This document shows, piece by piece, positions 1 through 64,000 of a stretch of DNA of 64,000 nt. The stretch's first letter is position 1; each line of letters opens with the position of its first letter. The notes beneath the pieces are model-generated. The model was not told where the DNA came from. It saw only the letters and a program-made list of their open reading frames with translations, and searched no databases. A program made the position numbers and the translations under genes. The stretch is from Paenibacillus sp. OV219 (GTDB taxonomy: Bacteria; Bacillota; Bacilli; Paenibacillales; Paenibacillaceae), in NCBI RefSeq assembly GCF_900110075.1, contig NZ_FOCJ01000002.1, positions 310,001 to 374,000 on the forward strand, read 5' to 3'.

Positions 1-119
1 TTCTAGACAACATTGCAACTGTCAGATCGGCAGCTTGTTAAGCTCCCATGGAAGAACGTAATTCCTTTCATAATCTGTGGTGCCGCGCTAACGAAGAACG
101 ATAGCTCAATAAACACGAA

Positions 120-151
120 GAAACGGCAGCCGGCATAAGGCTGCCGTTTTC
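120..151. terminator. Bidirectional hairpin terminator
   Basis: An 11-bp stem (AAACGGCAGCC / GGCTGCCGTTT) with a 7-nt loop, with short T/A runs on both sides. It lies just beyond the 3' end of the minus-strand germination pseudogene and probably ended its transcript. Confidence 0.6.
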
Positions 152-166
152 GCCCATAATCTACCT

Positions 167-1135
167 TTAATTAATTCTCCCGGTATGCTGAATTTGTACC
201 TGAATGCTGACCTGAAACTCTACTTTCGTATACTCTGTTTCCCACTCGAACGACTTCGACAGCTTCGGGTGAAAAGCCCGGATTCGCTCGCCGATGCCGT
301 ATAGATCGCATTGGTTCTTCTGCAGCTTGTTTACGGTGTCCGTGGCTTGCTTGGTCAGTTGATCGGACAACTCGTGGTTCCACTTTCGGATGTTCGCTTC
401 CGAATACATGTCGTACTCGTCGAATTCCTGGACGTGCGCTCTCAGCACCGCGTGGAGCTTCGCGACGATTTTTTAGCGGCGGTCGTCGACGAAGACGTTG
501 ATGTTCTTCTTCTTCCCGACCACTGCGATCGTCATGTAATTACGGATCGGAGGGACACGTCCTTGATCCACCTTGAGCGTGATCATCGCCTCATTGGGTT
601 CGTGCGGCGTGAAGGTCAAAGCCATTACCGTTTCATCAGGCGTTAACTCGCCCTTCATTTTCTCATCATGGATCATCGCCCTCCCGTCCATCTCGGCTTC
701 ATCGGCTTGGACTTTAATAAGCGGAATCAAGGTATCCTCTTCTGGAGGCAAAATTTCACCGATGATGGAGCCCATATTGACGGCAGGCACGATGAATCGT
801 TTCTCCTGTCCTCGCAGCATATCCGTCAGGTAGCGCCCGACTTGCGGATTCTTCTTCGCAATCGTCTTCATCAATTGGCTCGGACTGCCCTCCACTATGA
901 TGATCTTGGCGTGCAGATTGCTCAGTCTGTCGCGAAAAAAACGTTAAGCGGCGCGATAAATTTCTCACGCGCGGAGCCTTCGCTGAGCAGTACGATCTGT
1001 AGCTCGGAGGCGTTGAGCGATTTGGTCGTTTTGCGATCGATCATGACTCGTGCTTCGCGGACCGTATCGCCGAAGGCGGTTACGATTTGTTCGCCTTTTC
1101 CTTGGGTTTCCAGTTCGAAGTCGATATGGTTAAAC
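167..1135 (-). pseudogene. Decayed Ger(x)C-family spore germination protein
   Basis: Reading the minus strand, three pieces join into one Ger(x)C (GerAC/GerBC-like) germinant-receptor C subunit. The family is a membrane lipoprotein of about 370-400 residues. The first piece (about 1135 to 945) carries a stretch like the family's domain 1 (TQGKGEQIVTAFGDTVREA, then LNASELQIVLLSEG). It is broken by a one-base deletion in the A-run near 940-946. The second piece runs to an in-frame TAA at 473-475, and the third continues in the same frame to 167 (HAVLRAHVQEFDEYDMYSEA). The signal peptide and lipobox (roughly the first 80 residues) are missing, and no GerA or GerB partner gene is adjacent. Visible lesions are one frameshift, one stop and an N-terminal deletion. 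I am confident of the family and of the gene being broken as read; a sequencing error could explain the A-run but not all three lesions. Confidence 0.8.
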
Positions 1136-1141
1136 GGTTAG

Positions 1142-1545
1142 CGTCCAGTTGCATGAACTACTATATCCACACGGATATACACCGGTGGACAAAATTTTAA
1201 CGTGGGACAGTTAAGTCATGAAGTGGACAAACGTGGGGCATAAGGGATTCAGAAATACCTTGATAATTCTAGCAATTATATATAACTGTACCACAGTACC
1301 ACATGTACCACTTAATACACTTTATTAGGAAGAAACTTATTTACGCATATCGCAGAGCAGCTTTAGTGCCTATTCCTTCACAGGATTCATTCCTATTCCC
1401 CGCGTGGAAATAGTTTTTCTGTATTTAGCTGTAATGTATGGCGGAAGGCTTAATAAAATAGGGGACATTTGATCTAATTTCTTTTCTTTTACATCAGTTT
1501 TACATCACGCAGTCTGTAGTAGTAATTTCGTCTATACTGTAACAA
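1142..1545. other. Gene-free stretch, possible insertion-sequence debris
   Basis: No convincing gene is seen. The stretch holds repeated short words of the type TGGACAAA / GGGACAG / GGGGACATTT (around 1184-1237 and 1460-1470), and a cluster of three copies of GTACCAC (about 1290-1312). Such words occur in the multiple-repeat ends of some insertion sequences, and the stretch starts where the germination pseudogene is cut off. No transposase fragment could be read, so the origin stays open. Confidence 0.3.
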
Positions 1546-1575
1546 TAAAAAAAAGCCTTGAATATCAAGGCTTTC
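1546..1575 (-). terminator. Terminator of the tRNA-Val gene
   Basis: On the minus strand the hairpin AAAGCCTTGATATTCAAGGCTTT is formed by AAGCCTTGA/TCAAGGCTT with a minimal loop and is followed by eight T residues, a classic intrinsic terminator immediately downstream of the tRNA. Confidence 0.9.
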
Positions 1576-1588
1576 GGCGTTTGTGTTA

Positions 1589-1664
1589 TGGTGATCTGAA
1601 CAGGGTTCGAACCTGTGACCCCTACCCTGTCAAGATAGTGCTCTCCCAGCTGAGCTATCAGATC
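1589..1664 (-). tRNA. tRNA-Val(GAC), CCA encoded
   Basis: The minus strand folds into a complete cloverleaf. The acceptor stem is GATCTGA/TCAGATC and the D-arm GCTC-AGCTGGGA-GAGC. The anticodon stem is CTATC/GGTAG with loop TTGACAG, giving anticodon GAC. The T-arm is ACAGG-TTCGAAC-CCTGT. Discriminator A is followed by an encoded CCA (1591-1589). It is a solitary tRNA gene with its own terminator. Confidence 0.95.
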
Positions 1665-1810
1665 ATATGAGTTGCTTCGTTAGTGACAAATAATAATATA
1701 GCAAACGGCAAAATAGATGTCAACCACTTTTCACAAAAAACTAGTCTAAATCGACACCGAGCCGCATAAGGTGTACTCAAGAGGTTAACCTTGAGGAGGC
1801 GGGTTGTCTA

Positions 1811-1978
1811 GTGGCGGAAGCTGCTCATTTAGTTGTATGGCTGGTTGGTTTGTTTGGTATCGTCGGTACGGTTTGCTTGTGTGTAGCCAAGATGGTCATC
1901 AATGATACGATCGCCTATGATGAAACCTTTGTATGGAAGAGAAAGCTCCCGCCAGAAGCGAAGGCATCCAAACGGTAA
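1811..1978 (+). CDS. Small single-span membrane protein, unknown
   Basis: A 55-residue reading frame starting at GTG, 11 bases after a strong GAGGAGG site (1793-1799). One hydrophobic segment (about residues 5-29, LVVWLVGLFGIVGTVCLCVA) is followed by a charged, Lys/Arg-rich tail that ends in KASKR. I do not recognise the family. The ribosome site and membrane-helix pattern make a real gene likely. Confidence 0.55.
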   Translation: MAEAAHLVVWLVGLFGIVGTVCLCVAKMVINDTIAYDETFVWKRKLPPEAKASKR

Positions 1979-2046
1979 TGAGGAAATGTTTGCTACATTA
2001 GCTTCACGGGTATACTAATCCCATCTCACAATCGGGAGTGGTATAC

Positions 2047-2265
2047 TTGAAGACAATCATGCTGTGCTGTATCGTTCTATTCCTGTTTGTGTGTACGGGT
2101 TGCTTGCACAAGCAGTCAGAAACGGTTATGCCGAGCTCGACATCAGTATTCAGCGACGTTTATGATTCATCCGATAAAGGAAGAGTACTTGGGCCTCCAG
2201 CGTCGTCAGGCAGAATAGAAACAGGCAGAATGAAGCCTCCGCTACGTGAAGATAACACGCCATAA
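2047..2265 (+). CDS. Small putative lipoprotein
   Basis: A 72-residue protein. The TTG at 2047 is preferred over the in-frame GTG at 2038 because the GGGAG site (2033-2037) is well spaced only for the TTG. The N-terminus MKTIMLCCIVLFLFVCTGC is a hydrophobic signal ending in a lipobox-like CTGC, so the mature protein would be lipid-anchored outside the cell. The remainder is Ser/Pro-rich and low in complexity, and I do not recognise a domain. A strong terminator follows directly. Confidence 0.6.
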   Translation: MKTIMLCCIVLFLFVCTGCLHKQSETVMPSSTSVFSDVYDSSDKGRVLGPPASSGRIETGRMKPPLREDNTP

Positions 2266-2305
2266 ATCCGGCGATGCTCCTATGGGGCATCTCGGATTTT
2301 TTTTA
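2264..2305 (+). terminator. Intrinsic terminator after the small lipoprotein gene
   Basis: Hairpin AAATCCG-GCGATGC-TCC / GGGGCATC-TCGGATTT followed by a run of eight Ts. Confidence 0.85.
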
Positions 2306-2393
2306 TTTTACCGGCCAAACAGTCCGAATCCCGCATAATTAAGCCTCCGATCAGCCATACTACAAGAATGTCTTGCCAAAAGGAGGAATCCCC

Positions 2394-2663
2394 ATGTACA
2401 TGAGAATGCCGGAACAATCCGGAGAAGCAGCCGGTGAGCAGCGAGAGTCATTCGTCGCGACGCAGAAGAATGGCGATGGTGATCTAACCTCGTTCCAAAC
2501 GTCCACTGGACGAGTATTGAACTATGAGGAGGCACTAGCGGAAGTCGAGAGCGGTGCGATTGCCGGTGTAAACTCGTTCAAAGGCAAAGACGGCGAAACG
2601 TATATCCGAGGCAATGCCGACGGTGATCCCACGAACAACCTCGATCAGCTGCCTAACTTCTAA
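2394..2663 (+). CDS. DUF3892 family protein
   Basis: An 89-residue soluble protein of the DUF3892 family, which is common in Bacillales and has no known function. Family features are the segment KNGDGDLTSFQTSTGRVLNY, the alpha-helical EEALAEVESGAIAGVN, and the closing KGKDGETYIRGNADGD and NNLDQLP. The ATG at 2394 has a perfect AAAGGAGG site 7 bases upstream; an in-frame ATG at 2373 has none. It is a monocistronic gene with its own terminator. Confidence 0.88.
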   Translation: MYMRMPEQSGEAAGEQRESFVATQKNGDGDLTSFQTSTGRVLNYEEALAEVESGAIAGVNSFKGKDGETYIRGNADGDPTNNLDQLPNF

Positions 2664-2674
2664 ATAAGCTTAAC

Positions 2675-2702
2675 AAAAAAAAGCCCTCAATGGGCTTTTT
2701 TC
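2675..2702. terminator. Bidirectional terminator
   Basis: Stem AAAAAAGCCC / GGGCTTTTTT between two converging genes, giving T-runs in both directions. Confidence 0.85.
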
Positions 2703-2707
2703 TATTC

Positions 2708-3433
2708 TCACAATGTATAACGCACATGCTGCTCAACGAATCGCATAATGCCAGCCTTGTCCTCGTAGTCAGGTTTAATATCCTCGTAATGCATGAGCCA
2801 AATCCGCTCTTTAATGTAATCGGGGAGCGAAGAGAGCTCATCCAATGACGTATGGACGACACCAGGCGGCCTCAGCTGGCAATCATGGAAGATCATCTGG
2901 CAGCCACGATCAACGAGCTGATGCAGAAGCTCAGGGTTAAACTTTAGATCGGCGGAATAGAAGAACATTTCATTTATGTAATACGAATAGCTGATTTTGT
3001 TCGGGATATGGTCGGTTTGAATCGGCTCGACAGCAAATCCCGGCAGCAGCTCATTGTTAATTCCAGGTACAATAGGTCTCACTTCAAAATATTCATCAAG
3101 CGTCCCGCACTCATCCTGCAGCAGACCGCCCTTCAATGAGCTCTCCCAGAGTGGCGTCACAAGCGCTTCTGGTATGAATAGCAACGGTTTCCTGCGATAT
3201 ATAAACTTCATCTGAAAGGCCAGCTCTTCCAAGCCGCCGATATGGTCAGCATGAATATGGCTAATGAGAATTGCATCGATGTCATTGACTGATTTACCGA
3301 GCTTGTGCATAGACAACAGCGCAGTGTTGCCGCAATCAAGCAGAATGGTATGCTGCTGCGTATAGATCAGCGCATTGGTATTGAAGTACAACTTCGCAAA
3401 AGCGTTGCCCGTGCCGAGCATCTGGATATCCAA
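2708..3433 (-). CDS. Metallo-beta-lactamase-fold hydrolase (RNase Z-like)
   Basis: A 241-residue cytoplasmic hydrolase of the metallo-beta-lactamase superfamily. The zinc motif HIHADHIGG is at residues 59-67, the LLDCG strand at 31-35, later ligand candidates are in YSADLKF and FHDCQL, and a C-terminal LMHYED could supply the last histidine. The arrangement resembles the RNase Z/AtsA/PhnP branch; the substrate cannot be told. The TTG start is chosen for its AGGAGG site 8 bases away. An ATG overlapping this site is out of frame. Confidence 0.85.
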   Translation of the reverse strand: MDIQMLGTGNAFAKLYFNTNALIYTQQHTILLDCGNTALLSMHKLGKSVNDIDAILISHIHADHIGGLEELAFQMKFIYRRKPLLFIPEALVTPLWESSLKGGLLQDECGTLDEYFEVRPIVPGINNELLPGFAVEPIQTDHIPNKISYSYYINEMFFYSADLKFNPELLHQLVDRGCQMIFHDCQLRPPGVVHTSLDELSSLPDYIKERIWLMHYEDIKPDYEDKAGIMRFVEQHVRYTL

Positions 3434-3582
3434 GCCATTGTCCTCCTATTGCGTATAGGTTCCATTCAAATTTATCACTTCTTTATGCAAATGAAAAGGA
3501 AAACCTTGGTCAAGCACACAGCCGTATCCGCCCACATACGATGGCTATGAACGGATTGTTAAGATGGGCAGGTGCGGATAAC

Positions 3583-3786
3583 ATGGCAGGTAAAGGCAAA
3601 GCAAGCAAGAAGAAGAAGAAGAGCGCTTCAGACCGCAAACAGGCGGTGTTGAAGCTCGTCTTGTCGGACACATGCAGAGTGTGCAAAACGCCATGTGCGA
3701 GAGGGATGCGCTATTACGAGAACATGAAGCAGCCTGGGGCTGTGGGCAAAGGCGTACCTTGCATTTTGACCCGGACGTTCGTGTAG
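3583..3786 (+). CDS. Small basic protein with paired cysteines
   Basis: A 67-residue protein beginning MAGKGKASKKKKKSASDRK, then KLVLSDTCRVCKTPCARGM and GAVGKGVPCILTRTF. Four cysteines (C-x2-C-x3-C and a later PC) with a Lys-rich N-terminus suggest a small metal-binding or RNA-associated protein. I believe similar short proteins are conserved in Bacillales, but no function is known to me. The ATG at 3583 is chosen because the conserved-looking sequence begins there; an in-frame ATG lies at 3541. Confidence 0.65.
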   Translation: MAGKGKASKKKKKSASDRKQAVLKLVLSDTCRVCKTPCARGMRYYENMKQPGAVGKGVPCILTRTFV

Positions 3787-3945
3787 CGAGCAACGGATTA
3801 TGATCTGTTTATTTCCCGGGCAAGCGCAGTTTTCAACATAATGTGACAAGAACTGGTAAGGAAAAAATGTTTTCAATTGGCGCAACTTTGGACGACTTGG
3901 TGAGTATAACCATACATCCAGATTAACGGACGGAGGTTTGCAGCC

Positions 3946-4512
3946 ATGAAGTTCAGAAAGCTTCTCATTATGACGCTCGTCATGTCGCTGTGGGGAGGAA
4001 CAATGCTCTTTGCGGATTCGGCATCTCAGCGGGTGCGTGTTATCGTGAATGGCAGTGAGCTTGACGATGCAGGTATTTTCACAGACGGCAAGACGTATTT
4101 ATCCGTAAGGCAAGTTGCGAGCTCGCTTCAGGCGCTCGTCAATTGGGATGACAACTCGAAGAAAGTAACGATCTTTAAGCCGAACGTTCATATGTTCCTA
4201 TTCCAGGATTCCACGATCTTCGGCAACGTTACGAAGGGCAATCGCATTACGTTCAAAGTATTCGCTCAGATCGACAACCTGCTGACGGACATCTCTGCAG
4301 TAAAGGTGACGATTACCGATCCGGGTGGCGATGAACAGATGATCCAGTCGAAGAGCGTCTCTATTGACAAGGATAATTTCTGGTATCGCACAGATGACTT
4401 CACGTATACGTTCGACAAGGCTGGCAAGTATACGATTCACTTCTTTATGAAAGTAGCCGGCAGCGACGATTGGAAGGTTGTCTCGGAGAAAACGATCACC
4501 ACTAAGTCCTAA
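3946..4512 (+). CDS. Secreted protein with copper-amine-oxidase-type stalk domain
   Basis: A 188-residue exported protein. It has a Sec signal peptide (residues 1-24, cleavage near LFADSAS). A stalk domain of the copper amine oxidase N-terminal type follows (about 29-70: VIVNGSELDDAGIFTDGKTY, then LSVRQVASSLQALVNWD and KKVTIF). The C-terminal half (85-185) is beta-rich and immunoglobulin-like (VKVTITDPGG, then YTFDKAGKYTIHFFMKVAG). The stalk domain is very frequent in Paenibacillus surface proteins and implies cell-wall association rather than amine oxidase activity. Start ATG has a GGAGG site 9 bases upstream. A weak GC hairpin with T-rich tail follows at about 4526-4565. Confidence 0.85.
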   Translation: MKFRKLLIMTLVMSLWGGTMLFADSASQRVRVIVNGSELDDAGIFTDGKTYLSVRQVASSLQALVNWDDNSKKVTIFKPNVHMFLFQDSTIFGNVTKGNRITFKVFAQIDNLLTDISAVKVTITDPGGDEQMIQSKSVSIDKDNFWYRTDDFTYTFDKAGKYTIHFFMKVAGSDDWKVVSEKTITTKS

Positions 4513-4632
4513 TACGAATGATCCAAGCGCTGCGGCCTCTCTGGTTTTGCGGCGCTTTCGTTTGACCCTGAGGATGCTTACATGTTACGATACGAAGGAA
4601 ATGAATCACGAATGGAAATGAGGTTACTTTCA

Positions 4633-4932
4633 ATGAGCGAACACGTACATGATGAGAATTGCAACCATGATCATGAACACGAAGAGCATGTTTTCCTAGT
4701 CACGGACGAAGAAGGCATCGAACGTGAAATGGTGATGGTATTTACGTTTGAATCTGAAGACCAAGTATACTCCGTATTGCTGGACCGCAACGATCCGGAG
4801 GCTGACGGAATTATTTTCCGTATTGAAGAAGAAGACGGTGAAGCATTCCTGGTAGGTATCGAAGACGATACGGAGTGGGAACGCGTAACTAAGCTTTACG
4901 AAGAAATCGCGCAGCGTGAGAACGAGGCTTAG
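4633..4932 (+). CDS. DUF1292 family protein (YrzB-like)
   Basis: A 99-residue acidic protein. A His/Asp/Glu-rich N-terminus (HVHDENCNHDHEHEEHVF) that could bind metal precedes the DUF1292 core (VTDEEGIEREMVMVFTFE, YSVLLDRND, FRIEEEDGEAFLVGIED). DUF1292 proteins are widespread in Bacillales and small; their role is not established. The ATG at 4633 gives a family-typical length and lies 9 bases after GAGG. Upstream in-frame ATGs at 4582 and 4612 would add an atypical extension. Confidence 0.85.
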   Translation: MSEHVHDENCNHDHEHEEHVFLVTDEEGIEREMVMVFTFESEDQVYSVLLDRNDPEADGIIFRIEEEDGEAFLVGIEDDTEWERVTKLYEEIAQRENEA

Positions 4933-4954
4933 ATCCAATAGCACGATGTACGAC

Positions 4955-4990
4955 AAAACTCCGAAGCCCATAGGCCTCGGAGTTTTCTTA
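4955..4990. terminator. Bidirectional terminator
   Basis: Stem AAAACTCCGA-GCC / GGC-TCGGAGTTTT between the converging DUF1292 and DUF1885 genes. Confidence 0.9.
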
Positions 4991-5407
4991 TTTGCGCGGA
5001 TTATAGTAAATAGTACGCCCGTTAAACATTTTCAGTTCGGCTTTCAGATGCTTGGCAAAATATTTGCACAGCTCATTGGCCTTCGACTTATCGCCATGTG
5101 TCGCGGAGTCGGGAAGCACCACTTGGACATGCGAGACCGTCTTATCGCCAGCGCTCTCTGTGCCAACACCGAACAGGATATGATTGTACTGCGGCGTCGT
5201 TCCTTTCAAGTAAAACCACCGGTTCTCTTCGCCCGGCTTCGTCTCAATGGTATAAGGAAATGCGGCGTCGGTATAGTCCCAGCCCAATTGCTGACCGGTA
5301 AGCGAGGTTTGTTCCTTATAACGGCCGAGCCGTTCCTTCACATCGCTTAGGCTGAGTTGATCCACGGCAGAACCTTGCACAAATTTAATGTAAGCGCTTT
5401 GACTCAT
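4988..5407 (-). CDS. DUF1885 family protein
   Basis: A 139-residue protein of the DUF1885 family (MSQSAYIKFVQGSAVDQLSL, then YKEQTSLTGQQLGWDYTDAA, YNHILFGVG and HVQVVLP). The family is confined to Bacillales, has a compact alpha/beta fold and no assigned role. The ATG at 5407 sits 7 bases after GGAAGGAGG. The longer frame to 5533 lacks family sequence and overlaps the neighbouring terminator. Confidence 0.85.
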   Translation of the reverse strand: MSQSAYIKFVQGSAVDQLSLSDVKERLGRYKEQTSLTGQQLGWDYTDAAFPYTIETKPGEENRWFYLKGTTPQYNHILFGVGTESAGDKTVSHVQVVLPDSATHGDKSKANELCKYFAKHLKAELKMFNGRTIYYNPRK

Positions 5408-5484
5408 AATGCCCACCTCCTTCCACATCATAGCATTATCGCAACAAGATTGACAATAAGCGCCAGTCCTAATAGGGGAGCGGG

Positions 5485-5532
5485 CAAAAAGAAAACCCCA
5501 GCTGCTCCTTCGAGTGAAGGAGAGCAGGGGCA
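5485..5532 (-). terminator. Terminator of speA
   Basis: On the minus strand the stem CCCCTGCTCTCCTTC / GAAGGAGCAGCTGGGG is followed by TTTTCTTTTT. It lies 32 bases after the arginine decarboxylase stop codon. Confidence 0.88.
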
Positions 5533-5563
5533 AATGTTGCTGGAATAGATTCTATTAGTGAGA

Positions 5564-7036
5564 CTAGGAAATCGCTTCTTCCTCTACGATTACCTTTACA
5601 AATTGAATGCTGCGGTCTTCCGGACCTTTAACCGGCAGGCCGACTTCGACGTGATCGACGATGTAGTCGATGTTCGTCTGAGAGATAACCTCACCTGGGA
5701 GCAGAATCGGAATGCCCGGTGGGTAGACGTAGATGAATTCAGCGATGATTCGACCAGCTGATTCTTTGAAAGCCACGACTTCCGTCTCGGCATAGAATGC
5801 CTCGCGCGGCGTCAATGACAAGTGAGGAATCTCTGGAATTTTTACAATCAATTCATTCGCTTCATTCACTTTATGCTGTTCTGCCAGATCGCGAAGCGCA
5901 TGCAGCAGCGTACCGACAGAATCAGACGTATCGCCAGGTGTAACCAGAGCGAGGATGTTGTACATATCACTCATCTCAACTTCGATGTTGTGATGGTCGC
6001 GCAGCCAGTTCTCCGTCTCGTAGCCGGTAATGCCGAGATGACGGACGTGAATGGTCAGCTTCGTTGGATCGTAATCGTACGTCGCTTCGCCGCCGAGAAT
6101 TTCTTCACCGATACAGTAAAGGCCTGGCATCTTATTAATTTCGGTACGAGCAAGTTGCGCGAGCTCGATCGCTTTCTCTGCAATCTGGTGGCCGTTAATG
6201 GCCAAGTTGCGGCGAGTCGTGTCCAGGGAAGCGAGCAAGATGTAAGAGGTCGACGTAGATGTCAGCATACTCATGATCGTCTGAACGCGATGCTGATTAA
6301 TCCGGCCGTTGCGTACATTGAGTACCGAGCTCTGCGTCATCGAGCCGCCAAGCTTATGCACGCTCGTTGCTGCCATATCCGCACCAGCTTGCATAGCCGA
6401 CATTGGCAGCTTCTCGTGGAAGTGAATGAGCACGCCATGCGCTTCGTCGACGAGAACCGGAACATCGTAGCTATGGACAAGATCTACGATTTCTTTCAAA
6501 TCTGCACAGATGCCGTAATACGTCGGGTTAATGACGAGCACCGCTTTCGCGTCATGGTGACGGTCAAGCGCACGTTTTACAGATTTCGTTGTAATGCCGT
6601 GATCGATACCGAGATTCGAATCGCGGGCTGGCGAGATGAACACGGGACGGGCACCTGCGAATATAATTGCGGACATGACCGATTTGTGAACATTTCTCGG
6701 CACGATGATTTTGTCGCCCGGATTGCAGACGGACATAATCATCGTAATAATGGCACCGCTTGTTCCTTGTACGGAAAAAAAGGTATAATCAGCTCCGAAA
6801 GCATCGGCTGCCAATTTCTGGGCCTCTTCGATAACGCCTGTCGGCTGATGCAAATCGTCGAGCGGCGCAATATTTATAAGGTCGATGGACAACGCGTTGT
6901 CACCGATAAATTCGCGAAATTCAGCATCGCTTCCTAGACCTTTTTTATGTCCAGGAATGTGGAATTGAACAGGGTTATTGGCCGCATGTCTGCGCAATGC
7001 AGTAAACAGCGGAGTCCGGGTATGATCCATTTGCAT
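5564..7036 (-). CDS. speA: Arginine decarboxylase (PLP, Orn/Lys/Arg class I)
   Basis: Pyridoxal-phosphate enzyme that decarboxylates arginine to agmatine, the first step of putrescine and spermidine synthesis. The length, 490 residues, equals that of B. subtilis SpeA. Visible features are HIPGHKKG at 26-33 and the cofactor region VQGTSGAI at 89-96. The aspartate motif DEAHG is at 197-201, and the Schiff-base lysine is K228 in SVHKLGG. The C-terminal lobe includes PREAFYAE and YPPGIPILLPGE. The short form without the N-terminal wing domain is typical of Gram-positive enzymes. Lysine or ornithine decarboxylase activity is possible, but SpeA is the usual assignment in Bacillales. It is a single gene with its own terminator; an AAAGGCTGGG site precedes the ATG. 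Confidence 0.92.
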   Translation of the reverse strand: MQMDHTRTPLFTALRRHAANNPVQFHIPGHKKGLGSDAEFREFIGDNALSIDLINIAPLDDLHQPTGVIEEAQKLAADAFGADYTFFSVQGTSGAIITMIMSVCNPGDKIIVPRNVHKSVMSAIIFAGARPVFISPARDSNLGIDHGITTKSVKRALDRHHDAKAVLVINPTYYGICADLKEIVDLVHSYDVPVLVDEAHGVLIHFHEKLPMSAMQAGADMAATSVHKLGGSMTQSSVLNVRNGRINQHRVQTIMSMLTSTSTSYILLASLDTTRRNLAINGHQIAEKAIELAQLARTEINKMPGLYCIGEEILGGEATYDYDPTKLTIHVRHLGITGYETENWLRDHHNIEVEMSDMYNILALVTPGDTSDSVGTLLHALRDLAEQHKVNEANELIVKIPEIPHLSLTPREAFYAETEVVAFKESAGRIIAEFIYVYPPGIPILLPGEVISQTNIDYIVDHVEVGLPVKGPEDRSIQFVKVIVEEEAIS

Positions 7037-7175
7037 TCATCCCAGCCTTTCGTGGTTAGTGTGTTTATAAACAAAGCCCAGTATAGCAAAACTAGGGGGG
7101 ATTGCAAGTAACTTTTTTGCTTAGAATAACTTGGACACGAGTCAAATGCAAAGTAAGCATGGAAGGGGAACAAGT

Positions 7176-8444
7176 ATGAGTATCGCTAAAGGCTGGGCAG
7201 GGAAAAAAGTATTATCGTCACCATTTGTCGTCCAGCTCCTCATTATTATGTATTTGGTTGAATTCGTGAAAGGGGCTTTGCTCGTTTCGATTCTTCCAGT
7301 TTATATGAGGGAATCGCTCGATCTGTCCGCTTATGCGGTCGGCTGGGCGCTCGCGCTTCAATATATAGGTGATAATGCATTCCGTAGCCCGCTTGGCTGG
7401 GTCATTGACCGGATCGGCTACCGCTATGTGATGTTGTTCGGCGTGTTGTTCACGACCGCATCCGTTGTAATCGTCTCGTACACGAGTGGGCTCGGGTGGA
7501 TTGTCGTCGCTTGCTTGCTGCTCGGAATTGGCACTTCGCCGCTCTGGCCATGTGTCATTAATGGGGCGACTACAGTTGCAGGAAACGAATCCAGCGGTAC
7601 CATTATGAGCGTCGTGTACATGGCTTGGCTCACGGGCGTTGGCTGTGGGCCGATCGTCATTAATTTCTTCATCGTACATACATATACACCTGCCTTTCGA
7701 ATATTGCTTGTCATGATGATTCTCGTCATTATTGTCGCGTGGTTCCTACCGGGCAGGAAGCAGTCGATGGCGCTTGAGAATCGAGACGAAGCGCCTGTTG
7801 CCGCTGCTTCTGAGCTTGCACAGGAGAAGCGCTTGCCATTGCTGGCACGCGTCCGCCGCTACTTAGCAAGAGTGGGCAAGTCGCTGCATGCGAGCAAGCT
7901 GCTCTACCCGGCGATGTTCATGCAGAACTTCGCGCTCGGGCTGCTGACACCTGTGTTGACCCAATTTGCACGGACCGTACTTCATCTTACGCCGCAGCAG
8001 TACAGCTTGTATCTGATCTGCAGTGGAGCCGTTATCGTGCTGGGTCTCATTCCCGTCGGCAAGTGGGTCGATAAGTTTGGGACAAAGTGGTTCTTGCATG
8101 TAGGCTTCCTAGTCGCTGCTGTATCGTTGTCGGTCTTAGGCTATACGCGCAATTTGCCGCTTGTTATGGTTATTATCGCCTTCGTAGGGATTGGCTACGC
8201 CTGCATTATTCCGGCTTGGAACGCGCTGATTGCTGGGGCGATACCGAAGGCGGAGCGGGGCGCAGTCTGGGGCTTCTTCCTGACCATCGAAGGACTTGGA
8301 ACGGTATTCGGCAGCATTATGTCAGGCAAGCTATGGGATATGCTGGGACCGCATGCTCCTTTTCTCGTCAGCGGTGTCGATCTGCTGCTCTTGTTTGTTC
8401 TTCATTTGTTCATAACAAGACATAAGGCAGTTGTGGTACGATGA
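7176..8444 (+). CDS. MFS transporter
   Basis: A 422-residue, 12-helix major facilitator protein. The helix 2-3 loop carries the MFS signature variant GWVIDRIGYRYV, and helix 5 has GVGCGPIVINFF. A hydrophilic central loop (about residues 205-250) separates two six-helix halves; the second half repeats the loop motif as GKWVDKFGTKWF. The substrate is unknown. The ATG at 7176 follows AAGGGGAA; the frame extends to 7131 without a better site. It is followed after 18 bases by a second MFS gene, so the two are likely co-transcribed. Confidence 0.9.
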   Translation: MSIAKGWAGKKVLSSPFVVQLLIIMYLVEFVKGALLVSILPVYMRESLDLSAYAVGWALALQYIGDNAFRSPLGWVIDRIGYRYVMLFGVLFTTASVVIVSYTSGLGWIVVACLLLGIGTSPLWPCVINGATTVAGNESSGTIMSVVYMAWLTGVGCGPIVINFFIVHTYTPAFRILLVMMILVIIVAWFLPGRKQSMALENRDEAPVAAASELAQEKRLPLLARVRRYLARVGKSLHASKLLYPAMFMQNFALGLLTPVLTQFARTVLHLTPQQYSLYLICSGAVIVLGLIPVGKWVDKFGTKWFLHVGFLVAAVSLSVLGYTRNLPLVMVIIAFVGIGYACIIPAWNALIAGAIPKAERGAVWGFFLTIEGLGTVFGSIMSGKLWDMLGPHAPFLVSGVDLLLLFVLHLFITRHKAVVVR

Positions 8445-8462
8445 TGGAGTGGAGGGAACAAA

Positions 8463-9656
8463 ATGAACAAAGACAAACGACTTGGCGTCGTGATGCTAAT
8501 GCTAATTACGACATTTATCGGGTTTGGGATTATTATTCCGGTTTTGCCGGAGCTTATTAAAAAAGCAAGTCCGGGAGCGGTTGAATACCATACCGGCCTT
8601 ATGTTATCGGTTTATTCTGCGGTAGCGTTTCTGCTGTCTCCGCTATGGGGTGGCCTGTCTGACCGTATCGGACGACGTCCGGTAATTCTCATCGGTGTGC
8701 TCGGCTTCGCTGCAAGCTTCCTGCTGTTCGGCATTGCAGACGGCAGCCTGCCGATTATGTATGCTTCCAGATTGTTAGGCGGCTTGTTCTCTGGAGCTGT
8801 AACTTCCGTTATTGTGGCTTATGTAGCAGATATTACGCCTCCCGATCAACGGACAAGAGGCATGGGGCTTGTCGGCATGTCGATCGGCCTTGGCTTCACG
8901 ATCGGGCCTGGCTTCGGTGGATTATTAAGTCTCGTATCGCAAAATACGCCGTTCTTCGCGGCAGCTGCGCTCGCACTCATTACGTTTCTGATTGCAGTGA
9001 CGAAGTTGCCGGAATCACTGACACCAGAGATGAGGGCAGCTGCTACCGAGAAGAAGCCGTCCCGTTGGAAGGCGTTCACTGGCTCGCTCAAATATTTATA
9101 TATCCTTGCACTAATCGTGTCGGTTTCGCTTGCAGGACTTGAAGCAACACTGCAATTGTTCGGGATGAAGCGCTTCGATGTAACTCCGCTTCAGGTTGGC
9201 GTCATGTTCCTCGTCTGCGGTCTTGTCGGCGCACTTATCCAAGGCGGCGTCGTTCGTAGACGTATACGCAAAGGACAAGAGCCGATGTATATTGCAGCAG
9301 GTCTGATCATCTCGGCAGTAGGCTTCCTGCTTCTCGTAACTGCACATACCTTGACGACTGCGACAATTTACCTTGCGATCTTCGGAATCGGGAACGCGCT
9401 TATCCGTCCATGCGTAACATCATTGATTACGCAGAAGACGACTGTTGGACAAGGAGTCGCATCTGGACTTAGTTCTTCGATGGACAGCCTGGGCCGAATC
9501 GTTGGTCCGCTCGTCGGCGCTTCCTTGTTCTCGGTGGACATTACGCTGCCTTATGTGGCAGGCGGTTTGCTATCACTTGCCGGAATCGCACTGTTGTTGC
9601 GTTTCCGCATGTTGGACAATTCGCCAGCACATCAGGCGAGAACGATATCGGAATAA
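8463..9656 (+). CDS. MFS drug-efflux-type transporter (DHA1-like)
   Basis: A 397-residue MFS protein with motif A GGLSDRIGRRPV (residues about 62-73), which defines the drug:H+ antiporter 12-TM group. Helix 5 carries the antiporter motif C-like GLGFTIGPGFGGLL. This is the TetA/Bmr/NorA-like layout, so a small-molecule exporter is probable; the substrate is not readable. It follows another MFS gene with 18 bases between, has a GGAGGGA site before its ATG, and ends at a strong terminator. Confidence 0.9.
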   Translation: MNKDKRLGVVMLMLITTFIGFGIIIPVLPELIKKASPGAVEYHTGLMLSVYSAVAFLLSPLWGGLSDRIGRRPVILIGVLGFAASFLLFGIADGSLPIMYASRLLGGLFSGAVTSVIVAYVADITPPDQRTRGMGLVGMSIGLGFTIGPGFGGLLSLVSQNTPFFAAAALALITFLIAVTKLPESLTPEMRAAATEKKPSRWKAFTGSLKYLYILALIVSVSLAGLEATLQLFGMKRFDVTPLQVGVMFLVCGLVGALIQGGVVRRRIRKGQEPMYIAAGLIISAVGFLLLVTAHTLTTATIYLAIFGIGNALIRPCVTSLITQKTTVGQGVASGLSSSMDSLGRIVGPLVGASLFSVDITLPYVAGGLLSLAGIALLLRFRMLDNSPAHQARTISE

Positions 9657-9666
9657 TGTACCAAAT

Positions 9667-9730
9667 AAAAACACCTGAATCGAAAGGCGCGCGCTCTTGT
9701 GGCGTTCCTGTAGATTCAGGTGTTTTGTTG
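9667..9730. terminator. Bidirectional terminator
   Basis: Long hairpin with a 14-bp perfect outer stem (AAAACACCTGAATC / GATTCAGGTGTTTT) between the MFS operon and the converging tetR gene. Confidence 0.88.
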
Positions 9731-9742
9731 TTTCTCGCGCCT

Positions 9743-10423
9743 CTAGCCCGAGTCTGGATAGCCAAGCCCGCGCATAATAAACGTTATCGTCTCTTCACGT
9801 TCCCGCGCATCGTCCCATACGGCATCTTCACGCTCGCCGTAGACGGTTCTTACCGCGATATAGCCCATTATCGCGGAGATGCACAGCCTTATAACTGTCA
9901 TGGAAGGCACGTCAACCATTTGGCCTTGTGCTTGAAACTTGACGACGATCTTCTGGAAACGCTCCAGCACCTTTGCGAGAATATCCTTCTGCAGATGCAC
10001 TTGCAGCTCCGGATGAAACGGAATTTCCTGCATGAGAATCTTCAGAATGCTACGATGCTTCGTGATAAACTCAATCCGATTCTCAATCATTGCCCGCAGC
10101 ACTTCGTCGAAGCTCTCGTAGTTCGAATCGAGCACTTTGCCGAAGCCGCGCAGGACGAATGGTGCGATGAGCTTCGTTATCGCCGGTGCCACGATGGAGA
10201 GGAGCAGCTCCTTCTTCGTCTTATAATGGCGGAAGATCGTGCCTTCGGCGACTCCTGCGCGCTGCGCAATCTCGCTTGTTGAAGAGGCGGCGTAGCCTTT
10301 CTCGGCGAACACCTCAATGGCGGATGCTAAGATCTTCGCCTGCTTCTCCGTCATTTTCTCGCTGGCAGATTCGCTCTTCAGCAACTCTTCCATCCATTGC
10401 TCCATCGTTTCGGTCATCTTCAC
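9743..10423 (-). CDS. TetR/AcrR family transcriptional regulator
   Basis: A 226-residue one-component repressor. The N-terminal TetR DNA-binding domain spans about residues 24-75, with the helix-turn-helix STSEIAQRAGVAEGTIFRHY and the following KTKKELL helix. The C-terminal ligand/dimer domain includes IMGYIAVRTVYGE. It is the last gene of the minus-strand order ABC ATPase - permease - tetR, 65 bases after the permease. It probably represses this operon and the divergent RND pump through the twin palindromes at 12271-12334. The start is GTG with GAGGAG 5 bases upstream; an ATG two codons later is the alternative. Confidence 0.9.
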   Translation of the reverse strand: MKMTETMEQWMEELLKSESASEKMTEKQAKILASAIEVFAEKGYAASSTSEIAQRAGVAEGTIFRHYKTKKELLLSIVAPAITKLIAPFVLRGFGKVLDSNYESFDEVLRAMIENRIEFITKHRSILKILMQEIPFHPELQVHLQKDILAKVLERFQKIVVKFQAQGQMVDVPSMTVIRLCISAIMGYIAVRTVYGEREDAVWDDAREREETITFIMRGLGYPDSG

Positions 10424-10488
10424 GTCAACTCCTCTAGGACCCAGTACCTTTAGCTAGCCACGATCATACCACATCCGCTAGGTTCTTG

Positions 10489-11508
10489 TTAAATCGAACG
10501 ATGCTTCTTCAGCGCAAGAATGTTGAGCAGTGCGAAGATCGTCGAGAAGCCAAGCAGAACATAGATATCAAGCTGAATGTCCCCCCAGCTTTCGCCACGA
10601 ATCATAATGCCTCGCATAGCATCAGCGCCGTAATAGAGCGGCATAATGTGGCTCAGCTGCTGCAACCATGGTGTCATGGATTCCAGGTTGAATAGACCGG
10701 AGAAGAACACTTGCGGTACGACAACAAGCGGAATGAACTGTATGATTTGAAACTCGTTGCTTGCAAAAGAGGACAGCAGCGTGCCAAGCGTTAGCGCTGT
10801 AAGCGAGAGCAGCAAATTCATCAGCAACACAAGCCAGATTGTGCCGTCCATATAAAGCCCGAGCACGTCAATGGCATACCAGGCGATGAGCGCGGCCTGC
10901 AGCAGTGTGAACAGGCCAAAGCCGGCCAAGTAGCCGAGCACGACTTCGAATCTGCGTATTGGCGTCGCAAGCAGCCGCTCCAGTGTGCCGCTGGTCCGCT
11001 CGCGAAGGAAAGAGACGCCCGCTAGCATGAATACGAAGAAGAAGGAGAAGAAGCCGATTAACACGGGGCCGAAATAGTCGAAGGACGCCATATCCGCGCT
11101 TCCATGTAAATAGGTGACAGCTGGGGCGACACCCGGTGCTTCAGCGCTCATCGTGCGTTGGAGCAGGAGCAGCACCATTTTGCTCGTGGAAGGGTCGCTG
11201 CCTTCAAGCATGATCGCAGGCTTGCCGCCAGCAAGCGAGAGCACCGCATCCAGATCGCCATCCTTCATAGCCTCATCGGCAGCTGCGGGGTCATCGTACG
11301 TTGTAACCGTTGCATCTGAATTCGATAACCGTTCGACGATTGCACTCGGAATTTGGACGACGCCGATATTCGGCTCGACTGCATTTCCGTTAAAGACAAG
11401 CTTCATTAATGTGAGAATGAGTAGAGGCGCAAGGAACAGAAGGGCGAGTGTTCGCTTATCACGCACGAACTGGCGAATAATTCGAATAGCTAGCGCACGG
11501 ATTCTCAT
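10489..11508 (-). CDS. ABC-2 type exporter permease
   Basis: A 339-residue membrane subunit. The first helix is LALLFLAPLLILTLMKLVF. An extracytoplasmic domain of about 120 residues (FNGNAVEPNIGVVQIPSA to YLHGSADMAS) follows, then five clustered helices. The ABC-2 signature region RERTSGTLERLLATPIRRFE sits at the first cytoplasmic loop of the cluster. This YhgE/DrrB-like arrangement is typical of drug or lipid exporters. Its start overlaps the ATPase stop by 4 bases, indicating translational coupling. Confidence 0.9.
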   Translation of the reverse strand: MRIRALAIRIIRQFVRDKRTLALLFLAPLLILTLMKLVFNGNAVEPNIGVVQIPSAIVERLSNSDATVTTYDDPAAADEAMKDGDLDAVLSLAGGKPAIMLEGSDPSTSKMVLLLLQRTMSAEAPGVAPAVTYLHGSADMASFDYFGPVLIGFFSFFFVFMLAGVSFLRERTSGTLERLLATPIRRFEVVLGYLAGFGLFTLLQAALIAWYAIDVLGLYMDGTIWLVLLMNLLLSLTALTLGTLLSSFASNEFQIIQFIPLVVVPQVFFSGLFNLESMTPWLQQLSHIMPLYYGADAMRGIMIRGESWGDIQLDIYVLLGFSTIFALLNILALKKHRSI

Positions 11509-12236
11509 GCTCTCACACCTGCCCCGTAGTAGATGAACGCTTCTTCGATGGTCGAAGTACCGCTCTTCTCTTTAATAGCAGCAGGCGAGCCGAGCGCGGT
11601 TAGCTTGCCGTCGCGGATGAGGCCTAGCCGATCGCATTTCTCCGCTTCGTCCATGACATGTGTTGTCAGAATGATTGTCGTTCCGCGTTCGCGCATCGCG
11701 CCGAGCTCGTGCCAGATCGATTGTCGGAGAACCGGGTCAATGCCGACAGTCGGCTCATCCAGTATGAGCAGCTCTGGTTCGTGAAGCAGTGCAAGCGCAA
11801 GCGACAAGCGGCGTTTCATCCCGCCGGAGTAGGCGGAAACGGTCTTATTCAGATCGTCCTGCAAGCCCACTATAGTCATCGCGTCCTGAATGCGGGAAGT
11901 GAGCCGCTTACCTTTCAGCCCGAAGAGGGAGCCGAAGAACGTTAAATTCTCCTTGGCTGTCAGCTCGTTATAAAGCGCATCGGACTGTGCCATGTACCCG
12001 AAGCGCTGTAGCATGGACAGCTTTGGCATCCGCTCGCCCAGCATGACGACACTGCCGCCATCTACCTTATCAATGCCGGTGATTAGCTTAATAAGTGTTG
12101 TTTTGCCCGAGCCGGACGGACCGAGCAGGCCTAGAAGTTCGCCGCGCTCGACCTCAAAGGAGATGTCGTCGAGAACGGTTTTGCTGTCGAAGCGGCGCGT
12201 AATGTTACGGACTTGCACGATTGCTTGTGCACCCAT
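11505..12236 (-). CDS. ABC exporter ATP-binding protein
   Basis: A 243-residue nucleotide-binding subunit of the DrrA/CcmA type. Walker A is GPSGSGKTT (39-47), then the Q-loop FGYMAQSDALY, the ABC signature YSGGMKRRLS, Walker B LLILDEPTVGIDP and the switch histidine in ILTTHVMDEAE. It pairs with the overlapping permease downstream and powers export of an unknown, possibly toxic, compound. Transcription starts in the divergent region that holds two TetR-type palindromes. Confidence 0.92.
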   Translation of the reverse strand: MGAQAIVQVRNITRRFDSKTVLDDISFEVERGELLGLLGPSGSGKTTLIKLITGIDKVDGGSVVMLGERMPKLSMLQRFGYMAQSDALYNELTAKENLTFFGSLFGLKGKRLTSRIQDAMTIVGLQDDLNKTVSAYSGGMKRRLSLALALLHEPELLILDEPTVGIDPVLRQSIWHELGAMRERGTTIILTTHVMDEAEKCDRLGLIRDGKLTALGSPAAIKEKSGTSTIEEAFIYYGAGVRA

Positions 12237-12270
12237 GACATGTTCACATCCTTGAATTGGAGTTATAAAA

Positions 12271-12334
12271 TGAGTGATTACTCACATTGATATTAACTTG
12301 ATATCCATTACTTGTAAAGTGAGTAATCACTCAC
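12271..12334. promoter_or_regulatory. Twin palindromic operators, probably for the TetR regulator
   Basis: Two near-identical 16-bp dyads, ATGAGTGATTACTCAC (12270-12285) and GTGAGTAATCACTCAC (12319-12334); the second is the reverse complement of the first at 15 of 16 positions. They lie in the 220-base gap between the divergent ABC exporter and RND pump genes. Dyads of this length with GAGT/ACTC arms are typical TetR-family sites, and the ABC operon ends with a tetR gene. The assignment to that TetR protein is inference. Confidence 0.75.
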
Positions 12335-12455
12335 TACTTGTCTCAAGACGCATCCGCGCCTCCGTCTTAGGTCGGGGATAAAGACTGGTCTAGAGACGTT
12401 TACACATTACTAGCGAATTAGGTATTCTTTAACAAGGAGTTCTGAGGAGAACCAT

Positions 12456-15400
12456 ATGAGAGGGGAAAGAACAGCAATGCAATGGATTACCAAATGGGCT
12501 TTCAATAACAAAGCCGCAATGAAGCTAGTAGTGCTTATGGCACTCGTAATGGGGGTCATCAGTTATTACCGTCTCCCGATGGAGTTTCTGCCTGAAGCCG
12601 ACAATCCGATGGTAACAATTGCCGCGATTGGGCCTGGCTATGATGCCAAATCAATGGAGACTGAAGTAACAGCGAAGATTGAAGAGGCTGTGCAATTCGT
12701 AAAAGGGAAGAGCCTCATGACTTCGTCATCTGGTAACGGTTTCTCGAAGATCGATCTTTCATTTGACTCAAAAACGAATATGAAGGACGCGAAAGCAGAG
12801 GTTGAAGCAGCTGTTCGCTCCGTGCAGCTTCCTGAACGTGTTATGACACCATATGTGGTGCAATTTAACACCTCGATGATTCCGATCTCTTGGGTATCGA
12901 TCAATCTTGACGGTATCAAAGAAGCAGACCGCGAGAAAGCGGAGAAGGACGTTATCAACGCGTTCAAGAAAGTGGACGGCGCAGGCGACGTATCGCTCGG
13001 CGGCAAATCGACACCAAGCATTACAATTACGCCAGACGCGGCTAAGCTCTCAGCCAAAGGCGTACCATTCCAAGCACTTATGGGCGTTCTGCAAAACCGC
13101 GGCGTAGCAGCTTCAATCGGTGAGAAAACGATCGATGGCGCTTCCGGTAACATTAACGTAGAAGCTACGATTAACGATCTGGATACACTTCGCAAGCTGC
13201 CTGTCGCTGAAGGTATTACACTTGACGATGTAGCTGATGTACAGCCCCAAAATCAACTGGAGAGCATCAGCAGCCTTGATGGCAAGAACGTGCTTATGCT
13301 TACTATCTCTAAAACAGCTGATGCCAATGCTGTTAAAGTCGGCGATGGCGTTCAGGATGAAGTAGACCGCCTGAACAAAGAAATGAAGGGCGTCGACATT
13401 AAAGTGCTATCGAGCACATCTGAGCAAGTTGTACAATCCGTAAACTCGATGCTTCGTGAAGTATTGATGGGCGCATTGTTCGCCACAATCGTTATCCTGC
13501 TGTTCATGCGCAACCTGCGCGCTACACTCGTAACGATCGTATCGATTCCCCTTTCACTAGGTATTACATTGTATTTGCTCCAAATGTCCGGTATTACGCT
13601 TAATATCATCACACTTGGCGGTGTTGCCGTTGCAGTAGGCCGTCTCGTCGACGACAGTATCGTCGTTATCGAGAACATTTATCGTCGTCTGCAGAAAGAG
13701 CAATTCTCTGTTCAGCTCATTATGGATGCAACCAAAGAAGTGGCAACAGCAATCACTTCTTCGACACTTGTAACGGTAGCCGTATTCCTGCCGATGGGCT
13801 TGCTCCGCGGTTCGCTGCAAGCGTTCCTGCTTCCTTTCGCACTGACAGTGACGTACTCGCTTCTGGCATCCTTGCTGGTTGCACTTACAGTCGTGCCGAT
13901 CTTGAGCGCAGTGCTGCTGCGTAATACGAAGATGAAGGAGCATGAAGGCTCCAAACGTTTCGCAAACTTCCTTGGTTGGAACTTGCAGCACAAATGGGTG
14001 CCCCTCTTAGTTGCAGTTCTACTGTTGGGCGGTTCGGTTGGTGCATACATGTCGATGCCGAAAGGCGCAATCGACTCATCGAACGTACAGAATTTGAACA
14101 TTACACTGGAATATCCAAGCGATACGCCGCATGACAAAGTAATAGAAGAGGGCCGTAATCTTGAGAAATTCATTAGTGCCCGCGATGATATCGACTGGGC
14201 GCTGATGCAGAACGGCAACAGCTCAGACGGCGCGAAATACGGTGAAGTTTCTTCGCCGACACTCGTAACTTACTTGGTTGATATGAAAGACGGCGCGGAT
14301 GCCGATAAGCTCATCAATGACATCAAGGCGCAGCGTCCTTCGTATCCTGGTGCTGACCTGAATGCCGGTGCGATGGATTTCGCAGGCGGCAGCAGCTCGA
14401 CACAAATTTTGGTTGACGTTACAGGTGATGACCTAGACGCTATTGCGAAAGGCGCAGATCAAGTCATTGCAGCCATTAAACCGGTGAAAGACGTCATTAA
14501 AGTAAAATCGAACCAAGAACAGAAGAAACCGGTTTATACGTTCCAAATGGATCCACTGAAGTCTAAAGGCGGCGAAGTGGCACAGCAGCTGCAAGGCATG
14601 CTGAACCCGATCCCGCTCGGCACTGTAGACATTGATAATCGTGTAACTAGTGTGATTCTGCAGCCTTCGGTTGATCCGAAGACAGAAGCTGATTTGAACA
14701 ATCTCACAATAATGACCGCACAAGGCCCAGCGCCGGTATCTTCCGTTGCGAAGATTGTGAAGACAGAGCAAGCAAGCGTGTTCTACCACAAAGACGGCAA
14801 AGCGTACGTTCGTGTAATGGCTGACGTCGAGCCAAGCCAATTGTCGATCGTCGGCAAAGAGATTACGAAGAAGGTCGGTGAGCTGAAAGCACCGGATGGT
14901 GTCAAGTTTACCGTTGGCGGCGCATCGGCAGACCAATCATCTGACTTCGCAGATCTCGGCATCATCATGATGATCGCAATCGGTATCGTATACTTGATCA
15001 TGGTTGTTACGTTTAAGACTTTGCGTGCACCGCTTGCCATCCTATGCTCGCTGCCACTTGCAGCAATCGGCGCAGTGGTCGGCTTGATCGTATCGAATAT
15101 CTCGCCTGACTTCACAGCCGTATTCGGCGCATTAATGCTTGTCGGAATTGTCGTAACGAACGCGATCGTACTCATCGACCGCGTGAAACAGAACGAGCAG
15201 CACATGACGATCCGCGAAGCGCTGATCGAAGCGGCAACAACGCGTGCTCGTCCGATTCTGATGACGGCAATCGCTACGATCTCCGCGATGCTGCCACTTG
15301 TATTCGGCTCCTCCGAGAGCGGAAGCATCGTATCGCAAAGCCTCGCGATCGTCGTAATCGGCGGTCTGGCAGCAGCGACATTGCTCACTTTGCTGATTGT

Positions 15401-15482
15401 GCCTTGTATCTACGAATTGTTCTTCTTCCGTAAATCGAAGCGCCAACGTAAAGCAGCAGCATCAGCTGTTCACGCAGCATAA
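12456..15482 (+). CDS. RND-family efflux pump (HAE1/SwrC-like)
   Basis: A 1008-residue proton-driven multidrug or lipopeptide exporter of the AcrB/SwrC type. It has helix 1 near residues 23-41 and a large extracytoplasmic loop (about 45-320). Helices 2-6 follow, with motif GGVAVAVGRLVDDSIVVIENIYR carrying the paired proton-relay aspartates. A second porter loop (about 550-830) and the final helix bundle (ALMLVGIVVTNAIVLIDRV, then ARPILMTAIATISAMLPL) complete it. Gram-positive SwrC-type pumps act without an outer-membrane channel; no membrane-fusion partner gene is adjacent. It is divergent from the ABC exporter operon and shares the operator region. The first ATG (GAGGAG 6 bases before) is chosen; a second in-frame ATG at 12477 also has a GGGG site. 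Confidence 0.92.
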   Translation: MRGERTAMQWITKWAFNNKAAMKLVVLMALVMGVISYYRLPMEFLPEADNPMVTIAAIGPGYDAKSMETEVTAKIEEAVQFVKGKSLMTSSSGNGFSKIDLSFDSKTNMKDAKAEVEAAVRSVQLPERVMTPYVVQFNTSMIPISWVSINLDGIKEADREKAEKDVINAFKKVDGAGDVSLGGKSTPSITITPDAAKLSAKGVPFQALMGVLQNRGVAASIGEKTIDGASGNINVEATINDLDTLRKLPVAEGITLDDVADVQPQNQLESISSLDGKNVLMLTISKTADANAVKVGDGVQDEVDRLNKEMKGVDIKVLSSTSEQVVQSVNSMLREVLMGALFATIVILLFMRNLRATLVTIVSIPLSLGITLYLLQMSGITLNIITLGGVAVAVGRLVDDSIVVIENIYRRLQKEQFSVQLIMDATKEVATAITSSTLVTVAVFLPMGLLRGSLQAFLLPFALTVTYSLLASLLVALTVVPILSAVLLRNTKMKEHEGSKRFANFLGWNLQHKWVPLLVAVLLLGGSVGAYMSMPKGAIDSSNVQNLNITLEYPSDTPHDKVIEEGRNLEKFISARDDIDWALMQNGNSSDGAKYGEVSSPTLVTYLVDMKDGADADKLINDIKAQRPSYPGADLNAGAMDFAGGSSSTQILVDVTGDDLDAIAKGADQVIAAIKPVKDVIKVKSNQEQKKPVYTFQMDPLKSKGGEVAQQLQGMLNPIPLGTVDIDNRVTSVILQPSVDPKTEADLNNLTIMTAQGPAPVSSVAKIVKTEQASVFYHKDGKAYVRVMADVEPSQLSIVGKEITKKVGELKAPDGVKFTVGGASADQSSDFADLGIIMMIAIGIVYLIMVVTFKTLRAPLAILCSLPLAAIGAVVGLIVSNISPDFTAVFGALMLVGIVVTNAIVLIDRVKQNEQHMTIREALIEAATTRARPILMTAIATISAMLPLVFGSSESGSIVSQSLAIVVIGGLAAATLLTLLIVPCIYELFFFRKSKRQRKAAASAVHAA

Positions 15483-15491
15483 TTGAACGAC

Positions 15492-15549
15492 AAAGAAGCC
15501 TTACGGCATCCTTCTTGAAGAGGGATGACCGTAAGGCTTCTTTGCTTTT
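15492..15549. terminator. Bidirectional terminator
   Basis: Stem AAAGAAGCCTTACGG / CCGTAAGGCTTCTTT between the RND gene and the converging PhyH gene. The last T's overlap the end of the PhyH frame. Confidence 0.9.
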
Positions 15550-16402
15550 AGTAGCTGCCAGCAGGAATGGTGATCCACTTGCCCAGCCATTCATCGCAGC
15601 TTGTTTCCAGCTCCGGATTACGCGGGCTTCTTGCGATAAAGCCTTGCCTCATGCCGCTCTCTGTTGCGACAGCCGTCGCTTCGTAGCGGATGTCCATCGA
15701 CCAGCGAACGGCGTCTGAGCGATTCGGCAGAGCGCGGTGGGGAAGCAGCTGCGTAAAGCAGAGCACGTCACCAGGATCCATCTCGAGAGAAATGCCGATC
15801 AAGTTATTCGCATCTTCACGCTTCAAGCCGAGAAAATCGGTCTCTTGATCGATCTCGCCGTCCAGCAGCGTGTTGTCGAAGAAGCCAGGAGCCACTTGAA
15901 GGCAGCTGTTATGCTCGGTGACGCGTTGCAACGGCATCCACATCGACACGACGTGCGTATGCTCGGCATCGCGGTAATACTGAGCATCTTGATGCCAAGG
16001 TGTATCTGTCCATTTCTGGTCGGGCAGCTTAGGTCTCGCATTGAATATGCCGTGCACGGAGATATCCTCCGTCGCCAGCAGCTGACTGGCGATATCGACG
16101 AGCGCAGGCTCCTTCAGAAATTGATACATCGGCTCGCCAATGAGATCGCGGCGTGGACTGCGGCCATATTTCGGCTTTCCGGCAGCATGCCATAGCTCTA
16201 CGAGGCGATGTTGAAAGTCGAGGTCATAACGCTTGTCAGTTATGAGCTTCTGGTCGTACCACGCGTCGACAAGCTCGTCGACCCATTTGCTAATGATCTG
16301 CGTAGCACGATCGAGCGCCTGCTGCGGTACAATCTGTCGCAAGACAACGTAATGGTGCTGCTTGTAGAACGCGAATTGCTCATCGGTCAGACGCACTTGC
16401 AT
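15548..16402 (-). CDS. Phytanoyl-CoA dioxygenase (PhyH) family protein
   Basis: A 284-residue Fe(II)/2-oxoglutarate-dependent oxygenase. The iron triad H137-x-D139 (in WHQDAQYY) and H222 (LPHRALPNRSD) is present, as is the 2-oxoglutarate-binding Arg (R233, VRWSMDIRYE). A hydroxylation of a small molecule or lipid is expected; the substrate is unknown. The ATG at 16402 has GAAGGGGAG 8 bases upstream; the extended frame to 16495 has no ribosome site. It is divergent from an AraC regulator 164 bases away, which probably controls it. Confidence 0.88.
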   Translation of the reverse strand: MQVRLTDEQFAFYKQHHYVVLRQIVPQQALDRATQIISKWVDELVDAWYDQKLITDKRYDLDFQHRLVELWHAAGKPKYGRSPRRDLIGEPMYQFLKEPALVDIASQLLATEDISVHGIFNARPKLPDQKWTDTPWHQDAQYYRDAEHTHVVSMWMPLQRVTEHNSCLQVAPGFFDNTLLDGEIDQETDFLGLKREDANNLIGISLEMDPGDVLCFTQLLPHRALPNRSDAVRWSMDIRYEATAVATESGMRQGFIARSPRNPELETSCDEWLGKWITIPAGSY

Positions 16403-16566
16403 GAGAGCTTCTCCCCTTCGCCTTGCTTGATACATTGATTGTATCGTGGGGGTAAAAGAAGCTGCTATAGCGAAAACACTTTGCGATTTGACCATTTGTC
16501 GTTACTATGAGTGTAGAAGTCAACAATATCGGCAAAAGAGTTGATCAAAACGAAGGAGTGAGCATA

Positions 16567-17520
16567 ATGGAGCTAATTACTCCGTTTCACTTTCATTCGA
16601 TGCGCAGCCTGACCGCATTGTATAACTGCCACTTTCGGGAAGTAGAGGCAGGCTGGTCCTATCAGCTTCACGAGCATAGCGGCTATGAGCTGCTGCACTG
16701 CGCATACGGTCAAATGGGCGAATGGATCCATGGAGAGTCTGTCGTGCTCCATCCGGGAGATTGGCTGTTCATCGGTCCAGGGGTGAAGCATAGCACCATT
16801 AACGAGTCCTCGCAGCCATTTGCGTATTTCTCCGTCCATTTCGGCATAGATGACGCGGAGCTGACGAATGCGCTGAAGGAGCTGCATTTTGCCCATTTGT
16901 CCTGTCGAGAAGAGCGGCTTCAACACATGTTTGCGGAATTGCTCGATCAGATGCGTGCGAACAGTGCTATCGAGACTGAAGGGTTAAGCGGTCTCGTTAC
17001 GATTGACAGACTTCCACCGGTCGTACGGCAAACTTTTATGCTGACGGTGCAGCAGCTCGTCATCAACGCGGTCGGCTTGGTGCTGGCTGAAGACCGTGAC
17101 ACTCAGCATGCCCAGCAGCAGCCCGGCCGTAAGAAGCTGAATGCCGCAGAGGTGAAGCTGGCGCATGGCATCCAGCAGAAGCTGCTCGAAGCGGTGTACA
17201 CATCGGCGACGATTAATGAGATCGCTCAGCAGTACTTCATTAGCCGCAGCCATTGTAATGAGGTGTTCAAGAAAGTATATGGTATCGCGCCAAAACATTA
17301 CTTAAGTATCATGAAGCAGCGCGCTGCGGAAGAATTGTTGCTTCACTCGGGCGCATCGGCTGGCGAAATCGCCGAGAAGCTAGGCTTCACGTCATTAAGC
17401 AGCTTCAGCCGGCAATTTCGCCGCTGGACGACGATATCTCCGCTACAGTTTCGGAGCGACAGAGACCGTCATCGTCATCACGATCGGCTGTATAAGAAAG
17501 GGCTGCCCCTGTCGACGTAA
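16567..17520 (+). CDS. AraC family transcriptional regulator
   Basis: A 317-residue regulator. The N-terminal cupin-like effector domain (about 15-130) has LHEHSGYELLHCAYGQMGEW and LHPGDWLFIGPGVKH. The C-terminal double helix-turn-helix (about 215-300) has TINEIAQQYFISRSHCNEVF and SAGEIAEKLGFTSLSSFSRQ. The cupin domain implies response to a small organic ligand. It is divergently paired with the PhyH oxygenase gene, a common arrangement for AraC activators and their targets. The ATG at 16567 has AAGGAGTGAG 5 bases upstream. Confidence 0.9.
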   Translation: MELITPFHFHSMRSLTALYNCHFREVEAGWSYQLHEHSGYELLHCAYGQMGEWIHGESVVLHPGDWLFIGPGVKHSTINESSQPFAYFSVHFGIDDAELTNALKELHFAHLSCREERLQHMFAELLDQMRANSAIETEGLSGLVTIDRLPPVVRQTFMLTVQQLVINAVGLVLAEDRDTQHAQQQPGRKKLNAAEVKLAHGIQQKLLEAVYTSATINEIAQQYFISRSHCNEVFKKVYGIAPKHYLSIMKQRAAEELLLHSGASAGEIAEKLGFTSLSSFSRQFRRWTTISPLQFRSDRDRHRHHDRLYKKGLPLST

Positions 17521-17545
17521 TCGTCGGCTCGGGGCAGCCCATTTG
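17500..17545. terminator. Hairpin terminator between araC-like gene and yktB
   Basis: Stem GGGCTGCCCC / GGGGCAGCCC; the 5' arm lies inside the end of the AraC frame. The T-rich tail (CTTTCTTA) is better on the minus strand, so it mainly serves the yktB transcript. Confidence 0.65.
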
Positions 17546-17571
17546 CATGAGGTAGCTGTGATTGGTTTGTC

Positions 17572-18225
17572 TTAGAAAGACATTTTGTAGAGCGGAAGTA
17601 CAGTTTGGAACGTTTCTTTCACTTTCAAGACGAATGACTCTCCGTCCTTCAGAAGCGGATCGTTCCTGTCGATAATAATTCCGCAGAGCGCCTCGGACGC
17701 TTTCACCGAGCGGAGCCGCTGTAGCAGCTGCGCAAGCCCTTCACGGCCGAGCTCGCCTTGCGTATCGCCGCCTGGAACCATATGATTGCCAGACCAAACA
17801 TAGCCAGCAGGAATATGCTTCATAATGTCATCCATCTGAGCGAGCGCATGATCAGCGAACACCGTTTTATTGTCTGATTCATAAATAATGGCGAATTGAA
17901 CGAACAGATGCGAGCCAAATAGGCCGATTTGAAAATGTGGGAACATCTTGTAGCCGCGCTTGCCTGGCGCGTACGCGATCCACGTATCGTTCGGCGGATT
18001 AATCGTTCTGCGCGCGTGTTTAGCAACATGCGGGAACATCGGCTCGCCGCACAATTCTGTCAGCCAAGGCGACAGCAGCTCGCCGAGCTCGTTCAGCTTG
18101 GGACGAATCCGTTCAATTAATACCGTCATCCGCGCTTCGAGGCCAGGGACGGCAAATACATCAAAGTCATCCGCTGTAAAACCGGTAAATGTGCGGATCT
18201 GTTCTGTAGTAGCTTGTGTCGTCAT
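17572..18225 (-). CDS. yktB: DUF1054 family protein YktB
   Basis: A 217-residue cytoplasmic protein of the UPF0637/DUF1054 family, which is restricted to Bacillales. Family features are FTGFTADDFDVFAVPGLEAR, the central HARRTINPPNDTWIAYA, KRGYKMFPHFQIGLF and the C-terminal LYKM. Function is unestablished. It is a single minus-strand gene with a shared hairpin downstream. Confidence 0.88.
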   Translation of the reverse strand: MTTQATTEQIRTFTGFTADDFDVFAVPGLEARMTVLIERIRPKLNELGELLSPWLTELCGEPMFPHVAKHARRTINPPNDTWIAYAPGKRGYKMFPHFQIGLFGSHLFVQFAIIYESDNKTVFADHALAQMDDIMKHIPAGYVWSGNHMVPGGDTQGELGREGLAQLLQRLRSVKASEALCGIIIDRNDPLLKDGESFVLKVKETFQTVLPLYKMSF

Positions 18226-18363
18226 CGTACGATTGTCATTCCTTTCGGGCGTTCAAGACAAACCTTCATTTGCCCCATTATAGCACATGTTTGCAATCCG
18301 CCGCTGATTCCGTTACAGTCATCTCTAGTAACTAAGGAAGCGGATGTTAGGAGAGGTTCAACA

Positions 18364-18585
18364 ATGATGTGGCAGCAATTATGGTTTCTTACGAATATGG
18401 TTTTTGTTACACTCGCAATCGTTTTTTTATTTATTCATCGTTCCGTCACGCAAGCGCGTAATGAGAATGACGCTCTGAAGGTGTCACGAATGCGCAAAGC
18501 CCGCGCGGTTATTGGAATTTTCACCGTTATTGCGTTTGTGGTAATGGCGTCATTTTTCCTTGTGAATATGCGAGTTAACGGTTAA
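18364..18585 (+). CDS. Small two-helix membrane protein, unknown
   Basis: A 73-residue protein with two hydrophobic segments (about residues 6-24, LWFLTNMVFVTLAIVFLFI, and 49-69, IGIFTVIAFVVMASFFLVN) joined by a short basic loop (SVTQARNENDALKVSRMRKA). The start ATG has AGGAGAGG 7 bases upstream. I do not recognise the family; the topology and ribosome site argue that it is real. Confidence 0.65.
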   Translation: MMWQQLWFLTNMVFVTLAIVFLFIHRSVTQARNENDALKVSRMRKARAVIGIFTVIAFVVMASFFLVNMRVNG

Positions 18586-18707
18586 ATAACCATCGATCAG
18601 ATGTGTCTAATACGTGTCTCTTTGACTTTTTTCGCAACTTTTTCAGCGGCAACCGCGTTTAATTGTGACATACAACGCTGAAACAGTGGAGGAAAAGGAG
18701 ACGCATA

Positions 18708-20681
18708 ATGAAATATTTGAAGTGGTTGTTGGTTCTATCAATCTTGCTTATGCCTTTTGTTTATGCTTCCGGTGGAACAGCGTCAGCGCTTGATTATTCG
18801 GATAAGCTTACGCTGACAATTGGTAGCAAGAATATGAAGCATAATAGCTCATATACGAAATCGGCACAGCCGGTTACGGCGATTATTGGAGTTTCGTTTA
18901 TCCCGTTCGCCTCCGTAGCCGCCGAATATGGTTACAAAATCTCGTATAACGCGCAGACGAAAGAGTCGATTGCAATAGGTCCGCTGCATACGTTGAAATT
19001 CAAGATGAACAGTGCAGTAGCGAATGTAGACGGTTATAATGTGAAGCTGACAGGGGCTCCATATATCTTGAACGGTTCTCTCATGGTGCCGCTTCGTTCA
19101 TGGGGGAATGTGACTGATAGCGTAATTTCGGTTGTGGGAAAGACCATTATACTTTCGTGGAATACAGTCATCCTGCCGCAGCAGCCGAAAGCGAACTTCG
19201 AAGTGCAGCCTGCTGAAATCTATGCGGGTCAAACGAATGTCACCTATGTGGATCGTTCGTACAATCCGGCGGATGCGCCGTTCGTCGATGAACGCTGGGA
19301 TGGCCGAATGGATGTGTTCCCTGAACCAGGCACGTATACCATTACAAGACAGGTTGAAGATATTAATGGCATCTGGAGTGATCCGTACTCCGTTACAATT
19401 ACCGTTAAACCTGGAAACCAACCGCCTGTAGCGGATTTTACGACAGAGAAGGCGACGTACAGAATTGGTGAGGATGTCCTCTACACCGATTTGAGCACCG
19501 ATGATGAGAATGCGATCGTTCGCCGGACATGGACGGGGAATGCCAAAGTTTACTTCGAGCCAGGCGATAAGCAGGTTACGCTTGAGGTTGTAGACCGTCA
19601 TGGCTTGGTACATTCGGTAACGAAGACGGTTACGGTAACGAGTGAAGTGCTCTATACGAAGGACGAGTACTACAAGCTGTTCACGCCGATAGGCGAGAAG
19701 TTTCCAATTGACAGTGGCTCCGTGCTCAAAATGCCTTCATTGCCATACACCTTCCACTCGGAACAATCTCAGATGGTCCGCAGCAACAGCCCAGAAGCGC
19801 TGATCCAAGAAGGTATTGTGTATGAGACGCAGCTGACTGGGCAAGTGCGCTTCTTGTTCCATAACGTGAACCATATGGGTTATCCGGTCAAAATGTATCT
19901 GCTCGCGACGAACAATAGTCGTGTGCCTGTCAATCTGAGCACGAGCTCGATCGGGGTGGGCGGACCTGACCCGTTTGTGGAGAATACAGCGAAGATGTCG
20001 ACTATCCGTTATCTTCAATCTCTCATTACTAATCCGTCTCCACGTTGGATGACGATTAAGCCGGGAGAGACGAAGGAAGTTCTACCTGAGCTGTCCAAAA
20101 TTCCATTGAAGCCGCTCAATGTTCTTACGACTTATGCGGACCTTTTTGCGGATCAGGAGCTTCAGTTCAAAATCGTCGTTGTCGCATCGAATAAGAATGT
20201 GTTTGCAGAGCTGCCGAATTTGACACAAATGCCTCGTGACGGCAAACATGTTCGCGGTACGTTCAATAAGGCTGACCGTACGATCGAAATGTCAGATATT
20301 CTGGGCAATACAGCCGAGTATATCAAGCTTGGCGATAAGACAATGGATACGTATTTGGATGGAATTGACGATACGACAGGCAATCTGGAATACAACATCG
20401 GTAATTTCGGCGTGCTCTATCGGCTGAGCCTGCCGCATGTTGCGCCGCATACTCTAATTGCGCTTAATGCGCGTGGCGGCTATTACACAGGTGCCTTTAT
20501 GGTTAACGGCCAGGTTATTCCTGTTACAAACTCCAGCATACTGAAAGATAATAAGGAAGCGGCGGTGTTGTATCGAACTGGCGATAGCGAGGAATCGGTT
20601 GAGATCGTGTTCACTTTGTCAGCTGGAAGCAATCTTCCGCTCGCCATGATGTTCCTACCGCTGCCTTCGGCACGTTGGTAA
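18708..20681 (+). CDS. Secreted protein with stalk domain and PKD domains
   Basis: A 657-residue exported protein. It has a signal peptide (1-28, cleavage near TASALDY) and a copper-amine-oxidase-type stalk domain (about 50-150). Two PKD-like beta-sandwiches follow (about 163-238 and 243-310), with the typical ADFTTEKATYRIGEDVLYTD and PGDKQVTLEVVDRHGLVHSV. A C-terminal region of about 330 residues (MVRSNSPEALIQEGIVYETQ and following) of unknown fold, probably beta-rich, ends the protein. Stalk plus PKD modules mean a cell-surface or polysaccharide-binding role; no catalytic motif was seen. The ATG has GGAGGAAAAGGAG just upstream. A large terminator follows. Confidence 0.85.
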   Translation: MKYLKWLLVLSILLMPFVYASGGTASALDYSDKLTLTIGSKNMKHNSSYTKSAQPVTAIIGVSFIPFASVAAEYGYKISYNAQTKESIAIGPLHTLKFKMNSAVANVDGYNVKLTGAPYILNGSLMVPLRSWGNVTDSVISVVGKTIILSWNTVILPQQPKANFEVQPAEIYAGQTNVTYVDRSYNPADAPFVDERWDGRMDVFPEPGTYTITRQVEDINGIWSDPYSVTITVKPGNQPPVADFTTEKATYRIGEDVLYTDLSTDDENAIVRRTWTGNAKVYFEPGDKQVTLEVVDRHGLVHSVTKTVTVTSEVLYTKDEYYKLFTPIGEKFPIDSGSVLKMPSLPYTFHSEQSQMVRSNSPEALIQEGIVYETQLTGQVRFLFHNVNHMGYPVKMYLLATNNSRVPVNLSTSSIGVGGPDPFVENTAKMSTIRYLQSLITNPSPRWMTIKPGETKEVLPELSKIPLKPLNVLTTYADLFADQELQFKIVVVASNKNVFAELPNLTQMPRDGKHVRGTFNKADRTIEMSDILGNTAEYIKLGDKTMDTYLDGIDDTTGNLEYNIGNFGVLYRLSLPHVAPHTLIALNARGGYYTGAFMVNGQVIPVTNSSILKDNKEAAVLYRTGDSEESVEIVFTLSAGSNLPLAMMFLPLPSARW

Positions 20682-20707
20682 TAAACGTCGCAAGCATGAT
20701 TGAATAA

Positions 20708-20777
20708 GAAAAAGGCCTTCATCGCAGTTCTGCTCTGCTCGATTAGCTCGGGCAGAACTGCTGATGAAGGCCTTTTC
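20708..20777. terminator. Large bidirectional terminator
   Basis: Hairpin with a stem of about 25 bp (AAAAAGGCCTTCATC-GCAGTTCTGC paired with GCAGAACTGC-GATGAAGGCCTTTT). It separates the PKD protein gene from the converging oxidoreductase cluster. Confidence 0.92.
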
Positions 20778-20797
20778 GATATGATTGCAGCGATCAA

Positions 20798-21880
20798 TTA
20801 GTAAGGCAGCTTGATCTCAACTTCGCGGCGTTGTTCCGCCGAGCGGAGAACACCGTCAATGATTGCTTGCTGAATCAAGATTTGCTCACCTGGGATTGGT
20901 GCTGGACGTCCTTCGCGAACGGCATCGACGAAGTCGCGCACTTTCTCGAAGAATAGATCCTTATTATGTTCGATGCCTGGAACCGGTGTAGAAGTCTGCT
21001 GACCCATGAAGTCATGGAAGAGTGTTATGTCGCCGACTTTGCCGTCCCATACGCCTGACCAGTTGCCTGTGCCGTAAGGATTCACTTTCAGGCCGCCTTC
21101 AGAGCCAAGGAACATTGTCGAACCGAGTGTATCCATATGCATCGCCCAAGAAATCTTGAACTGAAGCACGAGATCATTCTCGAAACGAACGAGCGCTACG
21201 CCGAAGTCTTCTACTTCGAACTGGCTTGCTTGAGAATGATGAATCGGATTTGTGCCGAAATGGTTGCTCGTGAACGCGGACACTGTAAGCGGGCGAGGAT
21301 AGCCGAGTGCATTGAGTGCCATGTCGAGCGAGTAGCAGCCGATATCAGCCATTGCGCCGGCACCAGCAAGCGCTTTACTAATGAATGTACCGCCAGGCAT
21401 ACCGCGTCTGCGGCCGCCGCCAGTTTCAACATAGTACACTTTGCCGAGCTTGCCGGATTGAACGATGTCCCCAACAAGCTTCATGTTCGGGTCATAGCGC
21501 GGTTGGAAGCCGATTGTGAGCATTTTGCCTGATTCCTTGGAAGCTTGCACCATGTCAACTGCTTCATCAAGAGTAACGGACATTGGCTTCTCCAGAAGGA
21601 CCGCCTTGCCCGCACGGAGCGCATCTACAGTTGTTACATGATGGGACACGTTCGGCGTACAGATGCTGACACCATCGAGATCAAGCTCCAACATCGCACG
21701 ATGGCTGTCAAATGCTTGTGCATCTGTCAATGAAAGCGATTCCACGAATTGCTGTGCTTTGCCAGGTATAACGTCTGCCACTGCTACAATTTCAACGTCT
21801 GCGATCTGTTTGTACTGACGAATATGCGCATGGGCGATACCGCCGCTGCCGATAATACCGATTCGAATAGGCTTAGCCAA
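20798..21880 (-). CDS. Gfo/Idh/MocA family oxidoreductase
   Basis: A 360-residue NAD(P)-dependent sugar or inositol dehydrogenase. The N-terminal Rossmann fold has IGIIGSGGIAHAHI (residues 6-19). The family's catalytic motif is GKAVLLEKPMSVTLDEA (about 90-106, EKP lysine). The C-terminal sheet domain (130-360) contains GALADIGCYSLDMALN-like sequence (AMADIGCYSLDMALN). It is last in the minus-strand order oxidoreductase - AraC - oxidoreductase, 34 bases after the AraC gene. The substrate is probably a sugar or cyclitol, unidentified. Confidence 0.9.
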   Translation of the reverse strand: MAKPIRIGIIGSGGIAHAHIRQYKQIADVEIVAVADVIPGKAQQFVESLSLTDAQAFDSHRAMLELDLDGVSICTPNVSHHVTTVDALRAGKAVLLEKPMSVTLDEAVDMVQASKESGKMLTIGFQPRYDPNMKLVGDIVQSGKLGKVYYVETGGGRRRGMPGGTFISKALAGAGAMADIGCYSLDMALNALGYPRPLTVSAFTSNHFGTNPIHHSQASQFEVEDFGVALVRFENDLVLQFKISWAMHMDTLGSTMFLGSEGGLKVNPYGTGNWSGVWDGKVGDITLFHDFMGQQTSTPVPGIEHNKDLFFEKVRDFVDAVREGRPAPIPGEQILIQQAIIDGVLRSAEQRREVEIKLPY

Positions 21881-21914
21881 TTTGAGTCATCTCCTCTTTA
21901 ATTGTCAACGTAGT

Positions 21915-22844
21915 CTAAGACGTTTGCTGGATGCGGAACTGCCTAGGTGTCATGTTGAATCTTTTCTTGAACACATAGTACAAATAATTGCTGCTGGCAA
22001 AACCATGCTCTAGCGCAATATGCTCAATCGAATGCTGGCCTTCTATAATGGCGGAGCACACTTGCGACAAGCGGTAATTCTCTAGATAAGCGCTAAACGA
22101 TTCCTCGCCTTGCTCGCGGAATATCCGCTGCAGCTGACGGGCACTGATCGGAATTCGTTCGGCAACTTCCTGAAGCGTTAGCGGCTGTGCGTAGTTATCG
22201 TGAATGAATTGCGTCGCAATCCGAAACCGATGCTCGTTCATATTGCGGGACGGCGGTTCGAAAGTGAGGCTAGGCTCAGAAGACATGCGTGAAGCGCGCA
22301 ACAAGATTTGAATAATGGCTTGCTTGATTGTCGAGAATGCCCCTGGTTGCCCCTCGTTCCAAGCGCGATAGGCGGTGAGAAACCACGACATCGCATTATA
22401 CTGATCGACATGCGGACGTAGCGGCAAACCACTCAGCGCATTCATGCAGCTCTCCGCTTCATGACGCTCCCACGGGTCGCCCCAGGCTGCTTCTTCCTCG
22501 CTTTCTTTAATCGGTACGATATCAATATGGAGACAGAGCTCATCCATCGCTTCCCGCGAGTCCGCTTCCTGCTGATGCAGGACGTTCGGTCCCGTCAAGT
22601 AGAAGAGACCCTCGTGTAGTGGATAGACGGTATCCTCCATAATGACTGTTCCCTTGCCCCGAGGAATAAAATGAAACTCGTATTCCGAGTGCTTGTGAAA
22701 CCGTACGATCTTTCCAGGAGGGAAGGTGGCGAGGTGGCAGCGCAATACGCGAAAGCCATAGCCGCCCCAGCGGAACTGGATATCGAGCCTGTCGATCGCG
22801 TCGCCGCGTTCAGCCATCAACGAGTAAGCAAACGGTTTAGCCAT
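21915..22844 (-). CDS. AraC family transcriptional regulator
   Basis: A 309-residue regulator. The N-terminal cupin domain (about 30-110) has RFHKHSEYEFHFIPRGKGTV and LHEGLFYLTGPNVLHQQE. The C-terminal AraC DNA-binding domain (about 205-305) has LTLQEVAERIPISARQLQRI and SIEHIALEHGFASSNYLYYV. It sits between two Gfo/Idh/MocA dehydrogenase genes and is likely co-transcribed with both, so it probably controls the cluster in response to a sugar-like ligand. The start ATG lies 7 bases after GGAGAGGTGG; another ATG 2 bases earlier is out of frame. Confidence 0.9.
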   Translation of the reverse strand: MAKPFAYSLMAERGDAIDRLDIQFRWGGYGFRVLRCHLATFPPGKIVRFHKHSEYEFHFIPRGKGTVIMEDTVYPLHEGLFYLTGPNVLHQQEADSREAMDELCLHIDIVPIKESEEEAAWGDPWERHEAESCMNALSGLPLRPHVDQYNAMSWFLTAYRAWNEGQPGAFSTIKQAIIQILLRASRMSSEPSLTFEPPSRNMNEHRFRIATQFIHDNYAQPLTLQEVAERIPISARQLQRIFREQGEESFSAYLENYRLSQVCSAIIEGQHSIEHIALEHGFASSNYLYYVFKKRFNMTPRQFRIQQTS

Positions 22845-22877
22845 GCATGTACCACCTCTCCTTCTTCAAAAGATGAA

Positions 22878-23870
22878 TTAGTTCTTCAGATCTGCAATTG
22901 TAACTTCGCGGCGCTCTTTGTTCGAGATGTTCGCTGCTTCCATCAGCTTCGTAAGGTCAGCTGCAAGGCCAACATTCTCAGTCGCTTCCGTGTTGTTCAA
23001 GATGTGGCCAACGAATTGGTTGAAGGCGATTTCGCGGTTGTCCGGTTTCTCGATCTTAACCCATTCGTTCCCTTTCAAGTGGCTGCTGCGAACAAGCACT
23101 TCATCGGATTCGAAGCCGTAGATCATTGTGCCTTCTGTGCCGTGTACTTCGAAGCAGAACGGCGAGTTAGGGTTCACGAAGCCAGCTTCTACAACGCCAA
23201 ATGCGCCATTTTCGTAACGAAGCGTAGCTACTGCGTTATCTTCAACATCCTTGCCTGTTACATAGCCGTAAATCGCGTTCAGGCTTTGTGGCATGCCAAG
23301 GAACAGACGAGTGAGGTACATTGGGTGGCAACCAAGGTCGATCAGTGCGCCGCCGCCGCATAGCTCCAGGTTGTAGAAGTGCTCTGGCAACCAGCCAGCA
23401 GTTGCGCCGTTGTGCGACAGGCGAACGCGTGCTTGTGTCAATTGGCCGAGGTAGCCTTTAGCCAATACTTCTTGTGCAGCAAGTGTATAGTTATCATTGA
23501 GGCGCGGCAGGGATACAGTGAACTTCACGCCTGCTTCTTTAACAGCGGCAAGAATCTCGTTAACTTCTGCGTTGGTTGGCGCTACAACCTTCTCAGTGAA
23601 GATGTGTTTGCCAGCGCGAGCAGCCTTTACCATAACATCACGGTGCATATTAGTTGGTGTGTCAACAACAACTGCATCGATGTCCGTGCGAGCGAGCAGC
23701 TCGTCAAGGTCTGCGATGAAAGGAACGCCAAGCTTCTCTGCATCAGCTTGACCGCGGGAAGGGATCTCGTCCCATACGGCTACGATTTCTGTGTTTGGAT
23801 TGGCTTGTACGTTACGAGTGTAGTCCCAGGCATGAACATGCCAATAGCTAAGCATTGCTACGCGAATCAT
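22878..23870 (-). CDS. Gfo/Idh/MocA family oxidoreductase
   Basis: A 330-residue NAD(P)-dependent dehydrogenase. It begins MIRVAMLSYWHVHAWDYTRN, an atypical first beta strand in which the usual GxGxxG is replaced by SYWHVHA. The motif GKHIFTEKVVAPTNAEVNEI supplies the EK lysine (EKP is EKV here). The C-terminal domain has GGGALIDLGCHPMYLTRLFL. It is first gene of the cluster; the ATG is 8 bases after TAGGAGG. The altered dinucleotide motif suggests a distinct subgroup; the substrate is unknown. Confidence 0.88.
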   Translation of the reverse strand: MIRVAMLSYWHVHAWDYTRNVQANPNTEIVAVWDEIPSRGQADAEKLGVPFIADLDELLARTDIDAVVVDTPTNMHRDVMVKAARAGKHIFTEKVVAPTNAEVNEILAAVKEAGVKFTVSLPRLNDNYTLAAQEVLAKGYLGQLTQARVRLSHNGATAGWLPEHFYNLELCGGGALIDLGCHPMYLTRLFLGMPQSLNAIYGYVTGKDVEDNAVATLRYENGAFGVVEAGFVNPNSPFCFEVHGTEGTMIYGFESDEVLVRSSHLKGNEWVKIEKPDNREIAFNQFVGHILNNTEATENVGLAADLTKLMEAANISNKERREVTIADLKN

Positions 23871-23900
23871 TAATGTATTCCTCCTAGAGTGGGGGTTTTT

Positions 23901-24037
23901 CTGTGACCTATGTCGCGTGATCACAGTTTTTTCTTCTCTAATTATGCGACATGTCCATACCGTAACACAATAGAAAACGCTTAATAATCCATTTCCGTGA
24001 CAAAAAAACTGCAAAATAGCGACAAAATGCTTGTCGC
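23901..24037 (-). promoter_or_regulatory. Repeated TGTCGC dyads upstream of the oxidoreductase cluster
   Basis: The region upstream of the cluster holds two inverted repeats built on the same word: ATGTCGC (23910-23916) with GCGACAT (23946-23952), and GCGACA (24019-24024) with TGTCGC (24032-24037). An additional CTGTGA/TCACAG pair (23901-23906, 23921-23926) overlaps the first. Four copies of one half-site in about 130 bases look like a regulator array, probably for the cluster's own AraC protein (inference). Confidence 0.55.
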
Positions 24038-24112
24038 GTGTTCATAGTCAGCTCTTATGAATTGGCGTTATGCCGAATTTTCGACTATAGTTAAGGAAGG
24101 AGGTGGTCCGTT

Positions 24113-24391
24113 ATGCGTCGTGTCATTAGTGCGCCGATACATGCTTATCGCAGGTTTATATCGCCGCTCAAGCCGCCGACGTGCCGGTTCTATCCCACCT
24201 GCTCGGCGTACGCGCTCGAAGCGATCGACAAGCATGGGCCGCTTCGGGGCAGCTGGCTTGCCGTCAGACGGATCTGCCGTTGTCATCCTCTTCATCCCGG
24301 AGGGATTGATTATGTCCCGCCTACACGTGAGGAAATGCAGCAACGACGGGCGTCTGCCGCCCTTGACAGTGCTGCGGAGGATTCGGTATAG
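24113..24391 (+). CDS. yidD: Membrane protein insertion efficiency factor YidD
   Basis: A 92-residue amphipathic membrane-associated protein of the UPF0161/YidD family, which assists YidC-dependent insertion of inner-membrane proteins. The family core is complete: [20 protein letters not shown] (the CRFxPTCS motif), [14 protein letters not shown], and the closing [18 protein letters not shown]. The ATG is 7 bases after AAGGAGGTGG, an excellent site. It is a single gene ahead of the metG leader. Confidence 0.93.
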
Positions 24392-24404
24392 TTGATCGTA
24401 AGAG

Positions 24405-24742
24405 AATCATTACCAATATCATCATTCGATGAACGGATAAGTACAGAGGAAATGGCCTTACCAGAGAGCCGGGGGAGCTGGAAACCGGCAAGGCGCAGCT
24501 TTTGGAAAATGGTCCTGGAGAATTCGTGCTCGAGCATTCAGTTGTTCAAAGGCTGATGCAAGGGTGCGGCGGCTGACCTCGTTAATGGTCGTAACGTTCA
24601 TCCGTATATTCGGATGGACCTAATGAAGCTTTCTTGAGACGCTTACCTATTTAATGGTTCGCTGCTCTCGGGAGAGGAAATTGGGTGGTACCGCGTAAGC
24701 GACAAGCTTTCGTCCCATATGAGGATGAGGCTTTTTTTGTTT
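24405..24742 (+). promoter_or_regulatory. T-box leader (methionyl-tRNA responsive) of metG
   Basis: The leader contains the AGAGAG motif of stem I (24463-24468) and the T-box TGGTACCGCG (24686-24695) in the usual GGGTGGTACCGCG context. A terminator hairpin (24704-24735) followed by TTTTTTTGTTTTTT ends it. A candidate specifier triplet ATG (24509-24511, within GGAAAATGGTCC) fits methionine and the gene that follows. Uncharged tRNA-Met would favour the antiterminator and raise metG expression. The class is certain; the exact specifier position is inferred. Confidence 0.9.
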
Positions 24743-24771
24743 TTTTACAGAGAAATAATAAGGAGAAATGA

Positions 24772-26814
<2,043 letters not shown>

Positions 26815-26826
26815 GCATGAACGTAC

Positions 26827-26855
26827 GCCGCCGGGGCTTAATGCTCCGGCGGTTT
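26827..26855 (+). terminator. Probable terminator of metG
   Basis: GC-rich hairpin CCGCCGGGGC / GCTCCGGCGG with a short TTT tail, just before the zinc-transporter promoter. Confidence 0.55.
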
Positions 26856-26859
26856 CATA

Positions 26860-26911
26860 TTGACACTATATTTTGCAGTCTATATAATCTAATTGTAATG
26901 TTTACGATTAT
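26860..26911 (+). promoter_or_regulatory. Sigma-A promoter with overlapping Zur box
   Basis: A consensus promoter, TTGACA (26860-26865), 17-base spacer, TATAAT (26883-26888), is followed at once by TAATTGTAATGTTTACGATTA (about 26889-26910). This closely matches the Bacillus Zur box (AATCGTAAT-N-ATTACGATT type dyad). A repressor bound there would cover the transcription start, giving zinc-dependent repression of znuACB. Confidence 0.85.
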
Positions 26912-26940
26912 GAATATGATAGATAGAGGTGCTAAGGTTC

Positions 26941-27888
26941 ATGTTTATTCAACGTTTCATAGGCAAATTCGTCCTGTCAGCCGCGATGCTGGCTTTTTTC
27001 ATTCTTATCCTCGCCGGATGCGCGTCTTCCAGCACAGGCAAGCTCATCGAGGGCAAAACGAACGTCGTCACAAGCTTCTATCCGCTGTATTTTCTAGCTC
27101 AGCAGATTGGCGGAGAGAGTGCGAATGTCATTAATATGATCCCCGCTGGTGTAGAACCGCATGATTGGAGTCCGAAGAGCCGCGACCTGGATACTGCCGC
27201 GAAAGCGCAGCTGTTCTTGTATAACGGAGCGGGGCTTGAAGGCTGGGTTGACGATTTTCTAGAAGGATTGCCTACGGATTCAAAGCTGATTACGGTTGAG
27301 GCAAGTGAGGGCATCACGAAGATTTCCGGCAGTCCAGAAGAAGATAATGACGCTACGGATGCGAAGCATGTTGATCCGCACACGTGGGTAAGCCCGAAGT
27401 CGATGCTTGTTATGGCGAACACGGTACAGAAGAACTTCGTAAAGGCTGATCCTGCTCATAAAGTTGCTTACACGGCTAACTACGACAAGCTAGAGCAGCG
27501 TCTTAAAGAATTAGACCGGGAATATACGGATGCCCTCTCGAAGACGCCACGCAAGGATATCGTAACGTCCCATCAGGCGTTCGGTTATCTCGCAAGGGAC
27601 TATGGACTGAAGCAAGTGGCTATAATGGGTTTGTCGCCTGATGCAGAGCCGAAAGCGCAAGATTTGCTCCGCATTACGAAGTTCGTGAAGGATAATGGCA
27701 TCAAATTTATTTTCTTCGAAGAGCTTGTTTCCGATGAACTTGCGAAGACGCTTGCGAATGAAGCTAACGTGAGCACGATGGTGTTGAACCCGCTTGAAGG
27801 GTTAACGCCGGAGCAGGAGAAGAAGGGTGAAGACTACTTCTCTCTCATGAAGGCGAATTTGCAAAATCTAGTCCAAGCCTTACAATAG
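26941..27888 (+). CDS. znuA: Zinc ABC transporter substrate-binding lipoprotein
   Basis: A 315-residue cluster A-I (ZnuA/AdcA/TroA) binding protein that captures Zn(II) outside the membrane. The signal peptide ends in the lipobox LAGC (Cys27). Metal-ligand histidines are visible in PAGVEPHDWSP, KHVDPHTWVSP and TSHQAFGYLA, with a final acidic ligand region GLSPDAEP. The His-rich loop of many zinc proteins is replaced by a short acidic segment (EEDNDATDAKH). Manganese specificity is possible from the fold, but the Zur box upstream favours zinc. The ATG at 26941 lies 9 bases after AGAGGTG. It is first gene of znuA-znuC-znuB. Confidence 0.9.
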   Translation: MFIQRFIGKFVLSAAMLAFFILILAGCASSSTGKLIEGKTNVVTSFYPLYFLAQQIGGESANVINMIPAGVEPHDWSPKSRDLDTAAKAQLFLYNGAGLEGWVDDFLEGLPTDSKLITVEASEGITKISGSPEEDNDATDAKHVDPHTWVSPKSMLVMANTVQKNFVKADPAHKVAYTANYDKLEQRLKELDREYTDALSKTPRKDIVTSHQAFGYLARDYGLKQVAIMGLSPDAEPKAQDLLRITKFVKDNGIKFIFFEELVSDELAKTLANEANVSTMVLNPLEGLTPEQEKKGEDYFSLMKANLQNLVQALQ

Positions 27889-27904
27889 AAAGAAGGAAAA
27901 ACGG

Positions 27905-28711
27905 ATGCTCCACAAACCTCAGCATGATTCCACTTCCTTGATCTGTCACCGGCCGATCATCGAGCTTGAGAATGTATCATTTGCCTATAATCAGAAGCCG
28001 GTCATCAATCACATCAATTTCACGGCGCTGGAGCGGGACTTTGTCGGGTTGATTGGCTCGAACGGTGCAGGTAAAACGACGCTGCTTCGTATGATCGTAG
28101 GCTTGCTTGCGCCGACCAGCGGCACGGTTAAGCTTTTCGGCGAACCGATTCAACAATTCCGCAATTGGAATTTGATCGGGTACGTCCCACAGAAAAACTC
28201 GTTTAATCCCTTGTTTCCAGCCACCGTTCGCGAGGTAGTCATCTCTGGGCTATTCAGCCGCAACAAGCTGTTCAAGCGCGTGACGAAGGCCGACAGCATC
28301 AAGTGCGACGAGGCGCTTCACGCGATGAAGATCGAGGATTTAGCAGGCAAGCGGATCGGTGAATTGTCGGGCGGGCAGCAACAGCGAGCTTTTCTCGCTC
28401 GGGCGCTTATCAACAATCCGGCGCTGCTCATTCTCGATGAGCCGACCGTTGGCATCGACAGCGAGACGCAAGAAGGCTTCTTCCATCTCATCAAGCATAT
28501 GCATCAGCATCATAATATTACGTTTCTGATGGTATCGCATGACATGGAGATGATCCGATCTTACTTAGGTGAGCAGCCGAAGCAGGAAGCCGGCAAAATC
28601 AAGTTTTATGTGAAGCACTCGCATGATCTGGAAGATTGCGTGGAGACGAATATATCGCACAGCTTACGAGAGCTGCGCCATACGATGGAGCGAGGGAAAG
28701 TAGGCGTATAG
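27905..28711 (+). CDS. znuC: Zinc ABC transporter ATP-binding protein
   Basis: A 268-residue ATPase subunit. Walker A is GSNGAGKTT (about 55-63), the ABC signature LSGGQQQRAFLARAL, Walker B LLILDEPTVGID, and the switch histidine is in FLMVSHDMEM. The C-terminal extension of about 45 residues (GEQPKQEAGKIKFYVKHSHD) is His-containing and variable in this family. It lies 16 bases after znuA and 3 bases before znuB, so the three form one Zur-controlled operon. Confidence 0.92.
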   Translation: MLHKPQHDSTSLICHRPIIELENVSFAYNQKPVINHINFTALERDFVGLIGSNGAGKTTLLRMIVGLLAPTSGTVKLFGEPIQQFRNWNLIGYVPQKNSFNPLFPATVREVVISGLFSRNKLFKRVTKADSIKCDEALHAMKIEDLAGKRIGELSGGQQQRAFLARALINNPALLILDEPTVGIDSETQEGFFHLIKHMHQHHNITFLMVSHDMEMIRSYLGEQPKQEAGKIKFYVKHSHDLEDCVETNISHSLRELRHTMERGKVGV

Positions 28712-28714
28712 AGA

Positions 28715-29521
28715 TTGGATATTATAACGACGGAATTTTTTCAAAGGGCGCTCATAGGCGGCGTTCTGATTGGAATTACGGCTCCGCTCATGGGGCTGTT
28801 TCTTGTCTTGCGAAGACTTTCGATGATTGGCGATACGCTTGCGCATGTATCCATTGCAGGCGTGGCGCTTGGCTTCCTGATCGGCGTATATCCGGTCGCG
28901 GTTGGCCTCATCTTCGCGCTCGCGGCGACGTTTGCAATAGAGAAGCTGCGTAAGGCGTATAAGTCGTACGCTGAGCTTTCTATCGCTATCATTATGTCAG
29001 GCGGCGTTGCGCTTGCTTCGCTTCTGTTCACGATGGGGAAGGGCTTTAACGTGAGCGTAAGCGGTTATTTGTTCGGCAGTATCTATACGCTGGATACAAC
29101 GGATTTGGTGTTGATCGGGATCGTGACAGTTGTCGTATTGCTATCGGTAGGCTTGCATGCCAAAGAGCTGTTTCTGCTTACGTTCGACGAAGATGCCGCA
29201 GCTGTGAGCGGCTTGCCAACACGTTTCTTTAACTTTATGATTAGTGTGCTTACAGCACTTGTTATTAGTGTCTCTATCAAAATCGTAGGTGCGCTCCTTG
29301 TGTCCGCGCTGCTTACAATACCTGCCGCATGCAGCCTTGTTATCGCAAGGAGCTTCAGGCAGTCTGTCGTTACTGTTGTCGTCATAGCGGAGCTTGCTGT
29401 TGTTGCCGGCCTTTTGGCTGCAGGTGTATGGAACTTGGCGCCAGGCGGAACAATCGTCATGCTCTTAATTGTAATATTACTGCTGCTGCTTTCGGTTCGC
29501 CGGAGACTTAGCGCAGGTTGA
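28715..29521 (+). CDS. znuB: Zinc ABC transporter permease
   Basis: A 268-residue permease of the ABC-3 (ZnuB/TroC) family with about eight helices. Family segments include LRRLSMIGDTLAHVSIAGVA, the coupling region TFDEDAAAVSGLPTRFFN, and VGALLVSALLTIPAACSLVI. The start is TTG three bases after the znuC stop; its ribosome site is weak, so translation is probably coupled. An in-frame alternative start is not better. Confidence 0.92.
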   Translation: MDIITTEFFQRALIGGVLIGITAPLMGLFLVLRRLSMIGDTLAHVSIAGVALGFLIGVYPVAVGLIFALAATFAIEKLRKAYKSYAELSIAIIMSGGVALASLLFTMGKGFNVSVSGYLFGSIYTLDTTDLVLIGIVTVVVLLSVGLHAKELFLLTFDEDAAAVSGLPTRFFNFMISVLTALVISVSIKIVGALLVSALLTIPAACSLVIARSFRQSVVTVVVIAELAVVAGLLAAGVWNLAPGGTIVMLLIVILLLLLSVRRRLSAG

Positions 29522-29537
29522 AAGTGAAGGTGACATC

Positions 29538-30251
29538 ATGTCTGATGTAACGGTATGGGCTGCGTTCGGTGCGGGAATCGCTTCATTCATTTCCCCTTGC
29601 TGCTTGCCGCTCTATCCATCCTACTTGTCCTACATAACAGGCGTCTCTGTCAGTGATTTGAAGAGCGAGCATCCGGGCCGCGAAGTGCGGATGCGGACGA
29701 TGAGCCATACGCTGTTCTTTATTCTTGGTTTCTCCATCGTATATTACACGCTTGGCTATGGAACGAATGCATTCGCAGAGCTCTTCTCGCAGTATCAGGA
29801 TTTGATTCGGCAATTGTCCGCTGTCCTAATCATTCTTATGGGCTTCATCCTTATGGGGCTCATTCAACCTAAGATTCTACTTCGGGAGCTGAAAATGCCG
29901 CTGAAGCTCAAGCGCTCAGGCTATCTCGCTTCCTTCATCTTCGGTATCGGCTTCTCGGCAGGCTGGTCGCCATGTACCGGCCCGATTCTGGCGAGCATTC
30001 TGCTCATGGCAGCATCGGAGCCGGGCACATGGTTTGAGCTGACGACGGCATACGCGCTTGGCTTTGCTATCCCATTCTTCGTACTCGCCTTCTTCATCGG
30101 CTCCACGAGATGGATCGTCCGCTATTCCAGCATTATGATGAAAGTCGGTGGCGCAGGCATGCTAATCATGGGCATTCTTCTGTTCACCGACCAGATGACG
30201 CAAATCACCATTTGGCTGAATTCGATTACTCCAGAGTGGTTAAAATTTTAG
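29538..30251 (+). CDS. ccdA: Cytochrome c biogenesis / thiol-redox transmembrane protein CcdA
   Basis: A 237-residue, six-helix protein of the DsbD-gamma/CcdA family that carries electrons from cytoplasmic thioredoxin across the membrane. The two cysteine-bearing helices are visible: FISPCCLPLYPSYLSYITGV and GFSAGWSPCTGPILASILLM. Known clients are ResA and StoA-type thioredoxins in cytochrome c maturation and spore cortex synthesis. It lies 16 bases after znuB and may be co-transcribed with the zinc operon, although a functional link is not obvious. Confidence 0.92.
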   Translation: MSDVTVWAAFGAGIASFISPCCLPLYPSYLSYITGVSVSDLKSEHPGREVRMRTMSHTLFFILGFSIVYYTLGYGTNAFAELFSQYQDLIRQLSAVLIILMGFILMGLIQPKILLRELKMPLKLKRSGYLASFIFGIGFSAGWSPCTGPILASILLMAASEPGTWFELTTAYALGFAIPFFVLAFFIGSTRWIVRYSSIMMKVGGAGMLIMGILLFTDQMTQITIWLNSITPEWLKF

Positions 30252-30439
30252 TGGTTTTGATGTTGACGGAACTTATTCAATAATGAGCGCATGAAAAAGC
30301 TTGTAGCCGGAGAGTTTACGTGCCGCCTTTGATGGGGTGTCCTATCCTTAAAGTCTCATCACAAAGGACACGCAATCAACAGCGGCCGCAGGCACAACTT
30401 TTTCAGCAGCGATTGCCCTTGAACTCTTAAATGGAGTCT

Positions 30440-31510
30440 CTAAGTGAAGTATTCGATAGTCGCATCCTCAAAATGCTCAAAGATGCGCTCCGAGATAAAC
30501 ATCCGGAGCGCTTCTGCTTGTTCATCAGGGTAGACGTATTTGCCCTGTCCCCAGCGGCCCCACTTGTACTTGCGCTTCTCAATGTCCATCTCAAGCTTCG
30601 TTCGGGGGTAGCGCTTCTCGATGACGTTCTTCGCTGTCTTCGTGAAGCGATGCTGGATGAGCTCGAACGTAAGACCAGATGACGCGTCCTTCGGCAAGGA
30701 CGCCGCCAATGAGGAGAGCAGCTCGGCATAGCCCTCCTGCCAGCCTTCGTGCCAGATGATCGGCGCGATAATAAAACCGAGCGGATAGCCAGCTCGGGCA
30801 ATCTTGGCGGCAGCTTCAATGCGGTCCTCGAAGCGTGATGTAGACGGCTCGAAGTTCTTGATCACATACTTGGCATTCACGCTAAACCGCACACGGGTAT
30901 GGCCGTTATGCTGGATATCAAGCAGCGAATCGACATAATGAAACTTTGTCACGAACCGCAGACGGCCGTATTCTTGATCCGCCATGAACGTGATCAGCTC
31001 CCGCAAGCTGCCGGTTATCGGCTCAAGCCCGACTGGATCGGAGGTACAGGCGGCTTCGAACCTTGTGATCTCCGGTATACGCTCGTCGATGTAACCTTTT
31101 GCAGCGTGCATGATTTCATCTGTATTGACATACACCCGAATATAAGGCTTTGCACCAAGGGTAGTCTGCAAGTAGCAATAGTGGCAGTGGCCCATACAGC
31201 CCGTTGCGATTGGAATGGCATATTCCGCCGATGGCTTGGAAGTATCGAACTTCAACGTTTTGCGGATGCCGACAACAAGTGTACGCTTAGCGATCTTGTA
31301 CTGCTCCAGCTCGGATTCGCCTGGCAGGTTCGTTATTCGGTTATGGGAGGTTGTCATCCGGTAGGGGATACCGAGCGACTTGACCCATTCCATAATGTGC
31401 TGCCCTTTCGGATAATCGAGTGCGGAGGGCTCAAAATAAACAAGTTCCGGAATGAACGATTCATGAACGGATTTCTTAGCCGCAGGCCTAACAAGCAAGG
31501 TGGTGCTCAA
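30440..31510 (-). CDS. splB: Spore photoproduct lyase
   Basis: A 356-residue radical-SAM enzyme that reverses the spore photoproduct (methylene-linked thymine dimer) during germination. The [4Fe-4S] cysteines are C105, C109 and C112 in ATGCMGHCHYCYLQTT, and the conserved H-atom-donor cysteine is C155 in FEAACTSDPVG. The rest (LRFVTKFHYVDSLLD, then ELIQHRFTKTAKNVIEKRYP and KYKWGRWGQGKYVY) matches B. subtilis SplB closely. I choose the TTG at 31510 because AAAGGAGG lies 11 bases upstream; an ATG at 31537 would place that site inside the coding region. No splA or sigma-G promoter was identified with confidence. Confidence 0.93.
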   Translation of the reverse strand: MSTTLLVRPAAKKSVHESFIPELVYFEPSALDYPKGQHIMEWVKSLGIPYRMTTSHNRITNLPGESELEQYKIAKRTLVVGIRKTLKFDTSKPSAEYAIPIATGCMGHCHYCYLQTTLGAKPYIRVYVNTDEIMHAAKGYIDERIPEITRFEAACTSDPVGLEPITGSLRELITFMADQEYGRLRFVTKFHYVDSLLDIQHNGHTRVRFSVNAKYVIKNFEPSTSRFEDRIEAAAKIARAGYPLGFIIAPIIWHEGWQEGYAELLSSLAASLPKDASSGLTFELIQHRFTKTAKNVIEKRYPRTKLEMDIEKRKYKWGRWGQGKYVYPDEQAEALRMFISERIFEHFEDATIEYFT

Positions 31511-31718
31511 GGTGGAAGCTGCCTCCTTTAAGATCATCGGACATACCTGTAGTTTGGTGGTATAAGGGCAGGATCAAACATGGAAAGTTCAGTCGGACAG
31601 GTTGCGGCACCTATAGAAGGCAGTGTAGAATACTAAGAGTGAAGAGTCAGTTAGCATAATTTAGCACTAGTCGAACAATCCTAACGTACGGGATGACGGT
31701 GAATGGAGGAACGAGCAA

Positions 31719-32147
31719 ATGCCTACTCCAAGTATGGAGGATTATTTGGAACGGATTTATAAATTGATTGATGAGAAAGGCTACGCCCGTGTCTCGGATA
31801 TAGCAGAAGGGCTTGAGGTTCATCCTTCATCAGTGACGAAGATGATTCAGAAGTTGGATAAAGATCATTATTTGATCTATGAGAAATATCGGGGGCTAGT
31901 GCTCACGGGCAAAGGGAAGAAGATGGGCAAGCGGCTTGTGGAACGCCATCACTTACTGGAGTCGTTTCTTACTGTCATTGGTGTACAGGAAGAGAACATC
32001 TATAAAGATGTCGAAGGCATTGAACATCACTTGAGCTGGGATTCAATCACTTGCATCGAAACGCTTGTTGAGTTCTTCCGTAGAGAGCCTGCGCGGTTGG
32101 AGGAATTCCGGTCGGTTCATGCCGAGCTGAATAGCGATAACTTATAA
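31719..32147 (+). CDS. mntR: Manganese-sensing regulator MntR (DtxR family)
   Basis: A 142-residue metalloregulator, the same length as B. subtilis MntR. It represses manganese uptake genes when loaded with Mn(II). All MntR metal ligands are in register: D8 and E11 in [10 protein letters not shown]77 in VERHHLLE, and E99, E102, H103 in [11 protein letters not shown]. The winged helix is in residues 25-60 ([20 protein letters not shown]). Asp8 rather than Met at position 8 is the manganese-selective form. It lies upstream of the yqhQ region as in B. subtilis. Confidence 0.95.
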
Positions 32148-32154
32148 ATATACG

Positions 32155-32199
32155 AAAGGGGCATCCCTCAGCCACGGCTGAAGGATGCCCCTTATTAAT
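32155..32199. terminator. Bidirectional terminator
   Basis: Near-perfect 18-bp stem AAGGGGCATCC-TCAGCC / GGCTGA-GGATGCCCCTT with a 2-nt loop, between mntR and the converging small membrane protein gene. Confidence 0.88.
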
Positions 32200-32205
32200 T
32201 GTGTG

Positions 32206-32496
32206 TTAGTGATACTTAGGTAAGTTGTCGTCATCCTTGCCGCCTTCAATAACGCGGAAAGGCATATTCTTGCGCTGCTTGCTCTTGGCAGGCTGATCTT
32301 TGCGGGATTGCGTCTTGTAACGCGGCTTCGCTTTCGTTCTGACGCCGCCTGGCGGAAACTTATACAGCAGATAAACCACGCCGAACACAACAACTGGAAT
32401 GAGAAGCTGATAGGGATTGCTGATCGTTTGCGAAACAATGCCGATGACGACGAGCACAAGGATGACGATGGACAACAGGCTCATTTTACGAGGCAT
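32206..32496 (-). CDS. Small membrane protein with basic tail
   Basis: A 96-residue protein. Two adjacent hydrophobic segments (about residues 7-24, LLSIVILVLVVIGIVSQTI, and 30-44, LLIPVVVFGVVYLLY) are followed by a long Lys/Arg/Gln-rich tail (RTKAKPRYKTQSRKDQPAKS). The ATG at 32496 has AAAGGGTG 6 bases upstream. It occupies the yqhP position of the B. subtilis order, but I see no clear similarity to YqhP. Function is unknown. Confidence 0.7.
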   Translation of the reverse strand: MPRKMSLLSIVILVLVVIGIVSQTISNPYQLLIPVVVFGVVYLLYKFPPGGVRTKAKPRYKTQSRKDQPAKSKQRKNMPFRVIEGGKDDDNLPKYH

Positions 32497-32547
32497 GGTT
32501 CTCACCCTTTCTTCCCGAATCTAAGACTCAATTGTGAAACGGTTTCT

Positions 32548-33507
32548 TTACGGCTTGCTCACTTGGCCATCGAGCTCAAGCATCCGGTTAAAGGAAGCGA
32601 TCGATACAGCCACTTGGTCATCCGTAGGTTCTTTCGTTGTCAGCTTCTGGAGCCACAGGCCCGGATAGCCGAGGAAACGCAGAACAGGCAAATCGCGAAG
32701 CGCGTTCGTGAAGCGAAGCGCTTCATAGGATGCGCCTAGAACGACTGGGAGGAGCAGAAGGCGCAAGTAAATCCGTTCCCAGAGCGAATCCCAATGGAAG
32801 AAGGAATAGACGATAACACCGACAAGTACAGAGAAGACGATAAAGCTACTACCGCAGCGGTAATGAAGTCGTGTGAACTTCTGAACATTAGAGACGGTTA
32901 GTTCCGCTCCCGCTTCATAGGCGCTTATTACTTTATGCTCCGCACCGTGATATTGGAACAGGCGCTTAATAAGCGGTGTTAACGAGATAATATATAAATA
33001 TGAGAGCAAGAACAAAATTTTGATAACACCTTCAATAAGATTGTGCAAGACCCGGTTGTTGAAGGAGTTCTGGAAGAGAAGCTGTTCAATAATGGCAGGT
33101 ACGAGTGTGAAAACGATCTTACCAAAGGCGAAAGACAATATACCTGCAACGGCGACGCCGACAATCATACTGAGGCTCCAGCCGCTTTTTTCTTCTTTTT
33201 TAGCCGGTTTCGCAGCACTGGTTTCGGCTTCCTTCGGATCCGAAAGCTCGTCTTCTGCGTAGGATTCCATGGAGAAGTTCAAATGCTGCGAGCCCTTCGC
33301 GCTCGATTCGAGTATAGCGACTACGCCGCGGAGAAGCGGAATTTTCTTCAATCTTTGAATCCAAGGCTTTGACGTTCTCGGCACTTCGTAAAAAATAATT
33401 TCATTATTTTTGCGCCGTACGGCAGTGACATTCGCGTGACGGCCTGCAAACATAACACCTTCGATGACGGCTTGTCCGCCATAAATATTTTGTGTGCTTT
33501 GAGACAA
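32548..33507 (-). CDS. yqhQ: DUF1385 membrane protein YqhQ
   Basis: A 319-residue membrane protein of the DUF1385 family. Its N-terminal signature is YGGQAVIEGVMFAGRH. It continues with the conserved FQYHGAEHKVISAYEAG (a possible metal or catalytic His cluster) and several helices, ending PGLWLQKLTTKEPTDDQ. The function is unresolved. A charged loop of about 25 residues (DPKEAETSAAKPAKKEEKSG) separates the first domain from the membrane part. It is divergent from yqhR, as expected in this conserved neighbourhood. Confidence 0.9.
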   Translation of the reverse strand: MSQSTQNIYGGQAVIEGVMFAGRHANVTAVRRKNNEIIFYEVPRTSKPWIQRLKKIPLLRGVVAILESSAKGSQHLNFSMESYAEDELSDPKEAETSAAKPAKKEEKSGWSLSMIVGVAVAGILSFAFGKIVFTLVPAIIEQLLFQNSFNNRVLHNLIEGVIKILFLLSYLYIISLTPLIKRLFQYHGAEHKVISAYEAGAELTVSNVQKFTRLHYRCGSSFIVFSVLVGVIVYSFFHWDSLWERIYLRLLLLPVVLGASYEALRFTNALRDLPVLRFLGYPGLWLQKLTTKEPTDDQVAVSIASFNRMLELDGQVSKP

Positions 33508-33719
33508 GGGCGAATCACCATCCTTTAGTTAGACATAAGTTCGATAATAGCTATGAATACGCTACCTACTACCTCTATTGTACTTGATTCTGCCGCTATT
33601 TGCGAGCGCCATCCATTCCCTCATTTCACGAAAGCAAGCCGATTTGGGAGCGGCTCGTTTGCGCATACTACTATCCATTACAGCAGTGTACAACTATAAG
33701 GCAATGGAGGAAACTTATT

Positions 33720-34244
33720 TTGCGTAAAATACAGACGAACGGTCAGCATAAAGGGACAAAAAACGATTACGATGGCAGCACACATACGAACCCTACCGCG
33801 TATTGCTTCAAGCTTGGTTTTTTTGCAGGGCTGTTCTGGGGCTTGGTGCATTGGCTGCTTTTTGCGTTAAACTTTACGAAGGTCATGCCGGGATTTCTTG
33901 TTGACCCGTTCCTGAAGCAGTCTTTCCTGCGAATGTGGTATGGACATTTAGTCGGGGTTGCTGCGTTCATTGTGTTCTCGATTGTCGCGACGTTCATCTA
34001 TAAGCTGCTCCTTGGGCGTCTGTTCGGTCCATGGCCCGGCATCCTCTATGGATTGTTCTGGTGGGCGCTGCTCTTCATGACGATTGGGCCTGCGATGAGT
34101 ATGACGAAGCCTTATAACAAAATTGGCTACGAGACTTTGATTTCCGAATGCTGCCTATTCGTGCTGTGGGGATTGTTCATTGGATACACGATCGTTTTTG
34201 AATTTACGGATGAGGCAGGGCGAGAGCCGGCTGGTGCGAGTTAA
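33720..34244 (+). CDS. yqhR: Membrane protein YqhR
   Basis: A 174-residue, four-helix membrane protein of the YqhR family. Features include CFKLGFFAGLFWGLVHWLLF, FTKVMPGFLVDPF and a last helix LFVLWGLFIGYTIVFEFTDE. The TTG at 33720 has TGGAGG 9 bases upstream; the frame to 33600 adds 40 unsupported residues. Role unknown; it is syntenic with aroQ (yqhS) and yqhT. Confidence 0.82.
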   Translation: MRKIQTNGQHKGTKNDYDGSTHTNPTAYCFKLGFFAGLFWGLVHWLLFALNFTKVMPGFLVDPFLKQSFLRMWYGHLVGVAAFIVFSIVATFIYKLLLGRLFGPWPGILYGLFWWALLFMTIGPAMSMTKPYNKIGYETLISECCLFVLWGLFIGYTIVFEFTDEAGREPAGAS

Positions 34245-34334
34245 TGGATGACATGAGCGGGAGGGTGAGCACTTCTCAAAGCGTGGGTCTTTGTGGTAGA
34301 ATGTCTATTGATCTATGTGCCGGGAGGATTCTCC

Positions 34335-34772
34335 ATGACTCGAATACTTGTACTTAACGGACCGAATTTAAACATGCTTGGCATTCGTGAGCCTGGTGTT
34401 TACGGTTCAATGTCGCTTCAAGCGATTGAGGAGTTGCTGCAGGAGACCGCGGCATCGCTTGGTGTGGATATTTCGTTCTTCCAATCGAATCACGAAGGGG
34501 CTATTATCGACCGGATTCATGAGGCCTATGGCCAAATGGACGGAATCGTCATGAACCCCGGAGCGTTCACTCACTACAGCATTGCCATTCGCGATGCGAT
34601 CAGCAGCGTCGGCCTTCCTGTCGTTGAGGTGCATTTATCGAACATTCATAAGCGGGAAGCGTTTCGTCATGTTTCAGTCATCGCTCCAGTTGCGGTCGGA
34701 CAGATTGCAGGGTTTGGCGCGCAAAGCTATGTGCTTGGACTTCACGCGCTAGTGAATCAACTGAAGCAGTAA
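34335..34772 (+). CDS. aroQ: Type II 3-dehydroquinate dehydratase
   Basis: A 145-residue dodecameric enzyme of the shikimate pathway that converts 3-dehydroquinate to 3-dehydroshikimate. The family motifs are complete: [20 protein letters not shown] (with the flexible-loop Arg and catalytic Tyr), [30 protein letters not shown] and [16 protein letters not shown]. The ATG has GGGAGGA 7 bases upstream. It precedes the M24 peptidase gene by 20 bases, as in B. subtilis yqhS-yqhT. Confidence 0.95.
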
Positions 34773-34792
34773 TAAGAAAAAGGGTGATACTT

Positions 34793-35866
34793 TTGACACA
34801 GAAACGTTTAGCCGGATTGCGAGATAAGCTGCCTGCATTGCAGGTAGATGCGATTCTCGTAACAAGTGCCGTTAATCGTCGGTACATAAGCGGATTTACA
34901 GGTTCTTCAGGTTATTTGCTCATCACGGCTGCAAACAGCTGGCTGCTTACGGACTTCCGTTATATGACGCAAGCGCCGGAGCAAGCGACGCATTTCTCAG
35001 TGGTGGAGCACGGTCCGAAATGGATTGAGACCGTGAGGGAGCTGGCCGAGCAAGCGGGCGTACGCAAACTTGCTTTTGAGCAGGATCATGTCGTATTCAG
35101 CAGCTACTCTGACTGGAAAGGTGCGCTTGGCTCGATCGAGCTCGTACCGGTGTCGGGTGCAATTGAACAGCTTCGGTTGTATAAGGATGAAGCAGAGCTT
35201 GCCGTTATTCGTGAAGCTTGCGCGCTTGCGGATGAGACGTTCCAGCACATCCTTGGCTTCATCAAGCCAGGCATCAGCGAACGCGCTGTTGCGCTTGAGA
35301 TGGAGATGTACATGCGGGGCAAAGGCGCAACGTCGTCTTCGTTCGATACGATTGTCGCATCAGGTGAGCGTTCCGCGCTGCCGCACGGTGTTGCAAGCGA
35401 TCGGATCATTGGCAATAATGAGTTTGTAAAGCTTGACTTTGGTGCTCTTCTCAAAGGCTACTGCTCCGATTTGACAAGAACGATCGTTGTAGGCAAGCCG
35501 ACAGACAAGCACCGCGAAATTTATGAGATCGTGCTTGAAGCGCAAATGGCTGCACTTGCTGGCATAAAACCTGGCATGACAGGCCGTGAAGCGGATGCAA
35601 TTGCACGAGACATCATTACGAAGTATGGCTACGGTGACAAGTTCGGTCACGGCACAGGCCATGGCTTCGGGATGGAAATTCACGAAGCGCCTCGAGTGTC
35701 GGTCGGCGGAACGAGCGTGCTTGAACCGGGTATGACCGTTACGGTGGAGCCGGGCATTTACTTGCCAGGATTCGGCGGCGTTCGGATCGAGGATGACATT
35801 GTCATTACCGAGAATGGAAATTCGTTATTAACCTCATCTCCGAAGGCATTGTTTATTTTGGAATGA
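34793..35866 (+). CDS. yqhT: Xaa-Pro aminopeptidase-like M24 peptidase (YqhT)
   Basis: A 357-residue dinuclear metallopeptidase of the aminopeptidase P / prolidase group. The N-terminal creatinase-like domain spans about 1-130. The pita-bread catalytic domain holds the five metal ligands: two Asp in VKLDFGALLKGYCSDLTR, His in GHGTGHGFGMEIHE, and two Glu in TVEPGIYLPGFGGVRIEDD. It likely removes Xaa-Pro residues from peptides. Its position directly before efp (which rescues polyproline translation) is conserved in Bacillales. The TTG start has AAGGGTG 6 bases upstream; an in-frame GTG at 34784 overlaps that site. Confidence 0.92.
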   Translation: MTQKRLAGLRDKLPALQVDAILVTSAVNRRYISGFTGSSGYLLITAANSWLLTDFRYMTQAPEQATHFSVVEHGPKWIETVRELAEQAGVRKLAFEQDHVVFSSYSDWKGALGSIELVPVSGAIEQLRLYKDEAELAVIREACALADETFQHILGFIKPGISERAVALEMEMYMRGKGATSSSFDTIVASGERSALPHGVASDRIIGNNEFVKLDFGALLKGYCSDLTRTIVVGKPTDKHREIYEIVLEAQMAALAGIKPGMTGREADAIARDIITKYGYGDKFGHGTGHGFGMEIHEAPRVSVGGTSVLEPGMTVTVEPGIYLPGFGGVRIEDDIVITENGNSLLTSSPKALFILE

Positions 35867-35970
35867 GTTTTATAAAAAAGCGGTGAGAGCTTCGGCTCTG
35901 CTACCCCCGCATTACCAATTGCAAGGTGAGTTGGAACCCATCAATCACCTAACCACAGGAGGAAATACCA

Positions 35971-36528
35971 GTGATTTCAGTAAATGATTTTAAAACAGGC
36001 CTTACCGTTGAGATAGACGGCGATATCTTCACAGTTCTTGATTTCCAACATGTTAAACCAGGTAAAGGCGCAGCTTTCGTTCGTTCGAAGCTGAAAAACC
36101 TGCGTAACGGCAATACAGTTGAAAGAACATTCCGTGCTGGCGAGAACATCGGCAAAGCGAACATCGAGAACCGTGCGGTACAATACCTGTACAACTCCGG
36201 CGTTGAGTATTCGTTCATGGATAACGAAAGTTTCGACCAGTTCACGCTTGACAAGAAGCAGCTGGAGTGGGAAATCAACTTCCTGAAAGAAAACATGACA
36301 GTTAACATCACGAGCTACAACGATGAAATCATCGGTATCCAATTGCCTAATAACGTAGACCTGAAAGTAACAGAAACAGAGCCAGGCGTTAAAGGTAACA
36401 CAGCGCAAGGTGCAACGAAGACAGCAACGGTTGAAACAGGCCTGAACGTTCAAGTTCCGCTGTTCATCAACGAAGGCGACGTTCTTCTCATCGACACGCG
36501 CGATGGCAAGTACATTTCCCGTGCTTAG
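35971..36528 (+). CDS. efp: Translation elongation factor P
   Basis: A 185-residue tRNA-shaped factor that relieves ribosome stalling at polyproline. Its three domains are the KOW-like N-terminus (1-65) with the modifiable lysine K32 in VKPGKGAAF, the OB domain (about 68-127) and the C-terminal OB domain (130-185) ending [14 protein letters not shown]. The loop PGKG is the Bacillus type. The GTG start is 7 bases after AGGAGG. It ends in its own terminator. Confidence 0.96.
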
Positions 36529-36541
36529 TTAATACCAGACG

Positions 36542-36577
36542 AAACCGCTCGGTCTTAGTGCCGCGCGGTTTTTTGTT
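36542..36577 (+). terminator. Terminator of efp
   Basis: Hairpin AAACCGC-CGG / CCG-GCGGTTT followed by TTTTTTGTTG. Confidence 0.88.
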
Positions 36578-36606
36578 GTCTGTTCATATTCAAAAACATG
36601 CAATTG

Positions 36607-36615
36607 TGTTATAAT
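36607..36615 (+). promoter_or_regulatory. Extended -10 promoter of lysC
   Basis: TGTTATAAT, an extended -10 element (TGnTATAAT), 64 bases before the lysC start. No good -35 hexamer is seen, which is compatible with extended -10 promoters. No lysine riboswitch can be made out in the short leader. Confidence 0.6.
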
Positions 36616-36678
36616 CTTGTGTTATAAAAGTACTTCATACTCTACTTAAGATCGAACAACGTTGGGAGTGGATTAGCA

Positions 36679-37932
36679 GTGTCGTTGATAGTAATGAAAT
36701 TCGGCGGCAGCTCCGTTGGCTCAACTGAGCGGATGCAGCGCGTTGCAAGACGTATCGCCGATTATAAAGAGGCTGGCCACAAAGTCGTTGTTGTCGTTTC
36801 GGCAATGGGCGATACGACAGACGATTTAATTGAACAATCTAAACAGCTTAACGCCAATCCGCCTGCACGTGAGATGGATATGCTGCTAACAGTTGGTGAG
36901 CAAATATCGATCGCGTTACTGTCGATGGCTATAGATGCAATTGGTCTGAAATCCAAGTCGTTCACAGGCTGGCAGGCCGGCATTCAAACGGAAGCGGTTC
37001 ACGGCAAGGCACGTATTTCTGACATTCAACCTGATCGGATTTTCTCAGCGCTGGACAATGGTTTCGCCGTAATCGTAGCTGGTTTCCAAGGTGCGACAGA
37101 AGAAGGCGAGATCACGACGCTCGGGCGCGGCGGTTCCGATACGACGGCAGTTGCTCTAGCGGCAGCGCTCAAAGCCGACGTGTGTGAGATCTATACGGAT
37201 GTAGACGGCATATACTCGACCGACCCGCGTGTTGTGAAGTGCGCGCGCAAGCTGGATGAAATCACGTACGATGAGATGCTGGAGCTGGCCAATCTTGGCG
37301 CAGCTGTCCTGCACCCTCGCGCGGTTGAATATGCGAAAAATTACAATGTTAATCTTGTTGTACGATCTAGCTTTACGCAAAACGAAGGCACAAGTGTGAA
37401 GGAGACTGCAGTTATGGAACAAGGAAATGCCGTTCGCGGTATCGCATTTGACAAAAATGTAGCACGTATTAGTATCTTGGGCGTCGAGGATATTCCAGGC
37501 GTTCTTGCAAAAGTATTCGGAGCGCTAGCATCGAGCGGTGTCGACGTCGATATTATTGTACAAAGCGGTACGCAAGACGGTAGAGCGGACTTCGCGTTCA
37601 CCGTTACACTGACGGACAAGGATAAAGCCATTGCAGTTGTAGAGCGTATTCGTGGTGAAGTGCCTTACCGTGAAGTGACTTCCGAGGAGAACCTCGTGAA
37701 GGTTTCCATCGTTGGCGCAGGGATGGTTAGCAACCCAGGCGTTGCAGCAAAAATGTTCGCAGCGATCTATGAGCAAGGCATCAGCATCAAGCTTGTAACG
37801 ACTTCCGAAATTCGCCTCTCCGTCGTAATCAGCGAAGAGCATACACACGATGTTGTCCGCGCGCTGCACACAGCGTACGACCTTGATACAGCTGAGCAAG
37901 CTTTCGTAGGCGGCCCACAGGATCGCCGTTAG
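36679..37932 (+). CDS. lysC: Aspartate kinase
   Basis: A 417-residue enzyme phosphorylating aspartate, the first step towards lysine, threonine, methionine and spore diaminopimelate/dipicolinate. The kinase domain begins VMKFGGSSVGSTERM and contains TTLGRGGSDTTAVALAAAL and IYTDVDGIYSTDPR. The C-terminal half has two ACT domains (ISILGVEDIPGVLAKVFGAL and KVSIVGAGMVSNPGVAAKMF) that bind feedback amino acids. The length fits the alpha subunit of the lysine-type enzymes, and an internal start for the beta subunit would be usual. The GTG start follows GGGAG. This gene is not in this place in B. subtilis. Confidence 0.93.
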   Translation: MSLIVMKFGGSSVGSTERMQRVARRIADYKEAGHKVVVVVSAMGDTTDDLIEQSKQLNANPPAREMDMLLTVGEQISIALLSMAIDAIGLKSKSFTGWQAGIQTEAVHGKARISDIQPDRIFSALDNGFAVIVAGFQGATEEGEITTLGRGGSDTTAVALAAALKADVCEIYTDVDGIYSTDPRVVKCARKLDEITYDEMLELANLGAAVLHPRAVEYAKNYNVNLVVRSSFTQNEGTSVKETAVMEQGNAVRGIAFDKNVARISILGVEDIPGVLAKVFGALASSGVDVDIIVQSGTQDGRADFAFTVTLTDKDKAIAVVERIRGEVPYREVTSEENLVKVSIVGAGMVSNPGVAAKMFAAIYEQGISIKLVTTSEIRLSVVISEEHTHDVVRALHTAYDLDTAEQAFVGGPQDRR

Positions 37933-37953
37933 AATATAGAGGTTTATAAGATG

Positions 37954-37992
37954 GGAGCAGCAGTGCCTTTGGGTGCTGCTGTTTTTTTATTT
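37954..37992 (+). terminator. Terminator of lysC
   Basis: Hairpin AGCAGCA / TGCTGCT with a short inner stem, followed by GTTTTTTTATTTT. The following 170 bases (to about 38165) hold no gene that I can see. Confidence 0.88.
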
Positions 37993-38165
37993 TGTGGCGG
38001 GGGAGTGGCTGCGGCTGCGGTGAACAAGGTTAAGGAACACATTTGGTGAGAAGTGGTGGGGGAAAGTTCCGTGAGGAACTATGTCGTAGTGGGGATTTTG
38101 GAGAAATGGAGTAAATGTAGTCAAAGAGAGTACCCCAGGTATCTACATTCAGTCAATATAAAACT

Positions 38166-38207
38166 AAAAAGAAGCTCTTCGGAACGTCCGAGCGAGCTTC
38201 TTGTTTG
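38166..38207 (-). terminator. Terminator of the DUF441 gene
   Basis: On the minus strand, stem AAGAAGCTC-TCGG / CCGA-GAGCTTCTT followed by TTTTAGTTTTAT. Confidence 0.88.
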
Positions 38208-38224
38208 TTAAAGCCTTTACACCG

Positions 38225-38686
38225 CTAGAAGCGGTTCGCGATTAAGGAGAACAGCTTGAACAAGATTGCGGTGATGCCGGCGGCCATTAAGGGGCCGACG
38301 GGGATGCCGCGCAGAAACACAATGCCGAAGATCGAGCCGACGACGAGACCGACGATAAGCTGCGGGTCGAGCCGGAGCATCTCGAGCCCTTTGCCGTTGA
38401 CGTAGGTGGCGATGGCGCCTCCAGTCAATGCGAGGATACCGGGCCAGGATGTTACGACGCTGAGCATATCTTTGGAGCTAATGCGCTCAGATGCGAAGGG
38501 TACGAGCACGCTGAAGGTGAGGAACAGAAGTCCGAGTTCCAGCCCTCTGCGCTCTATCGTGGGCAAGAAGCGCTGGAGATGAATGAGCTTCACGATCAAG
38601 AGCACACATGCCGCTGTGGAAATAATCGGCGATCTTCCAACTAAGCCTACAATAATCAATACAACTAATACGACTTCCCCACTCAT
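38225..38686 (-). CDS. DUF441 family membrane protein
   Basis: A 153-residue protein with four to five helices of the DUF441 (YeaL/YtwI) family. It has [20 protein letters not shown], the periplasmic-type loop [20 protein letters not shown], and the conserved [20 protein letters not shown] and [13 protein letters not shown]. The function is unknown. The ATG at 38686 has GGAGGAG 10 bases upstream; the frame to 38782 is extended without family sequence. Confidence 0.85.
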
Positions 38687-38821
38687 ACTTGCCCGACTCC
38701 TCCAATCGTTGTCGCCGCCCCGCAAATAAGCATAGAGCGTCCATACTTCCAGTGTATGGAACAAGCCTTCCCGATATGTCACTTCGACCTTGTACGAGGA
38801 TGCTGCCTCGTCTGATCAGAA

Positions 38822-39532
38822 TCAGCCATGCACGAGCATGTCGCCTTGCATGCGCGGCACAATCATGCTGCAGTTGACTAAGCTACACCGTTCAACGTCT
38901 CGGCCGCTGCCGTATTTAATTAATCTTTTTCCCGTTACGCTACCCGATATCAGGTCATACAGGTTATCAGCTTTATTCCGATAGAGTCCTAGCATAGCCG
39001 CACCGAGATCATTCATCTCAAGTGGAGACGCGCACATGCCCTGGAGCTCGCTGATGATCAGACCCGCACATACGCCATCCTCCAGCGCAAATTCATCATG
39101 GCTGCCGGCGCACAGCAGCACCAGATCACGGCGCAGCTCGAGCGCTGTACGCGCACATGCCGCCGCATTGTTCAGTGATCCGGCCAGCACATGGTCGGCA
39201 CGCATCGCTTTGTGCAGTGCCCGCGTACCGTTCGTCGTCGTTAGGACGACCCGGCGGCCGCGTACGGCTTCGGCGGTAAACTCCTCGGGGGAATTGCCGA
39301 GATGGAACCCGGGGATTTTGCGGCAGAATCGCTCTCCCGCCAGCAACTGTCCATCGCATAGAAGCGCTCTTGCTTCCAGCACGGTCTCGACAGGTACGAT
39401 CCCTGCAGCGCCAGAAGCAAGCGCAGCGACAATCGTGCTTGTCGCGCGGAGCACGTCAATAACGATTGCCGTCCGATGGGCGAAACGCTCGGACTGCGCT
39501 TCATTTACGTTGGAGATGACTTCAATTTGCAT
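38822..39532 (-). CDS. comB: 2-phosphosulfolactate phosphatase
   Basis: A 236-residue Mg-dependent phosphatase of the ComB family that releases (R)-3-sulfolactate from 2-phospho-3-sulfolactate. Family motifs are IVIDVLRATSTIVAALASGA, VLTTTNGTRALHKAM, CAGSHDEFALEDGVCAGLII and the central KIPGFHLGNSPEEF. In B. subtilis the homologue (YitC) serves sulfolactate accumulation in spores. Immediately upstream on the same strand is comA, so the two catalyse consecutive steps. Confidence 0.92.
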   Translation of the reverse strand: MQIEVISNVNEAQSERFAHRTAIVIDVLRATSTIVAALASGAAGIVPVETVLEARALLCDGQLLAGERFCRKIPGFHLGNSPEEFTAEAVRGRRVVLTTTNGTRALHKAMRADHVLAGSLNNAAACARTALELRRDLVLLCAGSHDEFALEDGVCAGLIISELQGMCASPLEMNDLGAAMLGLYRNKADNLYDLISGSVTGKRLIKYGSGRDVERCSLVNCSMIVPRMQGDMLVHG

Positions 39533-39582
39533 ACAATTAACGCTTCCTTCCTACAAGGACTGGTCCACCACGGCCAGCCAAA

Positions 39583-40419
39583 TCAAATCATATAAACAAA
39601 TGGTTCAACATGTACACCGAAGCAGAAAGTGTCTGAGCGCAGCCCTCGCCGCATCGTTTCGAGCGAAAATACTTCGCCTGGTTGAATGTTGCCGAGGTGA
39701 ACATCGGAGCCGAAGGTTTGCAGCAGCAGCACCTGCTGTTGCTTCAGCGGCGTTTCCCACATGATGCGGCGGATATCCCCTCCGAGGGAGCGGCTCACAG
39801 TTTCCAGCACGCTTTGCGCGCAGTTTCCATTCGCATCAAAGAGCCCTACGCCAACTCCGGATTCCCTTGCTTCAATCGTGACCATCTCAGATCCCGCATG
39901 CCAGTCAGCCTCGGCAGTAACCACGAGCTCCTGCACATCTACAAGCGAACCAGTCAACTTCTTCCCGTATTCAGAAACGACGCGAAGACCGTTCTTAACC
40001 CCTTCTTGAATGAGCTCGGTGCGCAGCTTGCGGCTAAGCTCAATCGTACCGTCAGACACTTCGATTCCGTTAAAGCCAAGCCGGCAGATCGTGCGGAAGA
40101 ACGCAGGCACAACATCCTGCTGCACAGCGGACTCCAGCAGTGTACCTCCTGGCATGACGGTTAGGCCGCAGCGCTTCGCTTGTTCGATTTTGCTCAGAAG
40201 AAGATCGGTCGGATAGAGCGGTGCAGTGCCAAACCCGAATTTAATGCAATCCATATAGCTTGCTGATGTTTCAAGAAGATCGGAGAACGCATGGCGTCCG
40301 AGCCCTTTGTCAATGACCATCGTTTTGCCGCGCTCGAGAGCGTTAAGGCTGGACAGCTCGCGCTGGCCGCTTGGGTCGCTTAGTACGGAAGGCCAAGCCG
40401 CCACAGAAATTGATTTCAT
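39583..40419 (-). CDS. comA: Phosphosulfolactate synthase
   Basis: A 278-residue TIM-barrel enzyme (ComA/YitD family) adding sulfite to phosphoenolpyruvate to give phosphosulfolactate. Features include the lysine in GKTMVIDKGLGRHAFSDLLE, the strand DCIKFGFGTAPLYP, and VMPGGTLLESAVQQDVVPAF and FNGIEVSDGTIEL. In spore formers this feeds 3-sulfolactate, a spore-core solute, not coenzyme M as in methanogens. The ATG at 40419 has GAGGAG 6 bases upstream; the longer frame has none. It lies 50 bases ahead of comB. Confidence 0.92.
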   Translation of the reverse strand: MKSISVAAWPSVLSDPSGQRELSSLNALERGKTMVIDKGLGRHAFSDLLETSASYMDCIKFGFGTAPLYPTDLLLSKIEQAKRCGLTVMPGGTLLESAVQQDVVPAFFRTICRLGFNGIEVSDGTIELSRKLRTELIQEGVKNGLRVVSEYGKKLTGSLVDVQELVVTAEADWHAGSEMVTIEARESGVGVGLFDANGNCAQSVLETVSRSLGGDIRRIMWETPLKQQQVLLLQTFGSDVHLGNIQPGEVFSLETMRRGLRSDTFCFGVHVEPFVYMI

Positions 40420-40628
40420 GTTATCTCCTCGCATTCGTTTCATATCCACAGCAATATATGCAATGCGCCTAGAGCGTGTGCTGGCAGCGGCTGATTCAGA
40501 GCTAATATTGTGAGAATGAAAGAATAGCAAGCCCGCATAAGCTAGAAGAGAGCCGTGCTAGTAGTAGAGAAGTAGAAGGCCAACAGTCAACTTGCATTAT
40601 GAATTGACTTGGAAGAAAGGAGATAGAT

Positions 40629-40895
40629 ATGCTGAACAAAATCGTACTGACCATGGCGACGATCCGAATATTCTCCGGCTCGCTTGAAATTATGGCGGCA
40701 CTGCTCATGCTGCGTCTCAATCAGATTGATAAGGCGCTCATCGTGAACTCCTCGCTGGCGTTTGTCGGGCCGCTTGTACTTATCTCCACAACTACGATCG
40801 GCCTGGTCGGGCTCTCGGACAAAATATCGTTTGGCAAAATGCTGTGGATTGTAGGCGGTGTCGCGTGCATTTTGACAGGGGTGCTGAAGAAGTAG
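40629..40895 (+). CDS. yqhV: DUF2619 membrane protein YqhV
   Basis: An 88-residue membrane protein with three predicted helices (MATIRIFSGSLEIMAALLML, then ALIVNSSLAFVGPLVLISTT and GKMLWIVGGVACILTGVLK). It is the conserved neighbour of spoIIIAA in Bacillales. The ATG has AAAGGAG 6 bases upstream. Function is unknown; the location suggests a link to sporulation. Confidence 0.87.
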   Translation: MLNKIVLTMATIRIFSGSLEIMAALLMLRLNQIDKALIVNSSLAFVGPLVLISTTTIGLVGLSDKISFGKMLWIVGGVACILTGVLKK

Positions 40896-40929
40896 CCTTC
40901 CATCTGTCGTTCATAGACATCTAGATTTG

Positions 40930-40958
40930 TCATATTGCTGGGCTCATTTGAATAGAAT
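40930..40958 (+). promoter_or_regulatory. Candidate sigma-E promoter of the spoIIIA operon
   Basis: TCATATT (40930-40936), 14-base spacer, AATAGAAT (40951-40958). This resembles the sigma-E consensus (ATATT-type -35, CATACAAT-type -10), 71 bases before spoIIIAA. The spoIIIA operon is under sigma-E in B. subtilis. The -10 is imperfect, so this is a candidate only. Confidence 0.45.
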
Positions 40959-41029
40959 GGGATACAAAGCTGGACAATCATACGATTCTAGCAATCTAGC
41001 GTAGAAGCTGCTGCCGGGAGGGTTAAACG

Positions 41030-42040
41030 ATGCTAAAGAAAGTGCTGCATTTGCTGCCTTCCGAGCTGGCTTACGTGCTATGCCGGATTCCGGAGAAGGT
41101 TCAAGACGTCATTGAAGAGATTCGCATTCGAGAAGGCCGGCCGCTTGAAATTAGTACGAGCCAAGGCTTCTGGTTCGTATCTGCAACTGGAAAGCTTCTT
41201 GCAAAGCCAGAGGAAGCGTACAAGCCAACCACGGAATTGTGCCGCAAAATGCAAGAGCGTGTCACCAACCATTCGCTCTATGCGATGGAGGAAGAGCTCC
41301 GCCGCGGCTATATCACAGTTGCAGGCGGCCATCGAATCGGACTGGCTGGCAGAACGATCCTCGAGCAAGGTCATGTCCGTGGCATCCGCGATATCGCAGC
41401 ATTCAATGTGCGGATCGCCAGAGAAGTAATCGGCGCGGCGGCAGGGCTTCTGCCGAAGCTCGTTGATCTTCAAAAGCAAACGCTACAATCGACGCTGATC
41501 ATCGCACCGCCGCAGCAAGGGAAAACAACACTCGTACGAGATCTGGCAAGGGCGATCAGCAGTGGTGCCTGGGGTCATCCTGCCGCATCGGACTGGCCTG
41601 GACGCAAAGTTGGCATTATTGATGAGCGGTCGGAAATCGCAGCCTGCGTCAAAGGTGTTCCAACATTCAATGTAGGCCCGCGAACAGATGTCATGGATGC
41701 TTGCCCCAAAGCGGAAGGGATGATGATGATGCTACGCTCAATGTCACCGGAAATTATAATCGTCGATGAGATCGGCCGCGAAGAGGATGGCGCAGCCATT
41801 CTGGATGCCAGCCACGCAGGCGTGACCGTTATAGCAACCGCTCATGCCAATGACTTGGAAGACGCAAGGGGGCGTCCGCTGCTATGCAATCTGCTCGAGG
41901 CGGGAGCGTTCCAACATATCGTCGAGCTTCGCCGAAGCGGGGGAAGTCTCATGAGCAGAGTGCTGCCGGCGGCAATGGCAAGACGAGCACCGGCGGCGCG
42001 TGAGCCTACTGCAGTGAAGGGAGGCGGCGCGAGTGGTTAA
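41030..42040 (+). CDS. spoIIIAA: Stage III sporulation protein AA (ATPase)
   Basis: A 336-residue secretion-type ATPase that energises the SpoIIIA-SpoIIQ feeding-tube channel from the mother cell. Walker A is APPQQGKTTLVRDLA (about 164-178). Further motifs are GIIDERSEIAACVKGVP, MLRSMSPEIIIVDEIGREED (Walker B) and VTVIATAHANDLEDARGRP. The N-terminal AYVLCRIPEKVQDVIEEIRI and EELRRGYITVAGGHRIGLAG are family-typical. The C-terminus is extended and Ala/Arg-rich. It overlaps spoIIIAB by 8 bases. Confidence 0.95.
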   Translation: MLKKVLHLLPSELAYVLCRIPEKVQDVIEEIRIREGRPLEISTSQGFWFVSATGKLLAKPEEAYKPTTELCRKMQERVTNHSLYAMEEELRRGYITVAGGHRIGLAGRTILEQGHVRGIRDIAAFNVRIAREVIGAAAGLLPKLVDLQKQTLQSTLIIAPPQQGKTTLVRDLARAISSGAWGHPAASDWPGRKVGIIDERSEIAACVKGVPTFNVGPRTDVMDACPKAEGMMMMLRSMSPEIIIVDEIGREEDGAAILDASHAGVTVIATAHANDLEDARGRPLLCNLLEAGAFQHIVELRRSGGSLMSRVLPAAMARRAPAAREPTAVKGGGASG

Positions 42041-42551
42041 GCTGATTGGGGCTGCGCTCATTCTCTTCGCCGGCACGATGATCGGGTTCGTACAAGCCTC
42101 GCGCTTTACTTCACGCCCGAATCAGATCCGCCAGCTGATCTACGCACTTACGCGGCTCGAGACTGAAATCGGGTACGGCTTCACGCCGCTCCCGGAAGCA
42201 ATCGGCCGTAGCAGCGCGATGGTGCAGGAGCCGGCATCAGGTTTTCTCCGCGAGGTGAAGCGAAGGCTGGATGAACAGTCCGAGCTCACCTTCCGCGAAT
42301 GTTGGGAGCAGGCAGCAGCTCACATCTGGCCGAATACCGCAATGCGGCAGCAGGAGCAGGCGGCTCTCATGCGGCTCGGCTCGACGCTCGGCATCAGCGA
42401 TAGAGAAGATCAGATCAAGCATTTGAAGCTAGCGATGCAGCAACTGCATGCAGAAGAGGAACTAGCGCGGGAAGATGCTTCGCGATTTGCGAAAATGTGG
42501 AAGAGTCTTGGCGTACTCACTGCTCTACTCGTCGTCATTTTGATTTTTTAG
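42033..42551 (+). CDS. spoIIIAB: Stage III sporulation protein AB
   Basis: A 172-residue protein resembling type II secretion GspF. An N-terminal helix (LIGAALILFAGTMIGFVQAS) precedes a helical cytoplasmic domain (RPNQIRQLIYALTRLETEIG, and FRECWEQAAAHIWPNTAMRQ) and a C-terminal helix (LGVLTALLVVILIF). It is part of the mother-cell complex that maintains forespore volume and sigma-G activity. The GTG start is inside the end of spoIIIAA, so translation is coupled. Confidence 0.94.
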   Translation: MVKLIGAALILFAGTMIGFVQASRFTSRPNQIRQLIYALTRLETEIGYGFTPLPEAIGRSSAMVQEPASGFLREVKRRLDEQSELTFRECWEQAAAHIWPNTAMRQQEQAALMRLGSTLGISDREDQIKHLKLAMQQLHAEEELAREDASRFAKMWKSLGVLTALLVVILIF

Positions 42552-42566
42552 TGGGGTGCCGCAAGC

Positions 42567-42770
42567 ATGAATTTTGATGTGTTGGCTATCTTTCAAATTG
42601 CCGGAATTGGTTTTATTGCCGCAATGATCCATACGCTTCTGAAGCAAAGCGGTAAGGAAGAATATGCGCATTGGGCGACGCTGGTCGGTTTTATCATTGT
42701 ACTGTTCATGATTTTGCGATTATTAGGTGAACTGTTTCAGGAAATAAAAACGACTTTCTTATTTCAATAA
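42567..42770 (+). CDS. spoIIIAC: Stage III sporulation protein AC
   Basis: A 67-residue two-helix protein (VLAIFQIAGIGFIAAMIHTL and WATLVGFIIVLFMILRLLGE), matching SpoIIIAC in length and pattern. A small membrane subunit of the SpoIIIA complex. Confidence 0.94.
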   Translation: MNFDVLAIFQIAGIGFIAAMIHTLLKQSGKEEYAHWATLVGFIIVLFMILRLLGELFQEIKTTFLFQ

Positions 42771-42805
42771 CATCAGTTTTTTACAGCTAGGCGGGTGATC
42801 AGTGT

Positions 42806-43201
42806 TTGGAAATCATCCAAATTGTAGGGTTAGGTTTGGTTGCAGCAGCACTCGTTCTGGTTCTGCGGGAACAGAAACCGATGTTCGCTTTTCTGCTAGG
42901 TGCTTTTACAGGGCTATTCATCTTCTTATATGTCGTAGGCAAAATCGACACGGTGCTAACTGTGCTCGAGCAGCTCGCGGATCGGTCAGGCATCCCGTCG
43001 ATCTACCTGAAGACGATACTCAAGATTATCGGTATCGCCTATATCGCTGAATTTGGGTCGCAGATCGTACGTGATGCCGGGCAAGAGAGCATTGCCTCCA
43101 AGATCGAGTTTGCTGGTAAAATACTCATTCTCGTTCTCGCGGTGCCGATCATCAGCGTCATCGTAGAAACAGTGCTCGGCCTGTTGCCGGTAGGGAGTTG
43201 A
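42806..43201 (+). CDS. spoIIIAD: Stage III sporulation protein AD
   Basis: A 131-residue membrane protein with four helices (IVGLGLVAAALVLVL, then FAFLLGAFTGLFIFLYVVGK). The family segment YLKTILKIIGIAYIAEFGSQ is followed by ILILVLAVPIISVIVETVLG. The start is TTG (TTG GAA ATC) after GGCGGGTGATC. It overlaps the next frame at its stop codon region. Confidence 0.94.
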   Translation: MEIIQIVGLGLVAAALVLVLREQKPMFAFLLGAFTGLFIFLYVVGKIDTVLTVLEQLADRSGIPSIYLKTILKIIGIAYIAEFGSQIVRDAGQESIASKIEFAGKILILVLAVPIISVIVETVLGLLPVGS

Positions 43202-43206
43202 ACGTA

Positions 43207-44472
43207 ATGAGGCGGTGGTTGATTCGTAACGTGATGCTCGTTGCTGTTGTTCTGCTATCCATGCTTGCACTACTGCCCGTTGCAGCAATAGCAGCAGGGG
43301 CCGAGCCGGGGGAACTAACGGAACAGTTGGAACAATCGGCGGCATCGAAGCCAGATACCGATAACAACGCATCGGATGTGAATGCTGCGCTTGCGAATCA
43401 ACAGCTGAAAGGCGTCAACACGGAAGCGGTTGAGGATTACTGGAACAAGCTGATGAAGGAGTATAGCGGCTTCTTCCCGGATAACGAGGTGCCAAGCTTT
43501 GCTGAAATGGTCATGCCAGGCGGTGAAGGACTCAAGCTGACAACGGTGCTCTCGGGCTTGCTGAGGTACGTGCTGCACGAAATCCTTTACAATGGCAAGC
43601 TGCTTGTAACGATCGTCATTCTGACCGTATTCAGCATGATGCTGGAGACGATGCAAACCGCGTTCGAGCGCAATACGGTGAGCAAAGTGGCTTACAGCAT
43701 CACCTATATGGTCATGATCGTGCTGGCGGTCAACAGCTTCAACGTCGCAATCGGTTACGCGAAGGATGCCATCACCGGAATGATTCAGTTCATGCTCGCG
43801 ATGGTGCCGCTGCTGCTGACACTGCTCGCCACGATGGGGAGTGTTGTTACTGTATCGGTGCTGCATCCACTCATTATCTTCATGATCAACGCGGTTGGCT
43901 CTATCATCTACACGGTCGTCTTTCCGCTGCTGTTCTTCTCGGCCGTGCTTCATATTGCAAGTGCCGTGTCGGATAAGTTCAAGGTAACGCAGCTGGCGAA
44001 TGTGCTTCGGAGCTTCAGCGTCGGGCTCATGGGCATTATGCTGACCGTGTTTCTCGGCGTCATCTCGGTGCAGGGCGCGACAGGCTCGATTACAGACGGC
44101 GTTACAATGCGGACGGCGAAGTTCATCACAGGCAACTTCGTGCCGGTCATTGGACGAACCTTCTCCGATGCGGCCGATACGGTCATGTCAGCCTCACTGC
44201 TCGTCAAGAATGCAGTTGGAATTGCTGGTGTCGTAATCATTTTGTTCCTCTGTGCATTCCCTGCTGTGAAGATTATGACGCTCGCTCTCATCTACAACGT
44301 ATCCGCCGCCATCATGCAGCCGCTCGGCGATAGTCCTATCGTGACTTGTCTGCAGACGATCGGCAAAACATTAGTTTATGTCTTCGCTGCTCTCGCCGCA
44401 GTCGGACTTATGTTCTTCCTGGCCATCACAATCGTGCTTACAGCAGGTAATGCGGCGGTCATGATCAGATGA
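43207..44472 (+). CDS. spoIIIAE: Stage III sporulation protein AE
   Basis: A 421-residue polytopic protein, the largest membrane subunit of the SpoIIIA complex. It has a signal-like first helix (about 7-28), a hydrophilic stretch to about residue 115, and then about eight helices. Conserved parts include GLLRYVLHEILYNGKLLVTI and SFSVGLMGIMLTVFLGVISV. The ATG at 43207 is chosen since GTAGGGAG lies 9 bases upstream; the in-frame TTG at 43198 abuts that site. Confidence 0.94.
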   Translation: MRRWLIRNVMLVAVVLLSMLALLPVAAIAAGAEPGELTEQLEQSAASKPDTDNNASDVNAALANQQLKGVNTEAVEDYWNKLMKEYSGFFPDNEVPSFAEMVMPGGEGLKLTTVLSGLLRYVLHEILYNGKLLVTIVILTVFSMMLETMQTAFERNTVSKVAYSITYMVMIVLAVNSFNVAIGYAKDAITGMIQFMLAMVPLLLTLLATMGSVVTVSVLHPLIIFMINAVGSIIYTVVFPLLFFSAVLHIASAVSDKFKVTQLANVLRSFSVGLMGIMLTVFLGVISVQGATGSITDGVTMRTAKFITGNFVPVIGRTFSDAADTVMSASLLVKNAVGIAGVVIILFLCAFPAVKIMTLALIYNVSAAIMQPLGDSPIVTCLQTIGKTLVYVFAALAAVGLMFFLAITIVLTAGNAAVMIR

Positions 44473-44497
44473 AGCACGTGTTGCAGGAGGGGTTCAC

Positions 44498-45262
44498 ATG
44501 CTGAACTGGCTTGCCGTATGGCTTCAGCAAATTATCGCGGTTGTGTTGCTGGCGGGCTTTATCGACTTGCTGTTGCCGAACAAAGCGATGCAGCGCTATG
44601 TGAGGCTCGTCGCAGGGCTGATCATTTTGCTGACGATCTTAACGCCGATCATCCGGCTGCTCCAAGGCGACTTCAACGCTAGGCTCGATCAACAGGTGGA
44701 TAACTGGTTTCAATCCACGAATAACAATCAGTTCCACATGCCGACGCTGGAGGATATTCAAGAAGATGCCAAGAAGCTTCAGGATCAGCAGAAAGCCTCT
44801 GCCTTGGCGCTGGTGGAGCAAAGACTTGGCTCGTCGATGAAAGAAAGCATTTCAGAAGCTACCGGTCTGCAAGTGGCGGCGGTTGGTGTGAAGCTGACAG
44901 CCGCAAACACCATTGATCAGGCGAGAATTGAGTCGGTCGTGGTGACACTAGCGAAGCTGGTGCCGGAAACGGAATCCGAATCCGAATCAGAGGATGACTC
45001 AAAGGCGACAGGAGATTCCAAATCGGCGAATGAAGTAAAGCCTGTCGATGAGGTTGAAGCTATCGAAGTTACGGTGCAGCCGATGACAGATCAGTCAGCG
45101 GGTTCACCGGGATCAACGAATGCATCCGATAGCCAGGAGGAGCAGCCAGCTAGCAGTGAAGTGGCCGCGGCTGTGAGAGAAGTTCTACGGCAAGAGTGGA
45201 GCGTAAACCCGAAGCGAATAGAAGTGATGCAGCAACAAGCGGATGCTGAATCGGCACAGTAG
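44498..45262 (+). CDS. spoIIIAF: Stage III sporulation protein AF
   Basis: A 254-residue membrane protein. Two N-terminal helices (IIAVVLLAGFIDLLLPN and YVRLVAGLIILLTILTPIIR) are followed by an extracytoplasmic ring-building domain. The domain is interrupted by an acidic, low-complexity insert of about 55 residues (from ETESESESEDDSK to ASDSQEEQPA), which makes the protein longer than the roughly 200 residues I expect. It ends in REVLRQEWSVNPKRIEV. Confidence 0.93.
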   Translation: MLNWLAVWLQQIIAVVLLAGFIDLLLPNKAMQRYVRLVAGLIILLTILTPIIRLLQGDFNARLDQQVDNWFQSTNNNQFHMPTLEDIQEDAKKLQDQQKASALALVEQRLGSSMKESISEATGLQVAAVGVKLTAANTIDQARIESVVVTLAKLVPETESESESEDDSKATGDSKSANEVKPVDEVEAIEVTVQPMTDQSAGSPGSTNASDSQEEQPASSEVAAAVREVLRQEWSVNPKRIEVMQQQADAESAQ

Positions 45263-45277
45263 GGAAAGGGGAGAGCG

Positions 45278-45919
45278 ATGTTGGCCAAATGGCTGGATGG
45301 GCTGGAGTCAACGTTTGGGGGCGGCCGCGGTGGGCCGAAGCGGATGAAGTCACTGCGCTGGCTGCTTATACTCGGTGGGATCGGAGTCGCACTTGTCATC
45401 ATGAACTCTTTTCTCAACTATAGCCAAGTACCTGCTTCTGACCAGCAAACCACATCCTCTAGTACACCGCCGACCGATCCTGCTTTCAACAATAGCAGCA
45501 AATCGGACAGCCCTATCGCTGACATTGAGCATTCGCTGGAGAATCGGCTGAAGGAGATTTTGGAGATGGTCGTTGGGGTCGGTACTGTGGATGTACTGAT
45601 TACGGTAGACTCCACCGAGGAAACAGTCGTGCAGCTCAACGAGAAGGAATCGCAGCAAATTACGAATGAAAGCGACAAGAATGGCGGCAAACGCACCGTG
45701 ACCTCCCTCACGAAGGAAGGTCAAGTGGTGCTTTACGATACATCCGGCGACAAAGCGCCGATCATTGTGAAGAGACTTCAACCCAAGATTCGCGGCATTC
45801 TAATCGTTGCGAAAGGCGCAGAGAACGGTACGGTAAGACGGCTCATTGTCGACGCTGTCGAGAAGGGCCTTAATGTTGCGGTCAACCGAATCTCGGTTAT
45901 TCCCCGCAAACACCAATAA
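45278..45919 (+). CDS. spoIIIAG: Stage III sporulation protein AG
   Basis: A 213-residue single-pass protein whose extracytoplasmic ring-building motif assembles a large ring in the intermembrane space. The helix is LLILGGIGVALVIMNSFLNY (about 28-47). A Ser/Thr/Pro-rich stretch then leads to the ring domain with IEHSLENRLKEILEMVVGVG, VDVLITVDSTEE and LIVAKGAENGTVRRLIVDAV. Confidence 0.94.
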   Translation: MLAKWLDGLESTFGGGRGGPKRMKSLRWLLILGGIGVALVIMNSFLNYSQVPASDQQTTSSSTPPTDPAFNNSSKSDSPIADIEHSLENRLKEILEMVVGVGTVDVLITVDSTEETVVQLNEKESQQITNESDKNGGKRTVTSLTKEGQVVLYDTSGDKAPIIVKRLQPKIRGILIVAKGAENGTVRRLIVDAVEKGLNVAVNRISVIPRKHQ

Positions 45920-45957
45920 AATTCCAATTGGACAATGAAAAGGGAGGCTGTTCGTAA

Positions 45958-46710
45958 ATGAATAACAAAAGGCAAACGATTTGGCTCGTATCCATGCTAA
46001 GCTTAATGGTCATTTTGTCGGCTTATTATTTGTTCACCGAGGATGTAGGCACGCCTAGCAACATGGTCACTGACGGCACGAAGCAGGATCAAGGAGCGGC
46101 TTCGAATGCAACGGAAGCATCCGGCAAAGCAGGCGATGACAACGGCATTACGGTATCCGAAGTGACAGGCAACAAAGATGCGAATGCAGGCACAGATGCG
46201 GCGACGGCAAACAACTCGCAGAATACCAAGGATAACGCGGCATCGGCAGACAATTCAGCGGCAGACAATGAAGCGGCAGACAATGCAACGGCAGACAATG
46301 CAGCGGCCGCAGCAGCAGATCAAGAAACCCTCAAGCAGCTCGAGAAATCCGGCGCAGTTAGCGAGAGTGTGTTCAGCCAAATGCAAGAGAAGCGCGACCA
46401 GAAGTTTTATGACGAATACAACAAGCTGCTCGGCACAATCTCCGATACGAAGCAGAATGAGAAGGCGGCTGGCTCAGCGGTTGATCAGCTGAACCTGCTT
46501 GAAGACAAGAGCACGAAGGTCACTGGTCTTGAAGAAGAGCTGACGAAGCAATTCAGCAATGCGGCAGTCGTATCAGATGAGAACGACCATTACAAAGTCG
46601 TCGTTCAAAGCGAGAAGCTTGAGCGCAGCCAAGCAGAGAGCATTCTCTCGATGGTCATTAATGAGCTTGGCGTATCGCCGGATCAAGTGACAATTCAATA
46701 TGTGAAGTAA
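45958..46710 (+). CDS. spoIIIAH: Stage III sporulation protein AH
   Basis: A 250-residue single-pass protein that binds forespore SpoIIQ across the intermembrane space. The helix is TIWLVSMLSLMVILSAYYLF (about 7-26). A linker of about 90 residues, rich in Ala/Asp/Asn/Thr and partly built of 15-bp DNA repeats, leads to the YscJ-like ring domain (about 118-250). That domain includes FSQMQEKRDQKFYDEYNKLL and SEKLERSQAESILSMVINEL. Last gene of the spoIIIA operon. Confidence 0.94.
   Translation: MNNKRQTIWLVSMLSLMVILSAYYLFTEDVGTPSNMVTDGTKQDQGAASNATEASGKAGDDNGITVSEVTGNKDANAGTDAATANNSQNTKDNAASADNSAADNEAADNATADNAAAAAADQETLKQLEKSGAVSESVFSQMQEKRDQKFYDEYNKLLGTISDTKQNEKAAGSAVDQLNLLEDKSTKVTGLEEELTKQFSNAAVVSDENDHYKVVVQSEKLERSQAESILSMVINELGVSPDQVTIQYVK
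46243..46302 (+). repeat. Four tandem 15-bp units inside spoIIIAH
   Basis: Unit GCGGCAGACAATGCA with one to three changes per copy, encoding the repeating ADNxA pattern of the SpoIIIAH linker. Units keep the reading frame. Confidence 0.8.
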
Positions 46711-46732
46711 CGGTCTAAGAGAGTGCCCCATT

Positions 46733-46764
46733 GCTAATGATATAAGCAGTGGGGCTTTTTTCCA
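46733..46764 (+). terminator. Terminator of the spoIIIA operon
   Basis: Hairpin GCCCCATTGCT / AGCAGTGGGGC followed by TTTTTT. Confidence 0.9.
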
Positions 46765-46807
46765 TCTAACCATATATAAAAAATGGGTTCGTGTTCCGGG
46801 TGGTTTA

Positions 46808-46816
46808 TGCTATAAT
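46808..46816 (+). promoter_or_regulatory. Extended -10 promoter of accBC
   Basis: TGCTATAAT (extended -10) about 100 bases before accB. The leader between contains a small hairpin (GCATCTTCC / GAAGATGC, near 46878-46896) close to the ribosome site. Confidence 0.6.
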
Positions 46817-46919
46817 GGGGTTTGGATTGTGCAGGTTTGGTAAATTGCACCGTCCCCAATAATATAGTTACCAAGAAGCATCTTCCTTGAAGATGCACTA
46901 CATTTTTAGGAGTGAAACG

Positions 46920-47408
46920 ATGTTTAAGCTGAGCGAGATTAAAGAATTGATCAAGCTGGTTGACGGTACTTCTGTACATGAACTTGAAATTGAAAACGAT
47001 GGCGCACGCCTGATGATTCGTAAACCAGGTAAAACAGAAGTGGTGAATGTACAAGCCGCGTCAGTCGTTCCTACATATACGCAGGCTTATCAGCCACAGG
47101 TGAACGCACCGGCTCCGAGCCAACAACAGAGCGCGCCAGCGCCAGAACAGCCGGCACCAAATGAGAACTACCACCAAATTCTATCGCCGATGGTAGGGAC
47201 GTTCTATAGCGCGTCTTCGCCAGAAAAAGCACCTTTCGTAAACGTGGGCGACCGCATCAACGAGAAATCGATCGTATGTATTCTTGAAGCGATGAAGCTA
47301 ATGAATGAGCTTGAAGCGGAAGTTCGCGGCGAGATCGTCGAGATTCTCGTTGAGAATGGTCAGCTTATCGAATTCGGGCAGCCGTTGTTCCTTGTTAAAC
47401 CGGAGTAG
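46920..47408 (+). CDS. accB: Acetyl-CoA carboxylase biotin carboxyl carrier protein
   Basis: A 162-residue carrier subunit. The N-terminal helical part is MFKLSEIKELIKLVDGTSVH, a Pro/Ala/Gln-rich linker spans about 50-80, and the biotinyl domain (about 85-162) carries the biotin lysine K126 in EAMKLMNE. It shuttles carboxylated biotin for malonyl-CoA formation, the first step of fatty-acid synthesis. The ATG has TAGGAGTG 6 bases upstream. Confidence 0.96.
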   Translation: MFKLSEIKELIKLVDGTSVHELEIENDGARLMIRKPGKTEVVNVQAASVVPTYTQAYQPQVNAPAPSQQQSAPAPEQPAPNENYHQILSPMVGTFYSASSPEKAPFVNVGDRINEKSIVCILEAMKLMNELEAEVRGEIVEILVENGQLIEFGQPLFLVKPE

Positions 47409-47465
47409 CATTTGACGCGAAAGGGCCAACAAGAACATAGCGTGCACGAAAGGAGCAGTTTATCC

Positions 47466-48824
47466 GTGAAATTCAACAAAATTTTGATTGCAAATCGTGG
47501 TGAGATTGCCGTACGTATTATTCGCGCTTGCCGCGAGCTCGGCATTCAGACCGTTGCTGTATATTCGGAAGCCGACCGTGAATCGCTTCACGTGCGTCTG
47601 GCAGACGAAGCTTATTGTATTGGACCTGTCTTATCCAAGGACAGCTACTTGAATCTGACGAACATTATGAGCGTTGCAACATTAACCGATTGCGATGCTA
47701 TCCACCCGGGCTACGGCTTCTTGGCGGAGAACGCGGATTTCGCTGAAATTTGTGAGTCTTGCAACGTGACCTTTATTGGTCCGTCCCCACAAGCGATTAA
47801 TAAAATGGGTGATAAAGCGGTTGCGAAATTAACGATGAAGCAAGCGGATGTGCCTATTATTCCTGGCTCTGATGGCCTCGTTGAGGATATGGACGATGCA
47901 ATTCGCGTCGCTCGCGAGATTGGTTATCCGGTCATTATTAAAGCGACTGCAGGCGGAGGCGGCAAAGGCATCCGGATTGCAGAAAATGAAGATAATCTCA
48001 TTTCGCAAATTTCGACGGCTCAGCAGGAAGCGCAGAAAGCCTTCGGCAACGCCGGCGTTTACCTTGAGAAATATTTGACGGGCATGAAGCACGTTGAAAT
48101 TCAGATTATGGCTGACAAGCACGGCAACGCCGTTCACTTGTTCGAGCGTGATTGCTCCGTGCAGCGCCGCCGCCAGAAGCTTGTTGAGGAAGCACCTTGC
48201 CCCGTTCTTAGTCCGGCACTTCGTGAGCGTATGGGCCAGGCTGCTGTACGAGCTGCTCTTGCCGTTAATTATTCCGGCGCAGGTACGCTTGAGTTCCTGC
48301 TTGGACCAGACGGTAACTTCTATTTCATGGAGATGAACACTCGTATTCAGGTTGAGCATCCTGTAACCGAAATGATTACAGGCGTTGACTTGATTAAAGA
48401 GATGATTTCTGTTGCGGAAGGCAATGAGCTTTCCATTAAGCAAGAGGACTTGAAGATTAACGGCTGGTCGATCGAATGCCGCATTAACGCTGAAGATTCG
48501 GAGCGTGGTTTTATGCCGTCGCCAGGTACGATTCAATTCTACTTGCCTCCAGGCGGTTTGGGCGTTCGTGTTGATAGCGGCGCGTACCCGGGTTACACCA
48601 TTTCCCCTTATTATGATTCGATGATCGCGAAGCTGATCGTCTGGGGAGCAACGCGTGAAGATGCGATTGCCCGGATGAAGCGGGCGCTTGCTGAATTTGC
48701 CATCGATGGCATTAAGACGACGATTCCGTTCCATATGAAGCTCTTGAATCATCCGAAATTCCTGAAAGGCAATTTCGATATTAAGTTCTTAGAGGATAAT
48801 GATATTAACAATCCTGTAGAATAA
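47466..48824 (+). CDS. accC: Acetyl-CoA carboxylase biotin carboxylase subunit
   Basis: A 452-residue ATP-grasp enzyme that carboxylates biotin on AccB. It starts [20 protein letters not shown] and contains the glycine-rich ATP lid [18 protein letters not shown] and metal-binding [20 protein letters not shown]. The carboxylase C-terminal domain ([20 protein letters not shown]) follows. The GTG at 47466 follows GAAAGGAG, 57 bases after accB. The pair sits directly before yqhY, as in B. subtilis. Confidence 0.96.
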
Positions 48825-48860
48825 TCGCGAATCTTCACGGTTTGCGACAATTGGACTGGT

Positions 48861-48889
48861 TTGTCATAATTCCTCCGGAATGCTATAGT
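48861..48889 (+). promoter_or_regulatory. Promoter of yqhY
   Basis: TTGTCA (48861-48866), 17-base spacer, TATAGT (48884-48889), 78 bases before the yqhY start. Confidence 0.6.
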
Positions 48890-48966
48890 ATAGGAATAAG
48901 AAGCGGATAAGCTACCTGAGCCAATATGGCGGAATAACGTAACTTTACGGGAGGTGTAGGATAACC

Positions 48967-49374
48967 ATGAGTACGTTAGCAGCGGACTATGAGAAAACAG
49001 ACATGGGCACTATTCAAATCGCACCCGAAGTGATTGAGATCATTGCAGGACTTGCGACAATTGAGGTTAGAGGTGTAGCAGGCATGAGCGGCGGTTTCGC
49101 CGGCGGCATTGCAGAGCTTCTGGGCCGGAAAAACTTGTCCAAAGGTGTAAAGGTTGAAGTTGGGCAGCGTGAGGCGGCAGTCGACGTCTCCATCATTGTG
49201 GAATACGGCAATCGTATCCCTGAGGTTGCGGCTAATATTCAGAACAACGTGAAGCGTTCCATCGAAATGATGACAGGCCTCCATGTTGTAGAAGTGAATG
49301 TGCATATCCATGATGTTCATTTCAAAACAGCGGAGAAACCAGAAGAAGATGAGATCGCAATTCGAGTAAAGTAG
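48967..49374 (+). CDS. yqhY: Asp23/Gls24 family protein YqhY
   Basis: A 135-residue cytoplasmic protein of the Asp23 family. The family core is GTIQIAPEVIEIIAGLATIE, VEVGQREAAVDVSIIVEYGN and NVKRSIEMMTGLHVVEVNVH. In B. subtilis it is encoded beside accBC, and mutants acquire suppressors in acetyl-CoA carboxylase genes, so it is thought to tune fatty-acid synthesis. A Gly-rich segment (GVAGMSGGFAGGIAELLGRK) is typical. The partner AmaP gene follows. Confidence 0.93.
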   Translation: MSTLAADYEKTDMGTIQIAPEVIEIIAGLATIEVRGVAGMSGGFAGGIAELLGRKNLSKGVKVEVGQREAAVDVSIIVEYGNRIPEVAANIQNNVKRSIEMMTGLHVVEVNVHIHDVHFKTAEKPEEDEIAIRVK

Positions 49375-49401
49375 AGATTAGTGTCGTAAAAGAATGATGA
49401 C

Positions 49402-49447
49402 ATACCCCCTAGTGGTTGGGCTTGCCGCTCGGCGCTAGGGGGTTTTA
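49402..49447 (+). terminator. Terminator of yqhY
   Basis: Hairpin ACCCCCTAG / CTAGGGGGTTTT with a GC-rich loop, before the amaP ribosome site; read-through into amaP is possible. Confidence 0.7.
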
Positions 49448-49476
49448 TCTAGTCCGCCACAAGGAGGAATCTCGCT

Positions 49477-50040
49477 TTGATTAGAGTGCTCGACAAGTTT
49501 CTATTGTTCTTATACAGCTTGGCAATCGGTGCGGTGGCTGTCATTGCGTTCTGCGCAGGCATGTACTGGTTTCCAGAAGATTGGCTGAGCAATCTTGTAC
49601 ATAATTTATACAGCGGCGATTACGACTGGCTGCAGGCGACTGTACTGATCGTTTCCGTTATCGTATTTCTCATTAGTCTTCGGTTCTTCTACGTATCGCT
49701 TAAACGGAGCAACGCATCTTCGCCTTCGATTGATCAACGTACGGAGTTTGGCGATATTCGCATCTCGCTTGAGACGGTTGAGAATCTGGCTCTGAAGGCA
49801 GCGAGCCGCCAGCGTGGAGTGAAGGAACTGAAAGCTCGAATTCGAATTAGCGAGGCAGGCATTGAAGTGTCGCTGCGCGCAATTGCTGATGGTGAGAGCT
49901 CGATTCCGGTTCTTACGGAAGAAATACAGCGTGCCGTCAAATCCCATGTGGAAGAGATTACAGGTATTCCTGTAGCAGGCGTTTCTGTATTTGTAGCTAA
50001 TATCATCCAAACCGCGAACTTTAAAAGTCGCGTAGAATAG
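49477..50040 (+). CDS. amaP: Alkaline shock response membrane anchor protein AmaP
   Basis: A 187-residue membrane protein that anchors Asp23-type proteins. Two N-terminal helices (LLFLYSLAIGAVAVIAFCAG and ATVLIVSVIVFLISLRFFYV) are joined by a short outside loop. A cytoplasmic Asp23-like domain follows (IRISLETVENLALKAASRQR and HVEEITGIPVAGVSVFV). The start is TTG with AAGGAGGAA upstream. It is followed 11 bases later by a DUF2273 gene, the standard companion. Confidence 0.9.
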   Translation: MIRVLDKFLLFLYSLAIGAVAVIAFCAGMYWFPEDWLSNLVHNLYSGDYDWLQATVLIVSVIVFLISLRFFYVSLKRSNASSPSIDQRTEFGDIRISLETVENLALKAASRQRGVKELKARIRISEAGIEVSLRAIADGESSIPVLTEEIQRAVKSHVEEITGIPVAGVSVFVANIIQTANFKSRVE

Positions 50041-50051
50041 AGGTGATACCG

Positions 50052-50282
50052 ATGTGGAGGGAAGTCTGGACAACCTACGGGGGACGGATAACCGGTGTAA
50101 CAACAGGTATCATTCTTGGTCTTCTTTATCTTATTGTAGGTTTTTGGGATATGCTTTTCTTCGCCTTTCTCCTTTGTATCGGCTATACCGTCGGCAAATT
50201 GAAAGACGAGCAACGAGGTCCGATCCTACCATGGCAGCGCCTTAGCGAGTGGCTTATGGAGCGATGGAGACCGTTTAAATAA
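50052..50282 (+). CDS. DUF2273 membrane protein
   Basis: A 76-residue two-helix protein (RITGVTTGIILGLLYLIVGF and MLFFAFLLCIGYTVGKLKDE). DUF2273 proteins accompany AmaP and Asp23 genes. The ATG at 50052 has AGAGGTG 6 bases upstream. Function presumed in the same membrane complex. Confidence 0.85.
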   Translation: MWREVWTTYGGRITGVTTGIILGLLYLIVGFWDMLFFAFLLCIGYTVGKLKDEQRGPILPWQRLSEWLMERWRPFK

Positions 50283-50284
50283 TA

Positions 50285-50351
50285 CTATGATCTCCTCCGT
50301 ACCCCGGACCCGTATGTGGCTTCGTTCGGGGCAGGGAGGAGATCATATTTT
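50285..50351 (+). terminator. Long terminator hairpin before nusB
   Basis: A 13-bp outer stem (TATGATCTCCTCC / GGAGGAGATCATA) with an inner GC stem (ACCCCG / CGGGGC region) and ATTTT after it. It ends the amaP transcript 28 bases before nusB, whose start is reached by an independent or read-through transcript. Confidence 0.85.
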
Positions 50352-50378
50352 GACCACAGTGATGAATCAGGAGGCCCC

Positions 50379-50831
50379 ATGAAACGTAGGTTAGCGCGGG
50401 AAATTGTGGTACAGAGCTTGTACCATATGGAAATGAATGAGGAAGCAACTGCAGCATCCGCAGTAGATATGCTGGTGGATGAAGTGCAAGAAGAGAATGA
50501 GATCGAAGCGGACGCAGCGGACGTTCACCGCATCGATGAATATGTGCGCGAGATGGTACAAGGCGTGCTCGAGCGCAAATCAGCGATTGACGATATGCTG
50601 CAGCACTATTTGACGGGCTGGCAAGTCGATCGTCTGTCTCGTGTTGACCGTCAAATTCTACGTCTTGCTTGTTATGAGCTTGTGTTCCGGGATGATGTGC
50701 CGCCGAAAGCGATCATCAATGAAGCGATTGAGCTGGCGAAGCATTTTGGAACGGACGAGTCCGGTAAGTTCGTCAACGGTGTTCTTGGCCGAATGCTGCA
50801 AGCGCTTGATGAGCTCAAACCGAAGGCGTAG
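50379..50831 (+). CDS. nusB: Transcription antitermination factor NusB
   Basis: A 150-residue all-helical factor that joins NusE (S10) on boxA of rRNA leaders. It begins MKRRLAREIVVQSLYHMEMN and contains LDRQIL-type helix VDRQILRLACYELVFRDDVP and KAIINEAIELAKHFGTDES, ending KFVNGVLGRML. An acidic insert (EVQEENEIEADAADVH) lengthens the N-terminal half. The ATG has CAGGAGG 6 bases upstream. Confidence 0.94.
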   Translation: MKRRLAREIVVQSLYHMEMNEEATAASAVDMLVDEVQEENEIEADAADVHRIDEYVREMVQGVLERKSAIDDMLQHYLTGWQVDRLSRVDRQILRLACYELVFRDDVPPKAIINEAIELAKHFGTDESGKFVNGVLGRMLQALDELKPKA

Positions 50832-50876
50832 CGCTTAGGTTAGGCGTGTGACATGCTTTGTTGTTTACGTTACATT

Positions 50877-50917
50877 AGCCCCTTGGATCCCTTATAAAGG
50901 ATTTAAGGGGCTTTAAG
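50877..50917 (+). terminator. Probable terminator of nusB
   Basis: Stem AGCCCCTT-ATCC / GGAT-AAGGGGCT with an 8-nt loop, followed only by TTTAAGAAAATTT. Confidence 0.6.
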
Positions 50918-50936
50918 AAAATTTAGTCCCTTTTCA

Positions 50937-50982
50937 ACCATTCAGAATTTATAAGCTTCACGCTTATTCATTTCTGAATGGT
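50937..50982. repeat. 46-base imperfect stem-loop upstream of folD
   Basis: ACCATTCAGAA pairs with TTCTGAATGGT, and the inner ATAAGC pairs with GCTTAT around a TTCAC loop. No T-run follows, so it is not an ordinary terminator. It lies 91 bases before folD and could be a leader RNA structure or a small repeat. Confidence 0.55.
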
Positions 50983-51073
50983 CGCCGCACAAAACGATTC
51001 GTTTATCGAGGAGATGGCGAAAGTCGTTTTTGCTTGGATGCCCTCATAACTTGGATTCAGGAGTGATTACGAA

Positions 51074-51934
51074 ATGACTGCACAGCGTATTGAAGGTAAA
51101 GCGATTTCGGACGCCATCCGAATTGAAATTGGTGAAGAAACTGCGAGGTTGTCTGCACATGGCATTCAACCAGGTCTTGCTGTCGTGCTTGTCGGTGAAG
51201 ATCCAGCGTCGAAAGTATATGTAGGCAGCAAGGAAAAAGCATGTCAGCAGCTAGGCTTCTATTCGGAGGTCCATCGTCTGAGCGGCGACACATCCGAGGA
51301 AGAGCTATTGGCACTAATTGATAAACTGAATAACCAATCGACGATTCACGGCATTCTAGTCCAGCTTCCACTGCCAAAGCACATTAATGAGAAAGCAGTC
51401 ATTGATGCGATCAGCTCTGCGAAGGACGTAGATGGTTTCCATCCGGTTAGCGTAGGCAATCTCGTTATCGGCGATGACAGCTTGTTGCCATGTACGCCAG
51501 CGGGCGTCATTGAACTGATTAAACGGACAATTGGTTCCATTGCTGGTAAGCATGCTGTCGTCATTGGTCGAAGCAACATTGTCGGCAAACCGGTGTCGAT
51601 GCTGCTGCTTCGAGAGAACGCGACAGTGACGATCTGCCACTCGCGCACAGCGAATATGGAAGAAATCGCGAGAACAGCTGATATTCTAGTCGTTGCAATC
51701 GGTAAAGCCAAAGCAATAGGCAGTAAGTATGTGAAGCCTGGTGCGGTCGTTATCGACGTTGGCATTAACCGCCTTGAAGACGGCAAGCTCGCTGGTGATG
51801 TCGATTATGAAGATGTGCTGGAAACTGCGGGCTATGTGACGCCGGTACCAGGCGGAGTTGGACCGATGACCATTACTATGCTGATGCTGAATACGTTGAA
51901 GGCGGCGAAACAACAACACGCAATTCAGGAGTGA
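51074..51934 (+). CDS. folD: Bifunctional methylene-THF dehydrogenase / methenyl-THF cyclohydrolase
   Basis: A 286-residue folate one-carbon enzyme. Signatures are [15 protein letters not shown] with the catalytic Tyr and Lys, [13 protein letters not shown], the NADP site [17 protein letters not shown], and the closing [16 protein letters not shown]. The ATG follows CAGGAGTG. It begins a row of closely packed genes, folD-xseA-xseB-ispA. Confidence 0.95.
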
Positions 51935-51944
51935 GGAGCGGAAG

Positions 51945-53312
51945 ATGGCGGATCGCACGCGAATATTCTCGATAAAAGAAATTAACCGATATATCGGAAT
52001 GAAGCTGGAATCGGACGAGCTTCTCGGCGATGTGTGGATTCGCGGGGAAATCTCGAATTTCACACATCATTCGAGCGGCCATATGTATTTCACGCTTAAG
52101 GATAAGGACAGCCGAATAAAGTGCATCATGTTTGCCTCTTACAATCAGCGGCTGCCCTTCATCCCGAAGGAAGGCGCGAAAGTGATTGCCCGCGGCAATA
52201 TTTCGGTCTACGAGCGTGATGGCAATTATCAATTTTATTGTATCTCGATGCAGCCAGATGGTATCGGAAGTCTCTACCTCGCTTATGAGCAGCTAAAAAA
52301 GAAGCTCCAGGACGAGGGGCTGTTCGACTCTGCACGTAAGCGGCCGATTCCGCAGTTTCCAAAGGCAATCGGTGTCATTACGTCTGCAACTGGAGCAGCC
52401 GTCCGAGATATTCTCATCACGCTGCAGCGCCGTCACCCATCAGTGCCGGTGCTGCTTTTTCCCGTTCTAGTGCAAGGGACGCTCGCAGCGCCTTCAATTG
52501 TAAAAGCGATTGAAACGATGAACCGTTTAGCCGAAGTCGACGTATTAATAATAGGCCGCGGCGGCGGATCACTTGAGGAGCTGTGGGCGTTCAACGAAGA
52601 ATCGGTTGCGAGAAGCATTGCTGCTTCCTTAATTCCGGTTATATCGGCAGTTGGACATGAGACAGATTTTACGATAGCAGATTTCGTCGCTGACCTGAGA
52701 GCAGCAACCCCGACAGCAGCAGCGGAGCTTGCCGTTACGAGCGTGCACGAGCTGAAATCCAGGCTGGCACAGACGGAGTCGAGACTTGTGAGCAGCTTGC
52801 GGATGTCGCTGAACAACCGGAAGGAACGGCTAACGCGGCTTCGCAGAGCGCCGTTATTCATCAATCCGCGCAAATATTTATTGCAGCATGCTGAGCGCCT
52901 TGACCGTGCTGAGGAAAGACTGCAAATGAGAGTGATACGCTTCACGGAACGAAGCAGAGATAGATATACACGACTGGGCCACCTACTAGCGAAAGTACAT
53001 CCAGGCGCTCAAGCCGCGCTTGCAGCGAAGCAGCTGGAGCGTTTGTCGGACCGGCTGCAGGCGACGATGGCATCGGACATGAAGGAGAAGCGGATGAATT
53101 TGCTCGCTTCAATTAGGCAGCTTGATGCGCTGAGTCCATTAAAAGTCATGTCCAGAGGGTACAGCTTGGTCTATGATGATCAAGAGAAACGGCTAATTAA
53201 ATCGGTGAATGACGTTCAGCTTGGCGATTTGCTGAAGGTGAAGGTTGCGGATGGTCAGCTGGAATGCCAAGTTTGGGGAATGAATGGGGAGGCGAAAGCG
53301 GATGGCGGCTAA
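51945..53312 (+). CDS. xseA: Exodeoxyribonuclease VII large subunit
   Basis: A 455-residue catalytic subunit of the single-strand-specific exonuclease. The N-terminal OB fold (about 8-110) has SIKEINRYIGMKLESDELLG and GEISNFTHHSSGHMYFTLKD. The catalytic domain has FPKAIGVITSATGAAVRDIL and IIGRGGGSLEELWAFNEESV, then ISAVGHETDFTIADFVADLR. A coiled-coil C-terminal half follows, with SPLKVMSRGYSLVYDDQEKR. It lies 10 bases after folD and overlaps xseB. Confidence 0.95.
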   Translation: MADRTRIFSIKEINRYIGMKLESDELLGDVWIRGEISNFTHHSSGHMYFTLKDKDSRIKCIMFASYNQRLPFIPKEGAKVIARGNISVYERDGNYQFYCISMQPDGIGSLYLAYEQLKKKLQDEGLFDSARKRPIPQFPKAIGVITSATGAAVRDILITLQRRHPSVPVLLFPVLVQGTLAAPSIVKAIETMNRLAEVDVLIIGRGGGSLEELWAFNEESVARSIAASLIPVISAVGHETDFTIADFVADLRAATPTAAAELAVTSVHELKSRLAQTESRLVSSLRMSLNNRKERLTRLRRAPLFINPRKYLLQHAERLDRAEERLQMRVIRFTERSRDRYTRLGHLLAKVHPGAQAALAAKQLERLSDRLQATMASDMKEKRMNLLASIRQLDALSPLKVMSRGYSLVYDDQEKRLIKSVNDVQLGDLLKVKVADGQLECQVWGMNGEAKADGG

Positions 53313-53559
53313 AGAAAAAGTGATTGAAGAGCAGGCGATTAGCTTCGAAGCGGCGATGGAACGTCTCGAGTCGATCGTAAGCAAGCTGGAGAGCGGAGAT
53401 GTTCCGCTTGAGACGGCGATCGAATTGTTCCAGGAAGGTATGAAGCTGTCTCAGCTGTGCGGCTCCAAGCTAGAGGATGTTGAACGGAAGATCGAAGTGT
53501 TGATCGAAACGGAAAATGGCCTACATAAAAAACCGTTTGCAGCGGCAAACGAGGAATAG
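53302..53559 (+). CDS. xseB: Exodeoxyribonuclease VII small subunit
   Basis: An 85-residue helical-hairpin protein that binds the XseA coiled coil. The pattern SFEAAMERLESIVSKLESGD and LETAIELFQEGMKLSQLCGS is diagnostic. The ATG at 53302 lies inside the last codons of xseA (11-base overlap), giving coupled translation. Confidence 0.94.
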   Translation: MAAKEKVIEEQAISFEAAMERLESIVSKLESGDVPLETAIELFQEGMKLSQLCGSKLEDVERKIEVLIETENGLHKKPFAAANEE

Positions 53560-53570
53560 AGGTAATTAAT

Positions 53571-54482
53571 GTGAAGACTTCGGTTTCGACCGCTGACTAT
53601 TTGAATCGCTCCGTCCTGGAAATCGAAGAGGCGCTGCATACTTCACTTCCGCAGGAATGGGATATTCCACCAGCCCTCAGGGAGTCGATGATGTATTCCT
53701 TGGAAGCAGGCGGCAAGCGGCTGCGGCCCATTCTCGTTTTGACAGCGGCTGAGGCGGTTCAGAGCGATAGCCTTGCTCGCAGCCAAGCGATGCCGGTTGC
53801 TAGCGCGATTGAGATGATTCACACCTACTCGCTCATTCATGATGATTTGCCTGCAATGGATAACGATGACTATCGAAGAGGCAAACTGACCAATCATAAA
53901 GTATACGGCGAAGCGATGGCGATATTAGCCGGCGACGGCCTGCTCACACATGCCTTCTATGCGATTACCCGCACGGTTGCGCTCGGTACTCCGCCAGAGA
54001 CGGCGCTTGCAATTGTTTCGGATCTAGCCAGATTGGCAGGCGCTCCGGGCATGGTTGGCGGCCAAGCAGCGGATATCCTCGGTGAACAAGGTGTAACCTC
54101 GCTTGCTGAACTGGAGTACATCCATCTGCACAAGACGAGTGATTTGATCGTATTCTCCGTGCTTGCCGGTGCAAGAATCGGCGGAGCGACGCAGCAGCAG
54201 CTGGAATCGCTGCAGCAATTCGCTAGGAAGCTTGGGCTTGCTTTTCAAATCCAGGACGACATTCTCGATCTGATCGGAGACGAGGCGAAGCTTGGAAAGC
54301 CGGTGCAGAGTGATGTGCAGCAGCAAAAGGTGACGTATCCGTTCTTGCTCGGCATGGAGAAGTCTGTGGCGCTTGTTGAGCGATTAACAGAGGAATCCAA
54401 GCAAGCGCTGGCGGATGCGAAGCTTGCAAATCCGGAATATTTAATGGCCATTGCAGATTATTTGATGAATCGAGATCATTAA
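53571..54482 (+). CDS. ispA: Farnesyl diphosphate synthase (polyprenyl synthetase)
   Basis: A 303-residue trans-prenyltransferase making farnesyl diphosphate from IPP and DMAPP. The first aspartate-rich motif is in IHDDLPAMDNDDYRRG (DDx4D form), and the second is FQIQDDILDLIGDEAKLGKP. AGGKRLRPIL is the IPP site. The GTG start follows AGAGGT. It precedes dxs, so two isoprenoid genes are adjacent; a separate promoter lies before dxs. Confidence 0.93.
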   Translation: MKTSVSTADYLNRSVLEIEEALHTSLPQEWDIPPALRESMMYSLEAGGKRLRPILVLTAAEAVQSDSLARSQAMPVASAIEMIHTYSLIHDDLPAMDNDDYRRGKLTNHKVYGEAMAILAGDGLLTHAFYAITRTVALGTPPETALAIVSDLARLAGAPGMVGGQAADILGEQGVTSLAELEYIHLHKTSDLIVFSVLAGARIGGATQQQLESLQQFARKLGLAFQIQDDILDLIGDEAKLGKPVQSDVQQQKVTYPFLLGMEKSVALVERLTEESKQALADAKLANPEYLMAIADYLMNRDH

Positions 54483-54515
54483 TTTGACAATGCTTAGGTC
54501 TTTCCGCTCGAACTA

Positions 54516-54524
54516 TGTTATAAT
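54516..54524 (+). promoter_or_regulatory. Extended -10 promoter of dxs
   Basis: TGTTATAAT (extended -10), 66 bases before the dxs start. No convincing -35 at the normal distance. Confidence 0.55.
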
Positions 54525-54589
54525 TTAGCCACATTTGACGTTTAATGGACAACGGGATCAATGAATACCCGTGAAAGCGAGGAAATATC

Positions 54590-56488
54590 GTGTTACTGGA
54601 ACATATACATGAGCCGGCTGACTTGAAATCCCTCTCGATAGCCCAGTTGGAACAGCTTGCTGCGGAGATCCGCGCGTTCCTCATTGAGAAGCTGTCGGAG
54701 ACGGGCGGACATCTTGCGCCCAACTTAGGTGTCGTCGAACTTACACTAGCGCTGCATTACTTATTTGACAGCCCTAAAGATAAGTTTCTTTTCGACGTGG
54801 GCCATCAATCTTACGTTCATAAAATTTTAACGGGTCGTAAAGATCAATTCGATACGCTCCGCCAATATAAAGGGTTGTGCGGTTTCGTCAAACGCTCGGA
54901 AAGCGTGCATGACGTTTGGGAGGCAGGCCACAGCAGCACCTCGCTGTCCGCAGCGATGGGTATGGCGCTTGCCCGCGACTTGAAGGGCGAGAAGAATAAG
55001 GTCGTAGCCATTATTGGCGATGGCGCACTGACTGGCGGTATGGCGCTCGAGGCGCTGAATCATATCGGCCATGAGAAGAAGAATCTAATGGTGATCCTGA
55101 ACGACAATGAAATGTCGATCGCACCGAACGTTGGGGCACTGCACCATTATTTGGGCAAAATCAGAACGGACCGCCATTATCAGAAGGCGAAGGAAGAGCT
55201 AAATCAGCTGCTTAACAAAATTCCGGCCATCGGCGGTAAGGTCGCGAAGACGGTTGAGCGATTGAAAGACAGCGTGAAGTATTTGCTCATGAACGGGGTT
55301 CTGTTTGAGCAATTCGGATTGACGTATTTTGGCCCGGTTGATGGCCATGATCTGGAGCAATTGATGGAGACGATTGAGCAAGCGAGCCGTGTGCAAGGTC
55401 CAGTGCTTGTTCATGTTATCACGGTTAAAGGTAAAGGCTATTCGCCGGCGGAAGCCGATTCGCATAAATGGCATGGAATATCTCCATACAAGATCGAATC
55501 CGGTCAAGTACTGAAAGCAGTTGGACCACCTATGTACACCGAGGTGTTTACTGAGGCGCTTATGGATTTGGCTGAACAGGATAATCGCATTGTTGCCGTC
55601 ACGCCCGCAATGCCTGGCGGTTCCGGCTTAATTAAGTTCGCAGAGAAGTATCCGAATCGCATGATTGATGTCGGCATTGCGGAGCAGCATGCAGCGACGA
55701 TGTGTGCGGCGATGGCGATGGAAGGGATGAAGCCGGTATATGCGGTGTATTCCACTTTCCTGCAGCGTGCATATGACCAAGTGGTGCATGATATTTGCCG
55801 CCAGAACGCGAATGTTGTGTTTGCTATTGACCGTGCGGGCTTCGTTGGTCCGGATGGGGAGACACATCAAGGCGTATATGATATTGCTTATCTGCGCCAC
55901 ATTCCGAACATGGCGCTCATGATGCCGAAAGACGAGAACGAGCTTCGCCGGATGATGAAGACGGCGTTTGATTATAATGACGGACCGATTGGTATTCGTT
56001 ATCCGCGGATTAATGGTCTTGGCGTTCAGATCGATAAAGAGATGAAGCCGATTCCGATCGGATCATGGGAAGTTGTTCGCGAAGGTGATTCCGCTGTTAT
56101 CGCAGCTATCGGGCCGATGCTTCAGGTTGCTGAGGAAGCGGCTGAGCTGCTTAAGCGTGAAGGGCTTCAGGTTCGCGTCGTGAATGCACGATTCATTAAG
56201 CCGATGGATGAAACGATGCTGCTTCAAATCGCCGAAGAGGGTCTCCATATGCTCGTGCTTGAGGAAGGCTCCGAGCTCGGAGGCCTAGGCAGTGCGATTA
56301 TGGAGTTCTACTCCTTGAATGGCAAACATGGCGTGCCAGTACGAATTATGGGTGTGCCGGATATATTCGTTGAGCATGGTTCCATTAAGGAGCAGCGCCA
56401 AGAGATCGGCTTGACGGCAGAGCGTGCTGCAACAGAATTGAAAGCATTGCTGCCTCGCGTCCGCAAGCGCGTTCCGGGTCAGGTATAA
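54590..56488 (+). CDS. dxs: 1-Deoxy-D-xylulose-5-phosphate synthase
   Basis: A 632-residue thiamine-diphosphate enzyme, first step of the MEP isoprenoid pathway (pyruvate + glyceraldehyde-3-phosphate). Motifs are [20 protein letters not shown], the ThDP/Mg site [18 protein letters not shown] and [20 protein letters not shown]. The pyrimidine-domain sequences [20 protein letters not shown] and [20 protein letters not shown] follow. The GTG start follows AGCGAGGAAA. It is followed 15 bases later by tlyA. Confidence 0.96.
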
Positions 56489-56503
56489 GAGCAGGAGAAA
56501 CCG

Positions 56504-57337
56504 ATGACAATTGCAAAAGAAAGAATTGATGTCTTACTCGTGGAACAAGGCTTCTACGAAAGCCGTGTAAAGGCGAAAGCTGCGCTTATGGCAGGCCTTG
56601 TGATCGTTGACGGTGAACGAATCGAGAAGAGCGGCATGAAGGTGCCGCGCTCGGCGAATATCATTGTTAAAGGCGCTGTTCATCCTTATGTCAGCCGCGG
56701 TGGCTTGAAGCTGGAGAAAGCGATCCGACAGTTTGAGTTAAACCTGGATGGTGTAGTCATGATTGACATCGGCGCATCCACTGGCGGGTTCACTGATTGC
56801 GCACTGCAGAACGGCGCGTCTTACGTCTATGCGGTTGACGTTGGTTACAATCAGCTTGACTGGTCGCTTCGTCAGGATGATCGGGTCAATGTAATGGAAC
56901 GCACTAATTTCCGCTATACGGTACCAGCTGATTTGACTGGTGCGCAGCCGACGTTCGCAACGATTGACGTATCGTTCATTTCCCTGAAATTGATTTTGCC
57001 TACTCTTGGTACGTTACTCGAGCGAGGAGCTTGCGTCGTCGCGCTCATCAAGCCGCAGTTTGAAGCCGGACGCGAGAAGGTCGGCAAGTCTGGCGTCGTT
57101 CGTGAGCCGAGTGTCCACCGTGAAGTGCTGCATCAGGTGCTAGCTATGGCTGCTGTAGAAGGGTTCGTGCTGCAGCATTTAACGTTCTCGCCTATAACAG
57201 GCGGAGAAGGCAATATTGAGTTTCTTGCGAACTGGCTGTGGGAACCTGGTAGCAGTTCAATTCCTCCGAGCGAGGAAGCGATTGCTGCCCTTGTGAAGGA
57301 AGCGGCGGGTACGTTCGCACAGGATTCCAAACAATAA
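56504..57337 (+). CDS. tlyA: TlyA-family rRNA 2'-O-methyltransferase (YqxC)
   Basis: A 277-residue protein with an S4 RNA-binding domain (about 5-65: RIDVLLVEQGFYESRVKAKA) and a class I methyltransferase domain. The latter has YVSRGGLKLEKAIRQF, SAM loop DIGASTGGFTDCALQNGASY, and catalytic VALIKPQFEAGREKVGKSGV. The family includes mycobacterial TlyA, a cytidine 2'-O-methyltransferase of rRNA, and it was first described as a hemolysin. The rRNA role is inferred from the family. Confidence 0.92.
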   Translation: MTIAKERIDVLLVEQGFYESRVKAKAALMAGLVIVDGERIEKSGMKVPRSANIIVKGAVHPYVSRGGLKLEKAIRQFELNLDGVVMIDIGASTGGFTDCALQNGASYVYAVDVGYNQLDWSLRQDDRVNVMERTNFRYTVPADLTGAQPTFATIDVSFISLKLILPTLGTLLERGACVVALIKPQFEAGREKVGKSGVVREPSVHREVLHQVLAMAAVEGFVLQHLTFSPITGGEGNIEFLANWLWEPGSSSIPPSEEAIAALVKEAAGTFAQDSKQ

Positions 57338-57338
57338 G

Positions 57339-57387
57339 AAAAGTCTTTCATTTTGGCGGCTGCTGAAGTGAAAGGCTTTTTTTATTT
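57339..57387 (+). terminator. Terminator of the dxs-tlyA transcript
   Basis: Hairpin AAAAGTCTTTCA / TGAAAGGCTTTT with a 15-nt loop and a run of Ts. It isolates the following argR-recN operon. Confidence 0.85.
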
Positions 57388-57416
57388 ATAGAAGCAAATT
57401 TTCGCGTGTGCCCTCT

Positions 57417-57497
57417 TTGCAGATCGTCAAATATTTGGTACACTAAGAAAGAAAGCGAACAAACGTTTGGCAACAGGTGTTCGGAAACAAATGTTCG
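57417..57497 (+). promoter_or_regulatory. Promoter region with two LexA/DinR-type SOS boxes
   Basis: CGAACAAACGTTTG (57456-57469) fits the Bacillus SOS-box consensus CGAACRNRYGTTYC at 13 of 14 positions. A second, weaker site, GAAACAAATGTTCG (57484-57497), fits at 11 of 14. A weak promoter (TTGCAG, 16 bases, TACACT, ending near 57444) lies just upstream, so a bound LexA would block elongation or initiation. The transcript leads into the 57588 gene, argR, recN and spoIVB. Confidence 0.75.
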
Positions 57498-57587
57498 AAA
57501 TTGCCGATCATACTCAGATGGAGAGGATATTAGTTCTTCAGCGCGAAATGAATAGTGTAACTCTTTCACGCTGGGGGAGGGATTGGA

Positions 57588-58049
57588 TTGGGAAGTTACG
57601 GGGACTGGCTTGTCATGCTAATTGCCGGCGCATTGATCATCTTCTGGTTGTATCGCAGCTTTTACCGTTGGCTGCATGAACCGCCAGGCATGAACTCGAA
57701 GCTGCTTCTAAGCGAGGCAGAGGATGTTCGGGACGATGATGTAAATGTGCAGTTTCTGGAGAAATCCGGATACGAGGTCACGCATGGCAAATATCGTGTG
57801 CCAATCACAGTTGAACTTGACGGCACTATGCTTCAGAGTAGGCTGTTCATCGATTTAATTGCGGAGAAAGATGGCAAACATTATATTGTGAAGACTGCAA
57901 GAGAACGGATGCCGATTGATTGGACTGGCAGTGGGGTTAGAGATAGGCTGCTCGTCTACGCACTGCTCCTGCCAGAGTGTGAAGGTGTTTTGTTCGTAGA
58001 TCACAAGGAGCTCACAATCCGTAAAATTACATTCCGATTCGGAACCTAG
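57588..58049 (+). CDS. Membrane-anchored protein of unknown function
   Basis: A 153-residue protein with one N-terminal helix (WLVMLIAGALIIFWLYRSFY) and a soluble domain. The domain has FLEKSGYEVTHGKYRVPITV, RLFIDLIAEKDGKHYIVKTA and RDRLLVYALLLPECEGVLFV. The order of strands, the Asp in FIDLI, the Lys in YIVKTA and the R-x2-L-x2-Y helix recall the PD-(D/E)XK nuclease fold, but the catalytic E-x-K is not intact, so I treat this as a weak resemblance. The TTG start is 5 bases after GGGGGAGGGA. It is the first gene after the SOS boxes and 33 bases before argR. Confidence 0.65.
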   Translation: MGSYGDWLVMLIAGALIIFWLYRSFYRWLHEPPGMNSKLLLSEAEDVRDDDVNVQFLEKSGYEVTHGKYRVPITVELDGTMLQSRLFIDLIAEKDGKHYIVKTARERMPIDWTGSGVRDRLLVYALLLPECEGVLFVDHKELTIRKITFRFGT

Positions 58050-58082
58050 CAGTTAATCTTGACCAACTTTAGGAGGCTATTC

Positions 58083-58532
58083 ATGAAGAGCGTTCGGCAA
58101 ATGAAAATCCGTGAACTAATTACAAGCAAAAATATAGAAACACAGGACGAGCTTGTCGATACACTGAGGACGACAGGCCTTGCGGTTACGCAAGCGACAG
58201 TATCCCGTGACATTAAAGAAATGCAGCTTATCAAAGTGCCAATCGAGGATGGCCGATACAAATATTCGCTGCCGCAGGAGACGCGAAGCAATTCAATCCA
58301 CAAGCTAAAGCGCACACTGTCCGATCATTTCCTACATATCGACTTCACGGACAACCTTGTTGTTATGAAGTGTTTGCCAGGAACAGCTAACGCCATCGGC
58401 GCCATGATTGACAATATGGAGTGGTCGGAAGTGATGGGAACAATCTGCGGAGATGATACGATACTGCTGATTTGCAGAACGAAGCAGCAGAGCGAAGAAA
58501 TTGTGGACAGGATGCTTGGATTAATGAATTAG
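58083..58532 (+). CDS. argR: Arginine repressor ArgR/AhrC
   Basis: A 149-residue hexameric regulator of arginine synthesis and breakdown. The winged-helix N-terminus has MKIRELITSKNIETQDELVD and TTGLAVTQATVSRDIKEMQL, and the C-terminal arginine-binding oligomer domain has MKCLPGTANAIGAMIDNMEW and GTICGDDTILLICRT. The ATG is 6 bases after TTAGGAGG. In the usual place before recN. Confidence 0.95.
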   Translation: MKSVRQMKIRELITSKNIETQDELVDTLRTTGLAVTQATVSRDIKEMQLIKVPIEDGRYKYSLPQETRSNSIHKLKRTLSDHFLHIDFTDNLVVMKCLPGTANAIGAMIDNMEWSEVMGTICGDDTILLICRTKQQSEEIVDRMLGLMN

Positions 58533-58572
58533 AACATTGATGTTTGAATGAACCTGGAGGAGGAGAGCAACT

Positions 58573-60273
58573 ATGCTTCGCGAGTTGTCGATACGCAATT
58601 TGGCTGTTATTGAATATGTTTCAGTAAAATTCCACGATGGATTTCATGTGCTGACAGGTGAGACTGGAGCAGGGAAGTCGATTCTAATCGACGCGCTCAG
58701 TCTTGTTGTAGGGGGGCGCGGCGCTTCAGAGATGGTCCGTTACGGCTGTGACAAAGCCGAGATCGAGGCGATGTTCGAGCTGCCTGCTTCTCATCCTGTT
58801 TGGTACACTCTTCAATCGTTCGGAATTCATGCTTCGCCTGAGGAAGGACTTGTTGTTCGCCGCGAGCTTTCCGCGCAAGGCAAGAGCATCAGCCGCGTAA
58901 ACGGACACATTGTGACCCTGTCAATGCTGCGCGAAGCAGGGGAGTGCCTCGTCAATATCCATGGTCAGCATGAGCATCAGTCATTACTGCGCACGGAGAA
59001 GCATCTGGAGTGGCTTGATTCTTATGCAGGTGATTCAATCGCTGCATCAGTGGATGCCTATCGCAGCGTTTACCGCGAGTATGATAAAGTTCGAGTTCAA
59101 CTGAAGGATATAGAAGATACATCACGTCAGAATATGCAGATGCTTGATTTATATCGCTTCCAGATCGAGGAGATTGCTTCTGCCCACTTAAAACCGGGAG
59201 AGGACGAATCGCTTTCCGAGGAGAAGCAGAAACTAATGTATGCGGTGAGACGCAGAGATTCCGCTTCTGAAGCTTACAGCTTATTGCATGGAGGCAAAGG
59301 AGTGGATGCAGTCAGCCGAGCTGTAAGCCGGATTAGTGATATTCGGGATTATGATCCCGTTGCACTTGACCCGCTGCTTGAACAGCTGCAATCCGCATTT
59401 TATCAGTTGGAGGATGCGGTATATCAACTGCGCGATTATAGGGACAATGTCGACTCTGATCCAGAACGGCTCGCGGATATTGATGACCGTCTGGATATGA
59501 TAAATAGCTTGAAACGCAAATATGGCGAGAATATCCCTGATATTCTGTCCTACTTGTCGAGCATTCAGTCGGAAGCAGACAAGATCGAGAACCGTGACGA
59601 GTATCTTGCTCGCCTGCAGCTTGAGCGCGATCGACTGTTCGCACAAGCATTGATGATTGGTAAGCAACTTTCTGATCAGCGCCGTAAAGCTGCGGATCAG
59701 CTGGCAATTGCAATTGAGAGCGAGCTGCGCGGCCTTCAGATGGATCGGACGAAGTTCTACGTTCAATTGCAGCAGACGCAAGATGGCGAGCACTACAAAC
59801 TGCATGCGAGCGGCATTGATGAAGCTGCCTTCCTCTTTGCACCGAACCCTGGAGAACCGATGAAGCCAATTAGCAAGATCGCGTCTGGCGGCGAGATGTC
59901 GCGTATTATGCTGGCACTCAAGACGATCTTCGCTTCGATTGATGAAGTGCCGGTTCTTGTATTCGACGAAGTGGATACTGGCGTTAGCGGACGTGCTGCT
60001 CAAGCAATCGCTGAGAAGATGTCGCGTTTGTCCAACCAGTGCCAAGTGTTCTCGATTACCCATTTGCCGCAGGTGGCATGTATGGCAGACCATCATTATG
60101 AAATCAAGAAGATCATTGTTGCTGATCGAACTTCTACAATGGTAACGGAAATGAGCTCTGCTACACGAATTGAAGAACTGGCGCGCATGCTCGGCGGCGT
60201 GGAAGTAACGGAAAAAACACGCCATCATGCACAAGAAATGCTTGACTTGGCTGTAAGGCAAAAGGGGGCGTAA
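58573..60273 (+). CDS. recN: DNA repair protein RecN
   Basis: A 566-residue SMC-like ATPase recruited early to double-strand breaks. Walker A is TGETGAGKSILIDALSLVVG (about 27-46), with Q-loop-type INIHGQHEHQSLL. A long coiled-coil middle spans about 155-370. The C-terminal ATPase half carries KIASGGEMSRIMLALKTIFA and Walker B VLVFDEVDTGVSGRAAQAIA. It probably belongs to the SOS-box transcript starting near 57450. Confidence 0.95.
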   Translation: MLRELSIRNLAVIEYVSVKFHDGFHVLTGETGAGKSILIDALSLVVGGRGASEMVRYGCDKAEIEAMFELPASHPVWYTLQSFGIHASPEEGLVVRRELSAQGKSISRVNGHIVTLSMLREAGECLVNIHGQHEHQSLLRTEKHLEWLDSYAGDSIAASVDAYRSVYREYDKVRVQLKDIEDTSRQNMQMLDLYRFQIEEIASAHLKPGEDESLSEEKQKLMYAVRRRDSASEAYSLLHGGKGVDAVSRAVSRISDIRDYDPVALDPLLEQLQSAFYQLEDAVYQLRDYRDNVDSDPERLADIDDRLDMINSLKRKYGENIPDILSYLSSIQSEADKIENRDEYLARLQLERDRLFAQALMIGKQLSDQRRKAADQLAIAIESELRGLQMDRTKFYVQLQQTQDGEHYKLHASGIDEAAFLFAPNPGEPMKPISKIASGGEMSRIMLALKTIFASIDEVPVLVFDEVDTGVSGRAAQAIAEKMSRLSNQCQVFSITHLPQVACMADHHYEIKKIIVADRTSTMVTEMSSATRIEELARMLGGVEVTEKTRHHAQEMLDLAVRQKGA

Positions 60274-60280
60274 TGGAAGG

Positions 60281-60310
60281 GAATCAGGGAATGTTTTTGG
60301 CGACATAAAA
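60281..60310 (+). promoter_or_regulatory. Candidate sigma-G/sigma-F promoter of spoIVB
   Basis: GAATC (60281-60285), 18-base spacer, CATAAAA (60304-60310) approximates the forespore consensus GnATR-N18-CATnmTA. B. subtilis spoIVB is expressed from a forespore promoter. The match is imperfect. Confidence 0.35.
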
Positions 60311-60396
60311 CAGTAGGGGCAGGGATAACTTAAAGGTACGCAAATGGCGAACCACCTTTCTCGTCAAGCGATTTTGCAACAGGGAGCGTGAAGTCA

Positions 60397-61767
60397 TTGA
60401 ATGCCAATCAGCGGAAGCGGTGGCTAGGTCTACTTCTCGTTATCATCGTTTGCATGCTTGGTCTATCCTCTCCACTTCAACATTTCGCCGCATTTCCGAA
60501 CGAGGTTCGTTTGTTCTCCGGCCAGTTGAAACAATTAGACTATGGTATGCCTGTACATGCTCAAGTGACCGTTGATTCGCAAATGCTGCGTGTAAACGGC
60601 TCAACTGATCGTTCACTTTCAATTAATTTGAACAAGCCACTCTCAATTGAATCATCACAAAGCGGCAAAACAACGATGAAATTGAAATTATTCGGCAAAA
60701 TTCCTTTCAAAACCGTTCGAGTAAACGTTGTACCGGATTTGCGTGTCATTCCGGGTGGACAAACGATTGGTGTTAAAGTGAAATCTGCAGGCATTATGGT
60801 TGTCGGTCATCATCAGGTAGTTGATGCGAAGGGCACTAAAGTATCCCCAGGCGAGCAAGCGAAGCTGCAACTGGGTGATCTCATCGTTCGTATTAATGGC
60901 AAGTATGTAAACGAAGTGCATAAGGTAGCAGAAATGGCGGAGGAAGCTGGTGACACGAAACAACCGCTTCATTTGACAGTGAAACGGGGATCGCGATTAT
61001 TCGATACGAAGCTCCTTCCTGTGTTTGATTCTGAAGATCGCGCTTGGCGATTGGGGTTATATATTCGTGACTCCGCAGCTGGTGTTGGTACATTAACGTT
61101 CTACGCTCCAGATCAAGGCGTTTATGGCGCACTTGGACATGTTATTACAGATATGGATACCCAAACACCTATTGAAGTGGGCGAAGGACAGATTCTGCAA
61201 TCTAACGTGACTTCAATTAACAAGAGCCAGAACGGCGAGCCAGGCGAGAAGAGAGCGCAGTTCGTGAAGGAAAGCAAAGTACTTGGCAATATTGAGCGGA
61301 ACACGTCATTTGGCATTTTCGGTAAAATGAAGGAGCTGCCTTCACATAGCTATAACGATCAATCGATTCCTGTTGCTTTCGCTGAAGAAGTGAAGGAAGG
61401 ACCTGCCCAATTGCTTACGGTTGTAAACGGACAGAAGGTTGAGCGGTTTAATGTAGAGATCGTTCATGTAACGAAACAGCAATCTCCTGCAACTAAGGGG
61501 ATGGTAATTAAGATTACAGATCGCCGTTTGCTGGAGCAAACAGGTGGCATTGTTCAAGGGATGTCGGGAAGCCCCATCATTCAAGATGGCAAACTGATCG
61601 GCGCTGTAACTCATGTATTCGTTACACCTAATACACCCACTGGACAATGCAGTAATACTGGCGATTCACAAAGCAGTGATCAAGCAACGAAAACAAAAGA
61701 GTGCGGCATAAAATATCTCACACAGCGTTATAAAGGTTGTCTACAATGGGCAACCTTTTTTTGTTAG
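60397..61767 (+). CDS. spoIVB: SpoIVB sporulation protease, 3' end replaced by foreign sequence
   Basis: SpoIVB is secreted by the forespore and cleaves SpoIVFA to release pro-sigma-K processing. Residues 1-409 fit the family. The signal anchor is LGLLLVIIVCMLGLSSPL, and the PDZ domain spans about 115-200 (GGQTIGVKVKSAGIMVVGHH and KLQLGDLIVRINGKYV). The S55 peptidase domain has GALGHVITD (His248) and GGIVQGMSGSPIIQDGKLIG (Ser390). After AVTHVFV, where the family continues with roughly 25-30 residues around a GYGV-IEWML motif, the frame instead reads TPNTPTGQCSNTGDSQSSDQ and stops after 47 novel residues, then a terminator. The full catalytic core is thus kept. The TTG at 60397 is 10 bases after GGGAG; the in-frame GTG at 60388 is too close to that site. 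I read this as insertion of an element into the 3' end. Confidence 0.9.
   Translation: MNANQRKRWLGLLLVIIVCMLGLSSPLQHFAAFPNEVRLFSGQLKQLDYGMPVHAQVTVDSQMLRVNGSTDRSLSINLNKPLSIESSQSGKTTMKLKLFGKIPFKTVRVNVVPDLRVIPGGQTIGVKVKSAGIMVVGHHQVVDAKGTKVSPGEQAKLQLGDLIVRINGKYVNEVHKVAEMAEEAGDTKQPLHLTVKRGSRLFDTKLLPVFDSEDRAWRLGLYIRDSAAGVGTLTFYAPDQGVYGALGHVITDMDTQTPIEVGEGQILQSNVTSINKSQNGEPGEKRAQFVKESKVLGNIERNTSFGIFGKMKELPSHSYNDQSIPVAFAEEVKEGPAQLLTVVNGQKVERFNVEIVHVTKQQSPATKGMVIKITDRRLLEQTGGIVQGMSGSPIIQDGKLIGAVTHVFVTPNTPTGQCSNTGDSQSSDQATKTKECGIKYLTQRYKGCLQWATFFC
61605..61626 (+). other. Candidate attachment site (dyad at the spoIVB junction)
   Basis: TGTAAC (61605-61610), 10 bases, GTTACA (61621-61626): a perfect 6-bp inverted repeat centred on the last codons of authentic spoIVB, exactly where family similarity ends. 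Dyad symmetry across the crossover is usual for site-specific recombinase att sites. The second att copy would lie outside the window. Confidence 0.45.
61732..61763 (+). terminator. Terminator ending the spoIVB fusion transcript
   Basis: Hairpin AAAGGTTG / CAACCTTT followed by TTTTTG, overlapping the last codons of the fused frame. It separates host transcription from the element. Confidence 0.88.
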
Positions 61768-61771
61768 GTCG

Positions 61772-61800
61772 TTGACAGTGCAAAGTATTTGACGTATAAT
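61772..61800 (+). promoter_or_regulatory. Strong promoter at the element's left end
   Basis: TTGACA (61772-61777), 17-base spacer, TATAAT (61795-61800), both hexamers perfect. The spacer contains TGCAAAGTATTTGACG (61779-61794), nearly repeated at 62958-62973 in the next element promoter, which suggests a shared operator. Confidence 0.88.
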
Positions 61801-61833
61801 TTAAAACAATAACAACGAAGGAGATTGAACAGT

Positions 61834-62517
61834 GTGGCAAACCGCAAAGGTTTAGGAGTATCTAAGAAATACACGAAGGGGTCTGTTCACGAAACAGCTA
61901 CCGGTAGGTTCGTGGTGCTGGATCGGTTCGCTGAAGAAGATGATGAGAAGAATACCCCAATGCTTGAGTTGCAGTGGTTGTCAGGTGACAAAGAAGGTAA
62001 GACAGAAGTTAACCGTGAAATGAATATGGCTGCAAGTATACATAAGTTTCAATCTAGTCGAGGGTTACCAACTATAACAACAGAAACCAGAATGATTGAT
62101 GAAGAAATAACCTTTGTTGAAAAAATAGACAGACTTTTTAGTATATGCTCAAACTTACAAGACCATTTTGCTTACGATGCTTTAAAGGTCGAAAGAATAA
62201 ATCAAACACTCGATGAAGTTCATGGAATCAAAAGATACATAGATAATGCATCAGCTTCTATAATGGGAAATAGTAATAAAGTCGGTGAAATGATGAAAAA
62301 TGTATTCGAAAGTGTTACAGCTAATGGACAAGGTTTAGAAGAAGCAATGACAAAAATTCAAACATTAAATGCGGTAGTCAGTGATCAACGGGAAACAATC
62401 TCCCAGTTAACAGAAACTGTTAATAAGCTACTTCAACATAGTACAGTGGTGGTTAAACAACAAGAAACCATGTCAATGCAACAAGCAATATTGAATAAAC
62501 TAATTGAAAAATTATAA
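61834..62517 (+). CDS. Phage-like coiled-coil protein, unknown
   Basis: A 227-residue protein in AT-rich DNA. The N-terminal part (KKYTKGSVHETATGRFVVLD, then MLELQWLSGDKEGKTEVNRE) looks like a small beta-domain of a type seen in phage hypothetical proteins. The remainder (about 85-227) is alpha-helical and Gln/Thr/Asn-rich with heptad-like runs (RINQTLDEVHGIKRYIDNAS and ETISQLTETVNKLLQHSTVV). The GTG at 61834 is 10 bases after AAGGAG. First gene of the element, read from a perfect promoter 34 bases upstream. Confidence 0.75.
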   Translation: MANRKGLGVSKKYTKGSVHETATGRFVVLDRFAEEDDEKNTPMLELQWLSGDKEGKTEVNREMNMAASIHKFQSSRGLPTITTETRMIDEEITFVEKIDRLFSICSNLQDHFAYDALKVERINQTLDEVHGIKRYIDNASASIMGNSNKVGEMMKNVFESVTANGQGLEEAMTKIQTLNAVVSDQRETISQLTETVNKLLQHSTVVVKQQETMSMQQAILNKLIEKL

Positions 62518-62529
62518 GGGGTGACAGTA

Positions 62530-62691
62530 GTGAGCAATAAACTTAGAGAGTTGGTACAAGTTAACGGAGCACTTGAAAACATAGCCCACACACTGGATAT
62601 ATTCGGACACAATGATGTATTAGTTGACCAGATGATGAAGTTGATCACAGAACGTGACCATTTAATGTCACAGATCAAGGTGTTGAACTAA
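62530..62691 (+). CDS. 53-residue helical-hairpin protein, unknown
   Basis: Starts GTG AGC, 6 bases after AAGGGGTG, and ends at a TAA whose last A begins the next gene's ATG. The sequence (VSNKLRELVQVNGALENIAH, then LDIFGHNDVLVDQMMKLITE) predicts two helices joined at FGHND. The layout is like Spo0E-type phosphatases, but the SQELD signature is absent. A small phage protein is the safest call. Confidence 0.6.
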   Translation: MSNKLRELVQVNGALENIAHTLDIFGHNDVLVDQMMKLITERDHLMSQIKVLN

Positions 62692-62891
62692 TGAGATACA
62701 TACTAGCAATCGTGTTTCCACCACTAGCTGTCCTGTTGTGCGGTAAACCTGTCCAGTTCCTTCTGAATTGCATTCTACTGTTCTTCTTATGGATACCAGC
62801 TGTGATCCACGCCTTTGCTGTGGTAGCCAACCACAAGGCTGAGAAGCGTAATGACAAACTGATCAGAGCTATCAGAGGTGAACCAATGTAA
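62691..62891 (+). CDS. YqaE/Pmp3-like small membrane protein
   Basis: A 66-residue protein with two helices. ILAIVFPPLAVLLCGKP and FLLNCILLFFLWIPAVIHAF reproduce the UPF0057 (YqaE/Pmp3/stress-induced membrane protein) pattern. In other organisms this family affects membrane potential under salt or cold stress. Start ATG overlaps the preceding stop (TAATG). Carried by the inserted element. Confidence 0.8.
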   Translation: MRYILAIVFPPLAVLLCGKPVQFLLNCILLFFLWIPAVIHAFAVVANHKAEKRNDKLIRAIRGEPM

Positions 62892-62914
62892 GCTGCTGAA
62901 TAGTAGTAAACAGA

Positions 62915-62946
62915 AAAGTCCTTGCCAAGTGTAGGGGCTTTTTTAT
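62915..62946 (+). terminator. Terminator of the first element operon
   Basis: Hairpin AAAAGTCC / GGGGCTTTT with a 12-nt loop and TTTTTTATTT tail. Confidence 0.8.
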
Positions 62947-62997
62947 TTGACGTTTAATGCAAAATACTTGACGCAAAGTGTTTAACCGTGATAATAT
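62947..62997 (+). promoter_or_regulatory. Second element promoter with shared operator-like module
   Basis: TTGACG (62968-62973) and an ATAATAT -10 (62991-62997), spacer 17-18. TGCAAAATACTTGACG (62958-62973) matches the module at 61779-61794 at 14 of 16 positions; another TTGACG lies at 62947-62952. Confidence 0.65.
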
Positions 62998-63016
62998 CTT
63001 GTCAGGGGGTGGAGAC

Positions 63017-63184
63017 ATGTACTGGATAGATCTTCTTACAATATTATCGCTGATCATGATTGGTTTGATTGTACTCTACAGAGGGACGGTGAAAAGAGAT
63101 GGAAAGACTAGAAATCGATATCATTCATCAACTGTTTGGGCTTGGGGTCAGCAAAGAGGAAGTACTGGAATTCATAAGAAGTGA
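63017..63184 (+). CDS. Small membrane protein of the element
   Basis: A 55-residue frame with one N-terminal helix (WIDLLTILSLIMIGLIVLYR) and a basic tail. The ATG has a strong GGGGGTGGAG site 3-4 bases upstream. The second half overlaps the next frame in another phase, so the tail sequence may be constrained by two genes. Confidence 0.5.
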   Translation: MYWIDLLTILSLIMIGLIVLYRGTVKRDGKTRNRYHSSTVWAWGQQRGSTGIHKK

Positions 63185-63248
63185 CGGTAAAATGCCAGAT
63201 AGAGATATAACATTGACCGAACAAATAAAAGAACAAGGTGATACATAA
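63099..63248 (+). CDS. 49-residue protein of the element
   Basis: ATG after GGGACGGTG. The sequence (MERLEIDIIHQLFGLGVSKE, then EVLEFIRSDGKMPDRDITLT) resembles short helix-turn-helix-like anti-repressor or sporulation inhibitor (Sin/Sda-size) proteins in size and composition, but I recognise no family. It overlaps the preceding frame by 86 bases and is followed at once by a terminator. Confidence 0.55.
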   Translation: MERLEIDIIHQLFGLGVSKEEVLEFIRSDGKMPDRDITLTEQIKEQGDT

Positions 63249-63278
63249 GAAGGGGATAACAACCTCTTCTTTTTTTGT
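63248..63278 (+). terminator. Terminator of the second element transcript
   Basis: Hairpin AGAAGGGG / CCTCTTCT (one bulge) with TTTTTTT. Confidence 0.78.
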
Positions 63279-63298
63279 GCATCTATATGGTGGCTCAT

Positions 63299-63720
63299 AT
63301 GGGCTGTTTTAAGACGTTCTATATTAGATGGTATGAATACAGGGGGAACTGTGTGCAACGTCTTAGAATCAATCCTACGAGGTCTCATGTGGGTATAGAC
63401 AGGGTGTGGGTAGTGGGCGGTCAATGAATGAAACAAACTGGGACAACATGTGCACAGGGGTAACAGTAGTGTGGGCACCATTGGTATGTACACAGGGCAA
63501 GCACACGGGCAAGGGTAGTAACAATATGTACAGGGGTAGGCAGGATGATAGAGCAGTGCTAGGACATAACACTAATTGAATGACTGATATTATAATCGTT
63601 GACACATCGGGGTACATACACATAGTCCATTCCTTGTACAGTGTTGATGATTGACCACAATAAAATGACACAGGGTGGGGCACCCATATACCAGTACTGT
63701 GCAGCAGCTGTGACATAGTA
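63299..63720 (+). other. Chain of tiny overlapping frames in G-run-rich DNA
   Basis: Four short plus-strand frames follow each other: 63299-63427 (42 aa), 63424-63579 (51 aa, sharing ATGA with the previous stop), 63580-63654 (24 aa, directly abutting) and one of 23 aa beginning near 63648. None has a good ribosome site except by coupling, and none resembles a known protein. The same stretch contains at least six ACAGGG words between about 63335 and 63680 and few C-runs on the plus strand. It may be small phage genes, or a non-coding RNA or binding-site array. Confidence 0.3.
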
Positions 63721-63898
63721 GAAGGTCATTTAGATAGGTAACCATACATCATTACTTTAACACAGTGAAGTATAGACGTATCAACGCATTAACGCTGTGA
63801 CGATTTAGCCCCCCGCCTCGCACTAACGAAAAGTTAGCGACCCGCCTACGACCGCACCTGCCTATAAGAACAAAAAGTTCTCCCCAAATCCACCATGG
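63721..63898. other. Non-coding stretch with small hairpins
   Basis: No gene seen. Short hairpins CTAAC-GAAAA-GTTAG (63822-63836 region) and AGAAC-AAAAA-GTTCT (63868-63883 region) flank a C-rich, G-poor patch (CCCCCCGCCTCGC). Purpose unknown. Confidence 0.3.
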
Positions 63899-63913
63899 TG
63901 ATAATGATTATCA
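63899..63913. promoter_or_regulatory. Perfect 7-1-7 Fur box
   Basis: TGATAATGATTATCA is an exact inverted repeat of the Fur-site core (TGATAAT-N-ATTATCA). It is followed by two GAGAAT words (about 63916-63921 and 63927-63932). The iron-regulated target would start just beyond the window or be a small product (a 21-codon frame runs 63931-63996). Confidence 0.7.
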
Positions 63914-64000
63914 ATGAGAATGTACTGAGAATGGCAGTGACAAGGGCTGATTACCATTTCCGAAAGGTAATGCAGGGGATCAAAAAGTGGCTGTAACCCA

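Follow-up and report, generated by a model that had tools for sequence, protein, structure and literature searches.

The spoIVB gene of Paenibacillus sp. OV219 ends in a tail foreign to its family, with spo0A missing from its side. What interrupts it, and can the gene still serve sporulation? The locus was analysed in a window of 64,000 nucleotides (C27:310001-374000) of a draft assembly of 38 contigs; positions lacking a contig prefix are window positions, and all features placed by them lie on the plus strand. From the left edge, the initial annotation had proposed a prophage- or skin-like element within spoIVB.

Interruption of spoIVB

The 5' part of the gene (codons 1-409, 60388..61614) matches TIGR02860 over profile positions 4-383 of 402 (E 5.5e-147). 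It encodes a PDZ domain and most of the S55 peptidase domain, with the Ser loop GMSGSP and T408-H409 retained. As annotated, the family match stops at about 61623 (last matching residue V412, window position 61623) and gives way to an unrelated tail. This phage-side extension of 47 codons plus stop (61624..61767, stop at 61765-61767) stands in place of the last 32 spoIVB codons. The terminator announced behind the gene corresponds to a terminator-like hairpin (61732..61758, U-tract 61756-61762), directly 5' of the in-frame stop; the stop lying just past the U-tract suggests a non-stop mRNA. Terminator-like sites number six in the scanned stretch, against 2.4 in shuffles. Upstream of spoIVB, a conserved block, CAGGGAATGTTTTTGGCGACATAAAA (60285..60310), may belong to the promoter region; across 16 aligned sequences, conservation in each of its columns is at least 90%, up to invariance, and the block is intact in the lysogen.

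The spoIVB 3' end is found 42,830 bp downstream of the break, directly before spo0A (C27:414779-415594). The absence of spo0A beside the interrupted gene is genuine, the sole Spo0A_C match of the genome being at C27:415259-415570, outside the window. The search to the right that the annotation had recommended thus recovers both the 3' end and spo0A, 43 kb away, as well as the recombinase gene, a large serine integrase that runs into the right junction. The two junctions have a 10-bp core in common, GTATTCGTTA, present in attL at the left prophage edge (61615..61624) and copied in attR (C27:414445-414454), outside the window. The prophage is 42,830 bp long, from window position 61615 to C27:414444, its portion inside the window being 61615..64000.

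Excision at these short direct repeats restores the reading frame in silico: the joined host flanks encode an in-frame SpoIVB of 444 residues, aligned over 1-444 with that of a relative (G001) at 99% identity. The same flanks form a single 4,115-bp alignment with G001 (90.7% identity, 9 gap openings), and this collinearity argues that the interruption is not due to chance. In attP, a dyad centred on the core's GT matches at 15/26 positions (best of 24 centres tried), and the best in attB at 10/26. The proposal of a phage-derived element in spoIVB is therefore borne out by the matching cores, the in-frame join, the integrase, and the 3' end and spo0A downstream.

Prophage gene content and integrase

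The interval between the junctions encodes functions for all of packaging, head and tail formation, lysis, replication and integration, the typical phage modules being situated beyond the window. The element has the look of a complete temperate prophage more than of a decayed skin-like remnant. The small AT-rich phage-like genes reported at the left end hold in part only. The prophage is mildly AT-rich (45.1% GC vs 50.1% in 10 kb of the left flank), and one of the four left-end ORFs scanned is recognisable, as a Pmp3-like small membrane protein (62691..62891; PF01679, phrog_38199). The others are a 227-residue ORF with weak matches to coiled-coil families only (61834..62517), a 53-residue ORF with no assigned function (62530..62691) and a 49-residue ORF with only a sub-threshold SinI match (63099..63248). 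They are preceded by a perfect sigma-A-type promoter match (TTGACA-17-TATAAT, 12/12, 61772..61800), in a stretch with 10 promoter-like sites vs 8.4 in shuffles. The phage collection contains nothing matching the left-end DNA. PHROGs scans of 34 of the 68 predicted prophage ORFs revealed neither a recognisable recombination directionality factor nor a CI-type lysogeny repressor. A related terminase occurs in four other virus records (79, 77, 72 and 47% identity); no related integrase was found in these records, which may be fragments.

The integrase gene (C27:412730-414520) encodes Resolvase, Recombinase and Zn_ribbon_recom domains and runs into attR, its last bases being host DNA. With the phage ends joined in silico, the would-be integrase 3' end of the circular phage is read from the DNA of the spoIVB tail, in another frame (61616..61711), and ends in HRYSLHLIHPLDNAVILAIHKAVIKQRKQKSAA followed by a stop. 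As these frames read, integration swaps 3' ends, giving spoIVB a tail of 47 phage-derived codons and leaving the integrase with a host-derived one. No integrase relative besides itself was found in 394 family genomes at E 1e-60, and none in genome_contigs. The one matching record in viral_contigs was compared with this contig over 8,116 and 7,791 bases and proved identical; this IMG/VR record appears to be of the same strain, and hence provides no independent proof of the junctions. Matches in the phage collection number 666 records, none of which reaches 60% identity, and the 25 matches listed lie at 23-25%.

Distribution and selection

Within the genus, spoIVB is unbroken in 21 of 22 genomes, and the insertion was found in a single strain among the genomes searched. 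In the family survey, every row among the matches listed, except G000, reached at least query residue 434; the remaining matches are represented by their number per genome. The phylum survey (398 genomes) was likewise made from the matches listed, genomes with weak best matches being left out, and in either survey an interrupted spoIVB whose 3' part went unrecognised could escape. There, G729 ended at profile position 381 of 402 and was considered as a second insertion, then rejected, the rest of the gene directly following in another frame. In five family genomes that gave two SpoIVB matches each, and likewise in G338, the pieces turned out to be neighbours or to overlap in other frames, or to be contig ends. 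L174, a virus record from a metagenome that carries the spoIVB 3' motif, has no insertion at that place: its spoIVB is unbroken within the record, the 5' end lying beyond the record's limit. No spoIVB interruption appears in the titles and abstract openings of the literature searched (open PubMed Central subset).

Codon changes indicate that both spoIVB parts are under strong purifying selection since the split from G001, with dN 0.008 and dS 0.41 for the 5' part, and 11 synonymous and 0 non-synonymous changes in the 3' part. The gene would thus have worked until recently, or works by excision.

Sporulation of the lysogen and timing of excision

In B. subtilis without spoIVB, pro-sigma-K processing is reported to fail (PMC12251134). 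The truncated SpoIVB is probably inactive in the lysogen, since the last conserved peptidase segment is lost and the mRNA probably ends before the stop. The likely reading of the locus is a complete-looking 42.8-kb temperate phage in spoIVB that leaves by ordinary or spontaneous excision, the lysogen being probably blocked until then. The anatomy shows a phage whose own large serine integrase has placed it in an attB within the 3' end of spoIVB, and in silico, precise excision restores the full SpoIVB frame. Unless the phage excises, the lysogen would probably be unable to activate sigma-K and to complete sporulation. Excision would most likely be spontaneous or follow ordinary induction, and spores would come mainly from cells or forespores with the phage already excised.

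A dedicated sporulation-triggered switch is also possible, although we consider it unlikely. It would share this anatomy, with excision during sporulation restoring spoIVB on schedule, as for skin and SPbeta. The precise in-frame restoration and the purifying selection on both parts speak for it, as do precedents, the targets named in the literature being sigK, spsM, spoVFB, gerE and yabG (PMC10747680, PMC4191935). However, excision of skin and SPbeta is described as confined to the mother cell, the rationale given for SPbeta being that the mother cell dies, so that excision there is not inherited and the spore keeps the phage (PMC4191935). In B. subtilis, SpoIVB is reported to be a forespore product (PMC12251134), which makes the skin analogy weaker than it appears. 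Repair would need a germ-line or pre-septation timing: a scheduled excision would have to occur in the forespore or before septation, and the phage would then leave the germ-line chromosome, riding in the spore as a circle or being lost. The restriction to one strain also argues against such a schedule, as does the site before the integrase, of sigma-A type (L007:1370-1398, 9/12 with TG; eight such sites in the stretch vs 7.9 in shuffles). A scan of the prophage for four sporulation-sigma motifs gave 0 matches (shuffle means 0.2-1.0); it also missed its own control upstream of spoIVB, and is thus uninformative.

That the lysogen is an asporogenous dead end, its phage defective or locked in, seems quite unlikely. 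In its favour, the joined attP and attB have no counterpart in the assembly beyond the two integrated junctions, giving no excised junction, and the element did not turn up in the other genomes searched. The missing excised junction also speaks against the likely reading above, as does the lack of a recognised directionality factor or CI-type repressor among the ORFs scanned. Against it stand the intact integrase frame and att sites, the main modules present (34 of 68 predicted ORFs scanned with PHROGs), and the presence of spo0A and full-length sigK in the genome.

It is improbable that the phage-tailed SpoIVB is active enough for the insertion to be tolerated and excision unneeded. The active-site residues named in PMC12502668 precede the junction, the residues discussed there (His236, Ser378, Thr393, Asp363) are all upstream of the lost segment, and the Ser loop and THV motif are retained at or before the junction. 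Furthermore, CtpB is described as another protease of the forespore that acts on SpoIVFA (PMC12251134), an overlap in function that makes a bypass of SpoIVB conceivable. Yet half of the lost segment, 16 of its 32 positions, does not vary among 39 relatives, and the message suggested by the terminator also argues against activity. The two structure models, for an intact relative and the tailed SpoIVB, are poor (mean pLDDT 56.4 and 53.9), with means of at most 32 per ten-residue block from residue 411 onward, and hence say nothing on the C-terminus. Finally, an assembly chimera is extremely improbable: the assembly is a draft, but both junctions are internal to a contig of 772,862 bp, G001 is collinear with the two flanks, the integrase is at attR, and the cores match.

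Comparison with known elements

Prophages in sporulation genes are already known as a class, to which spoIVB adds a new target. Beyond sporulation, the comK prophage of Listeria is a phage regulatory switch (active lysogeny), in which a prophage splits a host gene and its excision restores it. The spoIVB element resembles such switches in splitting a host gene restorable by excision, here in silico. The elements vfbin (spoVFB), gin (gerE) and yin (yabG) likewise reside in sporulation genes, and spoVFB is a mother-cell gene. The same is reported for gerE and yabG (PMC10747680, PMC5595907, PMC4191935), and the targets named in this literature act in the mother cell, vs a SpoIVB that B. subtilis makes in the forespore. 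Like yin, the spoIVB element is known from one strain; for yin, integrated and excised forms are reported to coexist at all times (PMC10747680). Unlike the spoIVB element, gin is described as devoid of phage genes (PMC5595907). SPbeta in spsM (Bacillus subtilis) is similar as a temperate prophage with a serine recombinase and precise in-frame restoration. In contrast to SpoIVB, forespore-made in B. subtilis, spsM is expressed under sigma-K, with excision in the mother cell (PMC4191935). Skin in sigK (Bacillus, Clostridioides) also has a serine recombinase and likewise interrupts a gene in the sigma-K pathway. In B. subtilis, however, it is cryptic and sits in a sigma factor gene (PMC4191935), whereas spoIVB, split here by a complete-looking phage, encodes the activating signal for sigma-K.

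Significance

The locus provides a case of integration swapping the 3' ends of a host gene and an integrase gene, and, as a resource, a serine integrase with a defined attB. If spoIVB is expressed in the forespore, as in B. subtilis, the gene could work only once the phage had left the chromosome that is inherited. Such expression is also the ground for a bolder and unlikely reading, a germ-line sporulation switch in which the phage is programmed to leave the chromosome destined for inheritance. If true, every viable spore would be cured, or would carry a phage circle that re-integrates on germination; passage through the spore would also serve the phage for exit or transfer; and the very opening of the sigma-K checkpoint would be under phage control. 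The SPbeta study (PMC4191935) explains elements in sporulation genes by a rule of mother-cell excision. An insertion in a gene of the forespore falls outside this rule and allows it to be tested, the alternatives being germ-line excision, pre-septation excision, or a non-sporulating lysogen whose spores would select for loss of the phage.

The interrupted spoIVB locus

The spoIVB gene of Paenibacillus sp. OV219 (assembly G000, a 6.10 Mb draft of 38 contigs that contains the window C27:310001-374000, C27 being NZ_FOCJ01000002.1) starts at window position 60388, and the family match of its product reaches position 383 of the 402-position profile (profile search). The initial annotation had proposed that this gene is interrupted by a prophage- or skin-like element, and suggested a search downstream for its 3' end, spo0A and a recombinase gene. 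Reading of 80 kb of the contig, from just ahead of the break rightward beyond the window, bears this out. The missing 3' end sits directly ahead of an ORF (C27:414779-415594) with the only Spo0A_C match in the genome (profile search), and an integrase gene runs into the right junction. The core GTATTCGTTA is common to both junctions (window 61615-61624 and C27:414445-414454), which gives a core-to-core prophage length of 42,830 bp. Joined in silico at this core, the host flanks encode a SpoIVB of 444 residues, which matches that of the genus relative G001 over residues 1-444 with 99% identity; the joined flanks and G001 DNA form a single alignment (4,115 bp, 90.7%, 9 gap openings). A complete-looking prophage occupies an attB inside spoIVB, and its integrase and sites would restore the gene.

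Within the genus, spoIVB was found in 22/22 genomes and is unbroken in 21, the exception being G000. SpoIVB is matched in 378 of 394 family genomes, and no second spoIVB insertion was found among the matches listed for these 394 genomes and for 398 genomes drawn from the phylum. All 16 genomes of genus 'g17' (G375-G390) lack a match at E 1e-10, one of them (G381) showing a weak profile match alone (E 1.5e-5); spoIVB has perhaps been lost or replaced there. The spoIVB of another genome (G729, C1:1729731-1729813) displays a frame shift at almost the same codon as the G000 insertion, either a sequencing error or a real pseudogene. A metagenomic virus record (IMGVR_UViG_3300048919_000251) carries spo0A and a spoIVB whose 5' end falls beyond the edge of the record. 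Judged by eye, the genes after spo0A resemble phage genes, which suggests a further phage immediately downstream of spo0A in this case. On the OV219 contig, a 353-residue host ORF (C27:428310-429371) starts with repeated STRQNKLAKHFFAPTKVGAVDITSEGAGIPNENDFGRRP units.

Integrase and attachment sites

The integrase gene (C27:412730-414520) encodes Resolvase, Recombinase and zinc-ribbon domains, an order which we take to be the large serine recombinase layout. It spans attP, as does the integrase gene of phage Mx8, and the C-terminal tail of its product differs between the lysogen and the excised circle. In the lysogen, the end is host DNA (HRYSLMILHPVMDALSSGCCRMPEYC); in the circle, the frame would read on into phage DNA (HRYSLHLIHPLDNAVILAIHKAVIKQRKQKSAA, window 61616-61711, in silico). 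The PHROG match extends over residues 7-538 of 596, which leaves the swapped tail outside the conserved part; judging from sequence, either form may be functional. The attP site displays an imperfect dyad (15/26 positions, the best among 24 centres tried) centred on the first dinucleotide of the core, whereas the best attB centre gives 10/26; such a dyad is expected of serine integrase attP sites. A sigma-A-type promoter-like site precedes the integrase (TTGTCA-17-TACGAT, with TG) and fits ordinary phage control, although shuffled sequence is equally rich in such sites (8 found, 7.9 expected).

Prophage gene content

A simple script predicted 70 ORFs across the stretch; the prophage accounts for 68, some of which may be spurious. 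The PHROGs scan covered 34 of these 68 (4 at the left end and 30 more). Besides the integrase, it matched both terminase subunits, portal, head maturation protease, major head protein, major tail protein, tape measure, endolysin, both ribonucleotide reductase subunits, DNA polymerase and primase; neither a CI-type repressor nor a directionality factor was recognised among the 34. A tRNA-Phe (GAA) gene (C27:375233-375308; L005:3933-4008 on the fetched piece) also lies inside the prophage. The prophage was found in no other strain in the genome, virus and phage collections searched; an IMG/VR record is the same DNA over the stretches compared.

By its anatomy, the element belongs with the prophages that split sporulation genes, whose defining behaviour is sporulation-linked excision. 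The targets named in PMC10747680 are sigK, spsM, spoVFB, gerE and yabG; against this list and open-literature searches, spoIVB is a new target.

A second split locus, sigK

In G000, a different element interrupts sigK as well (C27:11566-47522). The native 5' piece (C27:11566-11775) breaks at about codon 68, and the 3' piece (C27:47010-47522) lies 35 kb away. A complete, divergent sigK (C27:11823-12521) directly follows the 5' piece, and an ORF judged by eye to be serine recombinase-like is found at C27:43946-45577. Together, the native halves share 93.6-99.1% identity with the unbroken sigK genes of 15 members of the genus, as against 87.1% with the complete G000 copy. The latter shares 88.4-96.1% with sigK of G001, G021, G010, G006 and G019, which are just 85.0-87.1% identical to the native halves. 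The element looks as if it carries its own sigK and assumes its function. Two genes of the sigma-K pathway, spoIVB and sigK, thus bear recombinase-bearing insertions in one strain.

Partial sigK copies, often starting at residue 62 or 63, accompany or replace a complete one in G004, G006, G009, G010, G012, G013, G017, G018, G019 and G020; among the matches listed, no complete sigK was found in G017. Across the genus, sigK appears to have been a target of insertion repeatedly.

Probable consequences for SpoIVB and sporulation

The truncated SpoIVB retains its Ser loop and THV motif but lacks the 32 residues past V412. At 16 of these positions, all 39 relatives compared carry the same residue; the 39 comprise 37 of 80 named loci and two others. 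In proteases of chymotrypsin fold, the domain core includes the strand and helix that follow the catalytic serine. On this ground, the truncated protein is probably inactive, and integration would entail loss of SpoIVB function. The solved chain 9lnf includes the segment equivalent to the lost end; it bears the Ser-to-Ala change described in PMC12502668 and is probably the structure of that work, in whose construct every residue was modelled. Two structure models of SpoIVB were of too poor quality to test the loss of function. The in-frame stop (61765-61767) is preceded by a terminator-like hairpin with its U-tract (61756-61762), so transcripts terminating there would have no stop codon, and their product would be a target for tmRNA tagging.

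Compared with G001, the 5' part of spoIVB has 89 synonymous codon changes and 6 non-synonymous ones (dN 0.008, dS 0.41). Its 3' part differs from G001 by 11 synonymous and 0 non-synonymous changes, and from G021 by 12 and 1, respectively. With the block upstream also intact, these few non-synonymous changes argue for a functional spoIVB nearly throughout the divergence. They fit a recent insertion and an excision that keeps the gene useful alike.

In B. subtilis without spoIVB, pro-sigma-K is left unprocessed (PMC12251134); with SpoIVB probably off while the prophage is integrated, sigma-K would accordingly not be activated. By the same paper, however, CtpB may take over some of SpoIVB's role. 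Also weighing against an excisable, SpoIVB-silencing prophage, the excised junction was not found in the G000 assembly and the phage was found in one strain only. If SpoIVB is made in the forespore, as in B. subtilis, excision confined to the mother cell could not serve spoIVB; the chromosome needing repair would be that of the forespore or that present before septation. Spontaneous or induced excision seems the likelier route; a programmed germ-line switch, with the phage excised from the chromosome inherited by the spore, is a less likely reading that overlaps with it in anatomy. Given where repair would be needed, the lysogen would be asporogenous, or would sporulate only via excision reaching the germ line.
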